From Halegenticoccus soli (GTDB lineage Archaea > Halobacteriota > Halobacteria > Halobacteriales > Haloferacaceae), in assembly GCF_002844195.1 (NCBI RefSeq), contig NZ_PEND01000003.1:248001-312000 (forward strand): a stretch of 64,000 nt of DNA. Direction: 5' to 3'. The position numbers and the translations under genes were made by a program. This document shows positions 1-64,000 of the stretch, piece by piece. Numbering within the stretch: position 1 is the stretch's first letter; each line of letters starts with the position of its first letter. Under the pieces are notes generated by a model. The model was given only the letters and a program-made list of their open reading frames with translations. It searched no databases and was not told the DNA's origin.

Positions 1-624
1 TTTAGCGATTTTAGGATAGCGAACAGAGTCTCGTCTGATTTGACCCGACGAGGTGAGTTGTTTGTTCCCATACGTCAATTACACGCCACACGCCCCTTTG
101 AATACACTGATTCATAAACCAAATCTCGAGTGCTTTCCCGGAATACCTGCATCACCATTCGAGTGTACCCAAGATCTCCTTTGGGGGGAAAACATGACAT
201 AGATTAGATATTTAAGTAGATTCCGGTCGTTCGGCACAATTTTGATTGCACAAATTGTCTGAGCACGGATTTTGAATATTCTCCCAATCAAGACGAAAAG
301 CACCGCGAAGAATTACTTGGCGTTTCCTCCACATAGCGCCGCATTAGTACGCTTTCTCGGTGTTTTCTGCGAATACACTAACCGCGTCAGTTCTTGAGTA
401 GAAGAACCGAGAAAGCTCTGCCAAACCGCCAAACTTCTGCCGAGGCAGGGTAGTTTGTTGGGATTCGTCTGGACCTACCCATCGCGCATCGCTCGTTCAA
501 GTTGGAAATTAAATAATGTTTAATAATTTCTGTTCGTTGGTAGGATGACAAGACTCAATCAGATCTCTTCGATTACTCTACTACCATCCCGATGAGATGA
601 TCTTGTTCGTGGCCTTCTGAAGAA
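1..624. other. Stretch without a supported gene
   Basis: The composition is mixed and rather AT-rich. The short open frames on either strand show neither haloarchaeal acidic composition nor a recognisable motif. I see no hairpin, repeat or RNA gene here that I can support. Confidence 0.5.
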
Positions 625-876
625 ATGGCTACTTTCACGATTGCCGACTCCAATGAATACAATGAGTTCGTGATAAACTGGTACGCAGACGCACTCGCTG
701 AAAACGAACTTCCACTTACGGCTGCCCTGAGCAAGGTGCACAACAGCGAGCCATGGAGTTTTTCACCTTCATACACTCTCACAACTATGATCCTGGCACG
801 TATAGATAGTCCTGACGTGAACTGGCGTCTCCGTGAGCACAACTGTAACGCATACGACACACTCGCTCGTAAGTAG
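625..876 (+). CDS. Hypothetical protein, 83 aa
   Basis: This small soluble protein has a composition and codon use compatible with haloarchaeal coding DNA, but I do not recognise a family. It begins MATFTIADSNEYNEF and ends with a basic LARK. There is no signal peptide, membrane segment or metal-binding motif. It stands alone between a gene-free stretch and a decayed PadR-like regulator, so the context gives no role. A gene is more likely than chance because the antisense frames look poor, but it could be the surviving piece of a larger gene. Confidence 0.45.
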   Translation: MATFTIADSNEYNEFVINWYADALAENELPLTAALSKVHNSEPWSFSPSYTLTTMILARIDSPDVNWRLREHNCNAYDTLARK

Positions 877-1125
877 GAGAGCGAAGGCTAGTTTCCCAAC
901 ACAAGTTTGCCCTCTCCTGGTAGGCGATCGCTATGGCTCGTCGTCTATCTCACTGTGATCATCGACTTCCTCAACCTGGTTATTCTAATTCTCCTATTCG
1001 TTAGAAACGTCAATAGTTCCTTCTATATAGGTGTAGGTCGGGGCTTGAACCAGACAATTTTCCTAATTTCCATGATGTAACCTGAATGCAGGTATATACA
1101 CATCTAGTAAATGATGTTCCATGTC

Positions 1126-1418
1126 ATGGCGGTTTTTACCCTCAGCGGCTTCCAGCGCGACCTCCTGACCGTGATCGCCGGCCACGACCAGCCCTCGGGC
1201 CAACAGATCAAAGCAGACCTCGAAGACGCCACACCGAAGAGATCAACCACGGACGATTGTACCCCAATCTCGACGTCCTCGTCACCGAGGGCTACGTCGA
1301 GAAGGGGCAGATCGACCGCCGCACCAACTTCTATGCGATCTCCGATGAGGGACGAGATGCCCTCAGAGAGCGTCGTGAGTAGGAAGACCAGTACCTTCGA
1401 GAGACTGCACTCGCCTAA
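1126..1418 (+). pseudogene. PadR-like winged-helix regulator, frameshifted copy
   Basis: This is a decayed copy of the PadR-like regulator that is intact at 56699-56995 and 60787-61083. The first part matches in one frame (FTLSGFQRDLL, then SGQQIKADLEDA). After the codons for EDA one base is missing relative to the intact copies (14 instead of 15 bases), so the rest (INHGRLYPNLDVLV, then GYVEKGQIDRRTNFY) reads in another frame. A Trp codon in the intact copies is TAG here, followed by the in-frame tail YLRETALA. The gene is therefore dead twice over. The following bases also match the downstream part of the other two copies, so it arrived as part of the same repeat. Confidence 0.85.
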
Positions 1419-1510
1419 CCTCGAACGTCATACCAGAGAACCCCTCTGTCAGAGTGAAGAGTGGGGCCTCACGAGACAGCGAGCCTCCGTAATGCGGAGT
1501 TGACGATGGA

Positions 1511-1775
1511 GTGTTCACTGTGACGGTCGATCGTCTCGAAGAGGGGGACGCTGTCGTGCTCGTCGAAGTGGACGACGAGATCGCCAACGAAATTCGGCTT
1601 GACGAAGAGCAGCTTCCGGCGGACGCTGGGGGAAAGCAATGTCCTTGAAGTGGTTATTGCGGACGGAAAGGTAGTTAATCAGGAGTCTGGCCCGGAAACG
1701 ACCACTCAGTGTGAGCAAGCCGCTCGGAAGCGGTTTGATCGCCTCTTCAGAAGGCCCGACGACTCACAGGAGTAG
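1511..1775 (+). pseudogene. DUF3006-like protein, frameshifted
   Basis: The first half reads VTVDRLEEGDAVVLVEVDD and continues to LDEEQLPADA. The second half reads VLEVVIADGKVVNQESGPE to an RRPDDSQE end in the next frame. Together they give a DUF3006-like protein of about 88 residues, a small domain of unknown role starting with a VDR(F/L)EG pattern. The switch fits one extra G in the five-G run at 1628-1632. GTG at 1511 or 1520 could be the start. It is either a genuine pseudogene or an assembly error in the homopolymer. Confidence 0.65.
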
Positions 1776-2261
1776 ACTCGCTTCGAAATGGTGCGGGAGA
1801 TAGTTTCCCCGATCCCCCGGCACACGCTGACACACCAAACTCCTCTGGGGTCGAACCCCGTGTGGGAATCGTTCCACCACACATATTATTCCCTCATAAA
1901 AAGGAGAAAGTAAGATTTCGAGAGAGTTTAATAGAGTGAGCGATATCGTGAGGATGAACGTGCTCAGAGGCACCACGAGGACGTTCAGCGGGTTGACACA
2001 CCACCATCCCCCCTTTTGATTGCACTCTCGCTCGGTTACTAATCCGCTAGTGGTATGGTACCTTACTGCGTATTTTATTAGTGGGAGGCACCATAGGCGG
2101 GAAACTCCCGTTGTGAAGGGTATGGTGCCTCTCGTCGCCGTGGGCACGTGAGGTCCCTGGTAGTAGAGTCTCTCATTTTTGAGGTGTACCTCCTCGAAGA
2201 AGGAAATCTATTCCCAGCCTCTGCATTTAAGATAAACACCCGGGGAGAGATCATTATCTTC
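1776..2261. other. Gene-free, partly AT-rich stretch
   Basis: No frame shows a recognisable protein or haloarchaeal composition. The stretch ends at the hairpin that opens the IS605-like element at about 2262. I see nothing else I can support. Confidence 0.45.
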
Positions 2262-2722
2262 CTCTCGGAGAGAATCCCGCCGTTAAGGGGGGCGGAAATC
2301 CGCCCACAGCGATGCAACCGCCGTTGAGTGCCAGCACGGCACTCAAACGCTTACGAGACGCCGTGACAAACGTGGTATCACGGGGTCCGCTGTCTCCTCT
2401 CAGATTGGCCACCGGAGGAGACGGGCCGCACTCCACCCATGTTTGCGGTGCCCTGCAAGCCCAGTCAAAAGGTGTGACCGGGGCCGGCAACAAGGACCTG
2501 CGAAGATCGACCGCTCGGGAGAGAGCCGCGTTGAGAAACCGCGCGACGATGACTCGCACGCGGATGGAAGCACACGTGGCGGTGCCACAGGACGCTCCCG
2601 GTCGAGGGGTGCAACCCGCCCCGCCGACGCTGGGAGAGGGGGCCCCGAAATCGAACCGGACCGACTGGGTTCCCCGCTGTGGAAGGGAAACCCCGCCGTT
2701 CACGGCGGGCGAGGACGTCACG
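2262..2722 (+). mobile_element. TnpB-less IS200/IS605-like element (PATE/MITE type)
   Basis: The right side ends in an 18-base hairpin (2692-2709, CCCGCCGT and ACGGCGGG arms) followed by GAGGACGTCAC. This is the same layout as the right ends beside the TnpB genes at 44580-44615 and 63446-63480. The left side has GGAGAGAATCCCGCCGTTAA, close to the hairpin segment just upstream of the TnpB gene at 43139. The roughly 450 bp between contain no TnpB frame. Palindrome-associated transposable elements (PATEs) of this kind, related to IS605, are known from haloarchaea. Alternatively it is the 3' remnant of a TnpB element whose gene has decayed beyond recognition. Confidence 0.55.
2290..2588 (+). ncRNA. 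Candidate structured RNA inside the TnpB-less element
   Basis: A dense series of hairpins lies here: GGGCGG/CCGCCC (2290-2305), GAGTGCC/GGCACTC (2326-2344), CCGTGA/TCACGG (2361-2383), GTCTCCTC/GAGGAGAC (2392-2422), CCGCA/TGCGG (2426-2448) and GTGGC/GCCAC (2576-2588). Several stems are perfect over seven or eight bases. The position just inside an IS605-type right end is where TnpB guide RNAs (omegaRNA/reRNA) lie. Function and boundaries are inference; GC-rich DNA forms chance stems, so confidence is low. Confidence 0.3.
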
Positions 2723-2744
2723 CTGCCCGCCATTCTCGTCACTC

Positions 2745-3150
2745 CCTCTGCGCGTAAAGACGCCAACGGCAGAGCAGAGAATCCACGACTCTCTCGCTCA
2801 TCACACTGTGTGTGATCGGAGAAATCGACTGCTTCGCCTGCATTTCGTTTCTTTCTTTCCTACTACTCTGTAATCACGGGAGGTTCCTCCAGTGTCGCCA
2901 CTCTCAGACAGGCAAGCAGAGGCCGGTCGTGGGAGGTCCGAGAGACGAGACGGCTCTCACCGTGGCGTCTATCATGCCTCTCCTACGTGCTTCCGATCAC
3001 AACGCCGTGATTTGCTCTCGCGGTGTCCGTCTCCGCTGTCTCCGACTGTGGCACCGAGGCGACGGAGCCGTTCGACGAGCCGAGGCGAGAAAACGACGCG
3101 TCGCGTTCCACGCCGCTTGACGATCTCGACATCGTCCTCACCGAACCGAT
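2745..3150. repeat. Dispersed repeat, copy A (about 400 bp)
   Basis: This stretch is highly similar to 7237-7640 (copy B) and, over its central part, to 39390-39670 (copy C). All copies contain a TCATCACAC...GTGATC-type palindrome near the left side (perfect here: ATCACAC/GTGTGAT around 2804-2820), then a TACTCTGTA(C/A)TCAC segment, a GATCACAACGCCG(T/C)GATTTGCTC segment and GGAGCCGTTCGA near the right side. It may be a MITE or the shared end of a duplicated gene. On the minus strand copies A and B share a coding-like patch (DDVEIVKRRGTRRVVFS). Confidence 0.7.
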
Positions 3151-3390
3151 TGACGAAGACGTTCACGTCAACATTTGTGAGAGCCACAGGTCTCTGTTGC
3201 GACCGTGACTCTCACCCCATCGAGGCGTTTCAAAAGACAAACTCACGCAGTATCTTCGGGCGATTCAAATTCGAAGGGAGTTATTCGATAAACCAGGTCA
3301 AGAAGCACTCAAACGCACTATTCGAGCCGCCCTCTGAGATCAACAATTTGTCACATATGAGCATCTGTCCTTTGTCATCGCCTTCGAGCG
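3151..3390. other. Gene-free stretch after repeat copy A
   Basis: No protein-like frame is supported between the repeat and the convergent end of the enolase-superfamily gene. The DNA is moderately AT-rich and carries no evident repeat. Confidence 0.4.
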
Positions 3391-4500
3391 TCAGTACCAT
3401 TCGAGACCGCGAGGATCTGATGGAGGTGAAAGGGGGCTAGTGGGAAGGCCAGGAGTCGGTTCCGGGTGATTATACTCTCGTGGAGCAATATCGTTCGGCG
3501 ACGACGGATAGAACAACGACGCGAGGGCATGGATGTGCTGACGCCCAACGCCTAACTCGGTCTGGCCGCCGCCGTACATTCGAATGTCGTGTTCCACACA
3601 ATAGTCGATGGTATCGAAGAGGCTCTCAAGTGTGCCAAATCGCGAGGGCTTAATGTTGAGCCAGTCGGGCTCAAACGGAAGTTGCTTGACACTCTCCATA
3701 CTCGTAATCGGCGCATCCCACGTGATTCGATGTTCGATGCCTTCGAAGAGCGCCCGCGTCTCGTCGGTGAGAACTGGATCCTCGATGAGCACATCCGGAA
3801 AGTTCTCGATAAGACGTCGGTAAAGGGCTGGATCCGAGGGCTGGTCGACCACCGTCCCTTTATATTGGCCTTTGAAGTCTAGAATCCGGACGGCATTGGT
3901 ATCCACAAGTTGCCTGATCAGTTTGTCCGTCCACCCGGGGGTGATGTCGAGTTTGAACTCTAAATTGGAATTCAAACCGAGCCAGGTAGCCACCCGGTCA
4001 AACGTTGGTGGATCACCCAATCGGTTGCTGACGACGAAACGAACGGGATGGTACTCACGGTCTAAGACTGTAGCCAAATCCGTTTTGGCCTGCTTGAGCG
4101 CGAGGTCAAGGGCCGCACTTTCGATTGCCCACCGGCGATAGTGTCGAGACGCTTTACGTTCTGGTTCGCGATTCAGGAAAAGATCCATTCCGTCGAGCGC
4201 CGCCGAAAATGTCGCTATCGTATACTTACCGGAAAGCGGGAGTTCGGTTGAGGATTCGATGAGTGCATGATGGTCCACGTCGTCGTAAGTAACGTCTTCG
4301 CCGTAGCCGGTACTTTCCTTTCCGTGGAGTGTTATCTCAGTACACGGTCGCCTGAATTCAGGAGTACCTGGAATATCGTCCTGTACTGACAACACAACGC
4401 TCGCACGTGCAAAATCCCCCGTACAGTTCTGCTCGCGGTAGCTAAGATCATAGCTATCGATAGTGAGCGGCAAGTCCTTTATACGGTCGTATGATGTCAT
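3391..4500 (-). CDS. Enolase-superfamily enzyme (muconate-lactonizing/OSBS-like fold)
   Basis: This 369-residue protein has an N-terminal capping domain (about residues 1-130) and a C-terminal barrel. The barrel holds the expected acidic metal ligands in order: LDFKG (Asp), LIEDP (Glu) and TWDAPI (Asp). FKLD early in the barrel and LNIKPSRFG late in it offer lysines on both sides of the site, as in the muconate-lactonizing, succinylbenzoate-synthase and dipeptide-epimerase subgroups. GGGQTELGVGR closes the barrel. The enzyme should abstract a proton alpha to a carboxylate in the cytoplasm using Mg2+. The substrate cannot be read from the sequence. It stands alone beside a DrrAB-type exporter, and is unrelated in sequence to the sugar-acid dehydratase at 11159. 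Confidence 0.75.
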   Translation of the reverse strand: MTSYDRIKDLPLTIDSYDLSYREQNCTGDFARASVVLSVQDDIPGTPEFRRPCTEITLHGKESTGYGEDVTYDDVDHHALIESSTELPLSGKYTIATFSAALDGMDLFLNREPERKASRHYRRWAIESAALDLALKQAKTDLATVLDREYHPVRFVVSNRLGDPPTFDRVATWLGLNSNLEFKLDITPGWTDKLIRQLVDTNAVRILDFKGQYKGTVVDQPSDPALYRRLIENFPDVLIEDPVLTDETRALFEGIEHRITWDAPITSMESVKQLPFEPDWLNIKPSRFGTLESLFDTIDYCVEHDIRMYGGGQTELGVGRQHIHALASLFYPSSPNDIAPREYNHPEPTPGLPTSPLSPPSDPRGLEWY

Positions 4501-4597
4501 ACGTTAGTTCTCTCCCGATTCCGGAATATATGCTTGGTCATAATTGCTATGAGACTGAATTGCTCGAAGCGCTCTCTTCGCTAATTCTCCCCTCTAG

Positions 4598-5437
4598 TTA
4601 CCGCTCTTTGTGGTACATGTAGAGTGATAACGGCGCGAACACGGCAACGAGCACCGCGGAGGCGACGAGCACCCACATTACATCTGCCAAGGCGACGCCA
4701 CCGTGCATGAGGCCGCGCGAGGCGTCGACGAGATGCGTGACTGGATTCACCCTGACCACGGTCTGGAGCCACGTCGGCATGGTTGCTGGATCGACGAAGA
4801 TATTACTCACGAACGTGAGCGGAAAGAGCAGGAGGAAGCTCGACGTCATAACGGATTCGGGTGTATCGACGAGGAGTCCGACGACGATCCAGATCCAAGA
4901 GAGACTGAACGCGAAGACGAGCACGAGCGCAAGTGCGAAAAGTACTCCCACGAGTCCGGCCTCGGGACGGAAGCCGAGGACAACGCCGAGTCCGACGACC
5001 ATGACCGCCGCCATCGAGTAGCGCAATACGTCGCCGAGGAGCGCTCCGACCAGCGGTGCAGGCTGCCAGATCGGCAGCGACTGGAAGCGATCGAACAGGC
5101 CCTTGTCGATATCCGTGTTGAGGCCGACGCCCGTGTAGACGGTGATGAAGACGATGGCCTGCACGAGGATGCCCGGCAGCAGGAACTGGATGTACTCGCG
5201 CGGGGACCCCGCGAGGGCGCCGCCGAACAGGAAGGTGAACAGCACCGTGGTCATGAGCGGGAACGCCGTGACGTCGAAGAGTTGGAAGGGCACGTGCTTG
5301 ATTTTTAAAAGCGCCCGCCACCCGAGAGTAATCGACGCAGAGACGGGTCCGGGGCGGGGCGGCCGCTCGATCCGTGAGAGGACTCCACCGAGTTCCTCCT
5401 CTACGACGGTGGGTGGCCGAGTGGTCTCGCTGCTCAT
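4598..5437 (-). CDS. ABC-2 type exporter permease (DrrB-like)
   Basis: This 279-residue permease has six probable membrane segments, starting near [15 protein letters not shown] and including [20 protein letters not shown] and the conserved [19 protein letters not shown] before the last helices. The N-terminal tail, with the segment [15 protein letters not shown], is typical of daunorubicin-resistance DrrB permeases. Its ATG overlaps the stop codon of the upstream ATPase gene (ATGA, 5434-5437), so the two are translationally coupled. Together they should form a membrane exporter for a hydrophobic compound or lipid. The substrate is unknown. A second DrrAB pair lies at 50739-52660. Confidence 0.88.
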
Positions 5438-6549
5438 GCGCTCATCTCCTCCGTCGTGTCCTCAGCGGGCCGACCTGTGAGTGCAAGGAAGACTTCGTCG
5501 AGGCTCGCTTGGCCGAGCGAGAACTCGGCAACGCGGATACCGACATCCGCGAGCGCCGTTAGTACCGCTGCTGCCTCCTGATCGTGCGGAACGCTCGCGG
5601 AGAGGGCATCTCGATCGGTTCCGTTATGGACGACCACGCCGAGGACGTCTCGCAGGATGGCTCCGGCCTCCTCTCGGCGTTCTGGATCCCGGAGGCGGAT
5701 GTGGAGGGTGCTGGCGCCCACGGCGGCCTTCAATTCACGGCTCGTGCCCTCGGCGATGACGTGACCGTTGTCGATCACGGCGAGGCGGTCGGCGAGGCGG
5801 TCTGCCTCGTCAAGGTACTGCGTAGTAAGGAGAACAGTGGTTCCCTCCGCGGCGATGGTACGGATGATGGCCCAAACCTGATTTCGGCTGCGCGGATCGA
5901 GGCCCGTTGTCGGCTCGTCAAGAAACAGTACTTCCGGCGTAACGACGAGGCTCGCGGCGATATCAAGTCGGCGTCGCATACCACCGGAGTACGTCCGTAC
6001 CTGGCGTGTGGCAGCGTCGTCGAGGCCAAAGGCTGTAAGGAGTTCGTCGGCGCGTGTCTTTGCGTCGCGCCAAGAGAATCCGAGCAGGCGCCCCACGAGG
6101 ACGAGGTTCTCACGTCCAGTAAGATCCTCGTCGACAGAGGCATACTGGCCCGTGAGACTCACCGTTGCGCGAACTTCGGCTGCGTCCTGGACGATATCGT
6201 GTCCGAGGACGGTTGCGATCCCGGCGTCCGGGCGGAGCAACGTTGCGAGCATCCGGATCGTCGTGGTTTTTCCGGCGCCGTTAGGGCCTAACAGTCCGTA
6301 CACGGTGCCCCGGGGGATCCGAAGGTTGACGCCGTCTACGGCCTGCGTGTCGCCGAATGCTTTCTTTAGGCCGTTGGTTTCAATTGCGAGATCAAGTTCA
6401 GTTGGAGACTTCTGGAGGGTTCGGTCCTCTTCGGCAGAAAGTATCGATGAGGACTGAGAATCTCCATCCGCCTCGATTGAAGTCATTTTCGCCGGATTCG
6501 ATGGCTTCGAAGAATGGACTGCATCTCGTGGTGAGTGGCGCTCACTCAT
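5434..6549 (-). CDS. ABC exporter ATP-binding protein (DrrA-like)
   Basis: This 371-residue ATPase has Walker [11 protein letters not shown], signature [11 protein letters not shown], Walker [13 protein letters not shown] and the switch region [10 protein letters not shown], followed by the C-terminal extension usual in DrrA proteins (ending near [15 protein letters not shown]). It powers the permease encoded directly downstream, with a four-base overlap. The first 55 residues are a low-complexity acidic and serine-rich lead before the domain starts at [13 protein letters not shown], so a later start is possible. The pair resembles multidrug or antibiotic exporters. No regulator is adjacent. 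Confidence 0.88.
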
Positions 6550-7236
6550 GCGTTCACTTCCATTGACTCTTCTCTGTGAGTACGGTTGTTCATAGCTCTA
6601 CATCTCCTCACTACTCTGACGCCTCATCAGGGCATAAACTCGAGCCATATGCGGAGTGAAAGTGATCCGCTGTAGTCTCTCAACGCCGTTTCTCGCCTCT
6701 CTGGGACTACCTGTCGATTCAGAGATTGAACTCTGCTCAACGACGGTCTGGTTCAGTCTACTCTCACACTCCCACGCTTCTTCCGAAACTTTGTTCCACC
6801 CTACCCTATCCGGAATTCACTTTGTCGGCGAACAAAACAGTGTGCTCGATAGTTGTCGTCTCATGAAAAGCGAGGGTGAGAAACCCCCGCGGGGTTTTGG
6901 CGTTTACTTCCAAACCCAGGCCAAGCATACCTCCAACCTCAATCAGCAAAAAGTCACCGAACTTGGAACATAAGGAAACGTGGGAAGTAACGATGAGATT
7001 GAGGTAAAACATTACCTCCAGATCCAGGTCAACGAAGAGCAGCCAGGTCTAGTGAGAATTAACCGAGCAGGCCGCCGGCCTTGTTGTTTCGGTTCTACCC
7101 GCGCTCAAGCTGCTCGGATGGCTCTGACAGGCCACCACGCTCCAGCAGTTTATCGGGGCCCATTCATCCGCCTGGATTTGACGTATTCCACCGTCAGGCG
7201 CCCTTTCGTTCAGAATACGCCTCCTCTTGGGATTCT
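6550..7236. other. Gene-free stretch upstream of the DrrA gene
   Basis: No supported gene is present. Around 6872-6900 there is a GAAACCCCCGCGGGGTTTTGG palindromic patch, loosely like the hairpins of the IS605-type elements here. The rest shows only short frames of poor composition. The promoter of the DrrA-like gene should lie near 6550-6600 but no clear TATA box stands out. Confidence 0.4.
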
Positions 7237-7640
7237 TCTCGGCCACTCACTCCGCAAGTAGAGACACCAACGGAGAACAGGTGATCCCCCGATTTTCTCG
7301 CTCATCATAGCGTGTGATCGGAAAGTCGCCAGTATCACCCGCATTCTGTTGCTCTCTCCTACTACTCTGTACTCACGGGAGGTTCCTCCGGTGTCGCCAC
7401 TCTCGGACAGGCAAACTGAGGCCGGATGTGGCATTCCCGAGAGATGGGGAGGCTCTCGCCGTGGTATCTATCATGTCCCTCCTACGTGCTCCCGATCACA
7501 ACGCCGCGATTTGCTCCCTCGTTCGTCCCCGCCGTCTCCGACTGTGCACCGAGCTGACGGAGCCGTTCGACGAGCCGAGATGAGAAAACGACGCGCCGTG
7601 TTCCACGCCGCTTGACGATCTCGACATCGTCCTCGCCGGA
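7237..7640. repeat. Dispersed repeat, copy B (about 400 bp)
   Basis: This is the second copy of the repeat at 2745-3150. The left palindrome is shortened (ATCATAGCGTGTGAT), but the TACTCTGTACTCACGGGAGG, CTCGGACAGGCAAAC, GATCACAACGCCGCGATTTG and TTCCACGCCGCTTGACGATC segments align along the whole length. The copies diverge after about 3150 and 7640, which marks the right boundary. Confidence 0.7.
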
Positions 7641-7805
7641 TCCAATCGATTGCGCTGTCGATGCGCGGTACTCGCAGGAGATTTTGATCTGCGCGGGCGT
7701 CTGCGGCGAACAGTCTGTGAGCTTCTCGACTGTGAATCGAAACGGCGCGGTACGTGGTGAGGGGTCTGCGGTCACCTCGACTCGTGGATACCGCCCAGTG
7801 GCCAT
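7482..7805 (-). CDS. Hypothetical protein, 107 aa, partly inside repeat copy B
   Basis: The N-terminal half (MATGRYPRVEVTADPSPRT, then FRFTVEKLTDCSPQTPAQ) has good haloarchaeal composition, and the middle (GEDDVEIVKRRGTRRVVF) is conserved in repeat copy A. The last third runs through the repeat and looks less protein-like. I recognise no family. It may be a real small gene whose 3' end is carried by the repeat, which would explain the truncated match in copy A near 3060-3150. No partner gene is evident. Confidence 0.35.
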   Translation of the reverse strand: MATGRYPRVEVTADPSPRTAPFRFTVEKLTDCSPQTPAQIKISCEYRASTAQSIGSGEDDVEIVKRRGTRRVVFSSRLVERLRQLGAQSETAGTNEGANRGVVIGST

Positions 7806-7833
7806 ACAGGGAACTAGCGTCCTGCGGTCATAA

Positions 7834-7957
7834 CCGAGGCTCTGCTTGGTGGTTTGGGAGTGGGGAAAGGGACAGTTGTTCATCCCCACTCAGGTGTTGT
7901 GGGTGACTCCTCGTGTCTTGTCCTAAGGTTAGTCAGCCGTGTTCACAGGAGCGATGT
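7834..7957. repeat. Segment shared with 30218-30351
   Basis: The two stretches share GACAG(T/C)TGTTCATCCCCA, ACTCCTCGTGTCTTGTCCTA and AG(G/A)TTAGTCAGCCGTGTTCACAGGAGCGATGTA. The match covers the end of a DUF6788-like gene and the start of the small gene after it on the minus strand. Here both genes are decayed. The match stops where the 26 bp inverted repeat begins at 7959. Confidence 0.75.
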
Positions 7958-8063
7958 ATCGAGAAATAGCCCATCGAATGAATCGACGATCGCCACTACT
8001 GGCAGTAGCGCGAAGACAGCGACTCGTGGGCCTCGAAGATTCATTCGATGGGCTATTTCTCGA
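7929..8063 (-). pseudogene. DUF6788-like gene, rearranged C-terminal remnant
   Basis: On the minus strand the last codons read SRYIAPVNTAD and stop, identical to the end of the related gene at 30323-30673. Upstream of that the match breaks at the 26 bp inverted repeat. The piece that should precede it is found on the plus strand instead (DRHYWQ, stop, REDSDSWASK in 7984-8036), matching DRQYYY-stop-QWREDGSTWVS of the other copy. So an internal segment of the gene lies in the opposite orientation. Confidence 0.65.
7959..8063. repeat. Perfect 26 bp inverted repeat with 53 bp spacer
   Basis: The arms are 7959-7984 and 8038-8063, starting TCGAGAAATAGCCCATCG on the left and ending with its exact complement on the right. 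The match is perfect over 26 bases and stops abruptly on both sides. The 53-base spacer holds a gene fragment oriented opposite to its paralogue at 30323-30673, so the arrangement looks like the product of an inversion. Confidence 0.9.
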
Positions 8064-9153
8064 CCACTGTTCACTGAGAAGACCGCTGACTCTCGTTCGG
8101 CGTCGGCAAACTCTGCGAGCAGTCATGTCGTTGTCCAAATACTAGTATGGAAGCAATTGAGCGCGAGGTTCTCATCGGGTGAATGGTTGTTTTCGTCTTC
8201 GTTCGCATACGGGATCGTTACCAGTGGAAGGATCAGTTCGTGCTGGAAGACAGCTGTCGGAAGTGATCTGCCGAGTGTCGGCTTGAGGATGGATTCGACT
8301 CACCAGGCATTGGCGACGGCTGCTATCACGGAGTCGGCGGCTGGGTGTGGATTCCGGCGTCCGTCTCGCTTCTGGCGACGATGCTGGAGTGGTCTTCGTA
8401 CTGCGCTCAGACGGCCGGCGTGTACTAGGCGTTGGGCTCGTCGTGAGCGACAGGCGCGGCACCGTCGATGGATCGCGAGTTGAGTTGAACGAAAGCGACG
8501 TATCAGGTATCGACTGAGTCCCTCACGATATATTTGTTGATAGAGTAGACAATCAGCTAATGTCACTGTTTAAATCTGGGGTGAATGGCGGAAATCACTC
8601 GGCTGGTCGCCGATATCAGCTATTACGTGGCCTAAACTGACGGTGATCGATCGTTACCGCCGAATGAACTCTACCCCGAACCTGTAGGCGTTCTGCACTT
8701 CTCTATACCCCCTCTTTATCTAATTATCTATGCAGGATTTATTTCGCCTATATTGCATAGGAATTTTTGAATATTCCTGCTTAGGAAGAGAACTCCGAAA
8801 ATTATCCGTTTGAGCAGGGAAAACACAGTATATTGGGCATCTAGTACACGGTAGAGTAGAATAAACAAATAAGTTTCTCCTCGCAACTCGCGTTCTTTCG
8901 AGATCGTCGGGAATACGCGGAATGACCGACTAAATCGTCAATAACTCGTCACAGATCTCGAATAAATTCTGGCCAACTCTCAATCGAACTATCTCTCCTT
9001 AAACATTGATTATTGGATAAACTATGGCAATTCGGCTGTTCTCAACTGGCTAGATAAGATGTCGAAGTAGAGTCGAACGGTGCTACAGGACCATTGGTGT
9101 AATCATTGAGACTGAGGTGGTACTGATGGGATGAGAGGAAACCGAAGGTGCGC
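8064..9153. other. Decayed, AT-rich stretch without an intact gene
   Basis: Between about 8340 and 8512 the plus strand has a coding-like piece (DAGVVFVLRSDGRRVLGVGL, ending VSGID and a stop) that could be the C-terminus of a lost gene, but no start or family is recognisable. From 8590 to 9150 the DNA is AT-rich with scattered stops. No RNA gene or repeat was recognised. Confidence 0.4.
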
Positions 9154-9480
9154 TCATTTAGGGTTCACCTTTTGGTATTGTTCAGAGTAGTGCTTCCTTA
9201 TGGAGGTGAGCGTTTGTAACATGATTTCGGCGGAGCGGTGCATGGTGGAACGAATCGGCAACTGTTTGTTGCGGCGTTGTAGCTCTTTAAAGACACGTTC
9301 AACGCTGTGTCGGTTTCTATGTGTAATCTGTCGAAATCGAAGGCTTAATTCGAAGAGTGTAGCCTACAACCAGGGTGCACCCTCGGGGATTTCGACCGCG
9401 TCGACGGCGTGTCTGCTGAAGGCATCCTCTTCCCGGCTGAGTTTGCAGATTTGAACGACTACCTTGACTACTGAGACCAG
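9154..9480 (-). pseudogene. DDE transposase, C-terminal remnant (IS6-like)
   Basis: One minus-strand frame reads VVVQICKLSREEDAFSRHA, then VEIPEGAPWL, a TAG stop where the frame continues, then RFRQITHRNRHSVERVFKEL and a tail ending QKVNPK. The HRNRHSVERVFKEL patch resembles the last catalytic segment (with the Glu of the DDE triad) of IS6-like haloarchaeal transposases. About 108 codons survive. The N-terminal two catalytic aspartates and both terminal inverted repeats were not found, so the element is immobile. Confidence 0.65.
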
Positions 9481-10394
9481 GTTCGACCCCTTGACGAGCC
9501 GACCGCACGGTGAACGTTAGTGGTTGAACACCAAATCAGGCCATTTAATCGATAATAATAAGAATTTTAAGGAAAAAGCACTGGTAATGGTTACAATTTC
9601 CCACTTTAATCAATTATTTTTAACTCTCATGGCAAATATACGGAACATATCAGAATTGGGTTGGTGGGCGGGCGAGCGGTGGTCTTCGTCCCATGAGAAG
9701 GCTTATAAACCGCTATCTCGAGTATTCAACTCCGACTAAGAGCCGTCGTTCAGGAGGTTTGGTGCAGCTTTTATTCAACTAGTTCAATCTTCCGCTGACG
9801 TATGGTCGCGGCTGCGATCAGGACGTCAACCGAGTAAACAACGAACCGCGCTCCGCACTCGTCGGCGAACGACTCCGTGACAGTAGTATGTATGTCACAA
9901 CCTTCGGCCGGTCCGCCCGTCGCTTTTCGGCACAACGCGTTACAGCGTTGGTTCCGTAACGGAGGTTCGGCGGTGACCCGGTTGACGTTTGCGGACGCAC
10001 CGATGGAGGCCGGTTTGTTACTGGAGTAGTCTGTCGAAGTCATTCAAAACGGCGTTCGGTAATCCAGAACAGAGTGCGTACAGGACAAAACGGACGGTTG
10101 AACGGTGGGTTAAGTCCCTCTCGTAGATTCGCGCGTAGAGCCGACGTAGTGGGGTACTACGACGTGGTTTTCGGGGCGGTACCGCGGCTGTAACAGTATA
10201 TGATAACTTGCCTCCGAGTAATTCAGCGCCGATTGGGAAGTACTGAACGACCTTCGTTCTAAATGAAAGAACGATATTCACCGTCTACGAACGGCCGTCA
10301 CCATCGCTGACCTCGAGGAGGGTCGTGCCGGAGTCGAACTCGCCGAGGTCAGAACCGCACTCCCTCGAGCAGGACGGTGGGTCACGACCGCGGC
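9481..10394. other. Boundary region with two weak minus-strand frames
   Basis: Two adjacent minus-strand frames have partly protein-like ends: 10018-10281 (LRRLYARIYERDLTHRSTVR) and 9771-10043 (TVTESFADECGARFVVYSVD, ending KIELVE). They could be remnants of one or two genes, but I recognise no family. The stretch 9540-9660 is AT-rich and empty. It separates the transposase remnant from the sugar-catabolism island. Confidence 0.35.
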
Positions 10395-10690
10395 TCAAAG
10401 GGCGCTGTCGGCGAATCGGGCGTCCACCGTCGCCACTTCCCCCGCCACGTGCGAGGCGGCGTCGCTGGGGAGGTAGACGACCGCGCCGACGATCTCCGCA
10501 CGGTCGGCGACTCGACCGAGCGGCGTCCGCTCGTCGATGCGCCGGCGTTTCTCCGCCCTCTCCACGTACGTGTCCTCGTTCTGCGGCGTGATGACGAACC
10601 GGGGTGCGATGACGTTCCCCCGTATCTCGGGCGTGAGTTGCTTCGCTGACGCCCGGGTGAACGCCTCTGTGCCGCCGCCCTCGACGCCCG
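10395..10690 (-). pseudogene. Short-chain dehydrogenase (SDR), C-terminal remnant
   Basis: The minus strand encodes the last third of a classical SDR: EAFTRASAKQLTPEIRGNVI, IAPRFVITP, RTPLGRVADRAEIVGAVVYL and SDAASHVAGEVATVDARF. These match the region after the catalytic Tyr-Lys pair, including the usual end with VDGG altered to VDAR. The Rossmann N-terminus, glycine motif and catalytic residues are absent because the DNA switches to a plus-strand dehydrogenase remnant. An SDR in this position could once have acted as a sugar dehydrogenase. Confidence 0.7.
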
Positions 10691-11055
10691 CCGCGAGGGA
10701 CTGACCGACGGCGTCGGGTACAACGTCGTCTTCGACACCACCAGGCACCCGTCGGGACCGACGATGTCTGTTGATGAAGTGCGGAAGGGCGGCCAGATCG
10801 TCCTCGGCGGGCAGACCGGCGAGACAACGATGCCGTACTCGCCGCTCGTCCCGCTGAGATCGACCGACAGTGCTCCTACGGTCGACGTTCGAGGACTTCG
10901 AGCGGTCGCTCCGGCTGATGCGCTCTGGGGACGTCGACTCCGAGACGTTCCTCGACGACCGATTCTCGCTACTCGACGCCGAGGAGGCCTTCGAGGCGTT
11001 CGTCGCCGGCGGTACTTACAAACCCGTGTTCGACGTCTCGGAACTCCGCGACTGA
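10676..11055 (+). pseudogene. Zinc-type alcohol/sugar dehydrogenase, C-terminal remnant
   Basis: The plus strand carries a frame reading DARREGLTDGVGYNVVFDTT, GGQIVLGGQTGETTMPYSPLV, then after one or more frameshifts near 10845-10880 FEDFERSLRLMRSGDVDSET, and ends in YKPVFDVSELRD. This is the nucleotide-binding and C-terminal part of a medium-chain zinc dehydrogenase (threonine/sorbitol dehydrogenase type). The catalytic N-terminus is missing and replaced by the SDR remnant on the other strand. It lies just upstream of the sugar-acid dehydratase, so it may have been the oxidoreductase for the first step. Confidence 0.7.
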
Positions 11056-11158
11056 GGGGGTTCGCACGGGGCCGAGTGGGGGTCTGCGCGCCATCGGATC
11101 CCGCGTCGCGCCGCCCGACGGAAGTTTTAGTAGGTACAATTGTAATTTCTACGTGTAG

Positions 11159-12388
11159 ATGAACTACAGACGGCTGTCCGATCCTAACGCAGAGTATACC
11201 ATGCGCGACCTCTCCGCGGAGACGATGGGCGTGACGAACTCCCGCGGTCCCCGCGACGTGGAGATCACGGACGTGCAGACGACCATCGTCGAGGGAAACT
11301 ACCCGTGGACGCTCGTCCGCGTCTACACGGACGCCGGCGTCGTTGGCAACGGAGAATCCTACTGGGGCGCCGGCGAACCGGAGATCATCGAGCGCATGGC
11401 GCCATTCATCAAGGGCGAGAACCCCCTCGACATTGACCGCATCTACGAACACCTCGTCCAGAAGATGTCCGGCGAAGGGTCGATCTCAGGGAAGGTCATC
11501 TCCGCTATCTCCGGCATCGAACTCGCGCTGCACGACATCGCCGGGAAGCTCCTCGACGTCCCGGCCTACCAGCTGCTCGGCGGAAAGTACCGCGACGAGA
11601 TGCGCATCTACTGCGACTGCCACACCGAAGACGAAGCCAACCCGGACGCGTGCGCCGACGAGGCCGAACGCGTCGTCGAGGAGCTCGGCTACGACGCGCT
11701 GAAGTTCGACCTCGACGTCCCCTCGGGCTTCGAGAAGGACCGCGCGAACCGCCACCTCCGGAAGCCCGAAATCGACCATAAAGTCGAGATCGTCGAGAAG
11801 GTGACAGAGCGCGTTGGCGACCGCGCGGATGCGGCGTTCGACTGCCACTGGTCGTTCAGCGCCGGCAGCGCCCACCGGCTCGCCCGTGCGCTCGAACCGT
11901 ACGACGTCTGGTGGCTCGAAGACCCGATTCCGCCGGAGAACCATGACGTTCAGCGGGAGGTCACTCGGAGCACCGCGACGCCCATCACTGTCGGCGAGAA
12001 CGTCTACCGGACGCACGGACAGCGCCGCCTCCTCGAAGAGCAGGCGGTCGACATCATCGCGCCCGACGTGCCTAAGATCGGCGGGATGCGCCAGACGCGG
12101 AAGATCGCGGACCTCGCGGACCTCTATTACGTGCCGGTTGCGATGCACAACGTCTCCTCGCCGATCGCGACGATGGCGAGCGTCCACGTCGGCGCCGCCA
12201 TCCCGAACTCGCTAGCGGTCGAGTACCACTCGTACGAACTCGGCTGGTGGGAGGACCTCGTCGAGGAGCCCATCATCGAGGACGGGTACGCGGAGGTGCC
12301 GGAGCGACCAGGTCTCGGCGTGACGCTCGACTTCGACGCCGTCGAGGAGCACATGGCTGAGGGTGAGACCCTCTTCGACGAGGCGTGA
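11159..12388 (+). CDS. xacD: Sugar-acid dehydratase, xylonate/gluconate type (enolase superfamily)
   Basis: This 409-residue protein belongs to the mandelate racemase/galactonate dehydratase branch. DALKFDLD carries the barrel lysine, FDCHW, WWLEDPIPPEN and TVGENVYRT give the metal-binding Asp/Glu/Glu set, and VAMHNVSSPIATMA holds the catalytic histidine. The N-terminal part (DPNAEYTMRDLSAETMG) closely resembles Haloferax XacD, the xylonate/arabinonate dehydratase that makes 2-keto-3-deoxy-pentonate. Its neighbours are the genes for the next two steps of that pathway, the regulator and a sugar importer. Start at 11159 keeps the full N-terminal lead. The exact sugar acid is inference from context. 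Confidence 0.85.
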   Translation: MNYRRLSDPNAEYTMRDLSAETMGVTNSRGPRDVEITDVQTTIVEGNYPWTLVRVYTDAGVVGNGESYWGAGEPEIIERMAPFIKGENPLDIDRIYEHLVQKMSGEGSISGKVISAISGIELALHDIAGKLLDVPAYQLLGGKYRDEMRIYCDCHTEDEANPDACADEAERVVEELGYDALKFDLDVPSGFEKDRANRHLRKPEIDHKVEIVEKVTERVGDRADAAFDCHWSFSAGSAHRLARALEPYDVWWLEDPIPPENHDVQREVTRSTATPITVGENVYRTHGQRRLLEEQAVDIIAPDVPKIGGMRQTRKIADLADLYYVPVAMHNVSSPIATMASVHVGAAIPNSLAVEYHSYELGWWEDLVEEPIIEDGYAEVPERPGLGVTLDFDAVEEHMAEGETLFDEA

Positions 12389-12693
12389 GCCTCACCGCGC
12401 ATACGGAGTTCCGCTCCGAGGAGTTCGACGAGGCGTAGGTCCGTCGAGCGCGCAGAGCATCGATTCAGAAGTTCGACGAACCGTGGCCTGGTCGGTCCGC
12501 GAGCCTCTCTCCGCGACTTCTCTGGTTGAGGACGAACGCGCGTCTCGCTGAGCCAGCGACCACCGATCTTTTCGCGCTCGACGGTCCGTCGAGTCGCCGA
12601 TGCAGTCCCGTCGTGCGCTCCGCTGTCGGTGCGTGGGTTCGTCGTCGAAAAGCCGAGCCGCGTGACCGCTCCCGACCGAGTTCGTGGCCGCGG
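12389..12693. other. Convergent intergenic stretch
   Basis: This roughly 300-base gap lies between the ends of two convergent genes. The piece GAGTTCGACGAGGCGT after the dehydratase stop (around 12420-12437) resembles the last codons of that gene (CTCTTCGACGAGGCGTGA), a sign of local duplication. No gene or clear terminator hairpin was found. Confidence 0.4.
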
Positions 12694-13560
12694 TCAGACT
12701 TCCACGACGGTGTTCACGAGGTCGCCGATACCCTCGATGGTGATGCGGATCTCGTCGTCGGGGCGGAGGGTGAATCCCTCGTCGGGGACGAGCGATGTGC
12801 CGGTGAGGAGGACGCCGACGTCGGGGAGGATGTCGTGGCTCCGCCAGCAGTCGACGAGCTCCTCACAGCTGCGGGCCATCTCGGCCGTCGACGTCTCCTC
12901 CTTGTAGACGACCGTCTTGTCGCGGCGGATCGTCATCGACATCATCAGCTCGTGGGGGTTGCCGACGGTCCCTGCGGAGGCGACGCACGGCCCGAGCGAG
13001 CAGCAGCGGTCGTACATCTTCGCCTGCGGGAGGTACAGCGGGTTTTCACCCTCGATAGAGCGGCTGCTCACGTCGTTGCCGACGGTGTAGCCGACGACGT
13101 CGCCGTCGCAGAGGACGATGCCGAGTTCCGGTTCGGGGACGTCCCAGTCGGAGTCCCCGCGGATGCCGACCGGTTCGCCCGGACCGACGGTCCGGCTCGG
13201 CGTCGCCTTGAAGAAAATCTCGGAGCGATCGGACTCGTACACTCGGATGTACATCTCCGGCATGCTGCTCTCTCGCTGGCGTGCTTCCTCGCTTATCTCG
13301 TAGGTGACGCCCGCGGCCCACACTTCGTCCGGGACGACGGGTCGGCCGGCGTCGGCGAGCGCGTCCGGGTCGACGGTCGGCGCGGCGTCGACGAGGTTGG
13401 CGGCGATGTCGTCGACATCCAGTTCGGCGACGTTCGCCGCGGCCGCAAGGTCGGCGAAGTCGCGGAGCCGCGGTTTGACGGCCGTGAGGTCGTAGACGGC
13501 GTCGCCGTCGTCGGCGACGAGCCGAGACTCTCCCCCGCTGGGTAGGCGGTAGTAGCGCAT
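12694..13560 (-). CDS. xacE: FAH-family 2-keto-3-deoxy-pentonate dehydratase
   Basis: This 288-residue protein of the fumarylacetoacetate hydrolase fold has the expected C-terminal metal site: DVPEPELGIVL (Glu pair), GNDVSSRSIEGENPLYLPQA and GTSLVPDEGFTLRPDDEI followed by GIGD. It should convert 2-keto-3-deoxyxylonate or -arabinonate to alpha-ketoglutarate semialdehyde, the fourth step of the oxidative pentose route, as Haloferax XacE does. I chose the ATG at 13560 (MRYYRLPSGGESRL) because the longer frame adds a non-protein-like lead through the promoter and a nine-G run. It is divergent from the aldehyde dehydrogenase gene. Confidence 0.85.
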   Translation of the reverse strand: MRYYRLPSGGESRLVADDGDAVYDLTAVKPRLRDFADLAAAANVAELDVDDIAANLVDAAPTVDPDALADAGRPVVPDEVWAAGVTYEISEEARQRESSMPEMYIRVYESDRSEIFFKATPSRTVGPGEPVGIRGDSDWDVPEPELGIVLCDGDVVGYTVGNDVSSRSIEGENPLYLPQAKMYDRCCSLGPCVASAGTVGNPHELMMSMTIRRDKTVVYKEETSTAEMARSCEELVDCWRSHDILPDVGVLLTGTSLVPDEGFTLRPDDEIRITIEGIGDLVNTVVEV

Positions 13561-13702
13561 GCACTGAACGATTATCTTCTTGGTGATAAACTTCCCGCCT
13601 GTGAGGGGGGGGGACGACCGTCTCAGGTCGGAGATCATCGACTTTCGCGCGCGTCACTTGGAGCGTAACTTATTATGCGCGGACCAGCGGACTAGCGGAT
13701 GC
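13561..13702. promoter_or_regulatory. Divergent promoter region with a nine-G tract
   Basis: This 142-base gap separates the divergent dehydratase and aldehyde dehydrogenase genes. AACTTATTATGC (13667-13678) lies about 28 bases before the ATG at 13703 and is a good TATA candidate for a leaderless transcript. On the other strand AAGAAGATAATC lies near the expected place. A run of nine G (13605-13613) follows CCCGCCTGTGA and is prone to slippage. An IclR operator is likely here but not identifiable by eye. Confidence 0.5.
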
Positions 13703-15142
13703 ATGCCAACCGAGCGCTTGAACTACGTCGACGGCGAGTGGACCGTGTCCGAGAGCGACGAGACATTCGAGACCGTAGACCCCGCGAACCCCGAGGAAGC
13801 GGTGTCGACCTACCCGCAGTCAACCGCGGAGGACACCGAAGCCGCCGTCGAGGCGGCTGTCGGAGCCAGCGAGGAGTGGCGGAACACGTCCGGTCCGGAG
13901 CGCGGGCAGATTCTCTCCCGGACCAGCGCCATCCTCACAGACTGGAAGGACGAACTGACGGAACTGCTCGTCCGCGAGGAGGGGAAGACACGGACTGAGG
14001 CCGGCGGTGAGATCCAGCGCGCTATCGACATCTTCGATTACTACGGGGCGAAGGCCCGCGACCTCGGCGGCACGGTCAAGGGGGCAAGCTCGCGGCACAC
14101 GAACCTCTACACGCGTACCGAACCGCTCGGCGTCGCGGGGCTCATCACGCCGTGGAACTACCCCATCGCCATCCCCGCCTGGAAGATCGCACCGGCGGTC
14201 GCCTCCGGCAACGCGGTCCTCATCAAACCTGCGTCGCTCGCGCCGGGCGTCGTCCACGAGATGGCGCGCGCGCTGGAGAAGGCCGGCCTCCCCGGCGGCG
14301 TTCTCAACGTGATCACCGGCCCCGGCAGCGAGGTCGGCGACACCATCGCCAGTCACCCGGACGTCGACGCCATCTCCTTCACCGGAAGCACGGCCGTCGG
14401 GAACACGGTGTACGACACAGCGACCGAGGACGGCAAGCGCGTCCAGCTCGAGATGGGCGGGAAGAATCCGACGATCGTCAGCGACGCCGCGGACGTCGAG
14501 GAGGCGGCCGACATCGTCGCCTCGGGCGCCTTCGGCGTGACCGGTCAGGCCTGCACCGCCTGCTCGCGCGCCATCGTCTACGAGGACGTCTACGACGAGT
14601 TCGTCGACACCATCGTCGAGCGCGCCGAGAGCATCGAGATCGGCCACGGCCTCGACGACCTCGACATGGGGCCGCACGTCAGCAAGAGCGAACTTGAAAG
14701 CACCCTCGAGTACCTCGACATCGGTCGGGAAGAGGGTGCTACGCTGGCGTACGGCGGCGGCAAGCTCGACCGCGAGGGGTACTTCGTCGAACCAGCCGTC
14801 TTCACGGACGCCGAACCCGACATGCGCATCGCCCAGGAGGAGATCTTCGGGCCAGTGCTGTCGGTCATCCCAGTGAGCGACTACGAGCAGGCAATCCACG
14901 TTGCCAATGGCGTGAAGTATGGCCTCTCGGCGAGCATCGTCACCGACGACCACGGCGAGGCCAATCGGTTCGTCGAGGACGTCGACGCCGGCGTCGTGAA
15001 GATCAACCAGAAGACGACCGGGCTGGAACTCCACGTCCCCTTCGGCGGCGTGAAGGAATCCTCCAGTGAGACCTACCGCGAGCAAGGCGAGGCGGGCCTC
15101 GACTTCTACACCATCAGCAAGACGGTCTACGACGCGTACTGA
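13703..15142 (+). CDS. xacF: Aldehyde dehydrogenase, 2,5-dioxovalerate (alpha-ketoglutarate semialdehyde) type
   Basis: This 479-residue NAD(P)-dependent dehydrogenase shows the family motifs in order: ITPWNYPIAIPAWKIAPA (Asn for the oxyanion), FTGSTAVG, LEMGGKNP (general base Glu), GQACTACSR (catalytic Cys) and QEEIFGPVLSV, ending FGGVKESSSETYREQG. In this cluster it should oxidise alpha-ketoglutarate semialdehyde to alpha-ketoglutarate, linking pentoses to the citric acid cycle. I chose the ATG at 13703 (MPTERLNYVDGEW), which follows a TATA box at the right distance; the longer frame runs back through the promoter. Confidence 0.88.
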   Translation: MPTERLNYVDGEWTVSESDETFETVDPANPEEAVSTYPQSTAEDTEAAVEAAVGASEEWRNTSGPERGQILSRTSAILTDWKDELTELLVREEGKTRTEAGGEIQRAIDIFDYYGAKARDLGGTVKGASSRHTNLYTRTEPLGVAGLITPWNYPIAIPAWKIAPAVASGNAVLIKPASLAPGVVHEMARALEKAGLPGGVLNVITGPGSEVGDTIASHPDVDAISFTGSTAVGNTVYDTATEDGKRVQLEMGGKNPTIVSDAADVEEAADIVASGAFGVTGQACTACSRAIVYEDVYDEFVDTIVERAESIEIGHGLDDLDMGPHVSKSELESTLEYLDIGREEGATLAYGGGKLDREGYFVEPAVFTDAEPDMRIAQEEIFGPVLSVIPVSDYEQAIHVANGVKYGLSASIVTDDHGEANRFVEDVDAGVVKINQKTTGLELHVPFGGVKESSSETYREQGEAGLDFYTISKTVYDAY

Positions 15143-15225
15143 AGCCATTGCGCGCCGGCCGACGGACCGGCGACGCGTCACCTCGGGCGGAGTTTTTTGG
15201 TACCGCCGGGCGGAAGTCGTAGGTG

Positions 15226-16209
15226 ATGCTCGACTGGATCGACGATTACGAAGAGCGCGACTGGGAGACGCCGACCGACGGGACGTGACGGTACGCGCTG
15301 ATCGGGCTCGGCTGGTGGACGATGGACGTCGCCCTCCCGGCGATAGCAGAGTCGGATTACTGCGAAGCCACGGTGCTCGTGAGCAGTTCGGTGGAGAAGG
15401 CCGAGCGACTCGCCGCCGAGCACGACGTCGAAGTCGGAATCAGTTATGAGGCGTTCCACAACGGCGCCTCCGCGGAATCGTATGACGCCGTCTACGTCGC
15501 GACGTCGAACGCGCCGAGCAGATGGTCGAGCTCTGTGAGTCCCCCGACGTGCCGCTGATGATCGCCTACCGGATGCACACGGACCCGGCGGTGCGGCGGA
15601 CGCACGAACTCATCGAGGACGGCTTCCTCGGCGACCCCGTGTCGGTGTACGGCAACAACAGCCAGCCGCTCCTCGAGACGATTCCCGACACGGGCCAGTG
15701 GCAACTCGACCTGGACCGCTCCGGCTACGGGACGTCCGTCATGGATCTCGGCATCTACTCCATCAACACACGCGGTTCCTCCTCCGCCGGGAACCCGTCG
15801 AGGTCGCTTCGAGCATGGAGTCGCGCCACGAGGCGTTCGCCGACGTGCCCGACGAGCGGTCGGCCTCGATCCTCCGCTTCGAGGACGGCGTCCGGATGGT
15901 CTCCTCGTCGAGTCAGAACGCCCACGAGGACACGCACCTGAAGCTCACGGGCACCGAGGGCAGATTGAACTCCACCCCGCGTTCCACGGCGAGTGTACGC
16001 TCCACCTCTCGTGGGGCGACCTGTCGGTTCGAGTCGAACACGATGTGTTTGACGCCCAGCGTGAGATGCACGAGGAGTTCGACTACTTCGCGAACCGGCT
16101 GCTCGCCGACGAGGTGGACTACCCCGACGGCCGCCACGGCCTAGAGGATATGCGCATCATCCGCGGGATCCACGAGGCGGCGGACACCCGCGGGCCGGTC
16201 GAACTGTGA
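15226..16209 (+). pseudogene. Gfo/Idh/MocA sugar dehydrogenase (XacA-like), multiply disrupted
   Basis: Pieces of an XacA-like D-xylose/L-arabinose 1-dehydrogenase can be followed across three frames. MLDWIDDYEERDWETP is stopped by TGA at 15286; ALIGLGWWTMDVALPAIAES and YDAVYVATSNA come next; about 25 codons with the conserved EKP region are missing near 15510. LMIAYRMHTDPAVRR, VASSMESRHEAFADVPDER and, after another shift, FDYFANRLLADEVDYPDGRH follow, ending at a TGA at 16207. The Rossmann motif is degraded to GLGWWT, as in the family, but the catalytic Lys-Pro region is deleted. The enzyme cannot be made, although it sits in the expected place between the pathway and its regulator. Confidence 0.88.
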
Positions 16210-16358
16210 AGGAGTCGTCCGGCGGATCGTCGACTGGCGACGTCGTCCGCTCCGGCTGGTTCGCCAGCCGTGCGCCTACCTTCACGATTATTCAGACAAT
16301 TATTATATCGACCGCATACAAGCAGAAGTGAACGATTCTCGCCCAATGTAGAACAACC

Positions 16359-16368
16359 TATATTTAGG
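16359..16368 (+). promoter_or_regulatory. TATA-like box of the IclR-type regulator
   Basis: TATATTTAGG is centred about 26 bases upstream of the ATG at 16388, the spacing for a leaderless haloarchaeal transcript. Confidence 0.5.
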
Positions 16369-16387
16369 TTCGCGAGCAAGTCGGGGT

Positions 16388-17149
16388 ATGTCCCAGCCGA
16401 AACATCCCGTCCGCTCCGTCGACAGGGCCCTCGACATCATCGAGGTGATCCAGGATCTCGACGGTGCAGGCGTCTCGGAGATCGCCGACCGCGTTGACGT
16501 GGGCAAGAGCGCGGTTCACAACCACCTCAACACGCTCGTCAATAGGGAGTACCTCGTCAAGGAAGACGACCAGTACCACATCGGCCTCTCGTTTCTCGGC
16601 CTCGGGGCGTACGCCCGGAACCGCATGGACATCTACGACTCCGCACGCTCGGAGGCGGACAAACTGGCGGACGACACGGGCGAACTCGTGAACCTGCTCG
16701 TCGAGAAGAATGGGAAGGGCATCTACCTCTACCAGGCTAGCGGGGAGAATGCCGTCGACCTCGACACGTACGAGGGCAAGCAGGTGTCCCTCCACTGCAC
16801 CGGCCTCGGCAAGGCACTGCTGGCGTTCCGCCCGCGCGAGGAGGTCGTTGACGTCCTCGACACTCACGGCATGCCGAGGATGACGGAATCGACCATCACG
16901 GACCGCGAGGAGTTCTTCGAGGAACTCGAGCACATTCGCGAGCAGAAGTTTGCGCTCGACCGCGAGGAGCGCCTCACCGGCCTCTGCTGCGTCGCCGCGC
17001 CCATCACCGACGAACAGGACCGTAGCATCGGCGCGATTAGCATCTCCTGTCCCCTGCACCGCGTGAGCGACCAGCGTTTCCGGGAGGAACTGCCCGACGA
17101 GGTGCTCGGCACCGCGAACGTCATTGAACTCCGCCACAACTACTCGTGA
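16388..17149 (+). CDS. xacR: IclR-family regulator (XacR-like)
   Basis: This 253-residue regulator has an N-terminal winged helix (RSVDRALDIIEVIQDL, SEIADRVDVGKSAVHNHLNT) and a C-terminal effector domain (LHCTGLGKALLAF, EERLTGLCCVAAPI, ISISCPLHRVS). The architecture and position match XacR, which activates the xylose/arabinose genes in Haloferax. It probably senses a pathway sugar or intermediate and controls the divergent and downstream operons. It is followed by the sugar importer with 74 bases between stop and start. Confidence 0.85.
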   Translation: MSQPKHPVRSVDRALDIIEVIQDLDGAGVSEIADRVDVGKSAVHNHLNTLVNREYLVKEDDQYHIGLSFLGLGAYARNRMDIYDSARSEADKLADDTGELVNLLVEKNGKGIYLYQASGENAVDLDTYEGKQVSLHCTGLGKALLAFRPREEVVDVLDTHGMPRMTESTITDREEFFEELEHIREQKFALDREERLTGLCCVAAPITDEQDRSIGAISISCPLHRVSDQRFREELPDEVLGTANVIELRHNYS

Positions 17150-17190
17150 GGCAATCCCTCCGGGCGCGACGGCCGATGACTTTCCCCGGT

Positions 17191-17203
17191 AATTATATAA
17201 TAC
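17191..17203 (+). promoter_or_regulatory. TATA-like box of the sugar-binding protein gene
   Basis: AATTATATAATAC is centred about 27 bases before the ATG at 17224, which supports that start over an earlier one overlapping the regulator gene. Confidence 0.55.
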
Positions 17204-17223
17204 TTCTTTACGACAGTTCGGTC

Positions 17224-18801
17224 ATGTCGCCGACAGACGACACTAGCGACGATTCCGAATCGGAATCCGTCCAGGAGCCGAGCGACAGGACTGCCGAGTA
17301 TTCGCGCCGGGGATTCATGGAGACGGCCGCCGCCGTCGGCGGCGCCGCGGCGGCAACGGGCCTCTCCGGTTGCTTGGGGGACGGCGACGGCGGAACCGAC
17401 GGCAACGGCGAACAGGACTTCTTGTGGTGGACGATGCGGGGGTACATCCCCGCGGAGACCAAAGCGATCAAACAGGCGGCGAAGGGCTACGAGGACGCCG
17501 CCGACGAGAACATCAATGTCTCCACGGAGGTCATCGTCTGGGACCAAGTGTTCCAGGAGTGGAGCGCTTCGATCGAGGGGCGGTCGATGCCGAACGTCTC
17601 CGAGATGGCCTGCGAGCACGCGGTTGACTTCGGCAACCGCGGCGCCGCCCGGTCCAACACAGAACTTTTCGACCAGTACGACGACTGGTACGACACCATC
17701 TCCGCGTGGGGACGGTTCGACGGTGAGTTCTGGGGCCTCCCGTGGTTCATGGAACTCCGCACCAGCCACCTCAACATGAACCTCCTCGAGAAGGCGGGCG
17801 TGTCCAAGCCCCCCGAGACATGGGCGGAACTCATCGAGGCCGGCCAAGCCGTCTCCAAGAACACGAACGCCTCTGGATTCACGACGCCGGGGGCGCAGGA
17901 CTTCCCGGCAGGGCAGAACATGGCCGCCTTCACGCACCAGTCGGGGGGGTCCTTCTACGGCTCCTCAGACGGCCAGTTCACCGTCGAGATCGACAACGCG
18001 GCGTCGCTGTTCGCTCACCTGTGGGCGCTCAGCCTCCGCGAGCAGTGGGACATCGCCCCCGGCGGCTGGGGGAGCGTCGACAGCACGTCCGGCGAGGAAC
18101 TTTACAGGGAAGGGCGGACCGCCATCGCCCACCTGCCGACCGACCTCGCCCGCAGTCTCATCGACCCACAGGACGGCGTCAACCAGGAGAACAAGGAGCT
18201 CGCGGAGGCGACGGAGCTGACGCCGATGCCCGCCGGCCCGAACGGCGAACGACAGTCGTTCATGGGCGGCAGTTGTCTGACGTCGTTCCGGAAGGAGGTC
18301 ACTAACAACGACACCGACGCGAAGATCTCGGTCGGGTTCATGAACTACATGACCCAACCGGAGACGATGAACAAGTACTTCCCCGTGTCGGCGCCAAACT
18401 TCCTGCCGGTTCGGAAGGGGCAGGAGGAAATGGAGCTGTTCACCGACAATCCGACGAAGATTCCGGACTCGTGGCTGCAGACGCGCCTGAAGCAGGCGCC
18501 GAACGCCGTCCGCTATGGCATCACCGGCGCCGGCCGCTGCGCGCCGTTCCTCGGCTCAATCGAGGGTAGCACGACCGGGTACTCGACCCCGATCTCAGGG
18601 ATGATCGGCTCCGACAACGACCCGAAGACAGTGCTGCGTAACGCCGGTAACAACATCCGGTCGACAATAAGCGACGCCGACTACACTGACTACGAATTGA
18701 AGCCGAAGAAGCAGGGCCCGTCGCTCAACGACGCCCCCGACTCCGTCCAGCCGTGGATTAACGGCGACGGAGTGCCAAAAATATACAACCCCTACGAGTA
18801 A
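17224..18801 (+). CDS. ABC sugar-binding lipoprotein, Tat-exported
   Basis: This 525-residue family-1 type solute-binding protein has an acidic N-terminus, then a Tat motif in YSRRGFMETAAAVG and a lipobox LSGC near residue 54, so it is exported folded and lipid-anchored outside the cell. The mature part has DFLWWTMRGYIPAETKAIK at the start of the first lobe and a typical hinge region (EFWGLPWFMELRTSHLNMN). It delivers a sugar or oligosaccharide to the two permeases that follow. The longer frame begins inside the previous gene and lacks a promoter. The ligand is probably a pentose, by context only. Confidence 0.88.
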   Translation: MSPTDDTSDDSESESVQEPSDRTAEYSRRGFMETAAAVGGAAAATGLSGCLGDGDGGTDGNGEQDFLWWTMRGYIPAETKAIKQAAKGYEDAADENINVSTEVIVWDQVFQEWSASIEGRSMPNVSEMACEHAVDFGNRGAARSNTELFDQYDDWYDTISAWGRFDGEFWGLPWFMELRTSHLNMNLLEKAGVSKPPETWAELIEAGQAVSKNTNASGFTTPGAQDFPAGQNMAAFTHQSGGSFYGSSDGQFTVEIDNAASLFAHLWALSLREQWDIAPGGWGSVDSTSGEELYREGRTAIAHLPTDLARSLIDPQDGVNQENKELAEATELTPMPAGPNGERQSFMGGSCLTSFRKEVTNNDTDAKISVGFMNYMTQPETMNKYFPVSAPNFLPVRKGQEEMELFTDNPTKIPDSWLQTRLKQAPNAVRYGITGAGRCAPFLGSIEGSTTGYSTPISGMIGSDNDPKTVLRNAGNNIRSTISDADYTDYELKPKKQGPSLNDAPDSVQPWINGDGVPKIYNPYE

Positions 18802-18916
18802 GGCACCGAGGTCCGCTCGCGGGTTGCCCTCGGTCGGCGAGCGGCGGGTCCTTGCTGACAGCCACGCGAATAATCCATACAAATAAAGTAGTTGCACGTA
18901 TCTATCTCGATAGAGC

Positions 18917-19846
18917 ATGTCAAACACCACCTCGACATTGGGTGGGATCACCATCCCAGAGGAGTACCAGTACTGGTTCTCTAAGGAGAGCCTCTGGGGA
19001 TGGTTGTTCCTGCTGCCGTCGCTGGCGGCGCTCGGGCTAATAAGCGTCGTCCCGATCTTACGAGGTATCGCGCTGAGTTTCTACGAGTACGGCGGCCTCC
19101 GCGAGGACGTCTTCGTCGGGCTCGAAAACTACGTCGAAGTGTTCGGCCTCCCGGACTTCTGGGTTGTCATGAAGAACACGTTCGTCTGGTCGTTCGCCTC
19201 CGTCGTCCTCATGGCGGCGATCGGACTGGGATTCGCTGTCCTGCTCAACCGCGAGTTCAAGGGCCGGTCGGTCGCGACGACGCTCCTGTTGCTCCCGTGG
19301 ACCATCCCCTTCATCGCGGTCGCGTTGAACTGGACGCTCCTGTTCAACTACGAACTCGGGATGTTCAACGGGCTCATGAAGGTCCTCGGGTTCGGCGAGG
19401 GCATCCCCTGGCTGGGTCGCTCCCGCTACGCGCTGTTCTCCGTGATGCTGGCGTACGTCTGGCGGAACTTCCCGTTCTTCATGATCACGTTCCTCGCGGC
19501 GATGAAGGGGATTCCGCAGGACCTCTACGAGGCCGCCCGCGTCGACGGGTCGAACCGCCTGGACCTGTTCAGGCACATTACGCTGCCGTTCCTCCAGCCC
19601 ATCGGCGTCGTCACGACGCTGCTGATGAGCCTGTGGACGCTGAATCACTTCACGCTCGTGTTCGTGATGACCGACGGCGGCCCCGGCAACTCCTCGATGG
19701 TGTTGCCAGTGTATATCTACCGCCAGGCGTTCATGCACAACAACTTCGGGCTGGCGGCCGCCATCGCGGTCGTGATGCTGGTCATTATGCTCGGGTACGG
19801 GATGGTCTACCTACGGCTGTACCAGGAAGAAGTCGGAGGCAAGTAA
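18917..19846 (+). CDS. ABC sugar permease (MalF/UgpA type)
   Basis: This 309-residue permease has six predicted membrane segments, the first in LWGWLFLLPSLAALGLISVV. The coupling loop EAARVDGSNRLDLFRHITLP is the EAA motif that contacts the ATPase. It forms the channel with the second permease, whose gene starts one base after this stop. A TATA-like AAATAAAGTAG lies about 30 bases upstream of the ATG, so the permease and ATPase genes may be transcribed apart from the binding-protein gene. Confidence 0.9.
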   Translation: MSNTTSTLGGITIPEEYQYWFSKESLWGWLFLLPSLAALGLISVVPILRGIALSFYEYGGLREDVFVGLENYVEVFGLPDFWVVMKNTFVWSFASVVLMAAIGLGFAVLLNREFKGRSVATTLLLLPWTIPFIAVALNWTLLFNYELGMFNGLMKVLGFGEGIPWLGRSRYALFSVMLAYVWRNFPFFMITFLAAMKGIPQDLYEAARVDGSNRLDLFRHITLPFLQPIGVVTTLLMSLWTLNHFTLVFVMTDGGPGNSSMVLPVYIYRQAFMHNNFGLAAAIAVVMLVIMLGYGMVYLRLYQEEVGGK

Positions 19847-19847
19847 C

Positions 19848-20735
19848 ATGGCGAGCAAACCGAGACACACGTCGAATTTGTTCGGTATCGAGGTATCGCC
19901 GAAGGTCGAGAAGTGGGCGAAAGCCGTCGGCTTCCACGCGTTGCTGTGGTCGCTGATATTCGTCGTCCTGCTGCCGGTGTTCTGGATGTTCATCGTGTCG
20001 CTGAACCAGGTCGCCTTCGACACGTTCATCGAGAACCCCGGCGCCTGGGTGGAGGGCGCCAGTCTCGACGCGTACCGTCGCATGTTGAACCAGACGAACT
20101 TCCCGACGTGGTTCCGCAACAGCGCCATCGTCACGGTGGCGTCCACGGTGCTGAGCATCCTCGTCTGCACGTTCGGCGCGTACAGCATCGGTCGCCTCCA
20201 GTTCAAGGGCCGCAAGGCCGTCGCGACGTTCCTGCTGCTCACGCAGATGTTCCCGCTCATCCTGGTGGCAGTGCCGCTGTTCCTCATCTTCCGGAATATC
20301 GGCCTGTTCAACAGCCTCCTCGGCCTCACCATCGCGTACGTTGCGTTCGTGCTGCCGTTCTCCATTTGGATGCTTCGGGGATTCTACGAGAACCTCCCCG
20401 AGTCGCTAGAGGAGGCAGCGATGATCGACGGCAGCACCCGCATCGGCGCGGTCGTGCGGGTCATCGTGCCGCTGTCGGCGCCGGCGATCGCGACGACCGC
20501 CATCTTCGCGTGGATCTTCGCGTGGAACGAGTTCGTGATGGCACTCATCCTCATCAACGACGACGCGAAGACGACGCTCCCGCCGGGGCTGGGCTCGTGG
20601 GTCGGCCAGTACACCCTCCAGTGGGACCTGATGATGGCCGGCGCGCTGGGGGCCACCCTGCCGCTGTTCGTCATCCTGTTTTTCCTCCAGAAGTACATCA
20701 TCAACGGGCTCGCAGAGGGGGCAGTCAAGACGTAG
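19848..20735 (+). CDS. ABC sugar permease (MalG/UgpE type)
   Basis: This 295-residue permease has the usual six membrane segments and an EAA loop (SLEEAAMIDGSTRIGAVVRV). The N-terminal hydrophobic segment is ALLWSLIFVVLLPVFWMFIV and the protein ends INGLAEGAVKT, a typical MalG-type end. The gene starts at the second base after the stop of the first permease gene and is surely cotranscribed with it. The two subunits should import the ligand of the binding protein encoded upstream. Confidence 0.9.
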   Translation: MASKPRHTSNLFGIEVSPKVEKWAKAVGFHALLWSLIFVVLLPVFWMFIVSLNQVAFDTFIENPGAWVEGASLDAYRRMLNQTNFPTWFRNSAIVTVASTVLSILVCTFGAYSIGRLQFKGRKAVATFLLLTQMFPLILVAVPLFLIFRNIGLFNSLLGLTIAYVAFVLPFSIWMLRGFYENLPESLEEAAMIDGSTRIGAVVRVIVPLSAPAIATTAIFAWIFAWNEFVMALILINDDAKTTLPPGLGSWVGQYTLQWDLMMAGALGATLPLFVILFFLQKYIINGLAEGAVKT

Positions 20736-20856
20736 CCGTCCCGCCGCCGCGGCGTCTTCGCGCCGGTCGCGTGCGACCAGCCGATCGAACGACGACCGAG
20801 GGCGCCGACAGGAGGACCAAAGTAATAAATAGTTACGATATGATTCTTAGTTCAAT

Positions 20857-22086
20857 ATGAGCCGGATCTTGTTCGACAGTGTAACGAAGGTCTACGAGGG
20901 GGACATCCTCGCAGTCGACGAGTTCGACCTCGAGATCGAGGACGGGGAGTTCCTGACGCTCGTCGGTCCAAGTGGCTCCGGAAAGTCGACGCTGCTGCGG
21001 ATGGTCGCGGGCCTCGAAGAGATCACCGACGGTGAGATTCACATCGGCGACACGGTCGTCAATCGGCTACCGCCGCGCAACCGCGACATCGCGATGGTGT
21101 TCCAGAACTACGCGTTGTACCCGCATCTCAATGTCCTGGAGAACATGGCGTTCGGACTCAAGCGGTCGACGAACCTCTCGGCGGAGGAGATCAACGCCCG
21201 CGTCGAGGAGGCCGCCGAACTGATGGGCATCGAGGAGCTGCTCGATCAGAAGCCGAAGCACCTCTCCGGCGGGCAGCGCCAGCGGGTCGCGACCGGTCGC
21301 GCCATCGTCCGGAATCCGGCGGTGTTCCTCTTCGACGAGCCGCTGTCGAATCTGGACGCGAAGCTGCGCAAGCACATGCGGACGGAACTGCAGCGCCTCC
21401 AGCAGGAACTCGTGACGACGACCATCTACGTCACCCACGACCAGGAAGAGGCGATGACGATGAGCGACCGGATCGCCATCCTCAACCACGGCGAACTCCA
21501 GCAGGTCGGCTCCCCCCGCGAGGTGTACAACCAGCCGGAGAACACGTTCGTCGCGCAGTTCATCGGCAGCCCCTCGATGAACATGTTCGTCTCGGAGCTC
21601 GACCGGACCGGCGAGCGGCCGCGGTTCCGGGGCGACGTCGACGTCGAGATCTCCGAGCGCGAGGCCGAGACCATCGCCGCGCGGAGCGACGCCGACCAGT
21701 TCCTGCTCGGCATCCGCCCCGAACACATCGAGGTGCACGAGACGGCCGTCGAGGGCTCCGTGCCTGCGACCGTCGACATCATCGAACCCCTTGGGAGCAA
21801 CGACCTGCTGTACTTCGACCTCGAGGACGGCACCGGCGTCGACGACGTCGTCGCCGACCACGTCGAGATCGGCGAGGACGAGCAGAGCGATGAGGAGGAG
21901 TACAAGGCGTTCATCCTCCCGGGGTCGATTCCCAACAGCTACGAGCGGAACGACGAGCGCATCTACCTGACGTTCGATACGGACCACATGCACGTGTTCG
22001 ACCCGGAGACCGGCGAGAACGTGAACAAGGGCCGGATGGCAACCGCGGACGCGCAGGCCGAGTCCGCCGCCGAGGCCAGCGACTGA
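20857..22086 (+). CDS. ABC sugar importer ATPase (MalK/UgpC type)
   Basis: This 409-residue ATPase has Walker [11 protein letters not shown], the Q-loop in [14 protein letters not shown], signature [14 protein letters not shown], Walker [13 protein letters not shown] and the switch [14 protein letters not shown]. Residues from about 240 on form a C-terminal TOBE regulatory domain ([11 protein letters not shown]) with acidic inserts typical of haloarchaea. It should drive the two permeases. AATAAATAGT about 28 bases before the ATG suggests its own promoter. Haloferax Xac transporters use two ATPases; only one is present here. Confidence 0.9.
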
Positions 22087-22177
22087 GTCCCGTGACCCGA
22101 ACCGAAACGTTCCGGGCGGCCGGATTCGAGCGGCGAACGGCCCCGGCTCCCCGGCCGAGTGCGTCCGCTTCGTTCCC

Positions 22178-22900
22178 ATGAGCACCGACGACGTTCCCGA
22201 GTTCGGCCGCGACGCGGACGCGACCCCGGCCCCGCGAGCGTCGGGTGGCGGCGAGGTGAGCGAGCGCTCGTGGCGCCGACTCGGTCACGAACTGACCCAC
22301 GCGGGCAGCGTCCGCGACTGCGTCGGGACCGTCGAGCGGTACGGCTGGCTCCCACCGCTGCTCGGCCTGCTCGTCCACGGCCTCTCGCGGGGCATCTTCG
22401 AGCACCTCGCAGAGCCGTTCGCGATGTCGCAGGGGTACGTCTTCGCCGGCTGGCCGCTCGCGCTGGGTATCAACCTCTTCTACGGGCTCTTCTTCGTCGG
22501 GTTCACGTGGTTCCTCTACTTCGGCGTCGTCGGCGCGCTCGCGGGCTACTTCTCCGAGAAGACGACGCTCGACACGACCGTTTTCAAGATCGGCGGCTAC
22601 CTGACGCTGCTTTTCGTCCCGCTGGTCGCCCTCGCGGCCGCGCTCGCGCTGACGATTCCGGCGCCGGACCCCGTCGTCGCGGGCGTCGCGCCCGCGACGG
22701 AGGTCGCGGAGACGCACCGGGCGGTGGCCGACACCGTCCAGATGCGGATCGTCGACGTCGCGATGGCCAGCGGGTGGATACTCGTCGGGTTCCTGATGCT
22801 CCCCGTCGTGAGCGAACTGTACGACGTCGACAAGAAGGCGAGCGTCCTCTCGGTGCTCCCAGTGACGCTGGTCGCGGTGACCGCGACCCAACTCCTCTAG
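22178..22900 (+). CDS. Polytopic membrane protein, Yip1-like (uncertain)
   Basis: This 240-residue protein has a soluble 60-residue N-terminus and then about five membrane segments, among them LALGINLFYGLFFVGFTWFL and LLFVPLVALAAALALTIP. The layout resembles Yip1-type membrane proteins of archaea, but no signature residue confirms it. Its TAG stop overlaps the stop of the convergent chaperonin gene within the tetranucleotide CTAG (22897-22900). The gene lies downstream of the sugar importer but nothing links it to sugar uptake. Confidence 0.6.
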   Translation: MSTDDVPEFGRDADATPAPRASGGGEVSERSWRRLGHELTHAGSVRDCVGTVERYGWLPPLLGLLVHGLSRGIFEHLAEPFAMSQGYVFAGWPLALGINLFYGLFFVGFTWFLYFGVVGALAGYFSEKTTLDTTVFKIGGYLTLLFVPLVALAAALALTIPAPDPVVAGVAPATEVAETHRAVADTVQMRIVDVAMASGWILVGFLMLPVVSELYDVDKKASVLSVLPVTLVAVTATQLL

Positions 22901-24561
22901 TTCTCCGGCATCTCGCCGGGTCCGTACTTCGGCTCGCCGAGCACGCGGTCGACCGTCGGCTCGCGCTCGTCGAGCAGCACGCCATCGATGCGAGTGAGGA
23001 CATTGACGAACTCGACGGCGCGGATCAGCCCCGATACCCGAATTTGGAAGGGGTCGAGTCCGCCGCCGTCCGCGGTCACGTCGTCGACGATCGTCCCGTC
23101 GGCGGAGACGGCCGCCCGGCCGTGACCCGCGTCGTGGCGGGTGCGCAGGTCCGCCAGCGCGCCGAGCGGATCCAGTCCGGAGTTGCGCGCGAGCGTCTTT
23201 GGGATGGACTCCAGTACGTCCGCGAACGCCTCGACGGCGAGCTGCTCGCGGCCGTCGAAGTGGGTCGAGAGCGCCCGGACCTCCCCCGCGGCCGCCAGTT
23301 CGGCGGCACCGCCGGCGGGTAACGCCGTCGGGTTTAGCACGCAGGCGCGCAGGGCGTTCTTCCCGTCCCGAATTCGTCGTTCGGCCTCCTCGGCCGCCGT
23401 CTGCGTGCCCCCCCGGACGACGAGCGTGACGGCGGGCACGTCGACGCCCGCGGGCGGCTCGAAAGCGACCCAGTCGTCGTCGCGGCCGGTGTCGCGGAAC
23501 CGGACCGTTGCCTCCCCGAGGACGGCCTCGTCGATCAGCGTGTTCGGCCGGATCGGCCCACGGGGGCTCGCGCCGGTCGCGCGGGCGATGTACCTGAAGT
23601 CCGTCGTCTTCACGTTCCGGAGGAGTATCGCCCCATGGCGTGCCAACTCCTTCGCGACGGCCATGTCGACATCACCGGTCGCGACGACGGCGACCGCTCC
23701 CGTCAGCGCGACGTTCGCGGCGATGGCTTCGCTCTCGTCGAGGCCGCCGGCGGTCCGCTCGATATCGCCCTCGGACTCGACGTTGATGTTCACGTCCGCC
23801 GAGAGGCTCCGTGACTGGAGCGCGCCGTCGACGAGCAGCACCGGGCCGGTCGCCGGCAGGAGCCGCTCGGCGGTCACGACGGTCTCCGGGAGAACAACGC
23901 CCTCAACGAGTTCCGTGTCGGTCACCTCGCCGCCGGGGACGGTGACCGTCTTCGCGTGGTCGAGGCGGACGCTTCCCGTCTCGGGGTCAGAGACGCGCAC
24001 GACCGCGTCGACGACCGTGTCCGCGATCGCTCCAAGCGGCCACTCCTTCTCGCGGCCATTCGTCATCCCGGTCATCACGACGGCGCGCAGTTTCTCGCGG
24101 TCCAACTCGCCGCTCGCGTCCGCCAGCGGAATCGACGTCTCGGTCCACGTCTCGAGCGTCCGCTGGGCGCCGATGGAGAACCCCTCGATGACGTCGTTGG
24201 GGTGGATGCCCCGGTCGGTGAGGTCCATCGCCGTCGCCAGCAACTCCGACGCCAGCAGCGTCATGGTCGTCGCGCCGTCGCCGTAGTCGTCCTCGTGGTC
24301 CTCGACGGCCCGGATGAAGTGCTTAGCTATCGGGTGGTCCGTCTCCCCGTCGAACTCCTCGATGATGGCGCTGCCGTCGTTGCTGACGAAGTAGCGAAGT
24401 TCGTCGTCGGGCATCCGCCGAACGATCATCTTGTCCATCCCCTGCGGACCGAGGGTGCTCTGGACCAGACTCCCCATCTGCCGGGACGCGTCGCGAATCA
24501 TCTGCCGAGTCTCACGGGACGGCACTGACGACCATCCCGTGTACAGGTCGTTCGTTGTCAT
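22897..24561 (-). CDS. Thermosome-like group II chaperonin, divergent paralogue
   Basis: This 554-residue Cpn60/TCP-1 family protein keeps STLGPQGMDKMIV near the N-terminus, then NDGSAIIEEF and DDYGDGATTMTLLASELL, the altered form of the GDGTT ATP-binding motif. IARATGASPRGPI marks the end of the apical domain and VRGGTQTAAEEAERRIRDG a late equatorial segment. The usual Gly-Gly-rich equatorial signature is weakened (PAGGAAELAAAG). Overall it is a recognisable but diverged chaperonin, unlike standard haloarchaeal thermosome subunits. It probably forms or joins an ATP-dependent folding chamber; whether it is active alone is unclear. Confidence 0.8.
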   Translation of the reverse strand: MTTNDLYTGWSSVPSRETRQMIRDASRQMGSLVQSTLGPQGMDKMIVRRMPDDELRYFVSNDGSAIIEEFDGETDHPIAKHFIRAVEDHEDDYGDGATTMTLLASELLATAMDLTDRGIHPNDVIEGFSIGAQRTLETWTETSIPLADASGELDREKLRAVVMTGMTNGREKEWPLGAIADTVVDAVVRVSDPETGSVRLDHAKTVTVPGGEVTDTELVEGVVLPETVVTAERLLPATGPVLLVDGALQSRSLSADVNINVESEGDIERTAGGLDESEAIAANVALTGAVAVVATGDVDMAVAKELARHGAILLRNVKTTDFRYIARATGASPRGPIRPNTLIDEAVLGEATVRFRDTGRDDDWVAFEPPAGVDVPAVTLVVRGGTQTAAEEAERRIRDGKNALRACVLNPTALPAGGAAELAAAGEVRALSTHFDGREQLAVEAFADVLESIPKTLARNSGLDPLGALADLRTRHDAGHGRAAVSADGTIVDDVTADGGGLDPFQIRVSGLIRAVEFVNVLTRIDGVLLDEREPTVDRVLGEPKYGPGEMPEN

Positions 24562-24643
24562 GGTAGCTTCGTCGACGAGAGTACGTATCGATACTGACGG
24601 CGGGTATTAATCGCTTCGGCGCTCCCCTGCGACCGACATCGGG

Positions 24644-24835
24644 TCACTGGACTAGCAGCTTGTCGTACGCGAACAGCGCGGCGATGAGCACCAGCGAGCC
24701 GTACGCGACCTCCACGACGAGCGGCTCGCCTCGCCCGCGGAGCCACATCAGGCCGAGGACCATGACCGCGATCGTCGCTACTATCAGCGCGAGGAGCAAC
24801 CCGACGTTGCTCCGCTTCCGGAGATTGACAGACAT
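24644..24835 (-). CDS. Small membrane protein, 63 aa
   Basis: A short protein with two hydrophobic segments (VGLLLALIVATIAVMVLGLM and VEVAYGSLVLIAALFAYDKL) joined by RGRGEP. I chose ATG at 24835 (MSVNLRKRSN) over one five codons upstream because it gives the usual positive-inside N-terminus. It lies between the chaperonin gene (same strand, downstream) and the divergent GH42 gene. Its function is unknown. Confidence 0.6.
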   Translation of the reverse strand: MSVNLRKRSNVGLLLALIVATIAVMVLGLMWLRGRGEPLVVEVAYGSLVLIAALFAYDKLLVQ

Positions 24836-24982
24836 TGCCACTCTCTTCACTGTCCCGGATTAAAAAATCCGCGGTTTGCGGGGTCAGGCTTCCCGGCGGC
24901 GGGCGTCTCGCCACCCCAGGCACTCGCGAGGCGCCCGCCCGGCCCCCACCAGTTATTATCACGCTCGACGACAGTGTTCACG

Positions 24983-26998
24983 ATGCGTACTGGCGTGTGC
25001 TACTTCCCGGAACACTGGCCGCGAGAGCGGTGGGCCGACGACGTCGAACGGATGGCGGCCGCCGGCATCGACTACGTCCGAATGGCGGAGTTCGCCTGGA
25101 GTCGTCTCGAACCCGAACCCGGCGCGTACGACTTCAAGTGGCTGGCCGATGCCGTCGACCTCGTCGGCGACCGCGGTATGCGCGCCGTCCTCTGTACGCC
25201 GACGGCGACGCCGCCGAAGTGGCTCCTCGACGAGTACCCGAGCGTCCGGCAGGAGCGTCCCGACGGCACGCCACTGGAGTTCGGCAGCCGCCGACACTAC
25301 TGCTTCAATTCCCCGGCGTACCGCCGCGAGAGTCGGCGCATCACAGAGCGCACGGCCGAGCGCTTCGCGGACTCGCCGCACGTCGCCGGCTGGCAGACCG
25401 ACAACGAGTTCGGCTGCCACGACACGGTCCGCTGTTACTGCGACGACTGTGCGTCGGCGTTCCGCGCGTGGCTCCGCGACCGGTACGACACGATCGACGC
25501 GCTCAACGAGGCGTGGGGGAACGCCTTCTGGAGTCAGGAGTACGCCGACTTCTGCGAGGTGGACCCGCCGGGGCCGACGCCCGCCTACCACCATCCGAGT
25601 CGACTCCTCGATTACTCCCGGTTCGCCTCCGACAGCGTCGTCGACTACAACCGACTGCAGGCGGACCTCCTCCGGGAGGCGAACGACGACTGGTTCGTCA
25701 CGCACAACTTCATGGGCGACTTCGAACAGCTGGACGCCTTCGACGTGAGCGCCGACCTCGACTTCGCCGCGTGGGATTCCTACCCGACGCTGCACGGCCA
25801 GCGGGCGCCGGACACGCCCGACCCGGCGGAGGCCGCCGCTGCGACCGTCCAGCGAGGTGGCGACCCCGACGTCACCGGCATGAACCACGCGCTGTTCCGC
25901 GGCGCGAGTGGCGGTCCCTTCTGGGTGATGGAGAACCAGGCGGGCGACGTCCGCGCGTACCCATACTCCGCAGAACCCGCCGACGGGATGATGCGACTGT
26001 GGGCCCACCAGGCGGCCGCCCACGGCGCCGACGTCGTCTCATACTTCCGGTGGCGGCGCTGCCGGTTCGGTCAGGAGCAGTACTGGGGCGCGCTCAACAA
26101 TTACGACGGCTCGCCCGACCGCGGCCTCCCCGAGGCTGCCGAGGCGGCCGCCGAATTCGCGCGACTGCCCGACCTCGACGCGCCTGTCGGCAACGTCGCT
26201 GTCCTGTTCGACTACGACAGTATGTGGGCGCTGCATGCCGAGCGGCATGCGCCGGAGTTCGACTACTGGGCGCACCTCCGGACGTACTACCGCGCGCTCC
26301 GCCGACGGGGTGTCACCGTCGACTTCGTCCCCGCCGACGCCGATCTCGGCGGCTACGCCGCGGCAGTCGCGCCCGCACTCCACCTCGTCCCCGACGACCT
26401 CGCCGCCCGACTGGCGGACTACGTCGCCGACGGCGGCGAGTTGCTGCTGACAGTCCGGTCGGCGACGAAGGACGAACACGACACGCTGCGCGACGAACTC
26501 GCGCCGGGTCCGCTGACCGACGTCGTCGGCGCGCACGTTGAACAGCACGAGAGTCTCTCCCCGGGCCTGGAGACTCGCGTCGAGTTCGATGGCGACGCCT
26601 ACGGCTACCGGACGTGGGCGGAGTGGCTCGTCCCGGACGGCGCGACGGTCGTCGGCCGTCACCGCTCGGACGTCGCTGCCGGCGAACCCGCCGTGGTTCG
26701 CAACGCCCACGGCGACGGTCACGCCACCTACGTCGGCGTCTGGCCCGAGGCCAACCTGGCGGATGCGCTCGCGGTCGATGTACTCGACCGCGCCGGTGTC
26801 CCTATCGGCGACCGCCTCCCCGAGAACGTCCGCCTCTCGGAGCGTGATGGCCACACCTGGGTCACCAACTTCCGCGTGGACGCCGTCTCCGTCGACCCCG
26901 GTTCGAACGAGATCGTCCTCGGCGAGGACACCGTGTCCGGCCGCGACCTCGCCGTCGTCGCCGGTCCGTCCCACGAAATTACGGTCGAACGGTCGTAG
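24983..26998 (+). CDS. Beta-galactosidase, glycoside hydrolase family 42
   Basis: This 671-residue enzyme starts with the GH42 pattern TGVCYFPEHWPRERWADD. The acid/base glutamate lies in WQTDNEFGCHD and the nucleophile in FWVMENQAGDV. CYCDDC supplies cysteines of the zinc site seen in GH42. The trimerisation domain (from about residue 400) and the short C-terminal beta domain are present, so the length is normal. There is no signal peptide, so it acts in the cytoplasm on imported beta-galactosides or arabinosides. I chose ATG at 24983 over the upstream in-frame GTG. It is paired with a convergent GH3 gene beside the pentose cluster. Confidence 0.9.
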   Translation: MRTGVCYFPEHWPRERWADDVERMAAAGIDYVRMAEFAWSRLEPEPGAYDFKWLADAVDLVGDRGMRAVLCTPTATPPKWLLDEYPSVRQERPDGTPLEFGSRRHYCFNSPAYRRESRRITERTAERFADSPHVAGWQTDNEFGCHDTVRCYCDDCASAFRAWLRDRYDTIDALNEAWGNAFWSQEYADFCEVDPPGPTPAYHHPSRLLDYSRFASDSVVDYNRLQADLLREANDDWFVTHNFMGDFEQLDAFDVSADLDFAAWDSYPTLHGQRAPDTPDPAEAAAATVQRGGDPDVTGMNHALFRGASGGPFWVMENQAGDVRAYPYSAEPADGMMRLWAHQAAAHGADVVSYFRWRRCRFGQEQYWGALNNYDGSPDRGLPEAAEAAAEFARLPDLDAPVGNVAVLFDYDSMWALHAERHAPEFDYWAHLRTYYRALRRRGVTVDFVPADADLGGYAAAVAPALHLVPDDLAARLADYVADGGELLLTVRSATKDEHDTLRDELAPGPLTDVVGAHVEQHESLSPGLETRVEFDGDAYGYRTWAEWLVPDGATVVGRHRSDVAAGEPAVVRNAHGDGHATYVGVWPEANLADALAVDVLDRAGVPIGDRLPENVRLSERDGHTWVTNFRVDAVSVDPGSNEIVLGEDTVSGRDLAVVAGPSHEITVERS

Positions 26999-27101
26999 CG
27001 TCGCGTCTCGGACGGACGATAATCGGAAACGGATCGCTTGCGATCGGGTCTTCTGTGCCGACCCGACCGCCGCGCTCGTTCACTCGGGACCGCCGTACCC
27101 G

Positions 27102-29405
27102 TTATTCCACGCGCGTCTCGCTGAAGTAGCGCCGACTGCTCCGGGGGACGCGCTTCCGCTCGCCGACGACATCGAACGTCTCGCTCGCGCGGATGTCGGA
27201 CGCCGAGCGGCCGACGCGAAGCTCGTACGTCCCGGGGTGGACGGTCAGGTTCAGGTCCCTGTCGCGGACAGCCAGCTGGCTCGCGCCGACGGAGACGTGA
27301 ACCGCCGCCGACTCCCCCGGTTCGAGGAAGACGCGCTCGAACGCGACGAGTTCCTGGACCGGGCGGACGAACAGCGGGTTGTGGTCGTGGCCGTACACCT
27401 GGACGACCTCGTGACCGGCGACGTCGTCGACGTTTTCGACGGTGACGGACGCTTCGACGGTGTCGCCGGGCCCGATCTCGTCGTCGGCCAGCGCGAGATC
27501 GCGGTACTCGAACGTCGTGTAGCTCTCGCCGTGACCAAACGGGTACAACGGATCGCTGTCCGTGTACACGTGCGTCTCGTTCATCGTGTTGGGCTTGCGG
27601 CTGTAGTGAACCGGAAGCTGACCGACGTTCTTCGGCAGCGACACCGGAAGCCGACCGCTGGGGTTGTGGTCGCCGTAGAGCACGTCCGCGATGCCGTTGC
27701 CTCCCTCCTCGCCGGGGAGCCATGCGTGTGCGAGCGCCGGGACGGCGTCGGCGACGTCCGCAAGCGAGTGCGGCTTCCCGCTCACAACCACGACCGCGAG
27801 CGGGGTGTCCGCCTCGGCGACCGCCCGCACGAACTCGGCCTGCACCCCGGGAAGGCCGAGGTCCGTCACGTCGCGCCCTTCACCGCTGGTCGACGCCGCC
27901 GTCTGCGTCTCGTCGGGCGCGGTCTCGAACTCGACGGTCGAACGCGCGCCGATGAACGCGACCGCGACGTCCGCGTCCTCGACGGCGGCCACCGCGTCCT
28001 CGAACTCGTCCGTCGACGGGCCGCTGACTGTGCACCCTGGGACGTGCGTCACCTCGCCCTCCGTCCGGGCTTCGATCCCCGCGAGTGGCGTGACGATGTC
28101 GATGCCGGCCTCCACGGTCTCCAGGTTGTGCGCGAGGTACGCGTAGTCGCCTAGCAGTCCCTCTGAGGCATCGGCCTTCGGGCCGACGACGGCGACGTCG
28201 GCCGCATCGTCGAGCGGGAGCACGCCGTCGTCGTGCAGCAGCGTCACCGACTCCCGGGCCGCCCGACGAGCGAGCACCCGCTGCTCGTCCGTCTCGACCA
28301 CCTTCTCGACGGCGTCGACATCGACGTACGGGTCGTCGAGCAGGCCCTTGCGGATCTTCGTGCGGAGGACGCGCCGGACGGCGGTGTCGACGGTCTCCTC
28401 CGCGAGGTCGCCGTTCTCGACGGCCTCGACCAGCGTCGGGTAGCACTCCGAGGCCGGCAGCTCAACGTCGAGCCCCGCCTCGAGCGCCATCGTCGCCGCG
28501 TCGTCGTACGACGACGCGACCCCGTGTTCGTCCTTGAGGAAGGCGACGCTCTCGTAGTCGGAGACGACGACCCCGTCGAACCCCCACTCCTCGCGGAGCG
28601 TCTTCGTGAGGAGCGCCTCCGAACTGGTACAGGGAACACCGTCGATGTCGTGGTAGGCATTCATCACCGCCTCCGCGTTCGCCGTCTCAACGCACGCCTC
28701 GAACGGGAACGCGTGCTCCGCCAGCGCCCGCGGCGCGAGATCGACCGACGTGCGGTTCTTCCCGCCCTCGCCCGCGCCGTGGCCGACGAAGTGCTTCAGC
28801 GTCGCCGCCACCCCGTCCTCGGGGCCATCACCCTGCAGGCCTTCGACGAACCCGCGGGCCATCCGCGCCGCGAGGTATTTGTCCTCCCCGAACGTCTCCT
28901 CGACCCTCCCCCACCGGAGGTCGCGCGCGAGGTCCAGCACCGGCGAGAGCGCGTGCGCCGCACCGATCGCCTGCAGCTGCGCCCGTATCTCAGTGGTTAT
29001 CTCCTGAACCAATTCCGGCGACCACGTGCTCGCGAGCCCTATCGCTTGCGGGTACGTCGTCCCGCCCTTCCCCATGTAGCCGCTGAGACACTCCTCGTGC
29101 GGAATCGCTGGTATCCCCGGTCCGAGGTGCTCCAGCATCGACTGGATCTCGTTCGTCACTTCTGCGACCTGTTCTGGGGGTAGGTCGCTGGCGCCACCCA
29201 TCCGAGTGAGTTCGCCGACGCCGTGTTCGAGCAGCTCCTCCGCCCGCTCGTGGTCGACTTCCCCGTCCGTGAGCAGATGCTCCGGGCCGTACGACCCGAG
29301 CTGCGCGACTTTCTCCTCCAGGGTGAGGCGGTCCAACAGATCCTCGACTCGCCGGTCCGTCGACACTGACGAGTCTTGGTACAGTGGCTTGTCTGCCATA
29401 TCCAC
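27102..29405 (-). CDS. Beta-glucosidase/beta-xylosidase, glycoside hydrolase family 3
   Basis: This 767-residue enzyme has the three GH3 parts: a barrel with DLARDLRWGRVEETFGED and LKHFVGHGAGEGGKNR, the nucleophile Asp in GVVVSDYESVAF, and a sandwich domain with the likely acid/base Glu in SGEGRDVTDLGLPG. It ends with a fibronectin-III-like domain (VPVSLPKNVGQLPVHYSRKP earlier, then DEIGPGDTVEASVTVENVDD). No signal peptide is seen, so it is cytoplasmic. It should remove beta-linked glucose or xylose from oligosaccharides. A TTTTATT box about 25 bases before the start supports leaderless transcription. An ATG two codons in (29399) is an alternative start. Confidence 0.9.
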   Translation of the reverse strand: MDMADKPLYQDSSVSTDRRVEDLLDRLTLEEKVAQLGSYGPEHLLTDGEVDHERAEELLEHGVGELTRMGGASDLPPEQVAEVTNEIQSMLEHLGPGIPAIPHEECLSGYMGKGGTTYPQAIGLASTWSPELVQEITTEIRAQLQAIGAAHALSPVLDLARDLRWGRVEETFGEDKYLAARMARGFVEGLQGDGPEDGVAATLKHFVGHGAGEGGKNRTSVDLAPRALAEHAFPFEACVETANAEAVMNAYHDIDGVPCTSSEALLTKTLREEWGFDGVVVSDYESVAFLKDEHGVASSYDDAATMALEAGLDVELPASECYPTLVEAVENGDLAEETVDTAVRRVLRTKIRKGLLDDPYVDVDAVEKVVETDEQRVLARRAARESVTLLHDDGVLPLDDAADVAVVGPKADASEGLLGDYAYLAHNLETVEAGIDIVTPLAGIEARTEGEVTHVPGCTVSGPSTDEFEDAVAAVEDADVAVAFIGARSTVEFETAPDETQTAASTSGEGRDVTDLGLPGVQAEFVRAVAEADTPLAVVVVSGKPHSLADVADAVPALAHAWLPGEEGGNGIADVLYGDHNPSGRLPVSLPKNVGQLPVHYSRKPNTMNETHVYTDSDPLYPFGHGESYTTFEYRDLALADDEIGPGDTVEASVTVENVDDVAGHEVVQVYGHDHNPLFVRPVQELVAFERVFLEPGESAAVHVSVGASQLAVRDRDLNLTVHPGTYELRVGRSASDIRASETFDVVGERKRVPRSSRRYFSETRVE

Positions 29406-29475
29406 ACGCGCGACCCACAGGAATAAAAGACTACTGACGGACGGAAGCTACCGCGTGGCGAACGGTCGGCGGCGG

Positions 29476-29600
29476 TCAGTTGACGTCCCGCCGGCCGAAC
29501 CACAGTTCGCTCGCGACGGCGAGCGCGACGGTGGCGACCGCGCCGCCGAGGTCGTATGTCCCCTCGATGAGGACGGCGGTCGGGTCGTAGTACTGCGTCG
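29476..29600 (-). pseudogene. Membrane-protein C-terminal fragment
   Basis: The minus strand reads YYDPTAVLIEGTYDLGG and a last hydrophobic segment AVATVALAVASELWFGRRD before its stop. This looks like the final helix of a membrane protein, perhaps an ABC-type permease. It starts exactly where a plus-strand TetR-like fragment begins, so the 5' ends of two divergent genes were lost together. Confidence 0.5.
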
Positions 29601-29825
29601 GCGCAAGCGGCGCTCGCCGGCTTCCTCCCGTTCGTCGAGGAGGTCCAGAAGCAGAGTGACCGGGCGATAGCCGACCTCGTTCCAGAGATGATCCTCGGCG
29701 TGATGGGCACAATCGGTCTCTTCGTCCTGCCCAGAGAGGAGTACGACGCTTACGACGAGCAATACTACCAGCAGGTGAAGGAAGTGTTCCTCACGTCGCT
29801 CGCGCGGGGTCTGGTGAACGAATAG
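29600..29825 (+). pseudogene. TetR-family regulator, C-terminal fragment
   Basis: The frame reads ALAGFLPFVEEVQKQSDRAI, LVPEMILGVMGTIGLFVLP and QVKEVFLTSLARGLVNE before its stop, which resembles the ligand-binding C-terminus of a haloarchaeal TetR-type regulator. The HTH N-terminus is missing. The adjoining minus-strand membrane fragment suggests a former regulator/transporter pair. Confidence 0.5.
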
Positions 29826-30096
29826 GCACATAATAAATTGCATTCTCTACTTTAGATGCCCAATTTTATATTTTCGATATTTTATCGATAGTGTATGAAA
29901 ATATAAATAAAAACCGCAGTATATCTCGAGATTAGTGTCCTAAGGTCGAGTTAGAGAACAATTATTCAATATACTATCACGCATTATTTCCAAACCAACG
30001 CTTACGTAGTTGGCTGTTTCATGGCGTTTCTATCTGACGAAGCGGTGAAGAACGCCCCCGGCTACATGAGGACGGAGTGCAGAAAATAATGTCCGC
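29826..30096. other. AT-rich intergenic stretch
   Basis: AT-rich DNA with no supported gene. GTGTCCTAAGGTCGAGTTAG near 29936 echoes the TGTCCTAAG(G/A)TTAGTCAG of the shared segment at 30318, which hints at an additional eroded copy. Confidence 0.4.
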
Positions 30097-30303
30097 TTAC
30101 GAGAAGTCGCCGTTCACGATAGCCGCCACACGCTCACGGTCGAACAGTTGGTCCTCGGCGGGGATGTCGGGGGACGACTCGCCGAAGAAGTTCGGATAGA
30201 GTTGTTCGGCGCCTACATAATTGAGCTGATGCTTGGTAGCTTGGGAGAGGAGAGAAAGAAGAGACAGCTGTTCATCCCCATTCGGGGATTGTCTTGTGGA
30301 CAA
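30097..30303 (-). CDS. Small hypothetical protein, 68 aa
   Basis: This soluble, acidic protein (GDEQLSLLSLLSQATKHQLN near the start, ending AAIVNGDFS) follows the DUF6788-like gene by 20 bases on the same strand. A decayed copy of its first codons lies beside the DUF6788-like remnant near 7840-7890, so the two genes travel together. I recognise no family. The conserved pairing suggests a two-gene unit, possibly a toxin-antitoxin or regulatory pair, but there is no motif to support that. Confidence 0.5.
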   Translation of the reverse strand: MSTRQSPNGDEQLSLLSLLSQATKHQLNYVGAEQLYPNFFGESSPDIPAEDQLFDRERVAAIVNGDFS

Positions 30304-30351
30304 CTCCTCGTGTCTTGTCCTAAGATTAGTCAGCCGTGTTCACAGGAGCGA
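30218..30351. repeat. Segment shared with 7834-7957
   Basis: This is the second copy of the segment described at 7834. Here it joins the end of the DUF6788-like gene to the start of the next small gene and continues on the right into the uninverted gene sequence. Confidence 0.75.
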
Positions 30352-30673
30352 TGTACCTCGAGACCCACGTGCTACCGTCTTCGCGCCACTGTCAGTAGTA
30401 GTATTGGCGATCATCAATTTGTTTAACCGTCACGTATGCGTTGGCGGGGACTGCGTCGTGATCGTCAGGATCTGCTGAGACGTCTTGCTCTTGGATCTGG
30501 TTTTTGTACTGGTCGCTCTTGTTTTGGCGACGCTGGTTTTCTGTGGCGTTCTGGTGTTGTTTCTCGTCGTGGAGTTGCTGTGCGTAGTCGATGATGTCTT
30601 CGAGGGTGTCTGAGGATTGGTTGGCAAGGCCGTCGGCGAGGTACTTGGGGAGTGAGTCTGGTGAGGTGGACAT
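30323..30673 (-). pseudogene. DUF6788-like small protein with one in-frame stop
   Basis: The first 93 codons (MSTSPDSLPKYLADGLANQS, then a Gln/Asn-rich coiled stretch, then VTVKQIDDRQYYY) end at a TGA where a Trp would be expected. The same frame then continues QWREDGSTWVSRYIAPVNTA to a second stop at 30323. The YYYxQWREDG...YIAPV pattern resembles the C-terminal domain of DUF6788-type proteins (YYYxxWREGGKxxxxYVG), which would make the truncated form inactive. Immediately upstream of the ATG is the 10-base inverted repeat also found upstream of the PadR-like genes. A read error at the TGA cannot be excluded. Confidence 0.65.
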
Positions 30674-30676
30674 TGG

Positions 30677-30717
30677 GCTAACCCACGAGCTAGTTTGTAT
30701 TGGTAATGTGGGTTAGC
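30677..30717. promoter_or_regulatory. Inverted repeat GCTAACCCAC / GTGGGTTAGC
   Basis: Perfect 10-base arms (30677-30686 and 30708-30717) with a 21-base spacer lie directly before the ATG at 30673. The same arms occur at 56506-56544 and 60600-60637 upstream of PadR-like genes, so this is a good candidate operator for a shared repressor. Confidence 0.65.
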
Positions 30718-30940
30718 GAGCAGTGAGTGGAGAGAGTACGTAGAGGGCTTATTCCGATATGCCGGGCACTTTCGAGGGTGAGCAGCGGTCATTCCAACAG
30801 CCCATTTATTGAAGAATTGCTCAGTTTTCCTCCTGTGTCTGTTGAAGTCTTAGGTCTAAAGCTGTCTAAAAATGCCTGCTGCATATGCGTATTCTAACAC
30901 TTGGATGAGGGTATGTGCTCGAACCCAAGGCGCTGATAAG

Positions 30941-31075
30941 TCAAATCATCGTTCTACTCTCCTCAATCTCCACGTCTTTGATCACTTCGAGAAACGTCTC
31001 ATCGGTGAATCCGATCGCTAGCCCGTCGGGCCAGGATAGGTCGACCCCTTGTTCAACCAAGGTACCTCGACCGCC
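30941..31075 (-). pseudogene. Possible C-terminal gene fragment
   Basis: The minus strand reads GTLVEQGVDLSWPDGLAIGF and TDETFLEVIKDVEIEE before a stop at 30941. The composition is protein-like but no start lies upstream and I recognise no family. It may be a leftover of a gene displaced by the fructan island. Confidence 0.3.
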
Positions 31076-31152
31076 TGAACGTGTCGAGTCAGCAATCTAT
31101 GTATACCGGAATGGACACGAAAATAATTCATGGGGTCCCAACTGTCTGTACA

Positions 31153-32232
31153 ATGTCTCAGCACGGTGAGGAAACGGACACAATGCTCAGAGAAGAGCTG
31201 GGCGATTTCGGGTTTTCGGACAAAGAGATTGATGTCTACCTCGCTCTCCTGTCCCGAGGCGAAGCGACCACAGGCACCCTTTCGGAAGACGCCGACGTCA
31301 CGCAGCCGGCAGTGTACACCATCACTGACCGCCTCGAAGACCGTGGTCTTGTTCGTGTCAACGACCACGCGTCGCCGAAGACGATCCGTGCCATACCGCC
31401 GGAAGAATCGATGGCGACCCTCTCAAGTCGGATAGATTCGATAACACCGGTGCTTAAAGACCGGTTTAATGACACGCAACCCCAGACACCCGAGCTGAAG
31501 ATAGTAAAATCACAAAAAACCGCAATCAGACGGCTGCGAGATGCCATTTCAAAAGCTCAAAAAGAAGTCATCGTTGCGATCCCAGAACACGTCTACCCAG
31601 AAATTGAATCAGAACTCCAGGGTGCGATCGAGCGAGACGTGCTCGTTTTTCTTCTCATCCAAGACGTTGATAACCTTGAGAAGGCAGAAAATCGATACAG
31701 AGGCGGCGCAGATGTTGTTCGCTGCTGGAGTGAGAGCCTCTTGTTCCTCTTTGCAACAGATACCCCTTCAAGAGATCACTCAACACGCCAGTCGGCTCTG
31801 ATCGGCGATGCTCAATTACTGTTTGGAACCCACGATCTCGGAGACGGTGTCGCAGTCTCGGAACAACACCTTGCAGGGTCGGTTCGTGGGATGTTCTTTA
31901 GCGCCTACTGGCCAGTTGGGACGGAAGTCTTTGTCACTAATCGAGATTCGCTTCCAAAACGGTTCGAGTGGTTCTGGCAAGCAGTCTTCCAAGCAATGCT
32001 TCATCAGAAGTCGGGCATCGATCTTTGGGCGGACATCGAAACGGTCGGTGGAGAGACAATCTCCGGGACAGTGAGTCACATCCGCCAGGCCCTGGTTGAG
32101 CCACCCACCAACGAGCACACATTAGAAACGAGTCTCTACCTTGAGACCGATGCAGGTGAGGTCAGCATTGGGGGACAGAACGCGATTCTTGAAGATTACG
32201 AAGCGACAGCTGTTACCCTTCGGCCTGATTGA
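31153..32232 (+). CDS. TrmB-like transcriptional regulator
   Basis: This 359-residue protein has an N-terminal TrmB-type winged helix (GFSDKEIDVYLALLSRGEAT, VTQPAVYTITDRLEDRGLV) and a phospholipase-D-like regulatory domain in the middle (RLRDAISKAQKEVIVAIPEH, then SALIGDAQLLFGTHDLGDGV). The last 100 residues form the TrmB C-terminal sugar-sensing region. TrmB proteins control sugar genes in archaea. Lying next to levansucrase and a GH32 hydrolase, it probably responds to sucrose, fructose or a fructan product. ATG at 31153 is chosen because upstream residues look non-coding and AAATAATTC lies about 30 bases before it; ATG at 31183 is an alternative. Confidence 0.8.
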   Translation: MSQHGEETDTMLREELGDFGFSDKEIDVYLALLSRGEATTGTLSEDADVTQPAVYTITDRLEDRGLVRVNDHASPKTIRAIPPEESMATLSSRIDSITPVLKDRFNDTQPQTPELKIVKSQKTAIRRLRDAISKAQKEVIVAIPEHVYPEIESELQGAIERDVLVFLLIQDVDNLEKAENRYRGGADVVRCWSESLLFLFATDTPSRDHSTRQSALIGDAQLLFGTHDLGDGVAVSEQHLAGSVRGMFFSAYWPVGTEVFVTNRDSLPKRFEWFWQAVFQAMLHQKSGIDLWADIETVGGETISGTVSHIRQALVEPPTNEHTLETSLYLETDAGEVSIGGQNAILEDYEATAVTLRPD

Positions 32233-32400
32233 TTTGTGGCTTGTCTCCAAAGTCTTACGTAAGACGTTCTGTGGTGGTCATCTGCGGCGCATGACGTAGC
32301 CGTGACTGCTGAGGTAGTAATCGTCCACAATATTTGTATATTATATCTACTAGTATTCATAAGCAATATTCTTATCTATAATCAACATCCTCACCAGAAA

Positions 32401-32410
32401 TTTATTTAAG
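32401..32410 (+). promoter_or_regulatory. TATA-like box of the levansucrase gene
   Basis: TTTATTTAAG is centred about 29 bases before the ATG at 32435, as expected for a leaderless transcript. Confidence 0.55.
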
Positions 32411-32434
32411 CAGTAGTAAAAAGTTCTGAGCGCA

Positions 32435-33787
32435 ATGTTCGACGAGACTGGCTCGCCGAAGACGAACCGACGACGTTTCATGAAAACGGCCGCTGGCCTC
32501 GGTATCGCCAGCCTAGGATTCTCATCCGTGAGCGGTTCTGCGGTTGCAGTTGAACCAAATGAAACCGACCAATGGACACGTGAAGAAGCAGAGCAGATCA
32601 AGCTGACTGACGATACCACCGCCCCGGTAATTAGCGACAATCCCAACTCCATTTCCGATGATTACTGGATCTGGGACACGTGGCCCCTGCGGAACCGCGA
32701 TGGTTCCATCGTGAAGATTGATGGCTGGCAGATTATTTTCTCTCTGACAGCGCCCAGTGACCTCGTTCCTGGCGCCCGTCACAACGCAGCGACCATCCGG
32801 TACTTCTACTCGCGAGACGGAAAGAGTTGGCAAGAGGGTGGCAAAGCATTCGATACGCCGCTTGGCCACCATCAATGGGCCGGCTCCGCAATGTATGATC
32901 AAACAGAGGGGCAAATTTACCACTTCTACACGGCCGTTAGTCCCGAGCCGGAGTTCCGACAGCGTCCCGCACTCGGCATCGGTGCATCGATTGAGACGAG
33001 TCCAAATGGCGTCGAACTGACCAGCGAGCAAGAACACGTCATCATGGGGACGCCCGACGGTGAGATGTACCAGACCCTCGAACAGTCGAGGGATCAAGGT
33101 ATCGTCTACGCGTTCCGTGACCCCTGGTACTTCAAGCATCCCGAGTCTGGTGAAGATCTGGTGGTGTTCGAGGCGAACACGCCAACGGGGAGTACGGATC
33201 CAAGCGATCCGCAGAGCTTTAATGGAAATGTTGGCGTCATGCGGGCGACGAACGATGAGTTGACCGAGTGGGAGCTGTTACCCCCCGTGCTCGAAGCGAT
33301 CGGGACCAACCAGCAGCTTGAGCGCCCTCACTTCGTGTTTAACGACGGCAAGTGGTACCTGTTCACTATCAGCCACCAGTTCACCTTTGCGCCCGGATTA
33401 GATGGCCCTGACGCGCTGTACGGGTTCGTGGGTGATTCGCTGTACGGTGACTACGAACCGCTTAACGAGAGTGGACTGGTTATCGCAAATCCTGAAGAAG
33501 CACCGTTCCAAGCGTATTCGTGGCTCGCTATGCCGCACGGAGATCACATCTTGGTAGAGAGCTTCGAGAACTTCCGTGGTCTCGATGACACCTCGCAAGG
33601 CGCAATCAGTCTCAAAGAAGTCGGGAACCTCCCCCCAGAAGAGCAGAAAGAGCTCTTTGGCGGGACGCTCGCTCCCAGTCTGAAGCTCCAACTCAATGGA
33701 ATGAAGACGAAGATTGTCGCCGAACTAAACGACGGTCACTTCCTGCCCTCTGTCGGTGCTTCGAGCGGAAGCAGTAATCGAAAATAA
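32435..33787 (+). CDS. Levansucrase, glycoside hydrolase family 68, Tat-exported
   Basis: This 450-residue enzyme begins with a Tat signal (TNRRRFMKTAAGLGIASLGF, predicted processing after the SGSAVA region). The GH68 active-site residues are all present: nucleophile Asp in IWDTWPLRN, transition-state Asp in YAFRDPWYF, and acid/base Glu in QQLERPHFV. It should act outside the cell on sucrose, releasing glucose and building levan or fructo-oligosaccharides. A GH32 hydrolase gene points towards it from the other side and a TrmB-like regulator lies upstream. Length is normal for the family. Confidence 0.92.
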   Translation: MFDETGSPKTNRRRFMKTAAGLGIASLGFSSVSGSAVAVEPNETDQWTREEAEQIKLTDDTTAPVISDNPNSISDDYWIWDTWPLRNRDGSIVKIDGWQIIFSLTAPSDLVPGARHNAATIRYFYSRDGKSWQEGGKAFDTPLGHHQWAGSAMYDQTEGQIYHFYTAVSPEPEFRQRPALGIGASIETSPNGVELTSEQEHVIMGTPDGEMYQTLEQSRDQGIVYAFRDPWYFKHPESGEDLVVFEANTPTGSTDPSDPQSFNGNVGVMRATNDELTEWELLPPVLEAIGTNQQLERPHFVFNDGKWYLFTISHQFTFAPGLDGPDALYGFVGDSLYGDYEPLNESGLVIANPEEAPFQAYSWLAMPHGDHILVESFENFRGLDDTSQGAISLKEVGNLPPEEQKELFGGTLAPSLKLQLNGMKTKIVAELNDGHFLPSVGASSGSSNRK

Positions 33788-34103
33788 CAAAGCATCCTTC
33801 TCGTCGTAACCGACGAGGGACACCTGGGAAGACGGCGGCTTTGCCCTCTATCCTCGAAGGCAACTGAGGAGGCATACATCTTCTTTTCGATGGGTTTTAT
33901 ACGAGAATTAGTGATAGTTCTCTATCTCATACTAGTATGGCAGTAGCAGTCCCGTATTTATTGTAAGATCGCTTCGCATTCTACGACCTATTTTTGATCT
34001 CGGGAAGACCACTCACTTTGGCTGTATAGTGGTTGCAAGAGTTCAGATGTTTTAGTGCCTATGTGTATCTCGGAAAGGCGATGCCGCCTTCCGGGTTGAT
34101 CGA
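33788..34103. other. Convergent intergenic stretch
   Basis: No gene is supported between the convergent levansucrase and GH32 genes. A GTCGTAACCGACGA palindromic patch shortly after the levansucrase stop (about 33804-33817) might aid termination. Confidence 0.35.
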
Positions 34104-35684
34104 TTATTGGTTGTCAGATAGCTCGTACGCGATAAGGTGTTCTACCTTCGCAGCCCCTTCTTCGGCGAAGAGGGAAATCCCAGTACTGTTCCAGTCAGGG
34201 TAGACTAGGTTCGTCATTGTTCGGCGACCGTTATTTGCAAACACTTCAACCGAGCAGCGGTCGATCAGAACGCGAAGTGCAATGGTTCCATCGTCAAGTG
34301 GCTCCATCGGCATGGACGACGTTCCATAATACCCAGCATCGAAGAACTCACCGGCATTTGTCCGGTCGAAGTGTAACACTTCCTCCACAACGTCATAGCT
34401 GATCACGCTCTCTTGAGTGTCGCCTTGCCGAACTCGGAGTCCAACTCGATCGCTACTCAGCGGATCGATAGTTCCAATGAGTTCGACTGTGCGCCCCTCA
34501 ACCTCCTGTTTTGCAAGCGGGTCTTTACTTGGCGTGATTATCTCTGAGTCCAGTTCAACCAGCGTCTTAGTTCGTGTGGCGGTGATCTCATCGGCGGGGT
34601 GTTGTCGTACATCGGTTGTTTCTCCCCTATCTTTGAGTGTTACAGTTCTTGGAACCGTCATTGCACCTCGCCATCCTGGATTCGGCCCCTCCATCGCATA
34701 CTCCCAGTTGTTCATCCACGCGATGTTCAAGCCCCTCTCAGTCGGTGTATTCCCCCAACATTGCGTCGCATAGAAATCATACCCATAATCCGCCCTGACG
34801 ATATTCTCCGCGATAAAGTCGGTCCCAGTGAAGTGGCCAACGTGGAATTCAACTGACCGAGGTTCCATCGGCGACACTGGAAGAACCCACCGCGTGTCGT
34901 TTGCTCCCTCAACCGGCAGTTCGATAAGACTCGGACATTCCCATCCCTCGACACCTGACCGATAGGTGCTCTCGTAGGCCCAGTCAACGAAGTTCTCTGA
35001 ACTGTAGATCTCGATGCCTGCTGGTCGACCGTCGGTTGACTGAACCCGGCTGACGACCATACGCCAGCTCTCATCCGGGTCATACCAGAACGGGTTCGGG
35101 TCGCGGAAATCACCGACATCGCTTGGAATCACTGGGTTGCCGTCGTATTTATGCACGGTTTCGCCATTGTCCGTGCTGTACGCGATGCGTTGGTCTTCGG
35201 TCCCATCGTCGTGGTGACCCGTATACATGCATAGGAGTGCATCTTCGCCAAAGCCAGCGGTGTTCTCGTGGTCGATGACCGCACCGCCTGAAAAGGCCTG
35301 AATCGACGAAGTGGCAGGAATTTTGGTTCCGTGTTCGGTCCAGGTGATTAGGTCCGTACTTGTGGCGTGATCCCAGCGACGACGAGTTTCGCCGGCCTGG
35401 TAGAACAGGTGGTAGACGCCATCGTGGTAGACAAGTCCATTTGGATCGTTCATCCAGCCTTCGGCTGGCGAAAAGTGATATTCAGGTCGCCATTGGTCGG
35501 ACACTGAATCCGTTGCAGACACCGCTTTGCTGACCGAGGGGAGATCAGTGACTCCACCAAGTGACACTGCCGCCAATGCACCGGTTCCCATGACATGGGC
35601 CAGACCACGTCGTGAGAGTTTCGGTCTTTTTTTTGGTGCATCTTTGCTTCGGGGTACGTCATTCCGCACCATATGAACCATCAT
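34104..35684 (-). CDS. Fructan hydrolase/levanase or invertase, glycoside hydrolase family 32, Tat-exported
   Basis: This 526-residue enzyme has a Tat signal (KLSRRGLAHVMGTGALAAVS) and the GH32 triad: nucleophile Asp in GWMNDPNGLV, transition-state Asp in GDFRDPNPFW, and acid/base Glu in GWECPSLIEL. The five-bladed propeller is followed by the C-terminal beta sandwich (LRVLIDRCSVEVFANNGRR). It should hydrolyse levan, inulin or sucrose outside the cell, complementing the levansucrase. Three ATGs lie in the first five codons; the one at 35672 (MVRNDVP) is as plausible as 35684. Confidence 0.9.
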   Translation of the reverse strand: MMVHMVRNDVPRSKDAPKKRPKLSRRGLAHVMGTGALAAVSLGGVTDLPSVSKAVSATDSVSDQWRPEYHFSPAEGWMNDPNGLVYHDGVYHLFYQAGETRRRWDHATSTDLITWTEHGTKIPATSSIQAFSGGAVIDHENTAGFGEDALLCMYTGHHDDGTEDQRIAYSTDNGETVHKYDGNPVIPSDVGDFRDPNPFWYDPDESWRMVVSRVQSTDGRPAGIEIYSSENFVDWAYESTYRSGVEGWECPSLIELPVEGANDTRWVLPVSPMEPRSVEFHVGHFTGTDFIAENIVRADYGYDFYATQCWGNTPTERGLNIAWMNNWEYAMEGPNPGWRGAMTVPRTVTLKDRGETTDVRQHPADEITATRTKTLVELDSEIITPSKDPLAKQEVEGRTVELIGTIDPLSSDRVGLRVRQGDTQESVISYDVVEEVLHFDRTNAGEFFDAGYYGTSSMPMEPLDDGTIALRVLIDRCSVEVFANNGRRTMTNLVYPDWNSTGISLFAEEGAAKVEHLIAYELSDNQ

Positions 35685-35817
35685 GATAATGAACTACTAT
35701 TGTCTTCCGATATTGTAAATTAATGATTGGATATAATGAATATAATGGGTAGCAAACACAGAGTACAGCCAATAAGCGTGACCTCAAGCCGAAGCCACTG
35801 AATTAGCCCTTTGTTGA

Positions 35818-36222
35818 CAGTCGGATGAGAATGTCTCACAAGAAGGTGAGTGGATCGCGCAGGGACACGTGGTCGCCTACGCTTTCTCGATCAGCAATCT
35901 CACGAACAGTCGGTCAGAGTTTCCGATCGGACGTCACGAGGGTGACGCTGTCGTCTTGTGCGGCTTCGATCACGATCGAGAGGAGTGGAGTCTCACATCG
36001 CAATTCTACGGCTTCACCAAGCGGGGCGTCGAGATCCTCCACGACTACAAGTATCTGCGCGGGCTCCCAGTCGCCCGCGCCCTCGATGAAAACACTCGTA
36101 AAACCGAGAAAATCGAACGCCAGGAATCGGCGCCACGCCCGGAGCTTCCAGCGGCTGTTGCGGAAGCGCTCGAGTTCGAGGAGCCCGAACGTGACGCCGT
36201 TGATGTCGGCACAACCGGGTAG
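35818..36222 (+). pseudogene. HTH-type regulator of plasmid type, N-terminally truncated
   Basis: The open frame has no convincing start and reads SQFYGFTKRGVEILHDYKYL, RGLPVARALDENTRKTEKIE and APRPELPAAVAEALEFEEP. This C-terminal pattern is familiar from haloarchaeal plasmid-borne winged-helix regulators, whose helix-turn-helix part should precede it. A GTG at 35869 could give a 117-residue protein. It opens the accessory zone that follows the fructan island. Confidence 0.45.
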
Positions 36223-36282
36223 CTTGTCGCTGGGAAAGAGCTGTCCTCACCGCCGGAGGGTGAAGGCACGTCGACTGGGTGA

Positions 36283-36566
36283 CCCGTTTAGGACTCCGTC
36301 GGCCCGAGTGTCTCCGGTTCGACGTTGATCTGGAGACGATATACACTGTTTGTCGGCCCCATCTCGGGACGAGTTGTATCGAGGAGGGAGTAGCCGCTAG
36401 TGAACGATTCGACGAGTGCCTCTCGGGTCGGCAGGTCTATGCCGAGCCGGTTGGCGAGGTAGACGATGCGCTTGGTTGCGACGCCGTTGCCGAGGGCTCT
36501 CTATCCGTTCTCGGCCACCGCCTGCAGTCTCGACGTAAGCATTATCCTGCACCGTCGCGAACGACA
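36283..36566 (-). pseudogene. Unrecognised gene, frameshifted
   Basis: The minus strand starts MSFATVQDNAYVETAGGG and, after a frame change, continues VATKRIVYLANRLGIDLPTR and LVESFTSGYSLLDTTRPEMG to a stop near 36283. The halves join into one soluble protein of about 95 residues that I cannot assign. It precedes the release-factor paralogue on the opposite strand. Confidence 0.4.
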
Positions 36567-36705
36567 TAGTATGCACCACACACCGCCGGTGCAACGGGTG
36601 AACGTGCGGACGATAAGCGCTTGCTCTGTTCTTTCATAGGTGGTAGCGGCGCCGGCGGGTGTATCGCCTTCTCATCGAGCAGCGACGCCGCGTTCACCGA
36701 GACAA

Positions 36706-37782
36706 ATGCAGACCACCGAATACGAACTCCGCGATCGAATCAACCAGCTCGCAACCTACCGTGGCGAGGGTACCGAACTCATCACCGTCGCCGTCCCGCC
36801 AGGCAAATCACTCCATACGGTCCGTGAGCGCATCAACCGCGAATATGCACAGGCTGCGAACATCAAATCTGACCAGACACGAACCCACGTCCAGGACGCT
36901 CTCGGACGCATTCGACGCCTCCTCCAAGCGTACGAAGAGACGCCACCAAGCGGCCTCGTCATCTACGCTGGTGTCATCGACGGCGAGCTGCAGGATGCCG
37001 TCTTCGACGATCTTAGCGTCCCCGTCGACGTCTCGCTGTACCGCTGTGCAGCCGAATTCGAGACAGCCCCCGTCGAGCAGGCGCTCACCCCGTCAGAGGT
37101 GTACGGTCTGGTCGTCCTCGAACGGGGCCGTGCCGCCCTCGGTCGCCTCGCCGGCGAACGCATCGTTTCCAGCCGGACCTTTGAGAGCCAGGTGATGGGA
37201 AAATCCCGTGCTGGCGGTCAGAGTGCGCAGCGATTCGAACGTGAGCGCGACCGCCAGAAACACGAGTTCTTCGAGCAGGTCGCCGACGCTGTCGAACAGA
37301 CATTCCTCGATGAGCCCACTGTCGATGGCGTCCTCCTCGGCGGGACGACGATCACCGTCGACGAGTTCCAGCAGGGTGGCTATCTCCACCACGAGTTGCG
37401 GAACCGCATACTAGGCGTCTATCCGATTGAGTACGCGACCAAGCAGGGGCTCTCACAGCTCGTCGAGCGCGCCGAGGACGTACTGTCTGATGCTGAGCGC
37501 CGACGGGAGCGGGAGGCTCTCGATCGGTTCTTCACGGCGCTCGGACAGGATGGAGACGTCGCCTACGGAGCTGCGGAAACGCGAACCGCCCTCGACTACG
37601 GAGCGGTCGACGTCCTCCTCGTTTCCGACGCCCGACCATCGGCGGAGATTCGTGAGCTAGAGGTAGCGACGACCGACCACGGAGGTGAGTGTCTCGTCGT
37701 GTCGACTGACACAGACCGAGGTGCGCAGTTCGATACCGCATTCGGAGGTCTTGGAGCGCTTCTTCGGTTTCCGATCAACTAA
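36706..37782 (+). CDS. Compact aRF1/eRF1-type release factor paralogue
   Basis: This 358-residue protein keeps the class-1 archaeal release-factor layout: an N-terminal domain with ANIKSDQTRTHVQDALGRI, containing the NIKS stop-codon recognition motif, a middle domain with RAGGQSAQRFERERDRQ, containing the GGQ peptidyl-hydrolysis motif, and a C-terminal domain from about residue 215. The housekeeping aRF1 of haloarchaea is longer, about 410-420 residues, so this one is trimmed, mostly in the N and C domains. It should bind the ribosomal A site and release peptides or rescue stalled ribosomes. I chose ATG at 36706 (MQTTEYELRDRIN) because upstream codons look non-coding. Its accessory setting among toxin-like genes is unusual. 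Confidence 0.82.
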   Translation: MQTTEYELRDRINQLATYRGEGTELITVAVPPGKSLHTVRERINREYAQAANIKSDQTRTHVQDALGRIRRLLQAYEETPPSGLVIYAGVIDGELQDAVFDDLSVPVDVSLYRCAAEFETAPVEQALTPSEVYGLVVLERGRAALGRLAGERIVSSRTFESQVMGKSRAGGQSAQRFERERDRQKHEFFEQVADAVEQTFLDEPTVDGVLLGGTTITVDEFQQGGYLHHELRNRILGVYPIEYATKQGLSQLVERAEDVLSDAERRREREALDRFFTALGQDGDVAYGAAETRTALDYGAVDVLLVSDARPSAEIRELEVATTDHGGECLVVSTDTDRGAQFDTAFGGLGALLRFPIN

Positions 37783-37844
37783 TCCGAGTAGTGTTAGACG
37801 TCATGTCTGTCGCAGCGTTCCCTAGGAAGAGTGTCTATGGACAG

Positions 37845-38075
37845 TCACCGGTCGCGCAGTCGATCTCGAGCGACCGTAAATCGGACGGGATCCGTGTCGC
37901 CAGCAGCAGCCATCTCGTTTGCCGACTGGAGCTGTGAATTGATGAGCCGGTTCTGCTGCCGTGACCACTCACGATCGTCGTGCGTCCGAACGTATTCGGC
38001 CCATCGCTTGATCATCGCACGCCGTTGTTCCGTATTCCGGCGTTGATCGTCCTCAAACTCTTTTGAGTTCAGCAT
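37845..38075 (-). CDS. Small charged protein, 76 aa, after the AbiEii-like fragment
   Basis: This soluble, strongly charged helical protein (KEFEDDQRRNTEQRRAMIKR, then REWSRQQNRLINSQLQSA) overlaps the end of the AbiEii-like gene by 23 bases, so the two are coupled. It may be the partner of that nucleotidyltransferase-like protein in a toxin-antitoxin unit. No family is recognised. ATG at 38075 is preferred to an upstream GTG. Confidence 0.55.
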   Translation of the reverse strand: MLNSKEFEDDQRRNTEQRRAMIKRWAEYVRTHDDREWSRQQNRLINSQLQSANEMAAAGDTDPVRFTVARDRLRDR

Positions 38076-38346
38076 AGTAGTTCTCAACTCCGAGTTCTTT
38101 GACGTACGCTTCGAGCTGCTCCGTGTTAAATCGTTCCTCGAACGTTAAATAGAGGCGGAGGGCATCTTCGAAATCTTTCCCGCTGAGGCTGTCTGCAGCT
38201 TGTGCGAGTCGGAGTTTGTATGCGATTTGGAGTTCGAGCGGGCTGATCTCGATCTGTCGCTCGTCGAAGTCGACGGTGAGGGGGTTCGAGAGTGCTTCTC
38301 GCTCAACGTCATTCGAGACAAACCATGTTTCGAAGTTCGGATACAT
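38053..38346 (-). pseudogene. AbiEii-like nucleotidyltransferase, C-terminal fragment
   Basis: The 97 codons read MYPNFETWFVSNDVEREAL, EISPLELQIAYKLRLAQAAD and DFEDALRLYLTFEERFNTEQ. The PLELQIAYKLRLA...KDFEDALRLY pattern matches the C-terminal half of AbiEii/type IV toxin nucleotidyltransferases. The catalytic N-terminal half (GSxxR...DxD) is not encoded upstream, where a different zinc-ribbon gene ends. The fragment may still be translated with its downstream partner, but it should lack activity. Confidence 0.6.
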
Positions 38347-38368
38347 CTCTTCGCCGTTGATCGAACCG

Positions 38369-38700
38369 CTATTTGACGAGGTGTGGGTCTAGGTCACAGG
38401 TCCAATACGTCGCGGGTCCACCGGGGCTACAGCGAGCGCAGAGCTGCAATGGACCTTCGAGATGGCCGAGTTCGACACGAAACCGCGTGAGCGCGGCGAG
38501 TGTGTCCACAACGAGTCCACAGCCATCGCAGGCGTGTGGTCCCGTTTGTCGGGATCGGGATGCTCTTGGACGGCGCAGTCGACGCAGATCTGGTGGGTGA
38601 CTCGGTCGTCTTTCCCCCACGTATGCGCTACTCCTGTCGCGGACCCGGGCACTGTTTCACAGAAAGCACAGCCGGACAGCGTCTGCTGCATCATTCGTCT
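38369..38700 (-). pseudogene. Zinc-ribbon protein, frameshifted
   Basis: One frame gives MMQQTLSGCAFCETVPGSAT and RVTHQICVDCAVQEHPDPDK. After a shift near 38540 another gives HACDGCGLVVDTLAALTRFR and LQLCARCSPGGPATYWTCDL, ending PHLVK. Four CxxC pairs would build two zinc ribbons in a protein of about 110 residues. Small haloarchaeal proteins of this design are common in plasmid-like regions. Its start overlaps the end of the upstream gene (GAATGATG), so both belonged to one operon. Confidence 0.6.
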
Positions 38701-38976
38701 GCCTCGTAAGCGTCGCGGGCAGCCGACCAGCCACGATGGAAGACAGCTAATTGCCGAATCGAAGGCGTGACCACTTGGTTCGTGGACTAGCACTCGTTGT
38801 TCGGCAACCGCCGTCACGAGACCGTCGTCGACGAGGTCACTGACGAGCTGTCGCGCCGTCGTCTCGTCGACGTCCGCCGTTGACACTCGGGCCGCATCCC
38901 GGTCCTGTGCGAGGAGTTCGGTTTCGAGTCGCTCGTGATTGGCTGCCGTATCATCGAATGCGTCTGGACTAGTCAT
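38696..38976 (-). pseudogene. Small winged-helix-like protein, frameshifted
   Basis: The first frame reads MTSPDAFDDTAANHERLETE, STADVDETTARQLVSDLVDD and VLVHEPSGHAFDSA. After GCAATTA (about 38747-38753) the next frame continues LAVFHRGWSAARDAYEADE to a TGA that overlaps the start of the zinc-ribbon gene. The joined product of about 93 residues looks like a small winged-helix regulator. A single missing base would explain the break. Confidence 0.55.
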
Positions 38977-39111
38977 GAAAACTCACGCTCTGGCACGCCC
39001 GCAGGCGCGCCTCGCGCCTTTCGGCGTCGACAAACTCGCCCCTGGCTAGATCGTAGTGACACGAAGGCAGCACCCCAATCGTCAAATCCAGAGACACCGA
39101 TACCCTATGTA

Positions 39112-39345
39112 ATGGAGAATTCGCGGACCCCGATCAACTCCAGTGAGGAAGCCGCGCTCGATCATCTCGAGCAGTACGTCGACAGAGCGAGGACTGACAA
39201 GACGCTCACTTGCGAGGACGCCGTCGCCTATCTCATGGACCAGGGTATCGAACGTGCCGACGCGCGAGCGCACATTGAGCAGTTGCTCCTGAAGGGCTAC
39301 CTCTACGAAGTCGATGACGAACTCCGGCTACCATCACGACCCTGA
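39112..39345 (+). CDS. Small winged-helix-like protein, 77 aa
   Basis: This short protein (SSEEAALDHLEQYVDRARTD, then AHIEQLLLKGYLYEVDDELR) shares layout and the end pattern LL(L/H)xxGY(L/I)YxVD with the minus-strand gene at 61152-61364, so the two are probably distant relatives. The fold looks like a helix bundle with a C-terminal beta wing. It may bind DNA, but no family is confirmed. The gene ends 45 bases before repeat copy C. Confidence 0.6.
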   Translation: MENSRTPINSSEEAALDHLEQYVDRARTDKTLTCEDAVAYLMDQGIERADARAHIEQLLLKGYLYEVDDELRLPSRP

Positions 39346-39389
39346 AGGAGAGACCTTCTTCACGAGAGATCTTCTATACGCTTTTCCTT

Positions 39390-39670
39390 GCTCATCACAC
39401 CGTGTGTGATCCGAGAAATCGCCGGCTTCACTCTCAACTCGTTTCTTTCTCGTCTCCTACTCTGTACTCACAGAAGGCTCTTCCAGTGTCACCACTCAAG
39501 CTAGGGCAACCCGAGGCCGAATGTGACATCCCCGAGAGACGGAATGGCTCTCGCCGTGGCGGCTATCACGTCCCTCCTATGGGCTTCCGATCACAACGCC
39601 GTGATCTGCTCCCTCGTCCGTCTCCGCCGTCTCCGACTGAGAATCGAGTCGATGGAGCCGTTCGAGCGGG
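39390..39670. repeat. Dispersed repeat, copy C (about 280 bp)
   Basis: The left palindrome is perfect (ATCACAC/GTGTGAT with a 3-base loop, 39394-39410), followed by CTCCTACTCTGTACTCACAG, GGGCTTCCGATCACAACGCC and, at the right edge, GATGGAGCCGTTCGAGCGGG. Here the right edge runs into the start of an HTH gene (ATG at 39652), so this copy supplies that gene's upstream region. Copies A and B end in similar GACGGAGCCGTTCGACGAGC without the gene. Confidence 0.7.
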
Positions 39671-40107
39671 TGTACGAAATCGTCGAACAAACCCACGAGG
39701 GGCAGTCGGCAGCCGAGATCTCCGACCGGGCCCTCGTGAGCGAGCCGACGGCACGTCGACACTGCAAGACGCTCGTGAACACGGGCTTCGCCGAGACGGA
39801 ACAGGATGGCCAAACAACGCTGTACAAGCGAAACAGCGACCGGGTTTTGATGTCCCGGATCCGCGAGCTTCGTGAGGAAGTCAATCGGACGGAGTTGCTC
39901 GAGGGCATCAAGGACATGAAGATCGAGATCCGGCGCTATGAGGACCGCTACGATGTGGTATCACCGGAGGAACTCGCCCAGCAACTCGACGCCGACGAGA
40001 CGGAGGGCTGGGACGACCTCACCGGGTGGCGAACGACGCGACAGAACCTCGCGGTCGCCCAAACTGCACTCGCTTACGACGAGGCCAGCCACCAGCTCGC
40101 TGTATGA
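39652..40107 (+). CDS. HTH protein of the DUF7342-like group, likely antitoxin/regulator
   Basis: This 151-residue protein has an N-terminal winged helix (MEPFERVYEIVEQTHEGQSA, LVSEPTARRHCKTLVNTGFA) and a long C-terminal helical region (SRIRELREEVNRTELLEGIK, then IRRYEDRYDVVSPEELAQQL). The layout matches two other proteins in this window (40544-41095 and 58733-59269). Its TGA overlaps the ATG of the next gene, a TumE-like toxin remnant, so the pair was a coupled module. It probably binds DNA to autoregulate, and may neutralise the partner. I start at ATG 39652, just inside repeat copy C. Confidence 0.7.
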   Translation: MEPFERVYEIVEQTHEGQSAAEISDRALVSEPTARRHCKTLVNTGFAETEQDGQTTLYKRNSDRVLMSRIRELREEVNRTELLEGIKDMKIEIRRYEDRYDVVSPEELAQQLDADETEGWDDLTGWRTTRQNLAVAQTALAYDEASHQLAV

Positions 40108-40536
40108 GCGACGACGACCGTGCCGGCGAGTTTGGGCCGATCTATCTCCCGGCGCTCCAGCGGATTCGTGACCTCTGGCTCGAACTTGAGCCGTTAGTCG
40201 GCGCAACGTCGTACGATGACGTCGTCGCACCCACGGAACTGCAGATCAGCCTCACTGACGGGCTCGACGACGCCGACGCTGCGCGACTCGATATCCAATG
40301 GAGTGAACTGGGGATGTATTCGTTTCACTACGTCGATAGCGAAGACGTCAACTGGCGATTCGATCGGCACCCGAATACACACTCCCCCGCCCGACGCCGC
40401 CACATCGGCAGCCGAACCGTCCTGCATTGACGTAACCGAGGTGTCACTCGTCACTCGTGCAGTCCATGCGATGTGGCGAGCAACGTACGAGAACGACGAC
40501 GTCGACCAGCTGAATAGCGCATCAAACCCGCCGTAA
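40104..40536 (+). pseudogene. TumE-like toxin gene, frameshifted
   Basis: The first frame runs MSDDDRAGEFGPIYLPALQR to DIQWSELGMYSFHYVDSEDV and WRFDRHPNTHS. Near 40383 one base is missing and the rest reads TPPPDAATSAAEPSCIDVTE, LVTRAVHAMWRATYENDD to a TAA at 40534. The YSFHY...W-R-D-HPN pattern followed by a His/Pro segment is typical of TumE (DUF6516-like) toxins. The gene overlaps the upstream HTH gene by four bases. Because of the frameshift the toxin should be inactive, while the HTH protein remains intact. Confidence 0.6.
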
Positions 40537-40543
40537 GGAGGCA

Positions 40544-41095
40544 TTAGCGCATGGCGCGGTCAGCCATGTCGGTCATCTGTTCGCGAGCGGCTTCGACGTC
40601 GGAGTAGAGTGCCAACGCGTGCTTGATAAGTCGACGATTCTCCAGGTTCTCCTGCCAACGGACGATGACGTCGTGGCGCTCCCGGAGCTCGTCACTTGCA
40701 AGGTCGCCGTCGGCGAGCGACTGTTCGAGATCCTCCCACGTCTCGACGTCGTAGGTCGCCTGCCACTCCTCGATCTCCTCGGTGATCGCGGCCAATTCGT
40801 TCCGAAGCTCCTCGCGCGTGCTCTCCTCGATGAGCGTGCGGATTTCCTCGAAGAGCAGTCGCGTGTAGTCCGGCTGATAGCGCGTCGTCTCGCCGGCCTC
40901 GACGCGGCGCAGCTGCCCCTGCTCGACGAGAGCCTGGAGTTCCTCGTTGGTTGTGCTCCAGGCGGCGTCGGCCTGCTCGCTGATCCAGTTGACTGAACGA
41001 GGTTCGCGAAGCGTCTCGGCGACCGCCCGAATACGTTCGCGGGCGCTCATCGACTCGGTCCACGACTGGACGCCATCTCGCGAGGACTCGGACAT
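40544..41095 (-). CDS. HTH protein of the DUF7342-like group, without partner
   Basis: This 183-residue protein has a winged helix (SARERIRAVAETLREPRSVN, WISEQADAAWSTTNEELQAL, RRVEAGETTRYQPDYTRLLF) and a C-terminal coiled segment (LIEESTREELRNELAAITEE, IEEWQATYDVETWEDLEQSL). It is the closest relative here of the protein at 58733-59269. No toxin-like gene follows; it converges on the TumE-like remnant from the other side. I chose ATG at 41095 because the longer frame runs back through unrelated sequence. Confidence 0.7.
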   Translation of the reverse strand: MSESSRDGVQSWTESMSARERIRAVAETLREPRSVNWISEQADAAWSTTNEELQALVEQGQLRRVEAGETTRYQPDYTRLLFEEIRTLIEESTREELRNELAAITEEIEEWQATYDVETWEDLEQSLADGDLASDELRERHDVIVRWQENLENRRLIKHALALYSDVEAAREQMTDMADRAMR

Positions 41096-41231
41096 ACTGG
41101 GTACCTCTATCAACAGCGTTCTCGCTCTACTCTCATATATGTTTGTGTCTTCGCGTATAATCAAGAAGTAGTCGCGAGTACGGTCACCCTGACGTTGAAA
41201 TACCATTCCGGCAGAACCTACGAGCCAATCG

Positions 41232-42112
41232 ATGTACAACCGATATTCTGACTTTGAGGAACTGCGGCCGACCGGCGAGGCGTCCCACATTCCGGACACG
41301 AAGCTGGACGACGGGTGTGAGGGTGACCCCCGGCGACAACGCGTCGCGACGACCACGGGTGGCTCCCCCGACGCGCCGACGGCCACCGACGGTGAGTGCC
41401 GGTCCTGTGGCGCGTCGATCCCGGCTAGCCAGACGAAATGCCGGTTCTGTCTCACCGACCACCTCGGTGACAAAGCCGCCAGTACGGGCGGGATGATGGA
41501 CGCGACACTTCGCGGCATCGTCCATCTGGTCGTCGAGTCGACCACGTTCTACGGTGCCCTCGCGAAGGGCAGTGCCGCCGCGAGCCTCCTCATCTCAAAC
41601 GAGACGGAGCCAGCTGTCGACGACTACACACGGCTCTACAATCTCGGCGAGACCCTGCGCCCCAGCTGGCAGACCGATGGCCTTCACTCCCCGCCGCGGT
41701 ACAAGTTGCGTCAGCAGAGGGAAAGCAGCTCCTCGCAGCCGCCCGCGATCGAACGGGGTGGAGCGGGCATGGAGACTCGGAGTACCAGCAAGAAGCCCCG
41801 ACGTACCTCTACGACGAACGTGGGAACGGCATCCGCGACAAGTCGCGCCTCAGGACGGTTCTCGACGACGCCGGCGATGACGCATGGTTAGTCCCAGCGG
41901 TGGCTCTCACCGAGACAGCAGGCGAGCGAGACTCGGACAGCCAGCGTCCGTCGGTACCGACGACTACGCACCTCGACTGTCAGAACTGCGGGAGAGCAAC
42001 CGACCATCAGTTCAAGACTCACGAATCGATCGCTGATGAGACGTGGACGGGGCAACCGATCTGGGAGTGCCAGGTATGCGGTACAGCTCGCTACGGACCA
42101 GCTCCCGAGTAG
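41232..42112 (+). pseudogene. Large two-zinc-ribbon protein, one frameshift
   Basis: The first frame encodes MYNRYSDFEELRPTGEASHI, a ribbon GECRSCGASIPASQTKCRFC and LRGIVHLVVESTTFYGALAK. Near 41650 the frame changes and continues APQLADRWPSLPAAVQVASA, WLVPAVALTETAGERDSDSQ, then a second ribbon HLDCQNCGRATDHQ...WECQVCGTARYGPAPE. Joined, it is a protein of about 290 residues of a haloarchaeal family of unknown role that often sits on plasmids. A single indel separates the halves, so a read error is possible. Confidence 0.65.
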
Positions 42113-42208
42113 TGGAGAATCGAGCGCCGGTTAACCAACAAGGATGAGTGTAGCCGAGTTTCGTTGGTTAATGCGGTGATCTCGCTCGAATCCAGCGACA
42201 GCCAGGCG

Positions 42209-42433
42209 ATGTCTATCCACCCGGCGAGCGGTGAGGCGCTTCCAATGGATCAACAGTTCGAGCAGGGCTACCGGATGTATCGCGTGCTCAGTAGTCTCAA
42301 TCGGCTAGATGTCGACCGGTTGGACGACGCGGATCAAGAACGAGTCAAGACAGCGAGGGACCTCCTTGAGGAGGTGAGTCTTCTCACCCGGCCGGCCGGC
42401 GGAGACGGGGCGGACTCCCAAGCGGATTTCTAA
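42209..42433 (+). CDS. Small hypothetical protein, 74 aa
   Basis: This acidic helical protein (GEALPMDQQFEQGYRMYRVL, LDVDRLDDADQERVKTARDL) has no signal peptide or membrane segment. It follows the zinc-ribbon gene on the same strand by 96 bases. No family recognised. Confidence 0.55.
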   Translation: MSIHPASGEALPMDQQFEQGYRMYRVLSSLNRLDVDRLDDADQERVKTARDLLEEVSLLTRPAGGDGADSQADF

Positions 42434-42576
42434 TCGCGTATCCGTCTACGCTCAAGTGAGGTACTCCAGAGACGGTTTATCGCCCCCGAGAGGGGTGCGG
42501 GGGCCAGCCCCCTGAGTTCGTACTCATAGCGAGACTGCAAGCTTCGACGACGTCGACCGGCGCGATCGGCGTTGGG

Positions 42577-42828
42577 GTGCTTTCAGGGATGTGGCTCCTG
42601 GTCCAGCTGGCGAACCTCTCGATGGTCGTTCCCGACCTCGTCCGGCGGTCGGCCGCGCTGTTCTTCCTCATCACACTTGGAATGCTCATGTTCAGTGTCG
42701 CCGGCCTCGTCGGTCTCGTCGGTGTACTCTGGCGGTGGGCAGGTACGCTCGCGGTTCGCACGTTGCAGGCCGTCGTGGCTGTGATGGTCGGCGGCACGGC
42801 TCTCAGCGTAATGGCTAGCCTAGTATAA
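42577..42828 (+). CDS. Small membrane protein, 83 aa
   Basis: Three hydrophobic segments are visible: MWLLVQLANLSMVVPDLVRR, LFFLITLGMLMFSVAGLVGL and LQAVVAVMVGGTALSVMASL. The open frame extends further upstream without an ATG, so the native start may be lost or be the GTG at 42577. It probably sits in the cell membrane; its role is unknown. Confidence 0.5.
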   Translation: MLSGMWLLVQLANLSMVVPDLVRRSAALFFLITLGMLMFSVAGLVGLVGVLWRWAGTLAVRTLQAVVAVMVGGTALSVMASLV

Positions 42829-42974
42829 CGAGTGTGTCATAGACCCATCCCCAAGGAATTGACTTCGCCCTGTCCTTCAGCGAATCAGCTGTTAGATAGA
42901 GCGTGCAACATTACCACACTGTTCCTGATAGTTGGATAAACTGTTATGATTTGATACCCCGAATTAGTACAAGT

Positions 42975-43140
42975 ATGACCTTCAATACTGGCGGCGTTCG
43001 ACAGGTATTCGTCGGGAAAGAGGTCGGTATCGTCCTCGGAATGCTCCTTGCGGGGTCGTTACTCATTCAGGGAAATTTCCTTCCCGCGTATCTTGCAGTG
43101 CTTCTCGCATCGGGACTGCGGAACGTCTATCTTCATCAAG
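42975..43140 (+). pseudogene. Small membrane-protein gene cut by the TnpB element
   Basis: The frame reads MTFNTGGVRQVFVGKEVGIV, LGMLLAGSLLIQGNFLPAYL, AVLLASGLRNVYL and then runs into the hairpin at the left edge of the IS605-like element. Two hydrophobic segments are recognisable. The 3' part was not found beyond the element, so the insertion or a later deletion inactivated the gene. Confidence 0.5.
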
Positions 43141-44615
43141 GAGAGAAACCCGCCGTTTACGGCGGGCGTGAATCCGACATGGTAGTATCTAGCCGCCGGC
43201 GACCGCCGACTGGATATTCTACGTCTACGTTCACTTTCACTCCGCATAGGTCGATGTTAAGTATATTCAATGACATAGGCTATGTATGGCGAAACGGGTC
43301 GTCACTCGGACCTACACCGCTGGTATTTGCAACCAGCGACAGGTTCGCGACGACCTCGATTCGCTCGGATTCGCCGCCAGCAAACTCTGGAACGTCGCCC
43401 GATGGACGGTCGGGCGTGTTTGGGACGCATGCGGCCAGATTCCCGATGATGGCGTTCTGAAGTCGTACCTCAAGAGCCACGAACGCTACGCTGATCTTAA
43501 TGCACAATCAAGTCAGAAAGTTCTCGAAGAGCTTTCTGAAGCGTTCAACGGCTGGTATGGCCACCGCCGAAACGGGAACCAGAATGCGAATCCACCCGGC
43601 TACCGCAAACACGGCGACGACCATCCGCGTTCGACCGTCACGTTCAAAGAAGACGGCTTCAAGCACGACGCGAAATACAACCGCGTCCGCCTCTCGAAAG
43701 GCCGCAACCTCAAAGAACACTGGTCAGACTTCATTCTCTGCAAGTACGACGCCGGCCCGAACGTCACCGTCGAGAACGTTCAACAGGTCCGAGCGGTATA
43801 CGAACACGGCGAGTGGCGGTTGCACTTCGTCTGCCGCGTCGAGATCGACGGAGCCGAGCCGCCGGGCGACGGTGTGGCGGGCATCGACCTCGGGATCTGC
43901 AACCTCGCCACCGTCTCCTACGGCGATGAAGCCGTGGTGTATCCCGGTGGGGCGCTCAAAGAAGACGAGTACTACTTCGCCAAGAAGCGCGCCGAGACGG
44001 GCGATTCTGCCTCGCGTGAGGCAAAGCGTCTCGACCGTAAGCGAACAGGTCGTCTGACACACTTCTTGCACGCACTGTCGAAAGATATCATTTCAGAGTG
44101 CGTCGACCGTGACATCGGAACGATTGTCGTCGGTGACCTCGGCGGCATCCGCGAGGACGAGAACGGCGACGCCCGCAACTGGGGTTCGCACGGCAATCTC
44201 GATTTGCACGGATGGGCGTTCGACCGCTTCACACAGATGCTCTCGTACAAGGCCGAAGCCGAGAGTATCGACGTGGTCACGACATCCGAGCGCAACACTT
44301 CGAAGACGTGTTCGGCGTGCGGGCGGTCGGATAAGCGTCAGCGCGTCCACCGAGGTTTGTACGTGTGCGAGTGCGGGTTCGTCGGGAACGCCGACTGTAA
44401 TGGTGCAGAGAACATCAGACAAAAAGTACTCCCGAATCCTCCACCAGAGGATAGGGATAACGGCTGGTTGGCACAGCCAGCGGTCCGCCTGTTCGACCGG
44501 AGCGAGGGTCGGTTCGCCCCGCGAGAACAGGCCACTCAAACGGACTGCGAACCATAATATCCCAACCGCGATCGGGAACCCCCGGCGTTTACGTCGGGGA
44601 GGATGTCATCACTTC
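43139..44615 (+). mobile_element. IS200/IS605-family element with tnpB only (IS1341 type)
   Basis: The element carries a tnpB gene without a TnpA transposase. A perfect hairpin (CCCGCCGT/ACGGCGGG, 43149-43166) lies at the left, and CCCCGGCGTTTACGTCGGGG (44580-44599) followed by AGGATGTCATCAC marks the right end. Such elements rely on TnpA from elsewhere. The exact left boundary is uncertain; the left hairpin could alternatively be the right end of another lost element. Confidence 0.7.
43286..44557 (+). CDS. tnpB: TnpB, RNA-guided endonuclease of IS605 family
   Basis: This 423-residue protein has the N-terminal HTH/wedge region (FAASKLWNVARWTVGRVWDA), then the RuvC-like nuclease in three pieces: AGIDLGICNLATVSYG (first Asp), IGTIVVGDLGGIRED (where the usual Glu is replaced by Gly-Asp, as in many haloarchaeal members) and NADCNGAENIR (last Asp). 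A zinc ribbon CSACGRSDK...YVCECG sits between the last two. TnpB uses a guide RNA from the element's right end to cut DNA. The C-terminal tail overlaps hairpins (GGCTGGTTGGCACAGCCAGC) expected in that RNA. The frame is full length and probably functional. Confidence 0.9.
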   Translation: MAKRVVTRTYTAGICNQRQVRDDLDSLGFAASKLWNVARWTVGRVWDACGQIPDDGVLKSYLKSHERYADLNAQSSQKVLEELSEAFNGWYGHRRNGNQNANPPGYRKHGDDHPRSTVTFKEDGFKHDAKYNRVRLSKGRNLKEHWSDFILCKYDAGPNVTVENVQQVRAVYEHGEWRLHFVCRVEIDGAEPPGDGVAGIDLGICNLATVSYGDEAVVYPGGALKEDEYYFAKKRAETGDSASREAKRLDRKRTGRLTHFLHALSKDIISECVDRDIGTIVVGDLGGIREDENGDARNWGSHGNLDLHGWAFDRFTQMLSYKAEAESIDVVTTSERNTSKTCSACGRSDKRQRVHRGLYVCECGFVGNADCNGAENIRQKVLPNPPPEDRDNGWLAQPAVRLFDRSEGRFAPREQATQTDCEP

Positions 44616-44854
44616 TGCCGTTTTGAAGGGGGACGAGGCGAATTGTCTGACACGCTCTAGTATAACACGAGACGTTTCGGTCTCCTCGCTGCGGTCGGTC
44701 GAAATGAGCAAAGTATCATGCATCGAGCGTCGGGGGGAGCGTTCGAGGCGAGATAGAAAAACGCTGGTCCCCGAGAGGGCGGTGTCGCGTCGGCGCGAGG
44801 AGACGGCCCCCGGAGTTCGACCTCACTCAACGTCGAATTCGGCGGTTTGAGATG
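44616..44854. other. Gap between the TnpB element and the ArsR operon
   Basis: No gene is supported. A TATA-less GC-rich stretch leads into the AT-rich operator region at 44855. Confidence 0.4.
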
Positions 44855-44872
44855 TTTAACCATATAGTTAAA
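44855..44872. promoter_or_regulatory. ArsR-type operator, perfect palindrome
   Basis: TTTAACCATATAGTTAAA has perfect six-base arms (TTTAAC/GTTAAA) around a TATA-like core, about 27-44 bases upstream of the ArsR start. The CATATAG core can double as the TATA box, so a bound repressor would block the promoter. Confidence 0.65.
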
Positions 44873-44888
44873 TATTAGTTCTGCGTTT

Positions 44889-44908
44889 GTTTAACCGGAT
44901 GGTTGAAC
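44889..44908. promoter_or_regulatory. Second ArsR-type operator overlapping the start codon
   Basis: GTTTAACCGGATGGTTGAAC is a near-perfect palindrome of the same consensus, with the ATG start (44899-44901) inside it. Both sites together suggest tight autorepression of the operon. Confidence 0.6.
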
Positions 44909-45237
44909 GAACACCGGACGACCTCGATCTCGACGCGGTCTTCCAGGCGCTGGCACACCCGATCCGTCGGGCCATCCTCGAACAGGTGGCCGACGAGCCC
45001 GAGAGCGTCAGCGAACTGGCCGAGCCGCACGACGTCTCGCTCGCCGCGATCTCGAAGCACCTCCACGTGCTGGCGGACGCAGGCCTGATCGACATCGAGA
45101 AGGACGGTCGCGTTCGCCGCTGCCACCTGAACGCCGCGCCGCTTTCGGCCGCGTTCGGCTGGCTCACCCGATACCGCGTCTTCTGGGAGGACCGGTTCGA
45201 CGCGCTGGCCATCCACCTAAAGGAAGACGAAACATGA
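44899..45237 (+). CDS. ArsR-family repressor
   Basis: This 112-residue winged-helix protein has the ArsR core (FQALAHPIRRAILEQVADEP, VSLAAISKHLHVLADAGLID, KDGRVRRCHLNAAPLSAAF). There is no CxxCxxxC metal site, so it is of the non-metal type found with SRPBCC and DHFR-like genes in bacteria. ATG at 44899 is chosen because it lies inside a palindromic operator at the right distance from a second one. Its stop overlaps the next ATG (45234), the first in a chain of overlapping genes. Confidence 0.85.
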   Translation: MVERTPDDLDLDAVFQALAHPIRRAILEQVADEPESVSELAEPHDVSLAAISKHLHVLADAGLIDIEKDGRVRRCHLNAAPLSAAFGWLTRYRVFWEDRFDALAIHLKEDET

Positions 45238-45830
45238 CCGACAACACCAACACTGAATCACAGCGAAACCTGATCGTCTCCGAGTTCCTGACCCTCGATG
45301 GGGTCATGGAGGCGCCGGAAAAGTGGTCCTTCCAGTTCTTCAGCGAAGAGCAACAGACCTACAAGCACGACGAACTGTTCGCGTCCGGCGCGCTCCTGCT
45401 GGGACGCGAAACCTACGAGACGTTCGCGGCAGCCTGGCCCGACCGAGAGGACGAGTCGGGCTTCGCCGACCGGATGAACAGCCTCCCGAAGTACGTCGTC
45501 TCGACGAGTCTCGAGGAGGCCGAGTGGAACAACTCCACGATCATCGACGGTGACGTCACCGAGGCGGTCGCCACGCTGAAGCAGGAGGACGGACAGGACA
45601 TCCTCGTCAATGGGAGTGGCGAACTCGTGGACACGCTCGTTGAGCACGGACTCGTCGACGAGTACCGCCTCATGGTTCACCCGGTGGTCCAGGGCAGCGG
45701 CACGCGCCTCTTTGCGGGCGTGAACGGACCGACGACGATGCGCCTCGTCGACACGGAGACGTTCAGCTCGGGCGTCGTCGTGCTCACTTACGAGCCGGCT
45801 GCGGAGGATCATCTCGGTGAGGAGGCCTGA
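45234..45830 (+). CDS. DHFR-fold protein, RibD C-terminal type (1)
   Basis: This 198-residue protein of the bifunctional deaminase-reductase C-terminal family shows IVSEFLTLDGVMEAPEKW at the start, then LLGRETYETFAAAWP, LPKYVVSTSLEEAEWNNST, ILVNGSGELVDTLVEHGLVD and HPVVQGSGTRLFAG. These build an NAD(P)H-binding reductase fold. The substrate is unknown; such proteins often appear with ArsR and SRPBCC genes. It is about 40 percent similar by eye to the next gene product and overlaps the ArsR gene by four bases. Confidence 0.85.
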   Translation: MTDNTNTESQRNLIVSEFLTLDGVMEAPEKWSFQFFSEEQQTYKHDELFASGALLLGRETYETFAAAWPDREDESGFADRMNSLPKYVVSTSLEEAEWNNSTIIDGDVTEAVATLKQEDGQDILVNGSGELVDTLVEHGLVDEYRLMVHPVVQGSGTRLFAGVNGPTTMRLVDTETFSSGVVVLTYEPAAEDHLGEEA

Positions 45831-45833
45831 ACG

Positions 45834-46394
45834 ATGCGGAAGCTAGTCGCAACGGAGTCCGTCTCGCTAGACGGCGTGATAGAATCTCCCGAGGAGTGGG
45901 CTCCAGCCTACTCGACCCAAGAACTAGACGAGGCGAACGCCGCGGGGATGTCGTCGTCGGATGCGTTACTGTTGGGACGAGTCACCTACGAGGAACTCGT
46001 CGCCTTCTGGCCAACGCAACCCGACGACAATCCGATCGCGGAGTTCATCAACAACGTGCCCAAGTATGTCGTCTCAACGTCACTAGAGGACGTCGAATGG
46101 AACAACTCGACGCTCATCGCCGGAAACGTCGCAGAAGAGATAGCCGAACTGAAACAACGAGAAGGTGAAGGAATCGGGATCGTCGGCAGCCGCACGCTCG
46201 TCCGGTCGCTGCTGGACTATGGCCTCCTCGACGAGTTCGTACTCAATGTCCATCCCCTGGTACTCGGGAGTGGGAAGCGTCTCTTCGAGGAAGGCGGCGA
46301 ACGGACTGCCCTGAAATTGATCGAGTCGAAGACGTTCAGCTCGGGCGTCGTCTCGCTAACATACGAACCGTCCAAGGTGGAGGACGACGAATGA
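45834..46394 (+). CDS. DHFR-fold protein, RibD C-terminal type (2)
   Basis: The 186-residue paralogue of the preceding protein, with ATESVSLDGVIESPEEWAPA, LLGRVTYEELVAFWPTQ, VPKYVVSTSLEDVEWNNST, GIVGSRTLVRSLLDYGLLD and HPLVLGSGKRLFEEGGER in the same order. Only three bases separate the two genes and its stop overlaps the start of the next one, so this is a tandem duplication inside the operon. It is probably also an NAD(P)H-dependent reductase with a different substrate. Confidence 0.85.
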   Translation: MRKLVATESVSLDGVIESPEEWAPAYSTQELDEANAAGMSSSDALLLGRVTYEELVAFWPTQPDDNPIAEFINNVPKYVVSTSLEDVEWNNSTLIAGNVAEEIAELKQREGEGIGIVGSRTLVRSLLDYGLLDEFVLNVHPLVLGSGKRLFEEGGERTALKLIESKTFSSGVVSLTYEPSKVEDDE

Positions 46395-46810
46395 GCGACG
46401 AAAACCGTCTGACCGTCCGGCGGACCTTCGACGCGCCTCGAGAGCGCGTGTGGCGGGCGTTCACGGATCCCAACGAACTCGCCCAGTGGTTCGTACCCAA
46501 GAGCATGGAGGCGGAGGTCCACGCCCTCGACCCTGTGCCCGGCGGCGAGATGTCCGTGAGCTGGACGTCAGAAGAGCACCAGATGGACAACGAAGGCACG
46601 TTCGAGGAGGTCGTCGAGCACGAGCGCATCGTCACCGTCGAGGAGACCCCGCAGGGCGTGAACCGCCTCACCTACGAGTTCCACGACACGGACGACGGGA
46701 CGGAGGTCGTCCTGACCCACGAACTCCCGGACGCCCAGATGGTCGACGGAGCCGCCGAGGGATGGGGCGCCATCCTCGACAACCTGGAAGAGGCGGTCGG
46801 AGGAGCATGA
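46391..46810 (+). CDS. SRPBCC/AHSA1-type protein (1)
   Basis: This 139-residue protein has the START-like SRPBCC fold of Aha1-C-terminal relatives: TVRRTFDAPRERVWRAFTDP at the N-terminus, LAQWFVPKSM, GEMSVSWTSEEHQMDNEG and a C-terminal helix (AEGWGAILDNLEEAVGGA). These proteins bind a hydrophobic ligand in a deep pocket or assist Hsp90-like chaperones. The start overlaps the upstream stop (ATGA) and the end overlaps the next start, keeping the operon translationally coupled. Confidence 0.85.
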   Translation: MSDENRLTVRRTFDAPRERVWRAFTDPNELAQWFVPKSMEAEVHALDPVPGGEMSVSWTSEEHQMDNEGTFEEVVEHERIVTVEETPQGVNRLTYEFHDTDDGTEVVLTHELPDAQMVDGAAEGWGAILDNLEEAVGGA

Positions 46811-47283
46811 GCGAAATGGACTTCGACCCGAGCGATTACGATGTTACCATCGTCCGAACGTTCGATGCCCCCCGTGAGCGCGTCTGGGAGGCATGGACGG
46901 ATCCCGCCCAGGTAGCGCAGTGGTGGGGACCGGAGGGCTTCACGGTTCCACGCTGCGAGCTCGACGTTCGCCCCGGCGGCACCTTCCACATCGACATGGA
47001 AGCCCCCGATGGGACCGTCTTCCCGAGTCGCGGGGTATTCGACGAGGTCATCGAACCCGAGCAACTCGTCCTCGTCGCCGGTGCGGTCGAGGACGACGAC
47101 GGGAGCTACATGATGGAAGTGCGCCAGACGGTCACGTTCGAGGAGCGCGACGGCCGGACCACGCTCACGCTCGAAGCGACGGTCATGGAGGCGTCGCCCG
47201 ACGCTGCCGAACAGCTCAAGGGGATGGAGGAAGGGTGGAGCCAGACCCTCGACAAACTCGAGGCGTTCGTGGGGGCGCGATGA
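46807..47283 (+). CDS. SRPBCC/AHSA1-type protein (2)
   Basis: This 158-residue relative of the preceding protein has TIVRTFDAPRERVWEAWTDP, VAQWWGPEGFTVPRCELDVR, GGTFHIDMEAPDGTVFPSRG and the helix MEEGWSQTLDKLEAFVGAR. WWGPEGF is the typical AHSA1 signature. ATG at 46807 overlaps the previous stop, and its own TGA overlaps a following ATG at 47280. The pair probably binds related ligands. Confidence 0.87.
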   Translation: MSEMDFDPSDYDVTIVRTFDAPRERVWEAWTDPAQVAQWWGPEGFTVPRCELDVRPGGTFHIDMEAPDGTVFPSRGVFDEVIEPEQLVLVAGAVEDDDGSYMMEVRQTVTFEERDGRTTLTLEATVMEASPDAAEQLKGMEEGWSQTLDKLEAFVGAR

Positions 47284-47516
47284 TACCCACCACCGGCACG
47301 CAACATCGACCGGGCGCCAGCGTCGCCACGGACACAGCTGTGTCGCTCGACGGCACCGTCGCCGGTCCGAACGACAGCCGAGAGATCCGATCGGCGAGCG
47401 ACTGGAAACGGAATGAGACAACGACCGGAGACACGACCATGTCAACAAGTACGCGTCAAACGGAATCGGGAACGCACACGCCATCGAGTACATCGTCGGT
47501 GAACCACGAGGGATGA
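47280..47516 (+). pseudogene. Truncated DHFR-fold gene remnant
   Basis: The frame starts within the overlapping ATGA and reads ASVATDTAVSLDGTVAGPND, which matches the N-terminus of a third DHFR/RibD-like protein (TDTAVSLDGFVAGPND), but the rest (SREIRSASDWKRNETTTGDT and on) is unrelated, Ser/Thr-rich filler. The body of the gene has been deleted. It may still be translated as a meaningless 78-residue peptide that keeps coupling within the operon. Confidence 0.55.
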
Positions 47517-47520
47517 CATC

Positions 47521-48423
47521 ATGCAGAAGATCACCCCGTCCCTGTGGTTCGACAGCAACGCGGAAGACGCGGTAAACCGCTATACCAGCATATTCGACAA
47601 CTCGTCTGTCGGCGCCATCAGTCGGTACGACGAGGCGTCGGCAACGGCCTCCGGCCAACCGGAGGGGAGCGTCCTGACCGTAGAATTCGAACTGGAAGGC
47701 CAGTCGTACGTCGCGCTAAACGGCGGCCCGGCGTTCTCGTTCACGCCCGCGATCTCGTTCATCGTCAACTGCCTCACGAAAGACGAGGTAGACGACCTCT
47801 GGGCACAGCTGTCCGACGGCGGGACGGAGCTGATGCCGCTCGATTCGTATCCGTTCAGCGAGCGGTACGGCTGGATCGAGGACGAGTACGGTGTGTCCTG
47901 GCAGCTGATCTACGCCGGAGACATCCCCGAGCGGAAGATCGTTCCGTCGTTGCTGTTCGTCGGCGAGCGGTGCGGTCAGGCCGAGGAAGCGATTGGCTTC
48001 TACACGTCGATCTTCAGCGACACGGCCATCGGTGACATCGCCCGCTACGGTCGGAATCAACCCCCGGACGAGGAAGGGACGGTCATGTTTGCCGACTTCA
48101 CACTCGAGGGGCAGCACTTCGCGGCGATGGACAGCGCACAGGAACACGACTTCGATTTCACCGAGGCGATCTCCTTCGTCGTCGACTGTGCGGACCAGGA
48201 GGAGGTCGACTACTACTGGGATAAACTGACCGCCGACGGCGGGGAAGAAGGACAGTGCGGCTGGCTCAAAGACAAGTACGGCGTGTCGTGGCAAATTGTC
48301 CCCACCGTGTTACCGGAACTCACGCAGGGTGAGGACGTCGAGGGAGCGCGACGGGCGACGGAAGCGATGCTCCAGATGCAGAAGATCGATATCGGGGCCC
48401 TGGAAGGTGCGTATGCCAAGTGA
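47521..48423 (+). CDS. VOC-superfamily protein, PhnB-like, two domains
   Basis: This 300-residue protein has two repeated PhnB/3-demethylubiquinone-methyltransferase-like domains. The first starts ITPSLWFDSNAEDAVNRYTS and ends LSDGGTELMPLDSYPFSERY, GVSWQLIYAGDI. The second starts IVPSLLFVGERCGQAEEAIG and ends GQCGWLKDKYGVSWQIVPTV. Each has the beta-alpha-beta-beta-beta modules of the vicinal oxygen chelate fold. The substrate is unknown; relatives are usually found with DHFR- and SRPBCC-type genes as here. Confidence 0.85.
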   Translation: MQKITPSLWFDSNAEDAVNRYTSIFDNSSVGAISRYDEASATASGQPEGSVLTVEFELEGQSYVALNGGPAFSFTPAISFIVNCLTKDEVDDLWAQLSDGGTELMPLDSYPFSERYGWIEDEYGVSWQLIYAGDIPERKIVPSLLFVGERCGQAEEAIGFYTSIFSDTAIGDIARYGRNQPPDEEGTVMFADFTLEGQHFAAMDSAQEHDFDFTEAISFVVDCADQEEVDYYWDKLTADGGEEGQCGWLKDKYGVSWQIVPTVLPELTQGEDVEGARRATEAMLQMQKIDIGALEGAYAK

Positions 48424-48637
48424 TACCGGAGAGATGTTCATCCCCACCGAAGAGCTCGACGCTCCGGCACGACGAGCACTCGAAGGAGTCGGATACACGA
48501 CTCTGGGACCGCTCGCAGAAGTGGGTGAGGCAGCGGTCGGGGGCCTGCACGCCGTTGGACCGAGCGCGCTCAAGGCGCTCCGAACGGCGCTCACAACGAA
48601 CGGTCCATCGTTCGAGGAAGACGGTGAACCGCCATGA
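48413..48637 (+). CDS. Helix-hairpin-helix small protein, 74 aa
   Basis: The core reads DAPARRALEGVGYTTLGPLA, EVGEAAVGGLHAVGPSALKA, LRTALTTNG, which is the helix-hairpin-helix fold of the RNA polymerase alpha C-terminal domain type (LHxxGPxA). Such small proteins are frequent in bacterial operons with SRPBCC proteins. It may bind DNA or a protein partner. The start overlaps the end of the VOC gene by 11 bases. Confidence 0.75.
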   Translation: MPSDTGEMFIPTEELDAPARRALEGVGYTTLGPLAEVGEAAVGGLHAVGPSALKALRTALTTNGPSFEEDGEPP

Positions 48638-48732
48638 CAGAGAACGAACTCCACCATCCGAACATGGTGCCGCGCGAGGAGTGGCACGAGGATGAAGAGG
48701 AGCGTGACGGTCACCACGCCGGTGTAGTATGA
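48634..48732 (+). CDS. Very small acidic/His-rich peptide, 32 aa
   Basis: The ATG overlaps the preceding stop (ATGA) and the TGA overlaps the following ATG (48729), so a 32-codon frame exactly bridges the two genes. It reads HHPNMVPREEWHEDEEERDG in the middle. The exact fit into the chain of overlaps is the main evidence; the composition is plausible for a haloarchaeon. It could alternatively only serve translational coupling. Confidence 0.5.
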   Translation: MTENELHHPNMVPREEWHEDEEERDGHHAGVV

Positions 48733-49289
48733 AAAAACAGATCCTGTTCGTCCACAGTGCCGGCGCTCAAGGGCCACACGATGGAAGCGGTGATTTGGTG
48801 GCGTATCTACGGAACAGCCTGGAAGCCGGGTACGACGTGTTGTATCCGAAGATGCCGGGCCTCGAAGATCCCGAGTACCAGACGTGGAAAACCGGGTTCG
48901 CTCGTGAGTTCTCTTCGGTAGAGGACGAAGTAATTCTCGTCGGTCATTCTCTCGGCGGGTCGGTTCTCTTGAAATACCTTTCCGAGGAGACGGTCGACCA
49001 ACCGATTACTGGGCTGTTCCTCGTCGCAACCCCGTTCTGGGGGGGCGATGAGGACTGGCACGGTGAGTTCGTTCTGCGGGAGGACTTTGCATCGAAGCTC
49101 CCACGAATCCCGCAGATTTCGTTTTACTATAGCGGGGACGACGAGGTCGTCCCACCCGAACACGGTGCGCTGTATAGAGAAGCACTTCCACAGGCGACGA
49201 TTCGTCAACTCGACGGCTACGGGCACGTGTTCCAGGACGGCCTTCCCGAGCTTACCGAGGATATCGTGAATCTACGACCACAGGAGTGA
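48729..49289 (+). CDS. Serine hydrolase, RBBP9/YdeN-like alpha/beta fold
   Basis: This 186-residue protein has ILFVHSAGAQGPHDGSGDLV at the start, nucleophile Ser in ILVGHSLGGSVLLKYL, acid Asp in YYSGDDEVVPPEH and His in LDGYGHVFQDGL. It is a short cytoplasmic hydrolase of the RBBP9 type; the natural substrate is unknown. It closes the ArsR operon, overlapping the peptide gene before it. Confidence 0.85.
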   Translation: MKKQILFVHSAGAQGPHDGSGDLVAYLRNSLEAGYDVLYPKMPGLEDPEYQTWKTGFAREFSSVEDEVILVGHSLGGSVLLKYLSEETVDQPITGLFLVATPFWGGDEDWHGEFVLREDFASKLPRIPQISFYYSGDDEVVPPEHGALYREALPQATIRQLDGYGHVFQDGLPELTEDIVNLRPQE

Positions 49290-49659
49290 GTATGACAGTA
49301 GTTACTGCCGAAGTGAGCAGGTGGCTAGACGGGTTCACAGCCTGGTCGAAGACCGATTCCGAGTATCGCCAGTTATCCTGATGGACGGTCCCCCCAGTGG
49401 GAGGGATGTTAATAATACCAGACAACGATACAAAATCGGTCGACGAACGGCAACCCCTGTGGCACAACTCGACGTCAACCGGCTGGATAGACTCGGTCGC
49501 GATCCTGATGACCCAGGTTCTCGGCTTTCCCTCGGGGACTACTAGAGACGTCTGACGTCCTTCTACCGAGCGATTGACGAGTGATAGTAGCAGGTGCTGT
49601 CCGTCATGTGCCAGCGTACCACGTGTCGGTAACTCCTTCTCGCTGGCCTCAACCCGTGT
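49290..49659. other. Gap after the ArsR operon
   Basis: Convergent gap between the serine hydrolase gene and the minus-strand monooxygenase gene. GATGGACGGTCCCCCCAGTG near 49381 is GC-rich but no strong terminator hairpin is evident. No gene supported. Confidence 0.4.
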
Positions 49660-50742
49660 TCATAGGTGAGCAACGAGATACCGGGCATCGGCACCAACAC
49701 CGACGAGCGTGGCCGAGAGGAGCGACCGCTGGAAGGGCAGACCGAGGAAGTACAGGCCCGGTTCATCCTCCACGACGCCTCGGTCGTGGATGGGGGAGCC
49801 GTCCGCATCACGGCGCAGCCCTGGGACCTCGATCCAGCTAAAGTCCGGGCGGAAACCAGTCGCCCAGATTACGGTGTCCACGTCGAGGCGTCGCCCATCG
49901 TCGAGACGCGGAGCGCCGTCTACCACCCCCTCAACTCGGGGGACCCGCTCGACGCCTGCCTGTTCGAGGTCATCGGGTGTGAGACGAATCAACGGATCGC
50001 CCCCCTCCTGCCCACGCGCTTTTAGCTTTCGACCGAGCCACGTGTCAACAGTCAGGAGGTCGCTGAACAGCCACCGGAAGAGACGCCCGTCGAACCAGAA
50101 CAACCAGCGAGGGAGATCATCGGCATCCCATTTCGGGAGATGTCCGGTGTCCGGCCCAGAGAGCCACACACGTCGGTCAGCAGCGAGTTCGATGGCGATC
50201 TCGGTCCCCGAGTTGCCAGCCCCGACGACGAGCACGTCTCCCTCCGGCAGCTGGTCGGGATTCTGATACTCGCTTGAGTGGAGCTGGACAATCGACGGGG
50301 GGAGTTCCGATGCGAACGCGGGGACGTGTGGGTGGTGATATGGCCCGGTCGCCACCACGACGTGGTCCGCCGTGATACGCTCCGCACCGACATCGAGCAC
50401 GTAGCGATCACCGTTCCGGGTGAGCGACTCGACTGTCGTGTCGAGCCGTACTGGCAAATCGAACTCGTCAGCATACGCCTCCAAGTAGTCGGCCACTTCG
50501 TTTTTTGTCGGGAAGTAGGCGTTCGCAGCGGGAACCGGCAGTCCCGGCAGGTTGCTGAGCCCGGCCGGGATGAACAGCCGTAGTGAGTCCCAGCGGTCGC
50601 GCCAGGCCTCACCCACACGGCTCCCAGCGTCTAGAATCACGAACGAGCGGTCGTGCTGTGCGAGGTAGTAGCCCATGGTCAATCCGGCCTGCCCCCCACC
50701 GATCACGACCGTTTCGACGTGTTGCGAGGGTGTCGTCGTCAT
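49660..50742 (-). CDS. FAD/NADPH-dependent monooxygenase (flavin-containing type)
   Basis: This 360-residue protein has two Rossmann motifs, VVIGGGQAGLTMGYYLAQ (FAD) and VLVVGAGNSGTEIAIELAAD (NADPH), plus VIWATGFRPDFSWIE and FIPAGLSNLPGLPVPAANAY. The pattern fits the flavin-containing/Baeyer-Villiger/YUCCA-like class. It probably hydroxylates or oxidises a small organic compound in the cytoplasm. It is the last gene of a minus-strand operon with an exporter and overlaps the permease gene by four bases, suggesting modification and export of the same class of molecule. Confidence 0.85.
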   Translation of the reverse strand: MTTTPSQHVETVVIGGGQAGLTMGYYLAQHDRSFVILDAGSRVGEAWRDRWDSLRLFIPAGLSNLPGLPVPAANAYFPTKNEVADYLEAYADEFDLPVRLDTTVESLTRNGDRYVLDVGAERITADHVVVATGPYHHPHVPAFASELPPSIVQLHSSEYQNPDQLPEGDVLVVGAGNSGTEIAIELAADRRVWLSGPDTGHLPKWDADDLPRWLFWFDGRLFRWLFSDLLTVDTWLGRKLKARGQEGGDPLIRLTPDDLEQAGVERVPRVEGVVDGAPRLDDGRRLDVDTVIWATGFRPDFSWIEVPGLRRDADGSPIHDRGVVEDEPGLYFLGLPFQRSLLSATLVGVGADARYLVAHL

Positions 50743-51590
50743 CGGTGTCCCCGTACGCTCGGCGTGGTCCCGCTATCTGTCGCGCGGCGAAGCAACACGA
50801 CGGCGAATCCCCCGAGTACGAGATCGAACACGACGAGCACGCCGATGGCTGGCCCGATCGTCGTCCACACCCACCCATCCAGCATGAGCGCTCGGATCGC
50901 GTTCACCCCGTAGGTCACGGGGTTGAACGCGCTGATGGTCTGGATCCACGCTGGAAGGAGCGACCTCGGTACAAACGACGAGCTCAGAAACACCAACGGC
51001 AGCGTGATAAAGTTGCTAATGAGAGCGGTCGCGTCCGAGCGGCGCGTCACGAGTCCAACGATGTTCGAGAACGCGACGAAGACGAAACTGAACAACTCGG
51101 CGATCAAGACGATCGCAACGATACCGCCGAGTCCTGTGACGACGTGCGCTCCAAGTGCCAGTGCGAGTGCGAGCAGAAGGAGGACCTCCACCGCGAGCCG
51201 GAGCGCCTCGGAACAGATCTTCCCCACGAACATCGCGCTCCGGTTCATCGGTGAGACGAGTTGTTTGTTGAATATTCCCATGTCCATGTCGTCAACGAGG
51301 CCCATTCCGGACGTGGCGGCGGCGAACATCGCCATGACGATGATGACCGCTGGAGAGAAAAACGCCAGATAGCTGTCGGCAGGGAAGCCCGGGAGCAGCG
51401 TCAACGATTTGAACACCTGGGTGTAGCCGACGAGCCAGATGATCGGCATGACTACCGAAACCGTGAGCGTGAACGGATTCCTGACCGCTTTCAGATTCCA
51501 CCGTTCGAAATTCGTCCAGATATCCCGCAGGACAACGCTCTTTGAAGCGGGAGAGCGGTGGAAGTGCTCACCTGCGTCAGCTCTCCTCAT
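50739..51590 (-). CDS. ABC-2 type exporter permease (DrrB-like), second system
   Basis: This 283-residue permease resembles the one at 4598-5437: a cytoplasmic start (DIWTNFERWNLKAVRNPFTL), then six membrane segments (VSVVMPIIWLVGYTQVFKSL, YLAFFSPAVIIVMAMFAAAT, LPLVFLSSSFVPRSLLPAWI). It pairs with the ATPase encoded just upstream with a four-base overlap. Together they form an exporter of unknown substrate. Confidence 0.88.
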   Translation of the reverse strand: MRRADAGEHFHRSPASKSVVLRDIWTNFERWNLKAVRNPFTLTVSVVMPIIWLVGYTQVFKSLTLLPGFPADSYLAFFSPAVIIVMAMFAAATSGMGLVDDMDMGIFNKQLVSPMNRSAMFVGKICSEALRLAVEVLLLLALALALGAHVVTGLGGIVAIVLIAELFSFVFVAFSNIVGLVTRRSDATALISNFITLPLVFLSSSFVPRSLLPAWIQTISAFNPVTYGVNAIRALMLDGWVWTTIGPAIGVLVVFDLVLGGFAVVLLRRATDSGTTPSVRGHR

Positions 51591-52660
51591 GTGTTCACCT
51601 CCTCGTTGACGTGCTCGGTACTCGATAAGGTTGCCTTCTCTTGATGGGTTTCGTCGAACGTCTCCCCAGTGAGCGTCAGGAAAACGTCGTCGAGGGTTGG
51701 TGACCGTATATTGAACTGTGTCACACTGAGGTCCCGCTCTTCGAGTGCCACGAGTACCTTCGTTCCGATCTGTCGTGTCCGAGGTGACGAGATGACGAGG
51801 CCGTCCTGCGTGAGCCCAACGTGGGCATCCTCGCCCAGATGATCGGATTCTAGGACTGCCCTCCGTGCCCGCGCAACGTCCGTCGGAGTCGTGGTTTGGA
51901 GTGTGATCTCCAACGTGTCGCCCCCGACCTGCTGTTTCAGTTCTGCTGGAGAACCACGCGCAATGAGCTCCCCATCTGCGATCACCGCGAGCCGATTACA
52001 GAGGTGGTCGGCCTCTTCGAGATACTGAGTCGTGAGAAAGACGGTGGTCCCCTGGGCGTTGATCTCCCGGAGATGCTCCCACAACCGTAATCGGGCTGCT
52101 GGGTCGAGACCGTTTGTGGGCTCGTCGAGGAACACGAGCGGCGGGCGATGGACGAGACTCGTTGCGATGTCGAGGCGCTTTCGCATCCCTCCGGAGAACG
52201 TGTCCGCCCGTGCGTCGGCAACGTCCTCCAGACCGACCAACTGGAGGAGGTCGGCTATTCGGTCCGCTCGTTCTACCTGCGGAACGCGGTACATCTTACA
52301 GGCGTACTGGAGGTTCTCCCTGGCGGTGAGTTCGGGATCGACGCTGGTGTCCTGCGCAGTGTACCCAACACTGTTGCGCACGGCAACGGGCTGCTCCACG
52401 GCGTCGACGCCGTTGACGGTTACGTGACCGGTCGTTGGCTTCAGGAGCGTGACGAGCGTCTTGATCAGTGTGGTTTTCCCTGCCCCGTTCGGGCCGAGGA
52501 GTCCGAAAAACTCGCCCTTCCGAATATCGAGGGACACGCCCCGAACAGCGGTCGTCCCGTTATAGTAAGTGAACCAAAGATCAGTCAGCGAAATCGCCCG
52601 TCTGGAGGCGGTCGCTGCCCTGTTATCAACGTGATTCGTCGTTGTCAGCGGTTTTGTCAT
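51587..52660 (-). CDS. ABC exporter ATP-binding protein (DrrA-like), second system
   Basis: This 357-residue ATPase has Walker [16 protein letters not shown], signature FSGGMRKRLDIATSLV, Walker B VFLDEPTNGLDPAAR, the switch TTQYLEEADHLC and the C-terminal DrrA extension (SPTLDDVFLTLTGETFDE). I chose ATG at 52660 (MTKPLTTTNHVDN), because the frame upstream of it belongs to a duplicated promoter segment and to the remains of the preceding SRPBCC gene. Its start region is duplicated at 53334-53391. Confidence 0.88.
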   Translation of the reverse strand: MTKPLTTTNHVDNRAATASRRAISLTDLWFTYYNGTTAVRGVSLDIRKGEFFGLLGPNGAGKTTLIKTLVTLLKPTTGHVTVNGVDAVEQPVAVRNSVGYTAQDTSVDPELTARENLQYACKMYRVPQVERADRIADLLQLVGLEDVADARADTFSGGMRKRLDIATSLVHRPPLVFLDEPTNGLDPAARLRLWEHLREINAQGTTVFLTTQYLEEADHLCNRLAVIADGELIARGSPAELKQQVGGDTLEITLQTTTPTDVARARRAVLESDHLGEDAHVGLTQDGLVISSPRTRQIGTKVLVALEERDLSVTQFNIRSPTLDDVFLTLTGETFDETHQEKATLSSTEHVNEEVNT

Positions 52661-52713
52661 CTCGTCTGTCGGTACGACGGCCGAGTAGAAGCTATCAGCA
52701 CCCCTTATTCTGG
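52656..52713. repeat. 58-base direct repeat over the DrrA start and promoter (copy 1)
   Basis: This segment, which includes the start codon (CAT on this strand) and the upstream region with CCCCTTATTCTGG, recurs at 53334-53391 with few changes. It marks a duplicated promoter. Confidence 0.75.
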
Positions 52714-52728
52714 GATTCTTTAACATCG

Positions 52729-53145
52729 TTATGTCCTCGTCCTGTCGGTGCCACACCCTTTCAGGCCATTCCCCATCTCCGGATCGACCTGCTCCTGGGT
52801 GACCACGATTTCGGTCCCCTCGCTGACATCCCGGAACTCGACGGTGATCTGGCTCTCCACGACATCATACCGTCCATCGACTTCTCGGAGGGTGTAAGCG
52901 AGGCGTTCGCCCTTTACGACCTCCAGGAACTCGCCCTCGGAGTCGAAGCGATCATTACCAGAGAAATAACTCACTGGGAACGAACCCGCGGATTCGGCGT
53001 CGAGTGTGTGGGCCTCGATAGATAGATCCCCAATCGATTGCCACGCCTCCAACTCGTCGAGGTCGACGAAGACGCGAAACACGCGTTCGCGTGGCGAATC
53101 GAACGTTCGCCGGATGGTCAGACTCGTTTCGCTGGTTTCGACCAT
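52729..53145 (-). CDS. SRPBCC/AHSA1-type protein (3), altered C-terminus
   Basis: This 138-residue protein starts MVETSETSLTIRRTFDSPRE (RVFRVFVDLDELEAWQSIGD follows) and has AGSFPVSYFSGNDRFDSEGE, typical of AHSA1-like SRPBCC proteins. The family's last helix (W-x-x-x-L-x-x-L) is missing: after NGLKG the frame ends with CGTDRTRT, so the C-terminus was lost by a deletion or frameshift at the junction with the duplicated promoter. The protein may still fold, but its ligand pocket lacks its lid helix. It precedes the exporter and monooxygenase genes. Confidence 0.7.
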   Translation of the reverse strand: MVETSETSLTIRRTFDSPRERVFRVFVDLDELEAWQSIGDLSIEAHTLDAESAGSFPVSYFSGNDRFDSEGEFLEVVKGERLAYTLREVDGRYDVVESQITVEFRDVSEGTEIVVTQEQVDPEMGNGLKGCGTDRTRT

Positions 53146-53149
53146 CGTT

Positions 53150-53338
53150 TCAGGCCCCCACAATGTCAGCGAGGTTCTCGAGCGAGCCAGTCGGATTGGC
53201 TTCGGCGGCGGCAGGGATCGCATCGGTGATCTTGCTTGGTGGACGGCGAGTTCGATGCCGTCGACGACCATCTGAAAGGTGACTGTGGCGGTCATCTGGC
53301 CGCTCAATGTCGTTCGTCGATGTCAGCTGTTCTGTCAT
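53150..53338 (-). pseudogene. Chimeric remnant: duplicated DrrA start fused to a small frameshifted gene
   Basis: The first codons (MTEQLTSTNDIE) match the start of the DrrA-like protein (MTKPLTTTNHVD). After that, one frame gives TATVTFQMVVDGIELAVHQA and another, shifted near 53240, KITDAIPAAAEANPTGSLEN and LADIVGA to a stop five bases before the SRPBCC start. The pieces look like one small protein of about 48 residues joined to a duplicated start region. No function can be given. Confidence 0.5.
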
Positions 53339-53391
53339 CTCGGCTGTCGGTATGACAGCCGCGAGGAAGGCATCAGTACCCCTTATTCTGG
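53334..53391. repeat. 58-base direct repeat over a DrrA-type start and promoter (copy 2)
   Basis: This second copy (also with CCCCTTATTCTGG, 53379-53391) lies upstream of the chimeric remnant and probably now drives the SRPBCC gene and perhaps the whole operon, while copy 1 sits before the DrrA-like gene itself. Confidence 0.75.
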
Positions 53392-53475
53392 AACCGTATT
53401 TATGGCGTATTCGAGAAGTGCGCTTGCAGCGTCAATCACGGAACGACTTTACACATCCCGAACGAATCAAGGATT

Positions 53476-54120
53476 ATGAAGCGTGAAGCCGCCGTCCGGA
53501 TTCCAACGGCGGAGTACGCACACCCTGGCCTTGAGGAATTCGTCTCGCTGTGCCGTGACGCAGGAGTCAAAGAGTGGCGTCCAACCGTTTGTACTGGCCC
53601 CGGTGGAATCGTGGCGATACAGGTCGAGCGGCCGTTCGACGAAGCGCAGCTGTCTGCCCTTGAGTCTGTCGTGTGGTGGGAACGAACGAATCAAGCGACG
53701 GCGGACATCGGCTATCTCATCAAACTGGATGTCCCCGGCTTAACGGATGAACTACCCCCACTTCACGAACTCAATGTGTCGAACGAGGAAATTGCCGTCC
53801 ACGACCAAGGGCTTGACATCTCGTTTGTCGGCGACCAAGAGACACTCTCCTATGTGATGGGCGAGTACATTGCTGCGGGTATCCCGATGGACCTGCGAGC
53901 CATAACCGACTATCACGGCCCCACTGGCGTGCTGGACTCCTTAACCCAGCGACAGCGCGAGGTCGTTCGCACCGCCTATGAAATGGGTTATTACGAGGTT
54001 CCCCGGCGCGTTTCGACCGCGGATGTCGCGTCCGAACTCGATGTGGATCAATCGACGGTGTCGGAACACCTGCAGCGGGCGGAGCGCAATCTGCTACGGC
54101 ACGCACTGGGTACCGGCTGA
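53476..54120 (+). CDS. HTH_10 family regulator (bacterioopsin-activator type)
   Basis: This 214-residue protein ends with the HTH_10 domain typical of haloarchaea: LDSLTQRQREVVRTAYEMGY, YEVPRRVSTADVASELDVDQ, STVSEHLQRAERNLLRHALG. The N-terminal 150 residues form a sensor-like domain without recognised ligand. It is divergent from the SRPBCC/exporter/monooxygenase operon and is the best candidate for its regulator. Confidence 0.85.
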   Translation: MKREAAVRIPTAEYAHPGLEEFVSLCRDAGVKEWRPTVCTGPGGIVAIQVERPFDEAQLSALESVVWWERTNQATADIGYLIKLDVPGLTDELPPLHELNVSNEEIAVHDQGLDISFVGDQETLSYVMGEYIAAGIPMDLRAITDYHGPTGVLDSLTQRQREVVRTAYEMGYYEVPRRVSTADVASELDVDQSTVSEHLQRAERNLLRHALGTG

Positions 54121-54459
54121 GGACGATCTAGAGGAGGCAGTCCTTTCATAGGGATGAGCAAAAAATCCATATATTCAATTGGTGTGCTCCCCGGCTGTTG
54201 TCGGAAATGTTGTGCGAGATATAAGGCACGTATTCATCAAGCTTTGTCGGATCAACCGCTACTTCGAAGGAATGACGAGGGAGAACTTCTCAAACGGTTG
54301 GCTCAATGTGGGGGATCAACCTAGCGTCTATCTTTTCAGGTGCTACTCTATATGGCTAGGAGCGGTCAAAACCGTCTTCGCTTGCAAAGAAGGCAGTGAA
54401 AGAACTTACCAGTCACCAGCGCCTATTAGGGCTATCACATTGGGGGCTTCTCTCAAGGA
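54121..54459. other. Intergenic stretch between two HTH_10 genes
   Basis: Rather AT-rich, no protein-like frame. An open frame on the plus strand is Cys-rich and basic, unlike haloarchaeal proteins. Confidence 0.45.
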
Positions 54460-55155
54460 TTAATTTCCAACAGTATCTGATCCATCGAAGATTTCTTTGA
54501 GGACGGCTGCTGTTCCTCGTCGAAGCCGCTCAGATAGTGCTTGGCTCGAAACGGGGATCTCTTCGGCGAGTTCCTCTAAAGTGATTTCGCGAGGAATTTT
54601 GAAATAGCCTCGGTCGTATGCGACGGAGAGTGCTTCATACTGTTCTTCGGACAGGTTTCTCATGGGTGACTTATAATCTGAATTAGAGTAGATTGACTGG
54701 ACGTCAACCGGAATATTTCGACTTTCTAATCGACCATATATCAGCGAGATAGCTGACTTGTTTAGTGCGTGTAACCAAATTTCCCACCCTCGGTGGGTGA
54801 CCCTGCATTTAACAAGAAATGTGTCATGGTCATAGAACAACGTCGCAAAGAGTGCTTCGAGTTCTTCGCTTAAAAAATCGATCCGATAAAGCCGAGCGTT
54901 GTCAAGGCTTGCGACTGGTTCAATTTCCATGACCGTAAGATCTTCCTGAACAGACGTTTCAAAGCGCTCGAAATCATCGCCAGACGCCCATATGAGGAGT
55001 TTGGAAGATTTGTCCCCAACAAATGGATACTGTCCAGGCTCAACGGTTAGTACCAGATCTGGAACCGACGCGAGAGACTGCTGAAGCAAGGGTAGCTTAG
55101 CTACAAATTTGGCGCTAATTAGCGAATTTTCTGAGTTACGTTGATGTACTGTCAT
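54460..55155 (-). CDS. HTH_10 family regulator, second gene
   Basis: This 231-residue regulator ends with the HTH_10 helices (NLSEEQYEALSVAYDRGYFK, IPREITLEELAEEIPVSSQA, LSERLRRGTAAVLKEIF). The N-terminal part (residues 1-155) contains a bacterioopsin-activator-like GAF/HTH-associated domain with a VEPGQYPFVGDKSSKLLIWA segment. The DNA is AT-richer than the neighbours, which may mean a different origin. No obvious target operon is adjacent. Confidence 0.82.
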   Translation of the reverse strand: MTVHQRNSENSLISAKFVAKLPLLQQSLASVPDLVLTVEPGQYPFVGDKSSKLLIWASGDDFERFETSVQEDLTVMEIEPVASLDNARLYRIDFLSEELEALFATLFYDHDTFLVKCRVTHRGWEIWLHALNKSAISLIYGRLESRNIPVDVQSIYSNSDYKSPMRNLSEEQYEALSVAYDRGYFKIPREITLEELAEEIPVSSQALSERLRRGTAAVLKEIFDGSDTVGN

Positions 55156-55351
55156 TCTATCATTCAGCCAATGGTACCACTAACATATGTCTCTCGTCTA
55201 TCTTGTACCGAACATCCATACGGGGAGGAGACTGGATGGGGAGAAATAGATTGCTATTTTCGCAATTTTTTAGGGGACAGTGGGGCAAAAATCCGCGGCA
55301 GAGTTGCGAAAATCGCAAAATAAGTCCGAAAATTAGATTTCAAAATGTCAT

Positions 55352-55827
55352 TTAGTCTGTCGGTCGTTCGATCCCAAAGTGGTCGAATGGTTGTAAATAT
55401 GCGTTTCTAAATATATTTGTGTGGGCGATGGTCAACCCTAATTCGGCGAGACCATTGTGCGTTTTACCGAGCTGGTCCGTATCTGCCGCGATAGCTTCGA
55501 CGAGAATGTTTTGCTCACTCCCTACGATTTCATCAATCCGGATGACACCCTTCACATCAGTCGCCTCTCTTGCGAGTTTCTCCCTGTCGGCAGCAGGAGC
55601 AGCGCACATGAAAAGGATGTGAAGTTGGTAACCCGCCAGTTCGTAGTTGATGTCCGGGTGGTATCCACGAATAACGTCTGATCGTTCTAGGTTGCCAATG
55701 CGATTACGAACGGTGCTCGCCGAAACATCAACCTCCTCACCGATTTCTTCGGTGGTGATCCGGCGTGCATCTTGTTGAAGCATGTGAAGGATCCCCGATC
55801 GACCTCATCTAATTCGACAGGTGGCAT
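55352..55827 (-). pseudogene. Lrp/AsnC-family regulator, one frameshift near the start
   Basis: The start (MPPVELDEVDRG) lies in one frame; the continuation ILHMLQQDARRITTEEIGEE, VDVSASTVRNRIGNLERSDV and GVIRIDEIVGSEQNILVEAI lies in the next. A single missing base in CGGGGATCC (about 55787-55795) separates them. The joined protein of about 158 residues is a normal Lrp/AsnC regulator with winged helix and RAM-like ligand domain. A start at the internal ATG 55783 would lack the first HTH helix. A read error in the G run is possible. Confidence 0.7.
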
Positions 55828-55981
55828 ACTCCTCTGTTTAGCCCCAACTGTGAAAACAACTAGCAGCCTCATTGCAAAATCTTCTGACGCTTATGGATTA
55901 GCCTCCTGTCGGTCGACGAGCACAGCAGTAGCGTGCTCCCGAAGGCGATCGAGGACGGCGGAGGCGCACCCAACGACGGCC

Positions 55982-56438
55982 ATGAAGGAGCGTCGAATAC
56001 CGCACTCTGGCTCTGCTTCGCAAACGGATCTGGATATCCACGTCGACGACACAGCGAACCCGCACGGGGTGACGGCCGCACAAGCAGGGGGCGATTCCTG
56101 ACTCGGTGGACGCGGTAACCGGGAGATACATCGCCACGGATGCGGTTGGCTCGGCCGAATTGTCGATAACGGCCACGCAGACGGCGGAGATGACCGGCGG
56201 ATACGCAGAAAAGCACCCGACGAACTCGGAGACCAGTGCCGAAGCGTGGTGGAACGGGAATACTGGCGATTACCTTGACGAAGCGGTGTCTCGAAACACG
56301 ACCGAGATTATCACCTACGATCAGGCCAGCGACTCCCTGCCCGGATACACCGTCGATGGATCGCAAATCTACATCGCACGCCTTGTAGTCAGTACGACCG
56401 TCAGAAGATCTTATCGAGAGCGCGGTTCATCCAACTAA
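55982..56438 (+). pseudogene. Phage-type tail-fibre fragment, frameshifted
   Basis: The first frame reads DLDIHVDDTANPHGVTAAQA and, after an extra G in the run at 56087-56091, the next continues GAIPDSVDAVTGRYIATDAV and GSAELSITATQTAEMTGGYA. The HxxDTxNPHxVTxxQxGA block is the repeat unit of phage tail fibres (Phage_fiber_2 type). This is probably the remnant of a haloarchaeal provirus. The 3' end is cut by the duplicated PadR segment at about 56395. Confidence 0.6.
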
Positions 56439-56505
56439 AAACGACCAGAGCAAGGGATGCAGCTTTACGAAGCGATCGTGCTCGATACGCATCCTCATCG
56501 CTTGA

Positions 56506-56544
56506 CTAACCCACACCCATCCCCTCCAACTCAATGTGGGTTAG
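56506..56544. promoter_or_regulatory. Inverted repeat CTAACCCACA / TGTGGGTTAG
   Basis: Perfect 10-base arms with a 19-base spacer, about 155 bases upstream of the PadR-like start. The arms match those at 30677-30717 and 60600-60637. Confidence 0.6.
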
Positions 56545-56698
56545 GAGAGAGCCACCCCACATCACCCCTCACTCAACGTGACAACAGCTCCCCGACTTCC
56601 CAACCAACCAACAGAGACTCAAGACTCTTCCTCCCGCCGATCACTCACGCACACCACACAATGCTGACGATTATATCCGTGGCTATTGCACCTTCTCA

Positions 56699-56995
56699 AT
56701 GATGACCATCTTTGCCCTCAGCGGCTTCCAGCGTGACCTCCTCATCGTCATCGCCGACCACGACCAACCCTCAGGCCAACAGATCAAAGCAGACCTCGAA
56801 GACGCCCGTGACGAAGAAATCAACCACGGCCGCTTGTACCCCAACCTCGACGTCCTCGTCAACACCGACTACGTCGAAAAGGGCCAGATCGACCGCCGGA
56901 CAAATTACTACGAACTCACCGACGAGGGTCGCACTGCCCTCCGAGAACGTCGCGAGTGGGAAGAGCAGTACCTTCGAGAGACCGCCCTCGCCTAA
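56699..56995 (+). CDS. PadR-like winged-helix regulator (copy 2)
   Basis: This 98-residue protein has the PadR-type winged helix: FALSGFQRDLLIVIADHDQP, SGQQIKADLEDARDEEINHG, RLYPNLDVLVNTDYVEKGQI and DRRTNYYELTDEGRTALRER. The RLYPNLDVLV segment is the recognition helix. It should bind DNA as a dimer, perhaps at the upstream inverted repeat. It is nearly identical to the gene at 60787 and to the dead copy at 1126. Confidence 0.85.
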   Translation: MMTIFALSGFQRDLLIVIADHDQPSGQQIKADLEDARDEEINHGRLYPNLDVLVNTDYVEKGQIDRRTNYYELTDEGRTALRERREWEEQYLRETALA

Positions 56996-57063
56996 CCTGG
57001 AGCGTCACACCAGAGAACCCCCCTCTGTCAGAGTGATGATTGCGGGCTCACGAGACCGAGAGC

Positions 57064-57180
57064 CTACGTAATCCGGACTTGCTCGTCAACATAGTAGATG
57101 TAGCCACGGCTGTGCAGAATAGTCAACAGCGCCTCCGCAGATTCCTCGCTACACTCCGAAGCCACCACTGAGCGAGCTCG
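57064..57180 (-). pseudogene. Winged-helix gene, truncated copy
   Basis: Only the last 35 or so codons of the gene intact at 61152-61364 remain (stop at 57064, SECSEESAEALLTILHSRGY and IYYVDEQVRIT). The 5' half was lost at the repeat boundary. Confidence 0.7.
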
Positions 57181-57181
57181 C

Positions 57182-58240
57182 TCATAAGGGTATTGTCTTC
57201 CAAATATCTCGAACTTGGTCAACATCGGTGACTTCAATAACACGGTAATTCATCCGTCGGAGTCGATTTCGTTTCCATTTGTCATTCTCCCTCACGTAGT
57301 TTTTTCGTGATCCGGGCCATCGACGAACACCGCGATTGGCGGTCCTCTACTCTTGTAGAAGAAGTCCGGTTTAGCCACTGGCTCATTACCGTCATAGATG
57401 ATGTGCTGAACTTTATCGGGTAGTGGGTAACTATTATCCCGAATCGCCTTTAGCACGGCCTCCTCAAAACTCGATTCGATGGCTTCACGAAGTTCCAGAT
57501 AATGCACCTGGTCAAACGTCTCTCCCTCGACTTCCGAAAGCGTCGCCTCTTCCATCGCTTCGAGCCACGGTTAGACAAGGCTCCGGTCCAAAAGTTCGTG
57601 CTCTGACTGGTTGTAGAAGGACATTAGACACTCATAACAGGCACGCTCGCAGCCGTCATCGTCCGGTTTACCGTGCAGAACAACGAGAGCCTCTCGAACA
57701 GCCTGTCGCATCCTGGAGGCCTCCATAAGCGCATGGAGCGCACCAGCACCACCTTCGCCCGTCTCGTACAGGACAATCGACACGAACCCCCCAGTACCGG
57801 AAGCGGGTTTGATGAACGTCTCCAGTTCTTCTTCGTCGAGGTCGAAAGCGACCAGAACTCCTTGGTAGATGGCTTCCTTGAGCGTGGTGTAGAACTGGTC
57901 GATTTACTCGCTGTCGAGACTGGCTGGGACAGGAGTCGTCAGGGTGACTGTGTCATGCCCGCCCTCGGTGTACAGGACGATGCCACGGTGAATGGCCTCG
58001 GCTGTGGCGTTGGCGTAGCACTTCCCGTCATCACCGACGTGTTGTTCGATCTGGTTCTCACTGGTGAGCCACCGGTTACACTCCATGCAGAGTGCGAAGC
58101 CCTCTAAGCCGTCGTCGTCGTCCGAGTCCCTGGGTCCGGAGTTGATGATAACGATGTGCGCATTCGGCTCGTAGGTGACGCTAGCTTTCTGCTCAGCACC
58201 TTCTAATTCGTACTTCTTCCATCTGAGATATTTCTCTGAA
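57182..58240 (-). pseudogene. DUF1998-helicase/endonuclease C-terminal remnant, decayed
   Basis: A single minus-strand frame with two in-frame stops and one frameshift encodes the C-terminus of a large defence-type helicase: FALCMECNRWLTSENQIEQH, then VPASLDSE-stop-IDQFYTTLK, SIVLYETGEGGAGALHALME, CERACYECLMSFYNQSEHEL and LLDRSLV-stop-PWLEAMEEA. The VLYxTxxGGAG...CxxxCYxCLxSxxNQ pattern is the DUF1998 domain. The end (KPDFFYKSRGPPIAVFVDGP, DHEK, then after an extra A DYVRENDKWKRNRLRRMNYR) resembles a Vsr/DUF559 PDDEXK nuclease. Proteins of this type occur in DISARM-like and other defence systems. The helicase core is absent. Confidence 0.7.
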
Positions 58241-58279
58241 TTCCGGCGTTTGTATCAACACGCGCCAGAATGTAGGGCG

Positions 58280-58717
58280 CTAGCCACTGAGTGTCGGAAG
58301 CAGCTCTTCGAAGAGCTGCTCAACAGCTTCCCAGAGCACCTCTGTCGGGGCTGACTTGGAAAAGTGAGCGCTTTTGTGGTCGCTTTTACCCATCTCGGGA
58401 TGTTCAGATTGGAAATGGACCGGGCCGAGTTCAGGGTGGTCCTCATCGCGGTGCCAGCCACAATTGAACCCTGTATTCGGGTCAAAATAGTGGATCCGAT
58501 AATAGGTGTCTCCGTCGGCGTATCGCCACTCGACATCTAGTGCTGGTGGTTCTGGCCCCGTCGATGGAGAGACACGGTTTGGATCAATCGTCGCACGTAA
58601 AAACCGTTTGCTGATGCTATTCGGTTCGTAGTTGACAGACGTGACTTCTGGTTGGCGTTGAAGCACGTCCTTCAATCCTTCATAGGTGCTGCTGTCTGTG
58701 ACCCCCGGAAGCCCCAT
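58280..58717 (-). CDS. TumE-like toxin (DUF6516-like), intact
   Basis: This 145-residue protein has LDVEWRYADGDTYYRIHYFD, a GWHRDEDHPELGPVHFQSEH block and a C-terminal helix (LWEAVEQLFEELLPTLSG). The aromatic-His pattern followed by HPE...HF resembles TumE-type toxins and the remnant at 40104. ATG at 58717 is preferred because a GGAGG lies nine bases before it; the GTG at 58726 would overlap that site. The HTH gene ends 15 bases upstream. Activity is inference; no catalytic test is possible from sequence. Confidence 0.55.
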   Translation of the reverse strand: MGLPGVTDSSTYEGLKDVLQRQPEVTSVNYEPNSISKRFLRATIDPNRVSPSTGPEPPALDVEWRYADGDTYYRIHYFDPNTGFNCGWHRDEDHPELGPVHFQSEHPEMGKSDHKSAHFSKSAPTEVLWEAVEQLFEELLPTLSG

Positions 58718-58732
58718 CGAATTCACCCTCCT

Positions 58733-59269
58733 TTATGCAGAGAGGGCGTCTCGCTCGCTCGCCCAATCGTATTCGTTGAGTGCTGCTCGCACGACTGGAA
58801 GCCGTGCTTCGAGGTGTTCCCACTCGCTGGCAATCTCCTGACGGCGTTCTATCTCATCTTGGTCAGTGAGGTCAGCAATACTCGCGCGGAGCTCACCGGG
58901 ACGCTCAACGTTGTATGTTTCTTGCCAAGCTGTAATCTTGGTACGCATCGATGTGAGTGCTGTCGTGAGCTCTTCACGCGTGTGTTCCCGCTGGAGGGAC
59001 GCGATCTCTCGGTACGTCGCCATCAACTGATCGATACAGTAGAGTGTCTGGTCGCCCTGCTCAATTTTTCGAAGGACATTATCTTCGACGAGTTGGTCAA
59101 GATACTTCTGCGCGGTTTTCACAGACGCCTCTGTTTCGGTGGCAACCCATGATGCGGTCCGTGGCGTTCGAAGAGTTCGTGCAGCTGCTCGGATGCGCTC
59201 ACCACGCGTCTGTGACGGGCGTGTGAAAGCCTCCGGGGGATTCGTATCGGAAGTGGAATCGTCGGCCAT
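58733..59269 (-). CDS. HTH protein of the DUF7342-like group, partner of the TumE-like protein
   Basis: This 178-residue protein has a disordered N-terminus, a winged helix (RGERIRAAARTLRTPRTASW, VATETEASVKTAQKYLDQLV, RKIEQGDQTLYCIDQLMATY) and a helical C-terminus (REIASLQREHTREELTTALT, ITAWQETYNVERPGELRASI). It matches the proteins at 39652 and 40544. As antitoxin or autoregulator it should bind its own promoter. A TATA box lies 25-30 bases before the start. Confidence 0.75.
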   Translation of the reverse strand: MADDSTSDTNPPEAFTRPSQTRGERIRAAARTLRTPRTASWVATETEASVKTAQKYLDQLVEDNVLRKIEQGDQTLYCIDQLMATYREIASLQREHTREELTTALTSMRTKITAWQETYNVERPGELRASIADLTDQDEIERRQEIASEWEHLEARLPVVRAALNEYDWASERDALSA

Positions 59270-59291
59270 GATCGCTTCTACGGACGAGTGG

Positions 59292-59300
59292 AATATATAT
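59292..59300 (-). promoter_or_regulatory. TATA-like box of the HTH/TumE-like pair
   Basis: ATATATATT on the minus strand lies about 25-30 bases before the ATG at 59269, supporting a leaderless operon transcript. Confidence 0.5.
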
Positions 59301-59599
59301 CCATCGGACTGGGGAATAATTCACACCGTTTACTTCTAAGGGACTCCTTCGCACCCTTGTGGATCGCGATCCAAGTAACGCGCTCAATGGATACAACTAC
59401 TGGTGCCATCCGGAATTTGATCATCGAACACTCAGTGAACTGCGGGATAATCAAGCTGAAGCGCGAAACCCGAAGCTCTGCTCCTAACATCGGATCCTGT
59501 CCTGGTTTAATTCCCGCTCTCGTGAAAACCGTCGACCGCTCTCATCTCATCTGCTCACAACCGCTTCACTCTCGGTGGACAGGGGTCTCCACATGGTCC
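59301..59599. other. Gene-free stretch
   Basis: No protein-like frame. A long plus-strand frame through here and the next pseudogene is Ser/Thr/Arg-rich with no haloarchaeal character and is not supported. Confidence 0.45.
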
Positions 59600-59814
59600 C
59601 TTTACACGTTTAACGCCAATAGGAGACAATCGTTGTGGGCCTCATTATACCCCCTCCACAACGTCGCTGGAACGCTCGAAAACACGTCCGGCTGTGCAGC
59701 GTTCTCAACGAAGGACAGCGGACCTGACGCCACCACCAGGCTCGCCGTCACCGGGACGGTCACCACGAGGTCGACTCTCTTCACTCGGAAGCGATGCCCG
59801 ATTAGTTCCAACAC
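59600..59814 (-). pseudogene. Potassium-channel-like remnant
   Basis: The minus strand reads RVDLVVTVPVTASLVVASGP, LSFVENAAQPDVFSSVPATL and W; then, in a shifted frame, GIMRPTTIVSYW. This corresponds to the pore region of two-helix potassium channels (VENAAQPxxFSSIPAxxWWGxxTLTTVGYGD), with the selectivity filter TVGYG eroded to TIVSY. Start, filter and gating domain are all lost, so the gene is dead. Confidence 0.5.
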
Positions 59815-60103
59815 GTTCGAGCTCCGAGCAAGTTATAGCACCTGGAAAATTCAGATAGATATAAATATATAAGGTAATATGACCGGGCTGCTGTATACAG
59901 AGGGTCTCTTCAGCAGGCAAGGATGAGAACCAGAATTGAGTCGTTCCTCGAGTAGTACCAATGTCGCCCTGTAGTCCGTCAATAGAAGGGAGAGGTCTAT
60001 CCATTGATGGGACCGCAGGAGGCTCATAACGATAGGGAAAGACGACGACGTCTACTCTGGAACACGCGGCTGCTGTACGACGGCCGTCGAGAGGCGACAC
60101 CCC
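59815..60103. other. AT-rich gap
   Basis: AT-rich with GATATAAATATATAAGG at about 59858-59874, which looks like a promoter element for something now lost. No supported gene. Confidence 0.35.
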
Positions 60104-60379
60104 ATGTCAGACATGAGCCTGGACCCGCGAACGGACACGCTCGATGAAGGGACGGTCACGTATGAGGACGTCCGTATTGTCATTATTCCTGAAGGGCCGT
60201 TTCATCACAAGGTGATGGTGAGTCACGCTGACGGCGACCGTACTGATCACGCTGTTGAACACGTCGCTATCAACACGACACTGGTTCACCTGGACAGTCC
60301 TATTTGGTTCATCGGTGCGGACCTTGACGTTGGTGTCCCCATCAAACAAGCCGGGGAGACGGCGTGGGTGTGGCCCTGA
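60104..60379 (+). CDS. Hypothetical protein, 91 aa (uncertain)
   Basis: The frame (MSDMSLDPRTDTLDEGTVTY, VRIVIIPEGPFHHKVMVSHA, HLDSPIWFIGADLDVGVPIK) has haloarchaeal composition and could encode a small beta-rich protein. The opposite strand also stays open, so chance is not excluded. No family recognised. Confidence 0.35.
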   Translation: MSDMSLDPRTDTLDEGTVTYEDVRIVIIPEGPFHHKVMVSHADGDRTDHAVEHVAINTTLVHLDSPIWFIGADLDVGVPIKQAGETAWVWP

Positions 60380-60599
60380 TCTGCTCACTGACTCTACCGA
60401 CACCTTACCGGTGAACTGTACCGGACCCCTCCGGTTCCACCGTTCCTCTTCGCTCCAACTTTGTTTCAGACGCACCTTCTAAACAGCACGACCGTCAGAA
60501 GCTCTCATCAAGACCGTCTCATCCGACCCGAAAACGAACAGAGTAGGAACTGCAGCTTTACGAAGCGTTCGTGCCCAATACGCGTCCCCAACTGTTTGA

Positions 60600-60637
60600 C
60601 TAACCCACATCCACCCCTTCAACTCAATGTGGGTTAG
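60600..60637. promoter_or_regulatory. Inverted repeat CTAACCCACA / TGTGGGTTAG
   Basis: Perfect 10-base arms (60600-60609 and 60628-60637) with an 18-base spacer, 150 bases upstream of the PadR-like start. Confidence 0.6.
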
Positions 60638-60786
60638 TACCCTCCATGTTATCTCCTCGCTCGGTGTGACAACAGTTTCCCAACTTCCCGGCCAACCAAC
60701 AGAGACTCAAAACTCTTCTGTCCATCGATCACTCACCCACACCACACAATGCTGATGATTATATCCGTTGCTGGTGCACCTTCCAG

Positions 60787-61083
60787 GTGATGACCCTCTT
60801 CGACCTCAGCGGCTTCCAGCGCGACCTCTTGATCGTCATCGCTGGCCACGACCAGCCCTCGGGCCAACAGATCAAAACCGAGCTCGAAGACGCCCGCAAC
60901 GAAGAAATCAATCACGGGCGGTTGTACCCCAACTTAGACGTCCTCGTCACCGAGGGCTACGTTGAGAAGGGCCAAGTCGACCGCCGGACCAATTATTACG
61001 AACTCACCGACGAAGGCCGAGATGCCCTCCAAGAGCGCCACGAGTGGGAAGAGCAGTCCCTTCGAGAGACCCCACTCGCCTAA
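60787..61083 (+). CDS. PadR-like winged-helix regulator (copy 3)
   Basis: This intact 98-residue paralogue differs from copy 2 at few positions: FDLSGFQRDLLIVIAGHDQP, SGQQIKTELEDARNEEINHG, RLYPNLDVLVTEGYVEKGQV and TNYYELTDEGRDALQERHEW. All winged-helix elements are kept. It probably recognises the same operator as copy 2. The second Met codon (60790) is an alternative start. Confidence 0.85.
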   Translation: MMTLFDLSGFQRDLLIVIAGHDQPSGQQIKTELEDARNEEINHGRLYPNLDVLVTEGYVEKGQVDRRTNYYELTDEGRDALQERHEWEEQSLRETPLA

Positions 61084-61151
61084 CCTCAAGCGTCACACCA
61101 GAGAACCCCCCTCTGTCAGAGTGAAGACTGGGGCCTCACGAGACCGAGAGC

Positions 61152-61364
61152 CTACGTAATCCGGACCTGTTCGTCAACATAGTAAATGTAGCCGCGGCTA
61201 TGCAGGATATTCAATAGCGTCTCTGCAGACTCCTCGTTACACTCCGAAGCCACCACTGAGAGAGCTTGCTTACGAGGAAGTTCACCACCCGCATTCTCGA
61301 CCAGCGAGCGAAGCACTTCAAGCGCCTCTTTGGCCCGCGGCGGCAGTGGTGTTCGAGGATTCAT
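61152..61364 (-). CDS. Small winged-helix-like protein, 70 aa
   Basis: This protein (PPRAKEALEVLRSLVENAGG, ELPRKQALSVVASECNEESA, ETLLNILHSRGYIYYVDEQV) has three helices and a C-terminal beta hairpin, as in winged-helix domains. It resembles the product of 39112-39345 in its second half. It converges on the PadR-like gene within the duplicated segment; a truncated copy remains at 57064. Its role is unknown; the constant association suggests a functional link with the PadR-like regulator. Confidence 0.65.
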   Translation of the reverse strand: MNPRTPLPPRAKEALEVLRSLVENAGGELPRKQALSVVASECNEESAETLLNILHSRGYIYYVDEQVRIT

Positions 61365-61513
61365 ATATTGGTAATTGCAGGACGAACGGTAAAAAGTCTC
61401 AGTCAGACGTGGCTCTCAGACCGTGTTTCTGAGGCGACCAGAAGCGTCGACCGCAAGACTATCCCATTCTCGTCGAGAGAAAGCGGTTTGCCTACGTGAC
61501 GACTACTGAGCGT

Positions 61514-61693
61514 ATGCCGGCCCCATGGACGAACTGGACACATGTGACAAAGGTTGACCCCGACAAATCACTCCCTGACGGCAACACCTACGCAGCGATC
61601 GCTGACACGGGCACAGACGCACTCATCGTCGGCGGCACCACAACCGTCACTGAACACCACGTCCGGTCGCTTCTCAACGACCTCTCTCAGTGA
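61514..61693 (+). pseudogene. Geranylgeranylglyceryl phosphate synthase, N-terminal fragment
   Basis: The frame reads PWTNWTHVTKVDPDKSLPDG and TGTDALIVGGTTTVTEHHVR, which is the start of the PcrB/GGGPS barrel (WxxxxKxDPDK...TGTDAIxxGGT). It stops after LLNDLSQ, where the enzyme should continue with the segment found at 62571. GGGPS makes the first ether bond of archaeal membrane lipids, so a housekeeping copy must exist elsewhere. Confidence 0.75.
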
Positions 61694-61748
61694 TTAGCGG
61701 ACGTCTTTATACTCTTCAACATTACATGTTTCCTCCCTACTGAAATCT

Positions 61749-62495
61749 GCGTGCTGAATACAGCGCGCAAGTTTCGTACGGCAGGTACATATGTCAGGTT
61801 GGAGATTATTCACGATCGAGTTACTTGCTAGCCTACTCATCCGATTGTGGGAAAATACATGTGGCCGGCCTCCCAAGTTTCACGTGTGGATCGCTTGCGG
61901 AATTTCCGTGGAACAATATTCTTTCTTGAACATACTCGGGAGCTCAATCGAACCGGTTGATAATGTAAATTTCTCTGACAAAAACACTGCCGGGAATCCC
62001 AATCATCGGAGAATGTTCGTCACACCGGTTACGTCACTTATTGCCTTCCCGGACGTAGTTGGGAATATGGCCCGCAAAATCAAGTACAGTGACATTTCGA
62101 CCTTGCTTGATGAAATTGATTATCCCATCAGACGGACTACAGCATCGGAAGAACTCTCCGATGTGAGGTTGATACTGGCCGACGGTGAGGCAAATCTAGG
62201 TAAATTGGTTTTCAAGACCTCCCGTGAGTCGTTCGAATCGGCTGCCGATATTGAGTCCGAGCTCCACAACGTACTCCCACGGGAGGCGGTCGGGGAACCA
62301 TATCAATCTGAGGGAGACGCGTAACGACTCATATTCCGGGACCATAGGAAGACAGATTTGCCCAGGTCAGCGACTAACGACCATTTTGCATCCATACCGT
62401 GACGGTCCAAGAAAAATATCACATCAGACAGCGGTAATCAACGCGTCAAGTACATACGACCACTGTGCTGAATCCATCCTCTATATTCAGCACGC
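61749..62495. mobile_element. Possible small insertion flanked by 12-base inverted repeats
   Basis: GCGTGCTGAATA (61749-61760) and its exact complement TATTCAGCACGC (62484-62495) bracket a roughly 750-base segment that splits the GGGPS-like gene and carries a DUF5789 gene. A third GTGCTGAAT (62465-62473) forms a local hairpin with the right arm. No transposase is present, so it could be a MITE-like cargo or a recombination product. Confidence 0.4.
62067..62324 (+). CDS. DUF5789 family protein, 85 aa
   Basis: This small acidic protein (MARKIKYSDISTLLDEIDYP, SDVRLILADGEANLGKLVFK, LHNVLPREAVGEPYQSEGDA) matches the haloarchaeal DUF5789 family, including the LPxEAVGEPxQSEG end. Its function is unknown. 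The longer upstream frame has mixed composition, so ATG at 62067 is chosen. It lies inside the segment that interrupts the GGGPS-like gene. Confidence 0.75.
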   Translation: MARKIKYSDISTLLDEIDYPIRRTTASEELSDVRLILADGEANLGKLVFKTSRESFESAADIESELHNVLPREAVGEPYQSEGDA

Positions 62496-62570
62496 CGCTT
62501 CTAACAACGTCCAAAGAGTAGAGAGAATGAGTATCTGAATCCTTGTGCTAATCCCTAGCTGCCTCTGACA

Positions 62571-62885
62571 TGGAAATCCCCGTCTATATCGAACCCACAT
62601 ATCGCCCTACCGAATTCCCGGGCGACCGCTTCACGAGCTATCTAATCCCACTCGTGCTGAACGCAGGCGATGTGGCGTGGCTCACGGGCGCGCACACAAC
62701 CTGGGTTCGAACGACAGACTCTATCGACTGGGAACACACGTACACCGAAGCGTACATCGTGCTCAACCTAGCCTCTACCGTCGCCACCGTGACGCAAGCA
62801 ACGTGCGATCTCACCACCGCAGAGGTTGCCGCTTACGCACAGGTCGCCGAGCAGGTCCTCGGCCAAGAGATCGTCTCCCTCAAGT
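62571..62885 (+). pseudogene. Geranylgeranylglyceryl phosphate synthase, middle fragment
   Basis: The frame reads EIPVYIEPTYRPTEFPGDRF, LIPLVLNAGDVAWLTGAHTT, DWEHTYTEAYIVLNLASTVA and YAQVAEQVLGQEIVSLK. It matches the centre of GGGPS (PLYIEPSN...LVPTVLNAGDxxWITGAH...TEAYIVLNPxxSVA...GQEIVYxEYSG) and then breaks before the last phosphate-binding strands. The C-terminal third is missing. Confidence 0.75.
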
Positions 62886-62894
62886 TAGAAGTAC

Positions 62895-63356
62895 ATGCTT
62901 CTGTGGAGCGTTGACGATCCTCTGCCGAGTACCGAAGCGGATCCGAAAGAGGTGGCGCGCCAGTACGTCGAAGTAGTGTGGAACAGGGGTGACATCGACG
63001 CGCTGGACGGGATCCTGACTGCGCACCAACTCTACCACGATCCAACTGGCGACGCCGAGGAACCACTTTTGGAATTCAAGGACTTCATCCAGGGATATCG
63101 GCAGGCATTTCCAGATTTGCACCTTAAGGTAGATCGTTACATCGCCGAAGGCGACTCTGTCGCGTTTTGGGGCCGGACAACGGGTACTCACGAAGGATCG
63201 TTCATGGGACTCGACCCGACGGGCAAGACCATTGATATCATGGGAATCAATGTAGTCCGTGTTGAAGACGGGAAAATCGCTGAGCGGTGGGCCAACTTTG
63301 ATCTGTTCGGCCTCCTCCAGCAACTCGGAGCCAATCCACTTTCTGATAGAGATTAG
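62895..63356 (+). CDS. SnoaL-like ester cyclase family protein
   Basis: This 153-residue protein has the SnoaL/NTF2-like cone fold: EVARQYVEVVWNRGDIDALD, LYHDPTGDAEEPLLEFKDFI, YRQAFPDLHLKVDRYIAEGD, VAFWGRTTGTHEGSFMGLDP and INVVRVEDGKIAERWANFDL. The substrate of this class is not predictable. The start overlaps the truncated GGGPS end; the first 15 residues look non-homologous, so the native start may be lost. Confidence 0.8.
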   Translation: MLLWSVDDPLPSTEADPKEVARQYVEVVWNRGDIDALDGILTAHQLYHDPTGDAEEPLLEFKDFIQGYRQAFPDLHLKVDRYIAEGDSVAFWGRTTGTHEGSFMGLDPTGKTIDIMGINVVRVEDGKIAERWANFDLFGLLQQLGANPLSDRD

Positions 63357-63445
63357 CGGAAGTCTTCGTACGCTTCGGTGTGGCAGAATGCCGACCTCTC
63401 GAAATCGTCGTGCAAGCTGCAGAGGATGCATGCAGTTGAGCGCTA

Positions 63446-63480
63446 AGTGACATCCTCGCCCGGCGTGAACGCCGGGGCTT
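63446..63480 (-). mobile_element. IS605-type right-end hairpin of the terminal TnpB element
   Basis: CCCGGCGTGAACGCCGGG (63459-63476) with the adjoining GTGACATCCTCG is the complement of the right-end layout seen at 2692-2722 and 44580-44612, and lies downstream of the minus-strand TnpB gene. Confidence 0.7.
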
Positions 63481-63521
63481 CCACCACGGGTGGAATACCA
63501 GCAACGTGCTGGATTAAGGTT

Positions 63522-64000
63522 TCAAGACGTATGCGCGTCACCGGTCTCCGGCTCCGTCCCCGCTCCCACCGCTGGTGAGTTAGACGAAACCTTGTCATCG
63601 GAAGCCCGCCTCTCGGACGGGAAGCCCTCACTCGGTGACGTGTCTTCGTGGGCCTGCCACTGGCCCCCACTCCGAGGCGAGTCATCGCCTGCCGATATCC
63701 AAGGCAGGCTTTCTCCCCACGGATTCAGCCGATTAGCTATGTTCGCTGCTGCGTTCAAATCCGCTTGATACTCCGACACCCAACATGCCTCGTTCGTACA
63801 TCGGAACGTGCCCTGATGCGGTCGATACCCGATGTGCTGACAGGCGTGACATGTTTTCGACGTGTGATGCGGATGCACGTATTCCACAGGAATTCCGCGT
63901 TCCGCTGCCTTATCCTCGATGCGTGACTGCAACCGAGAGAGCAGCCACTTTCCGAGACGTCGATTCCAATACTTCCCAATGCCCTCGTCCGTGATACCAT
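63522..64000 (-). CDS. tnpB: TnpB, IS605 family, partial (5' end outside the window)
   Basis: The frame is open to the end of the window. The visible 159 residues contain GKYWNRRLGKWLLSRLQSRI, ERGIPVEYVHPHHTSKTCHA, a zinc ribbon CHACQHIGYRPHQGTFRCTN and the last RuvC Asp in EYQADLNAAANIANRL, followed by a long hydrophilic tail rich in Ser, Pro and Glu. It belongs to another TnpB subgroup than the gene at 43286. Its right-end hairpin lies at 63459-63476, so the element is probably complete outside the window. Confidence 0.85.
   Translation of the reverse strand, partial: GITDEGIGKYWNRRLGKWLLSRLQSRIEDKAAERGIPVEYVHPHHTSKTCHACQHIGYRPHQGTFRCTNEACWVSEYQADLNAAANIANRLNPWGESLPWISAGDDSPRSGGQWQAHEDTSPSEGFPSERRASDDKVSSNSPAVGAGTEPETGDAHTS

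Follow-up and report, generated by a model that had tools for sequence, protein, structure and literature searches.

Palindrome-associated transposable elements (PATEs) were described in Haloquadratum walsbyi as elements with IS605-like near-terminal palindromes and without inverted terminal repeats, target duplications or a transposase, and one of them, HqIRS71, has by its description a 3′ segment in common with IS605 elements, with part of the tnpB C-terminal coding region in it (PMC3119063). That report treats PATEs as non-coding, degenerate elements and deals with neither RNA structure, guide RNA nor covariation. In the virus HRTV-DL1 transcription is strongest over the last ∼300 bp (3′) of a PATE that is 489 bp long and also found on pR1SE, and an ncRNA role was suggested for the transcripts, without a structure or a connection to the omega-RNA of any TnpB clade (PMC10544981). 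TnpB itself is a nuclease directed by a guide RNA; it cleaves sites from which the insertion is missing, and gene drive in multicopy plasmids has been reported (PMC11870625). The omega-RNA of ISDra2 TnpB stops at the right end of the transposon and continues into the guide (PMC10097598, PMC8612924); in the cryo-EM structure a hairpin loop base-pairs with the bases immediately ahead of the guide, ∼100 nt farther downstream, and the resulting pseudoknot is reported to be conserved among Cas12 guide RNAs (PMC10097598). Among haloarchaea, tnpB-overlapping RNAs are represented in Rfam by sot0042 (sotRNA), which shares the general layout with the RNA described below and belongs with another TnpB clade. 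Guide RNAs apart from their nuclease gene are reportedly known for IscB, as standalone omega-RNAs, and PATEs are said to have been noted in Geobacillus (Altae-Tran 2021, Meers 2023). PATEs, tnpB-overlapping omega-RNAs and the transcription of one PATE are thus already known. In a literature search confined to papers outside subscription, no earlier account came up of a PATE clade that is old, lacks tnpB and has a TnpB-type guide RNA with covariation.

The window analysed here, a stretch of 64,000 nt from contig 3 of a haloarchaeal genome of 4.6 Mb, contains an element of 464 bp with IS200/IS605-type ends and no protein gene, which belongs to the dispersed haloarchaeal PATE family and to the same clade as the HRTV-DL1 and pR1SE copies. 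A preliminary description had placed a TnpB-less element at 2262-2722; the element is real, and its boundaries are refined to approximately 2258-2721. The likeness that was noted to the ends of the complete tnpB element at 43139-44615 also holds, as the left ends (2255-2302 and 43128-43176) show 81.6% identity in 49 bp and both elements have the right-end hairpin. Near-terminal palindromes of IS605 kind are present, terminal inverted repeats and a transposase gene are absent, and the ORF list of the window gives neither a TnpA nor a TnpB frame inside 2258-2721, the reading frames there having arisen by chance or being left over from the TnpB C-terminal tail. The boundaries were inferred from near-identical family copies in differing flanks and from one empty site, and would put the element of the window directly behind a TTAT (Table 1). 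Among near-identical copies with different flanks, variation was restricted to a YTAY motif; YTAY(C) precedes most family copies and is likely the target or TAM. The start of the element carries an ambiguity of 1 nt since the base after YTAY is always C. Directly after the element, 2733-2900 is repeated at 7236-7399 (78%) and 39387-39494 (81%), and is possibly another small mobile repeat.

Table 1. Features of the PATE-type element and of the related tnpB element at the right edge of the window (positions in the window)
Feature	Positions	Strand	Basis or remark
TTAT, probable target/TAM-like tetranucleotide 5′ of the element	2254-2257	+	family consensus YTAY, next base C
Whole PATE-type element, IS200/IS605-like	2258-2721	+	alignment of full copies; 482-bp insertion of a relative
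Left-end near-terminal hairpin, CCGCC/GGCGG in the window copy	2276-2295	+	common to the 43139 tnpB element and all family copies
Hairpin TTGAGTGCC/GGCACTCAA, private to the window copy	2324-2346	+	missing from aligned relatives
Promoter-like box AAACGCTTACGA	2345-2357	+	relatives AAACGCTTAGTA; second own-genome copy AAATATTTATC, same place
Upstream hairpin a, conserved (2390-2398 with 2416-2424)	2390-2424	+	nine sequences: 93.8% paired, 5/9 pairs changed on both sides
Upstream hairpin b, conserved (CCGCA/TGCGG)	2426-2448	+	97.8% paired, compensatory change in 2 pairs
Omega-RNA-like core	2518-2721	+	homologous to tnpB 3′ end, omega-RNA and right end; own match to model R1 177 bits
Stem A, GCCGCGT/GCGCGAC, one mismatch in the window copy	2525-2547	+	6/7 pairs covary in the family
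Stem B hairpin (helix 3)	2568-2586	+	pseudoknot 5′ strand in its loop (2576-2581, GTGGCG)
Pseudoknot 5′ strand	2576-2581	+	forms helix 4 with 2716-2721; pairing in 100% of cells, with switches from A-U to G-C
Right-end near-terminal hairpin CCCCGCCG/CGGCGGG	2691-2711	+	helix 10; family alignment
CGTCAC, element 3′ end and pseudoknot 3′ strand	2716-2721	+	immediately precedes the predicted guide
Predicted guide, flanking host DNA GCTGCCCGCCATTCTCGTCA	2722-2741	+	position only, by analogy with TnpB omega-RNA; putative guide use
tnpB-linked omega-RNA and right end, PATE RNA family	63447-63716	-	model R1 107.6 bits, E 3e-32; loop AGTGGCA against TGTCAC(T)
3′ part of tnpB, PATE-related clade	63654-64000	-	continues to contig position 312829; one in-frame TGA

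The preliminary description had made its proposal depend on further copies and on transcription, and both exist, the latter in the published data for the HRTV-DL1 member (PMC10544981). A second, shorter relative lies in the same genome (contig C11, approximately 8233-8619; 73% identity over the right 210 bp), together with a 69-bp fragment. Some match was found in 69 of 170 genomes of the host's taxonomic family, with full-length or nearly full-length relatives in several genera, and relatives occur on plasmids of Haladaptatus, Halorubrum, Natrinema and others as well as in a Halorubrum tailed virus. Copies on a chromosome (L103), on plasmid pR1SE2 (L122) and in HRTV-DL1 (L124) are 99.8-100% identical over 482 bp in unrelated flanks, and L104 has the same ends at a fourth site. 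The family is mobile: in a single genome (G120) a conserved gene is split into two pieces by a 482-bp insert, and most congeners align continuously over ∼260 bp across the junction. That insertion was precise and without target duplication, as expected of a PATE, a property observed on this relative rather than on the window copy. Searches of plasmid and phage collections gave no empty site for the plasmid copy or the virus copy. The host genome contains three intact Y1 transposase frames.

Three side observations concern the same elements. One PATE family is carried by both a halovirus (HRTV-DL1) and a Halorubrum lacusprofundi plasmid (pR1SE2), at 99.8% identity to chromosomal copies. Three copies (L112, L114, L121) carry a 57-bp palindromic insert (GTTGACGAGACG...GTTCTGGGGA) within the left-end hairpin, similar to the small mobile repeats that reportedly insert into PATE palindromes (PMC3119063). 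Finally, a truncated copy of the 43139-type tnpB element, a 93% identical left fragment of 248 bp, lies elsewhere in the host genome (L008, G000:C3:342072-342319).

In one TnpB clade, characterized by an ‘NPWGES’ tail, the tnpB 3′ end together with the omega-RNA and the right end is homologous to the right 204 bp of the element (2518-2721). Read as protein, these 204 bp and their relatives resemble the TnpB C-terminal tail ...NIAxRxNPWGESLPWKPxxDDSPRDGS... (E 6e-9 to tnpB 3′ ends); in Halobaculum, Halomarina and others the corresponding DNA is a tnpB 3′ end followed by the right end (L118, L131, L132), and proteins of the clade (P0001-P0003) carry PF07282, the Cas12f1-like_TNB domain. What looked like a tnpB match upstream of L281 and L130 proved to be the tail frame plus a remote match due to chance. 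A covariance model derived from PATE RNAs (R1) gave RNAs linked to tnpB in this clade scores of up to 176 bits, which places the PATE RNA among homologs of tnpB-overlapping RNAs; as PATE copies supplied most of the sequences behind R1, the numbers of tnpB-linked members are minimum values. The tail-like frame (GES..EKP.GDD..DGS) is readable in most copies, and some are annotated as a hypothetical protein, so one could imagine that what is conserved is a short peptide derived from the TnpB tail. We regard this as extremely improbable, given in-frame stops in L108, L109, L120 and L128, the lack of a common start codon, and covariation of paired columns that crosses codon positions.

The cognate TnpB clade is not that of the element at 43139-44615, to which the preliminary description likened the ends. 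The omega-RNA of that element, at 44424-44600, is of Rfam sot0042 type (92.4 bits); PATE reaches 10.7 bits over only 18 positions with that model (RF02656), where the gathering score is 88, and we rejected sot0042 as the parent type. Model R1 also matches the sot0042-type RNA at 44454-44609 (37.5 bits), hence the two RNA types are probably distant relatives. In Rfam searches at gathering level and with permissive settings, nothing in PATE rose above chance except a weak resemblance of the right end to HgcC. This resemblance was seen in two PATE right ends (L002 1592-1712 and L001 1843-1974; 23 and 17 bits), and HgcC may itself be an IS605-type omega-RNA.

The PATE-related clade is instead represented at the right edge of the window, and the host genome holds three TnpB members of it, two with a TGA (one being that at the window edge) and one intact. 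The intact member, at C5:156448, is a frame of 409 aa that has the catalytic D, E and D motifs and is 48% identical to the clade reference P0001. At this locus (G000:C5:155169-157581) ∼1.1 kb, apparently another IS insertion, separates the intact TnpB from its own RNA and right end. Displaced in this way, the intact TnpB may itself depend on RNA supplied in trans. The clade was found at E ≤ 1e-60 in all 12 PATE genomes tested; however, the RNA family occurs in 146 of 167 genomes of the host's family and in 133 of 292 genomes of the class (E ≤ 1e-30), and with family and clade so common this co-occurrence is a consistency check only and proves little.

Dense hairpins had been taken as the sign of a structured RNA in the preliminary description. 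This argument we abandoned, since dinucleotide shuffles at the same GC fold almost as well: z-scores were -1.94 for 2258-2721, -0.20 for 2518-2721 and -0.72 for 2384-2517. Hairpin density in the single sequence is not above chance, and the case stands on comparison with relatives. In an alignment of 23 sequences (A2; 20 of them PATE-type) a ten-helix structure with 53 pairs had 95.3% of its cells paired, against 35-45% in slid controls, with 28 of the 53 pairs changed on both sides and a covariation of 0.372 as compared with 0.04-0.09. Upstream of this core, four more hairpins, specific to PATEs, covary among nine sequences (96.3% paired, 12/24 pairs double-changed). Conserved structure lies mostly at 2518-2721, to the right of the central bases where it was first sought, and only one of the two stems singled out for testing by covariation held up: 2392-2422 is one of the four upstream hairpins, kept with compensatory changes, whereas 2326-2344 is private to the window copy. 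The window copy keeps 49 of the 53 pairs, with two mismatches in stem C and one each in stems A and B, and its promoter box has diverged from the consensus. With stem C weakened and the box diverged, this copy looks slightly worn and may be heading to inactivity.

Helix 4 is formed by the loop of stem B (GTGACA or GTGGCG) and the last six bases of the element (TGTCAC or CGTCAC), and thereby joins a hairpin loop to the nucleotides just before the guide position, as in the omega-RNA pseudoknot of TnpB. The likeness to ISDra2 is one of architecture, and PATE differs in having no adjoining tnpB, a longer scaffold and extra hairpins. The conserved core stops at TCAC, the right boundary, so that the adjoining DNA sits at the guide position. 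Two further explanations were weighed. The first is that selection acts on an RNA that is not a guide, be it a decoy, a regulator of TnpB or TnpA, or another small RNA. An ncRNA role has been suggested for the relative in HRTV-DL1 (PMC10544981) and decoy roles are discussed for circular omega-RNAs (PMC12558985); yet the pseudoknot strand lies exactly at the 3′ end where a guide would start, and the end position and YTAY target are kept as in tnpB elements, for which a pure decoy has no obvious need, so we judge this unlikely. The second is that the structure is selected in single-stranded DNA for transposition by TnpA. IS200/IS605 transposition does employ end hairpins in single-stranded DNA, and both are kept here. 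However, the conserved helices reach far past the ends and pass through many G-U intermediates, and the interior is homologous to tnpB-linked omega-RNA, which leaves this explanation little room.

Two lines of evidence indicate that pairing in the RNA has been maintained after tnpB was lost. RNA-family loci were classed by tblastn for an upstream tnpB, leaving one locus at a contig edge (L286) out of the trees. First, all 32 RNAs with a PATE-type flank formed one clade that contained no tnpB-linked RNA (FastTree 1.0; IQ-TREE UFBoot 100). Repeated independent deletion of tnpB was considered as the origin and is not supported by this single clade. Secondly, parsimony counted 32 double compensatory changes inside the PATE clade with a tree from all columns, and 39 with a tree from unpaired columns only, against 0-4 in slid-partner controls. 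Consequently, the RNA has been under selection since the loss of tnpB, as would not be expected of a relic. It could still be argued that the element arose from a tnpB element by deletion, that TnpA mobilises it in trans and that its RNA is a passive relic without function: PATEs have been described as degenerate IS605 elements arising from core deletion (PMC3119063), decayed tnpB elements with the PATE-type RNA family exist (L135, L180, L225), and four pairs are broken in the window copy. Against this stand the age and unity of the clade, which is not made up of scattered recent deletions, the compensatory changes within it, and the covariation of the PATE-specific upstream hairpins, and we consider a passive relic improbable.

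Our preferred reading, which we hold to be probable, is that an ancestor lost tnpB, kept the omega-RNA in its 3′ half and then spread without proteins, and that 2258-2721 is a non-autonomous IS200/IS605 element of this lineage that would supply guide RNA in trans to TnpB. The core of the preliminary description, a TnpB-less element still encoding a structured guide-type RNA, is retained on the strength of the copies, the covariation and the transcription of a relative, although with another TnpB clade and on different evidence; an ncRNA role for PATE transcripts had been suggested earlier (PMC10544981). Compared with the standalone IscB omega-RNAs and the Geobacillus PATEs, the present case concerns an ancient tnpB-less clade extending across haloarchaeal families, with covariation tested inside it.

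As for expression, a candidate promoter, judged from sequence, is the conserved box found in relatives (Table 1), which lies ∼340 nt upstream of the 3′ end. The reads of the HRTV-DL1 PATE are termed ‘reverse’, antisense to ORF3, and the kit named is NEBNext Ultra II (PMC10544981); they represent sense RNA only if the library was dUTP-directional, the library type not being stated in that paper.

According to our hypothesis, a Y1 transposase made elsewhere would mobilise PATE through its end hairpins. The element would give rise to an RNA of ∼300 nt, closing with the pseudoknotted right end and continuing into flanking DNA as guide, and a TnpB of the matching clade, likewise made elsewhere, would load it. 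Loaded TnpB could then cleave chromosome or plasmid copies without the insertion (YTAY plus guide), and repair from an insertion-bearing copy would restore or spread PATE. Haloarchaea are commonly polyploid, and this would favour both retention and drive. By lending its RNA to resident TnpB, a PATE would gain both at zero coding cost. A further step, for which we see about even chances, is that the lineage, ancient, radiated, protein-less and present also on plasmids and in a virus, programs resident TnpB in trans and drives itself through polyploid genomes as a guide-RNA parasite.

In conclusion, PATEs encode no proteins, and the constraint on RNA pairing long after the loss of tnpB suggests that TnpB is programmable in trans. 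Elements of this type probably survive by lending guide RNAs to TnpB from other elements in the same archaeon, which suggests that mobile DNA can exploit a TnpB that it does not encode, with nuclease and guide naturally separated in a CRISPR-like manner. This offers a testable explanation for the persistence of PATEs and for the many tnpA-less IS1341-type elements of haloarchaea, and provides orphan guide RNAs paired with TnpB in Halorubrum and other tractable genera.
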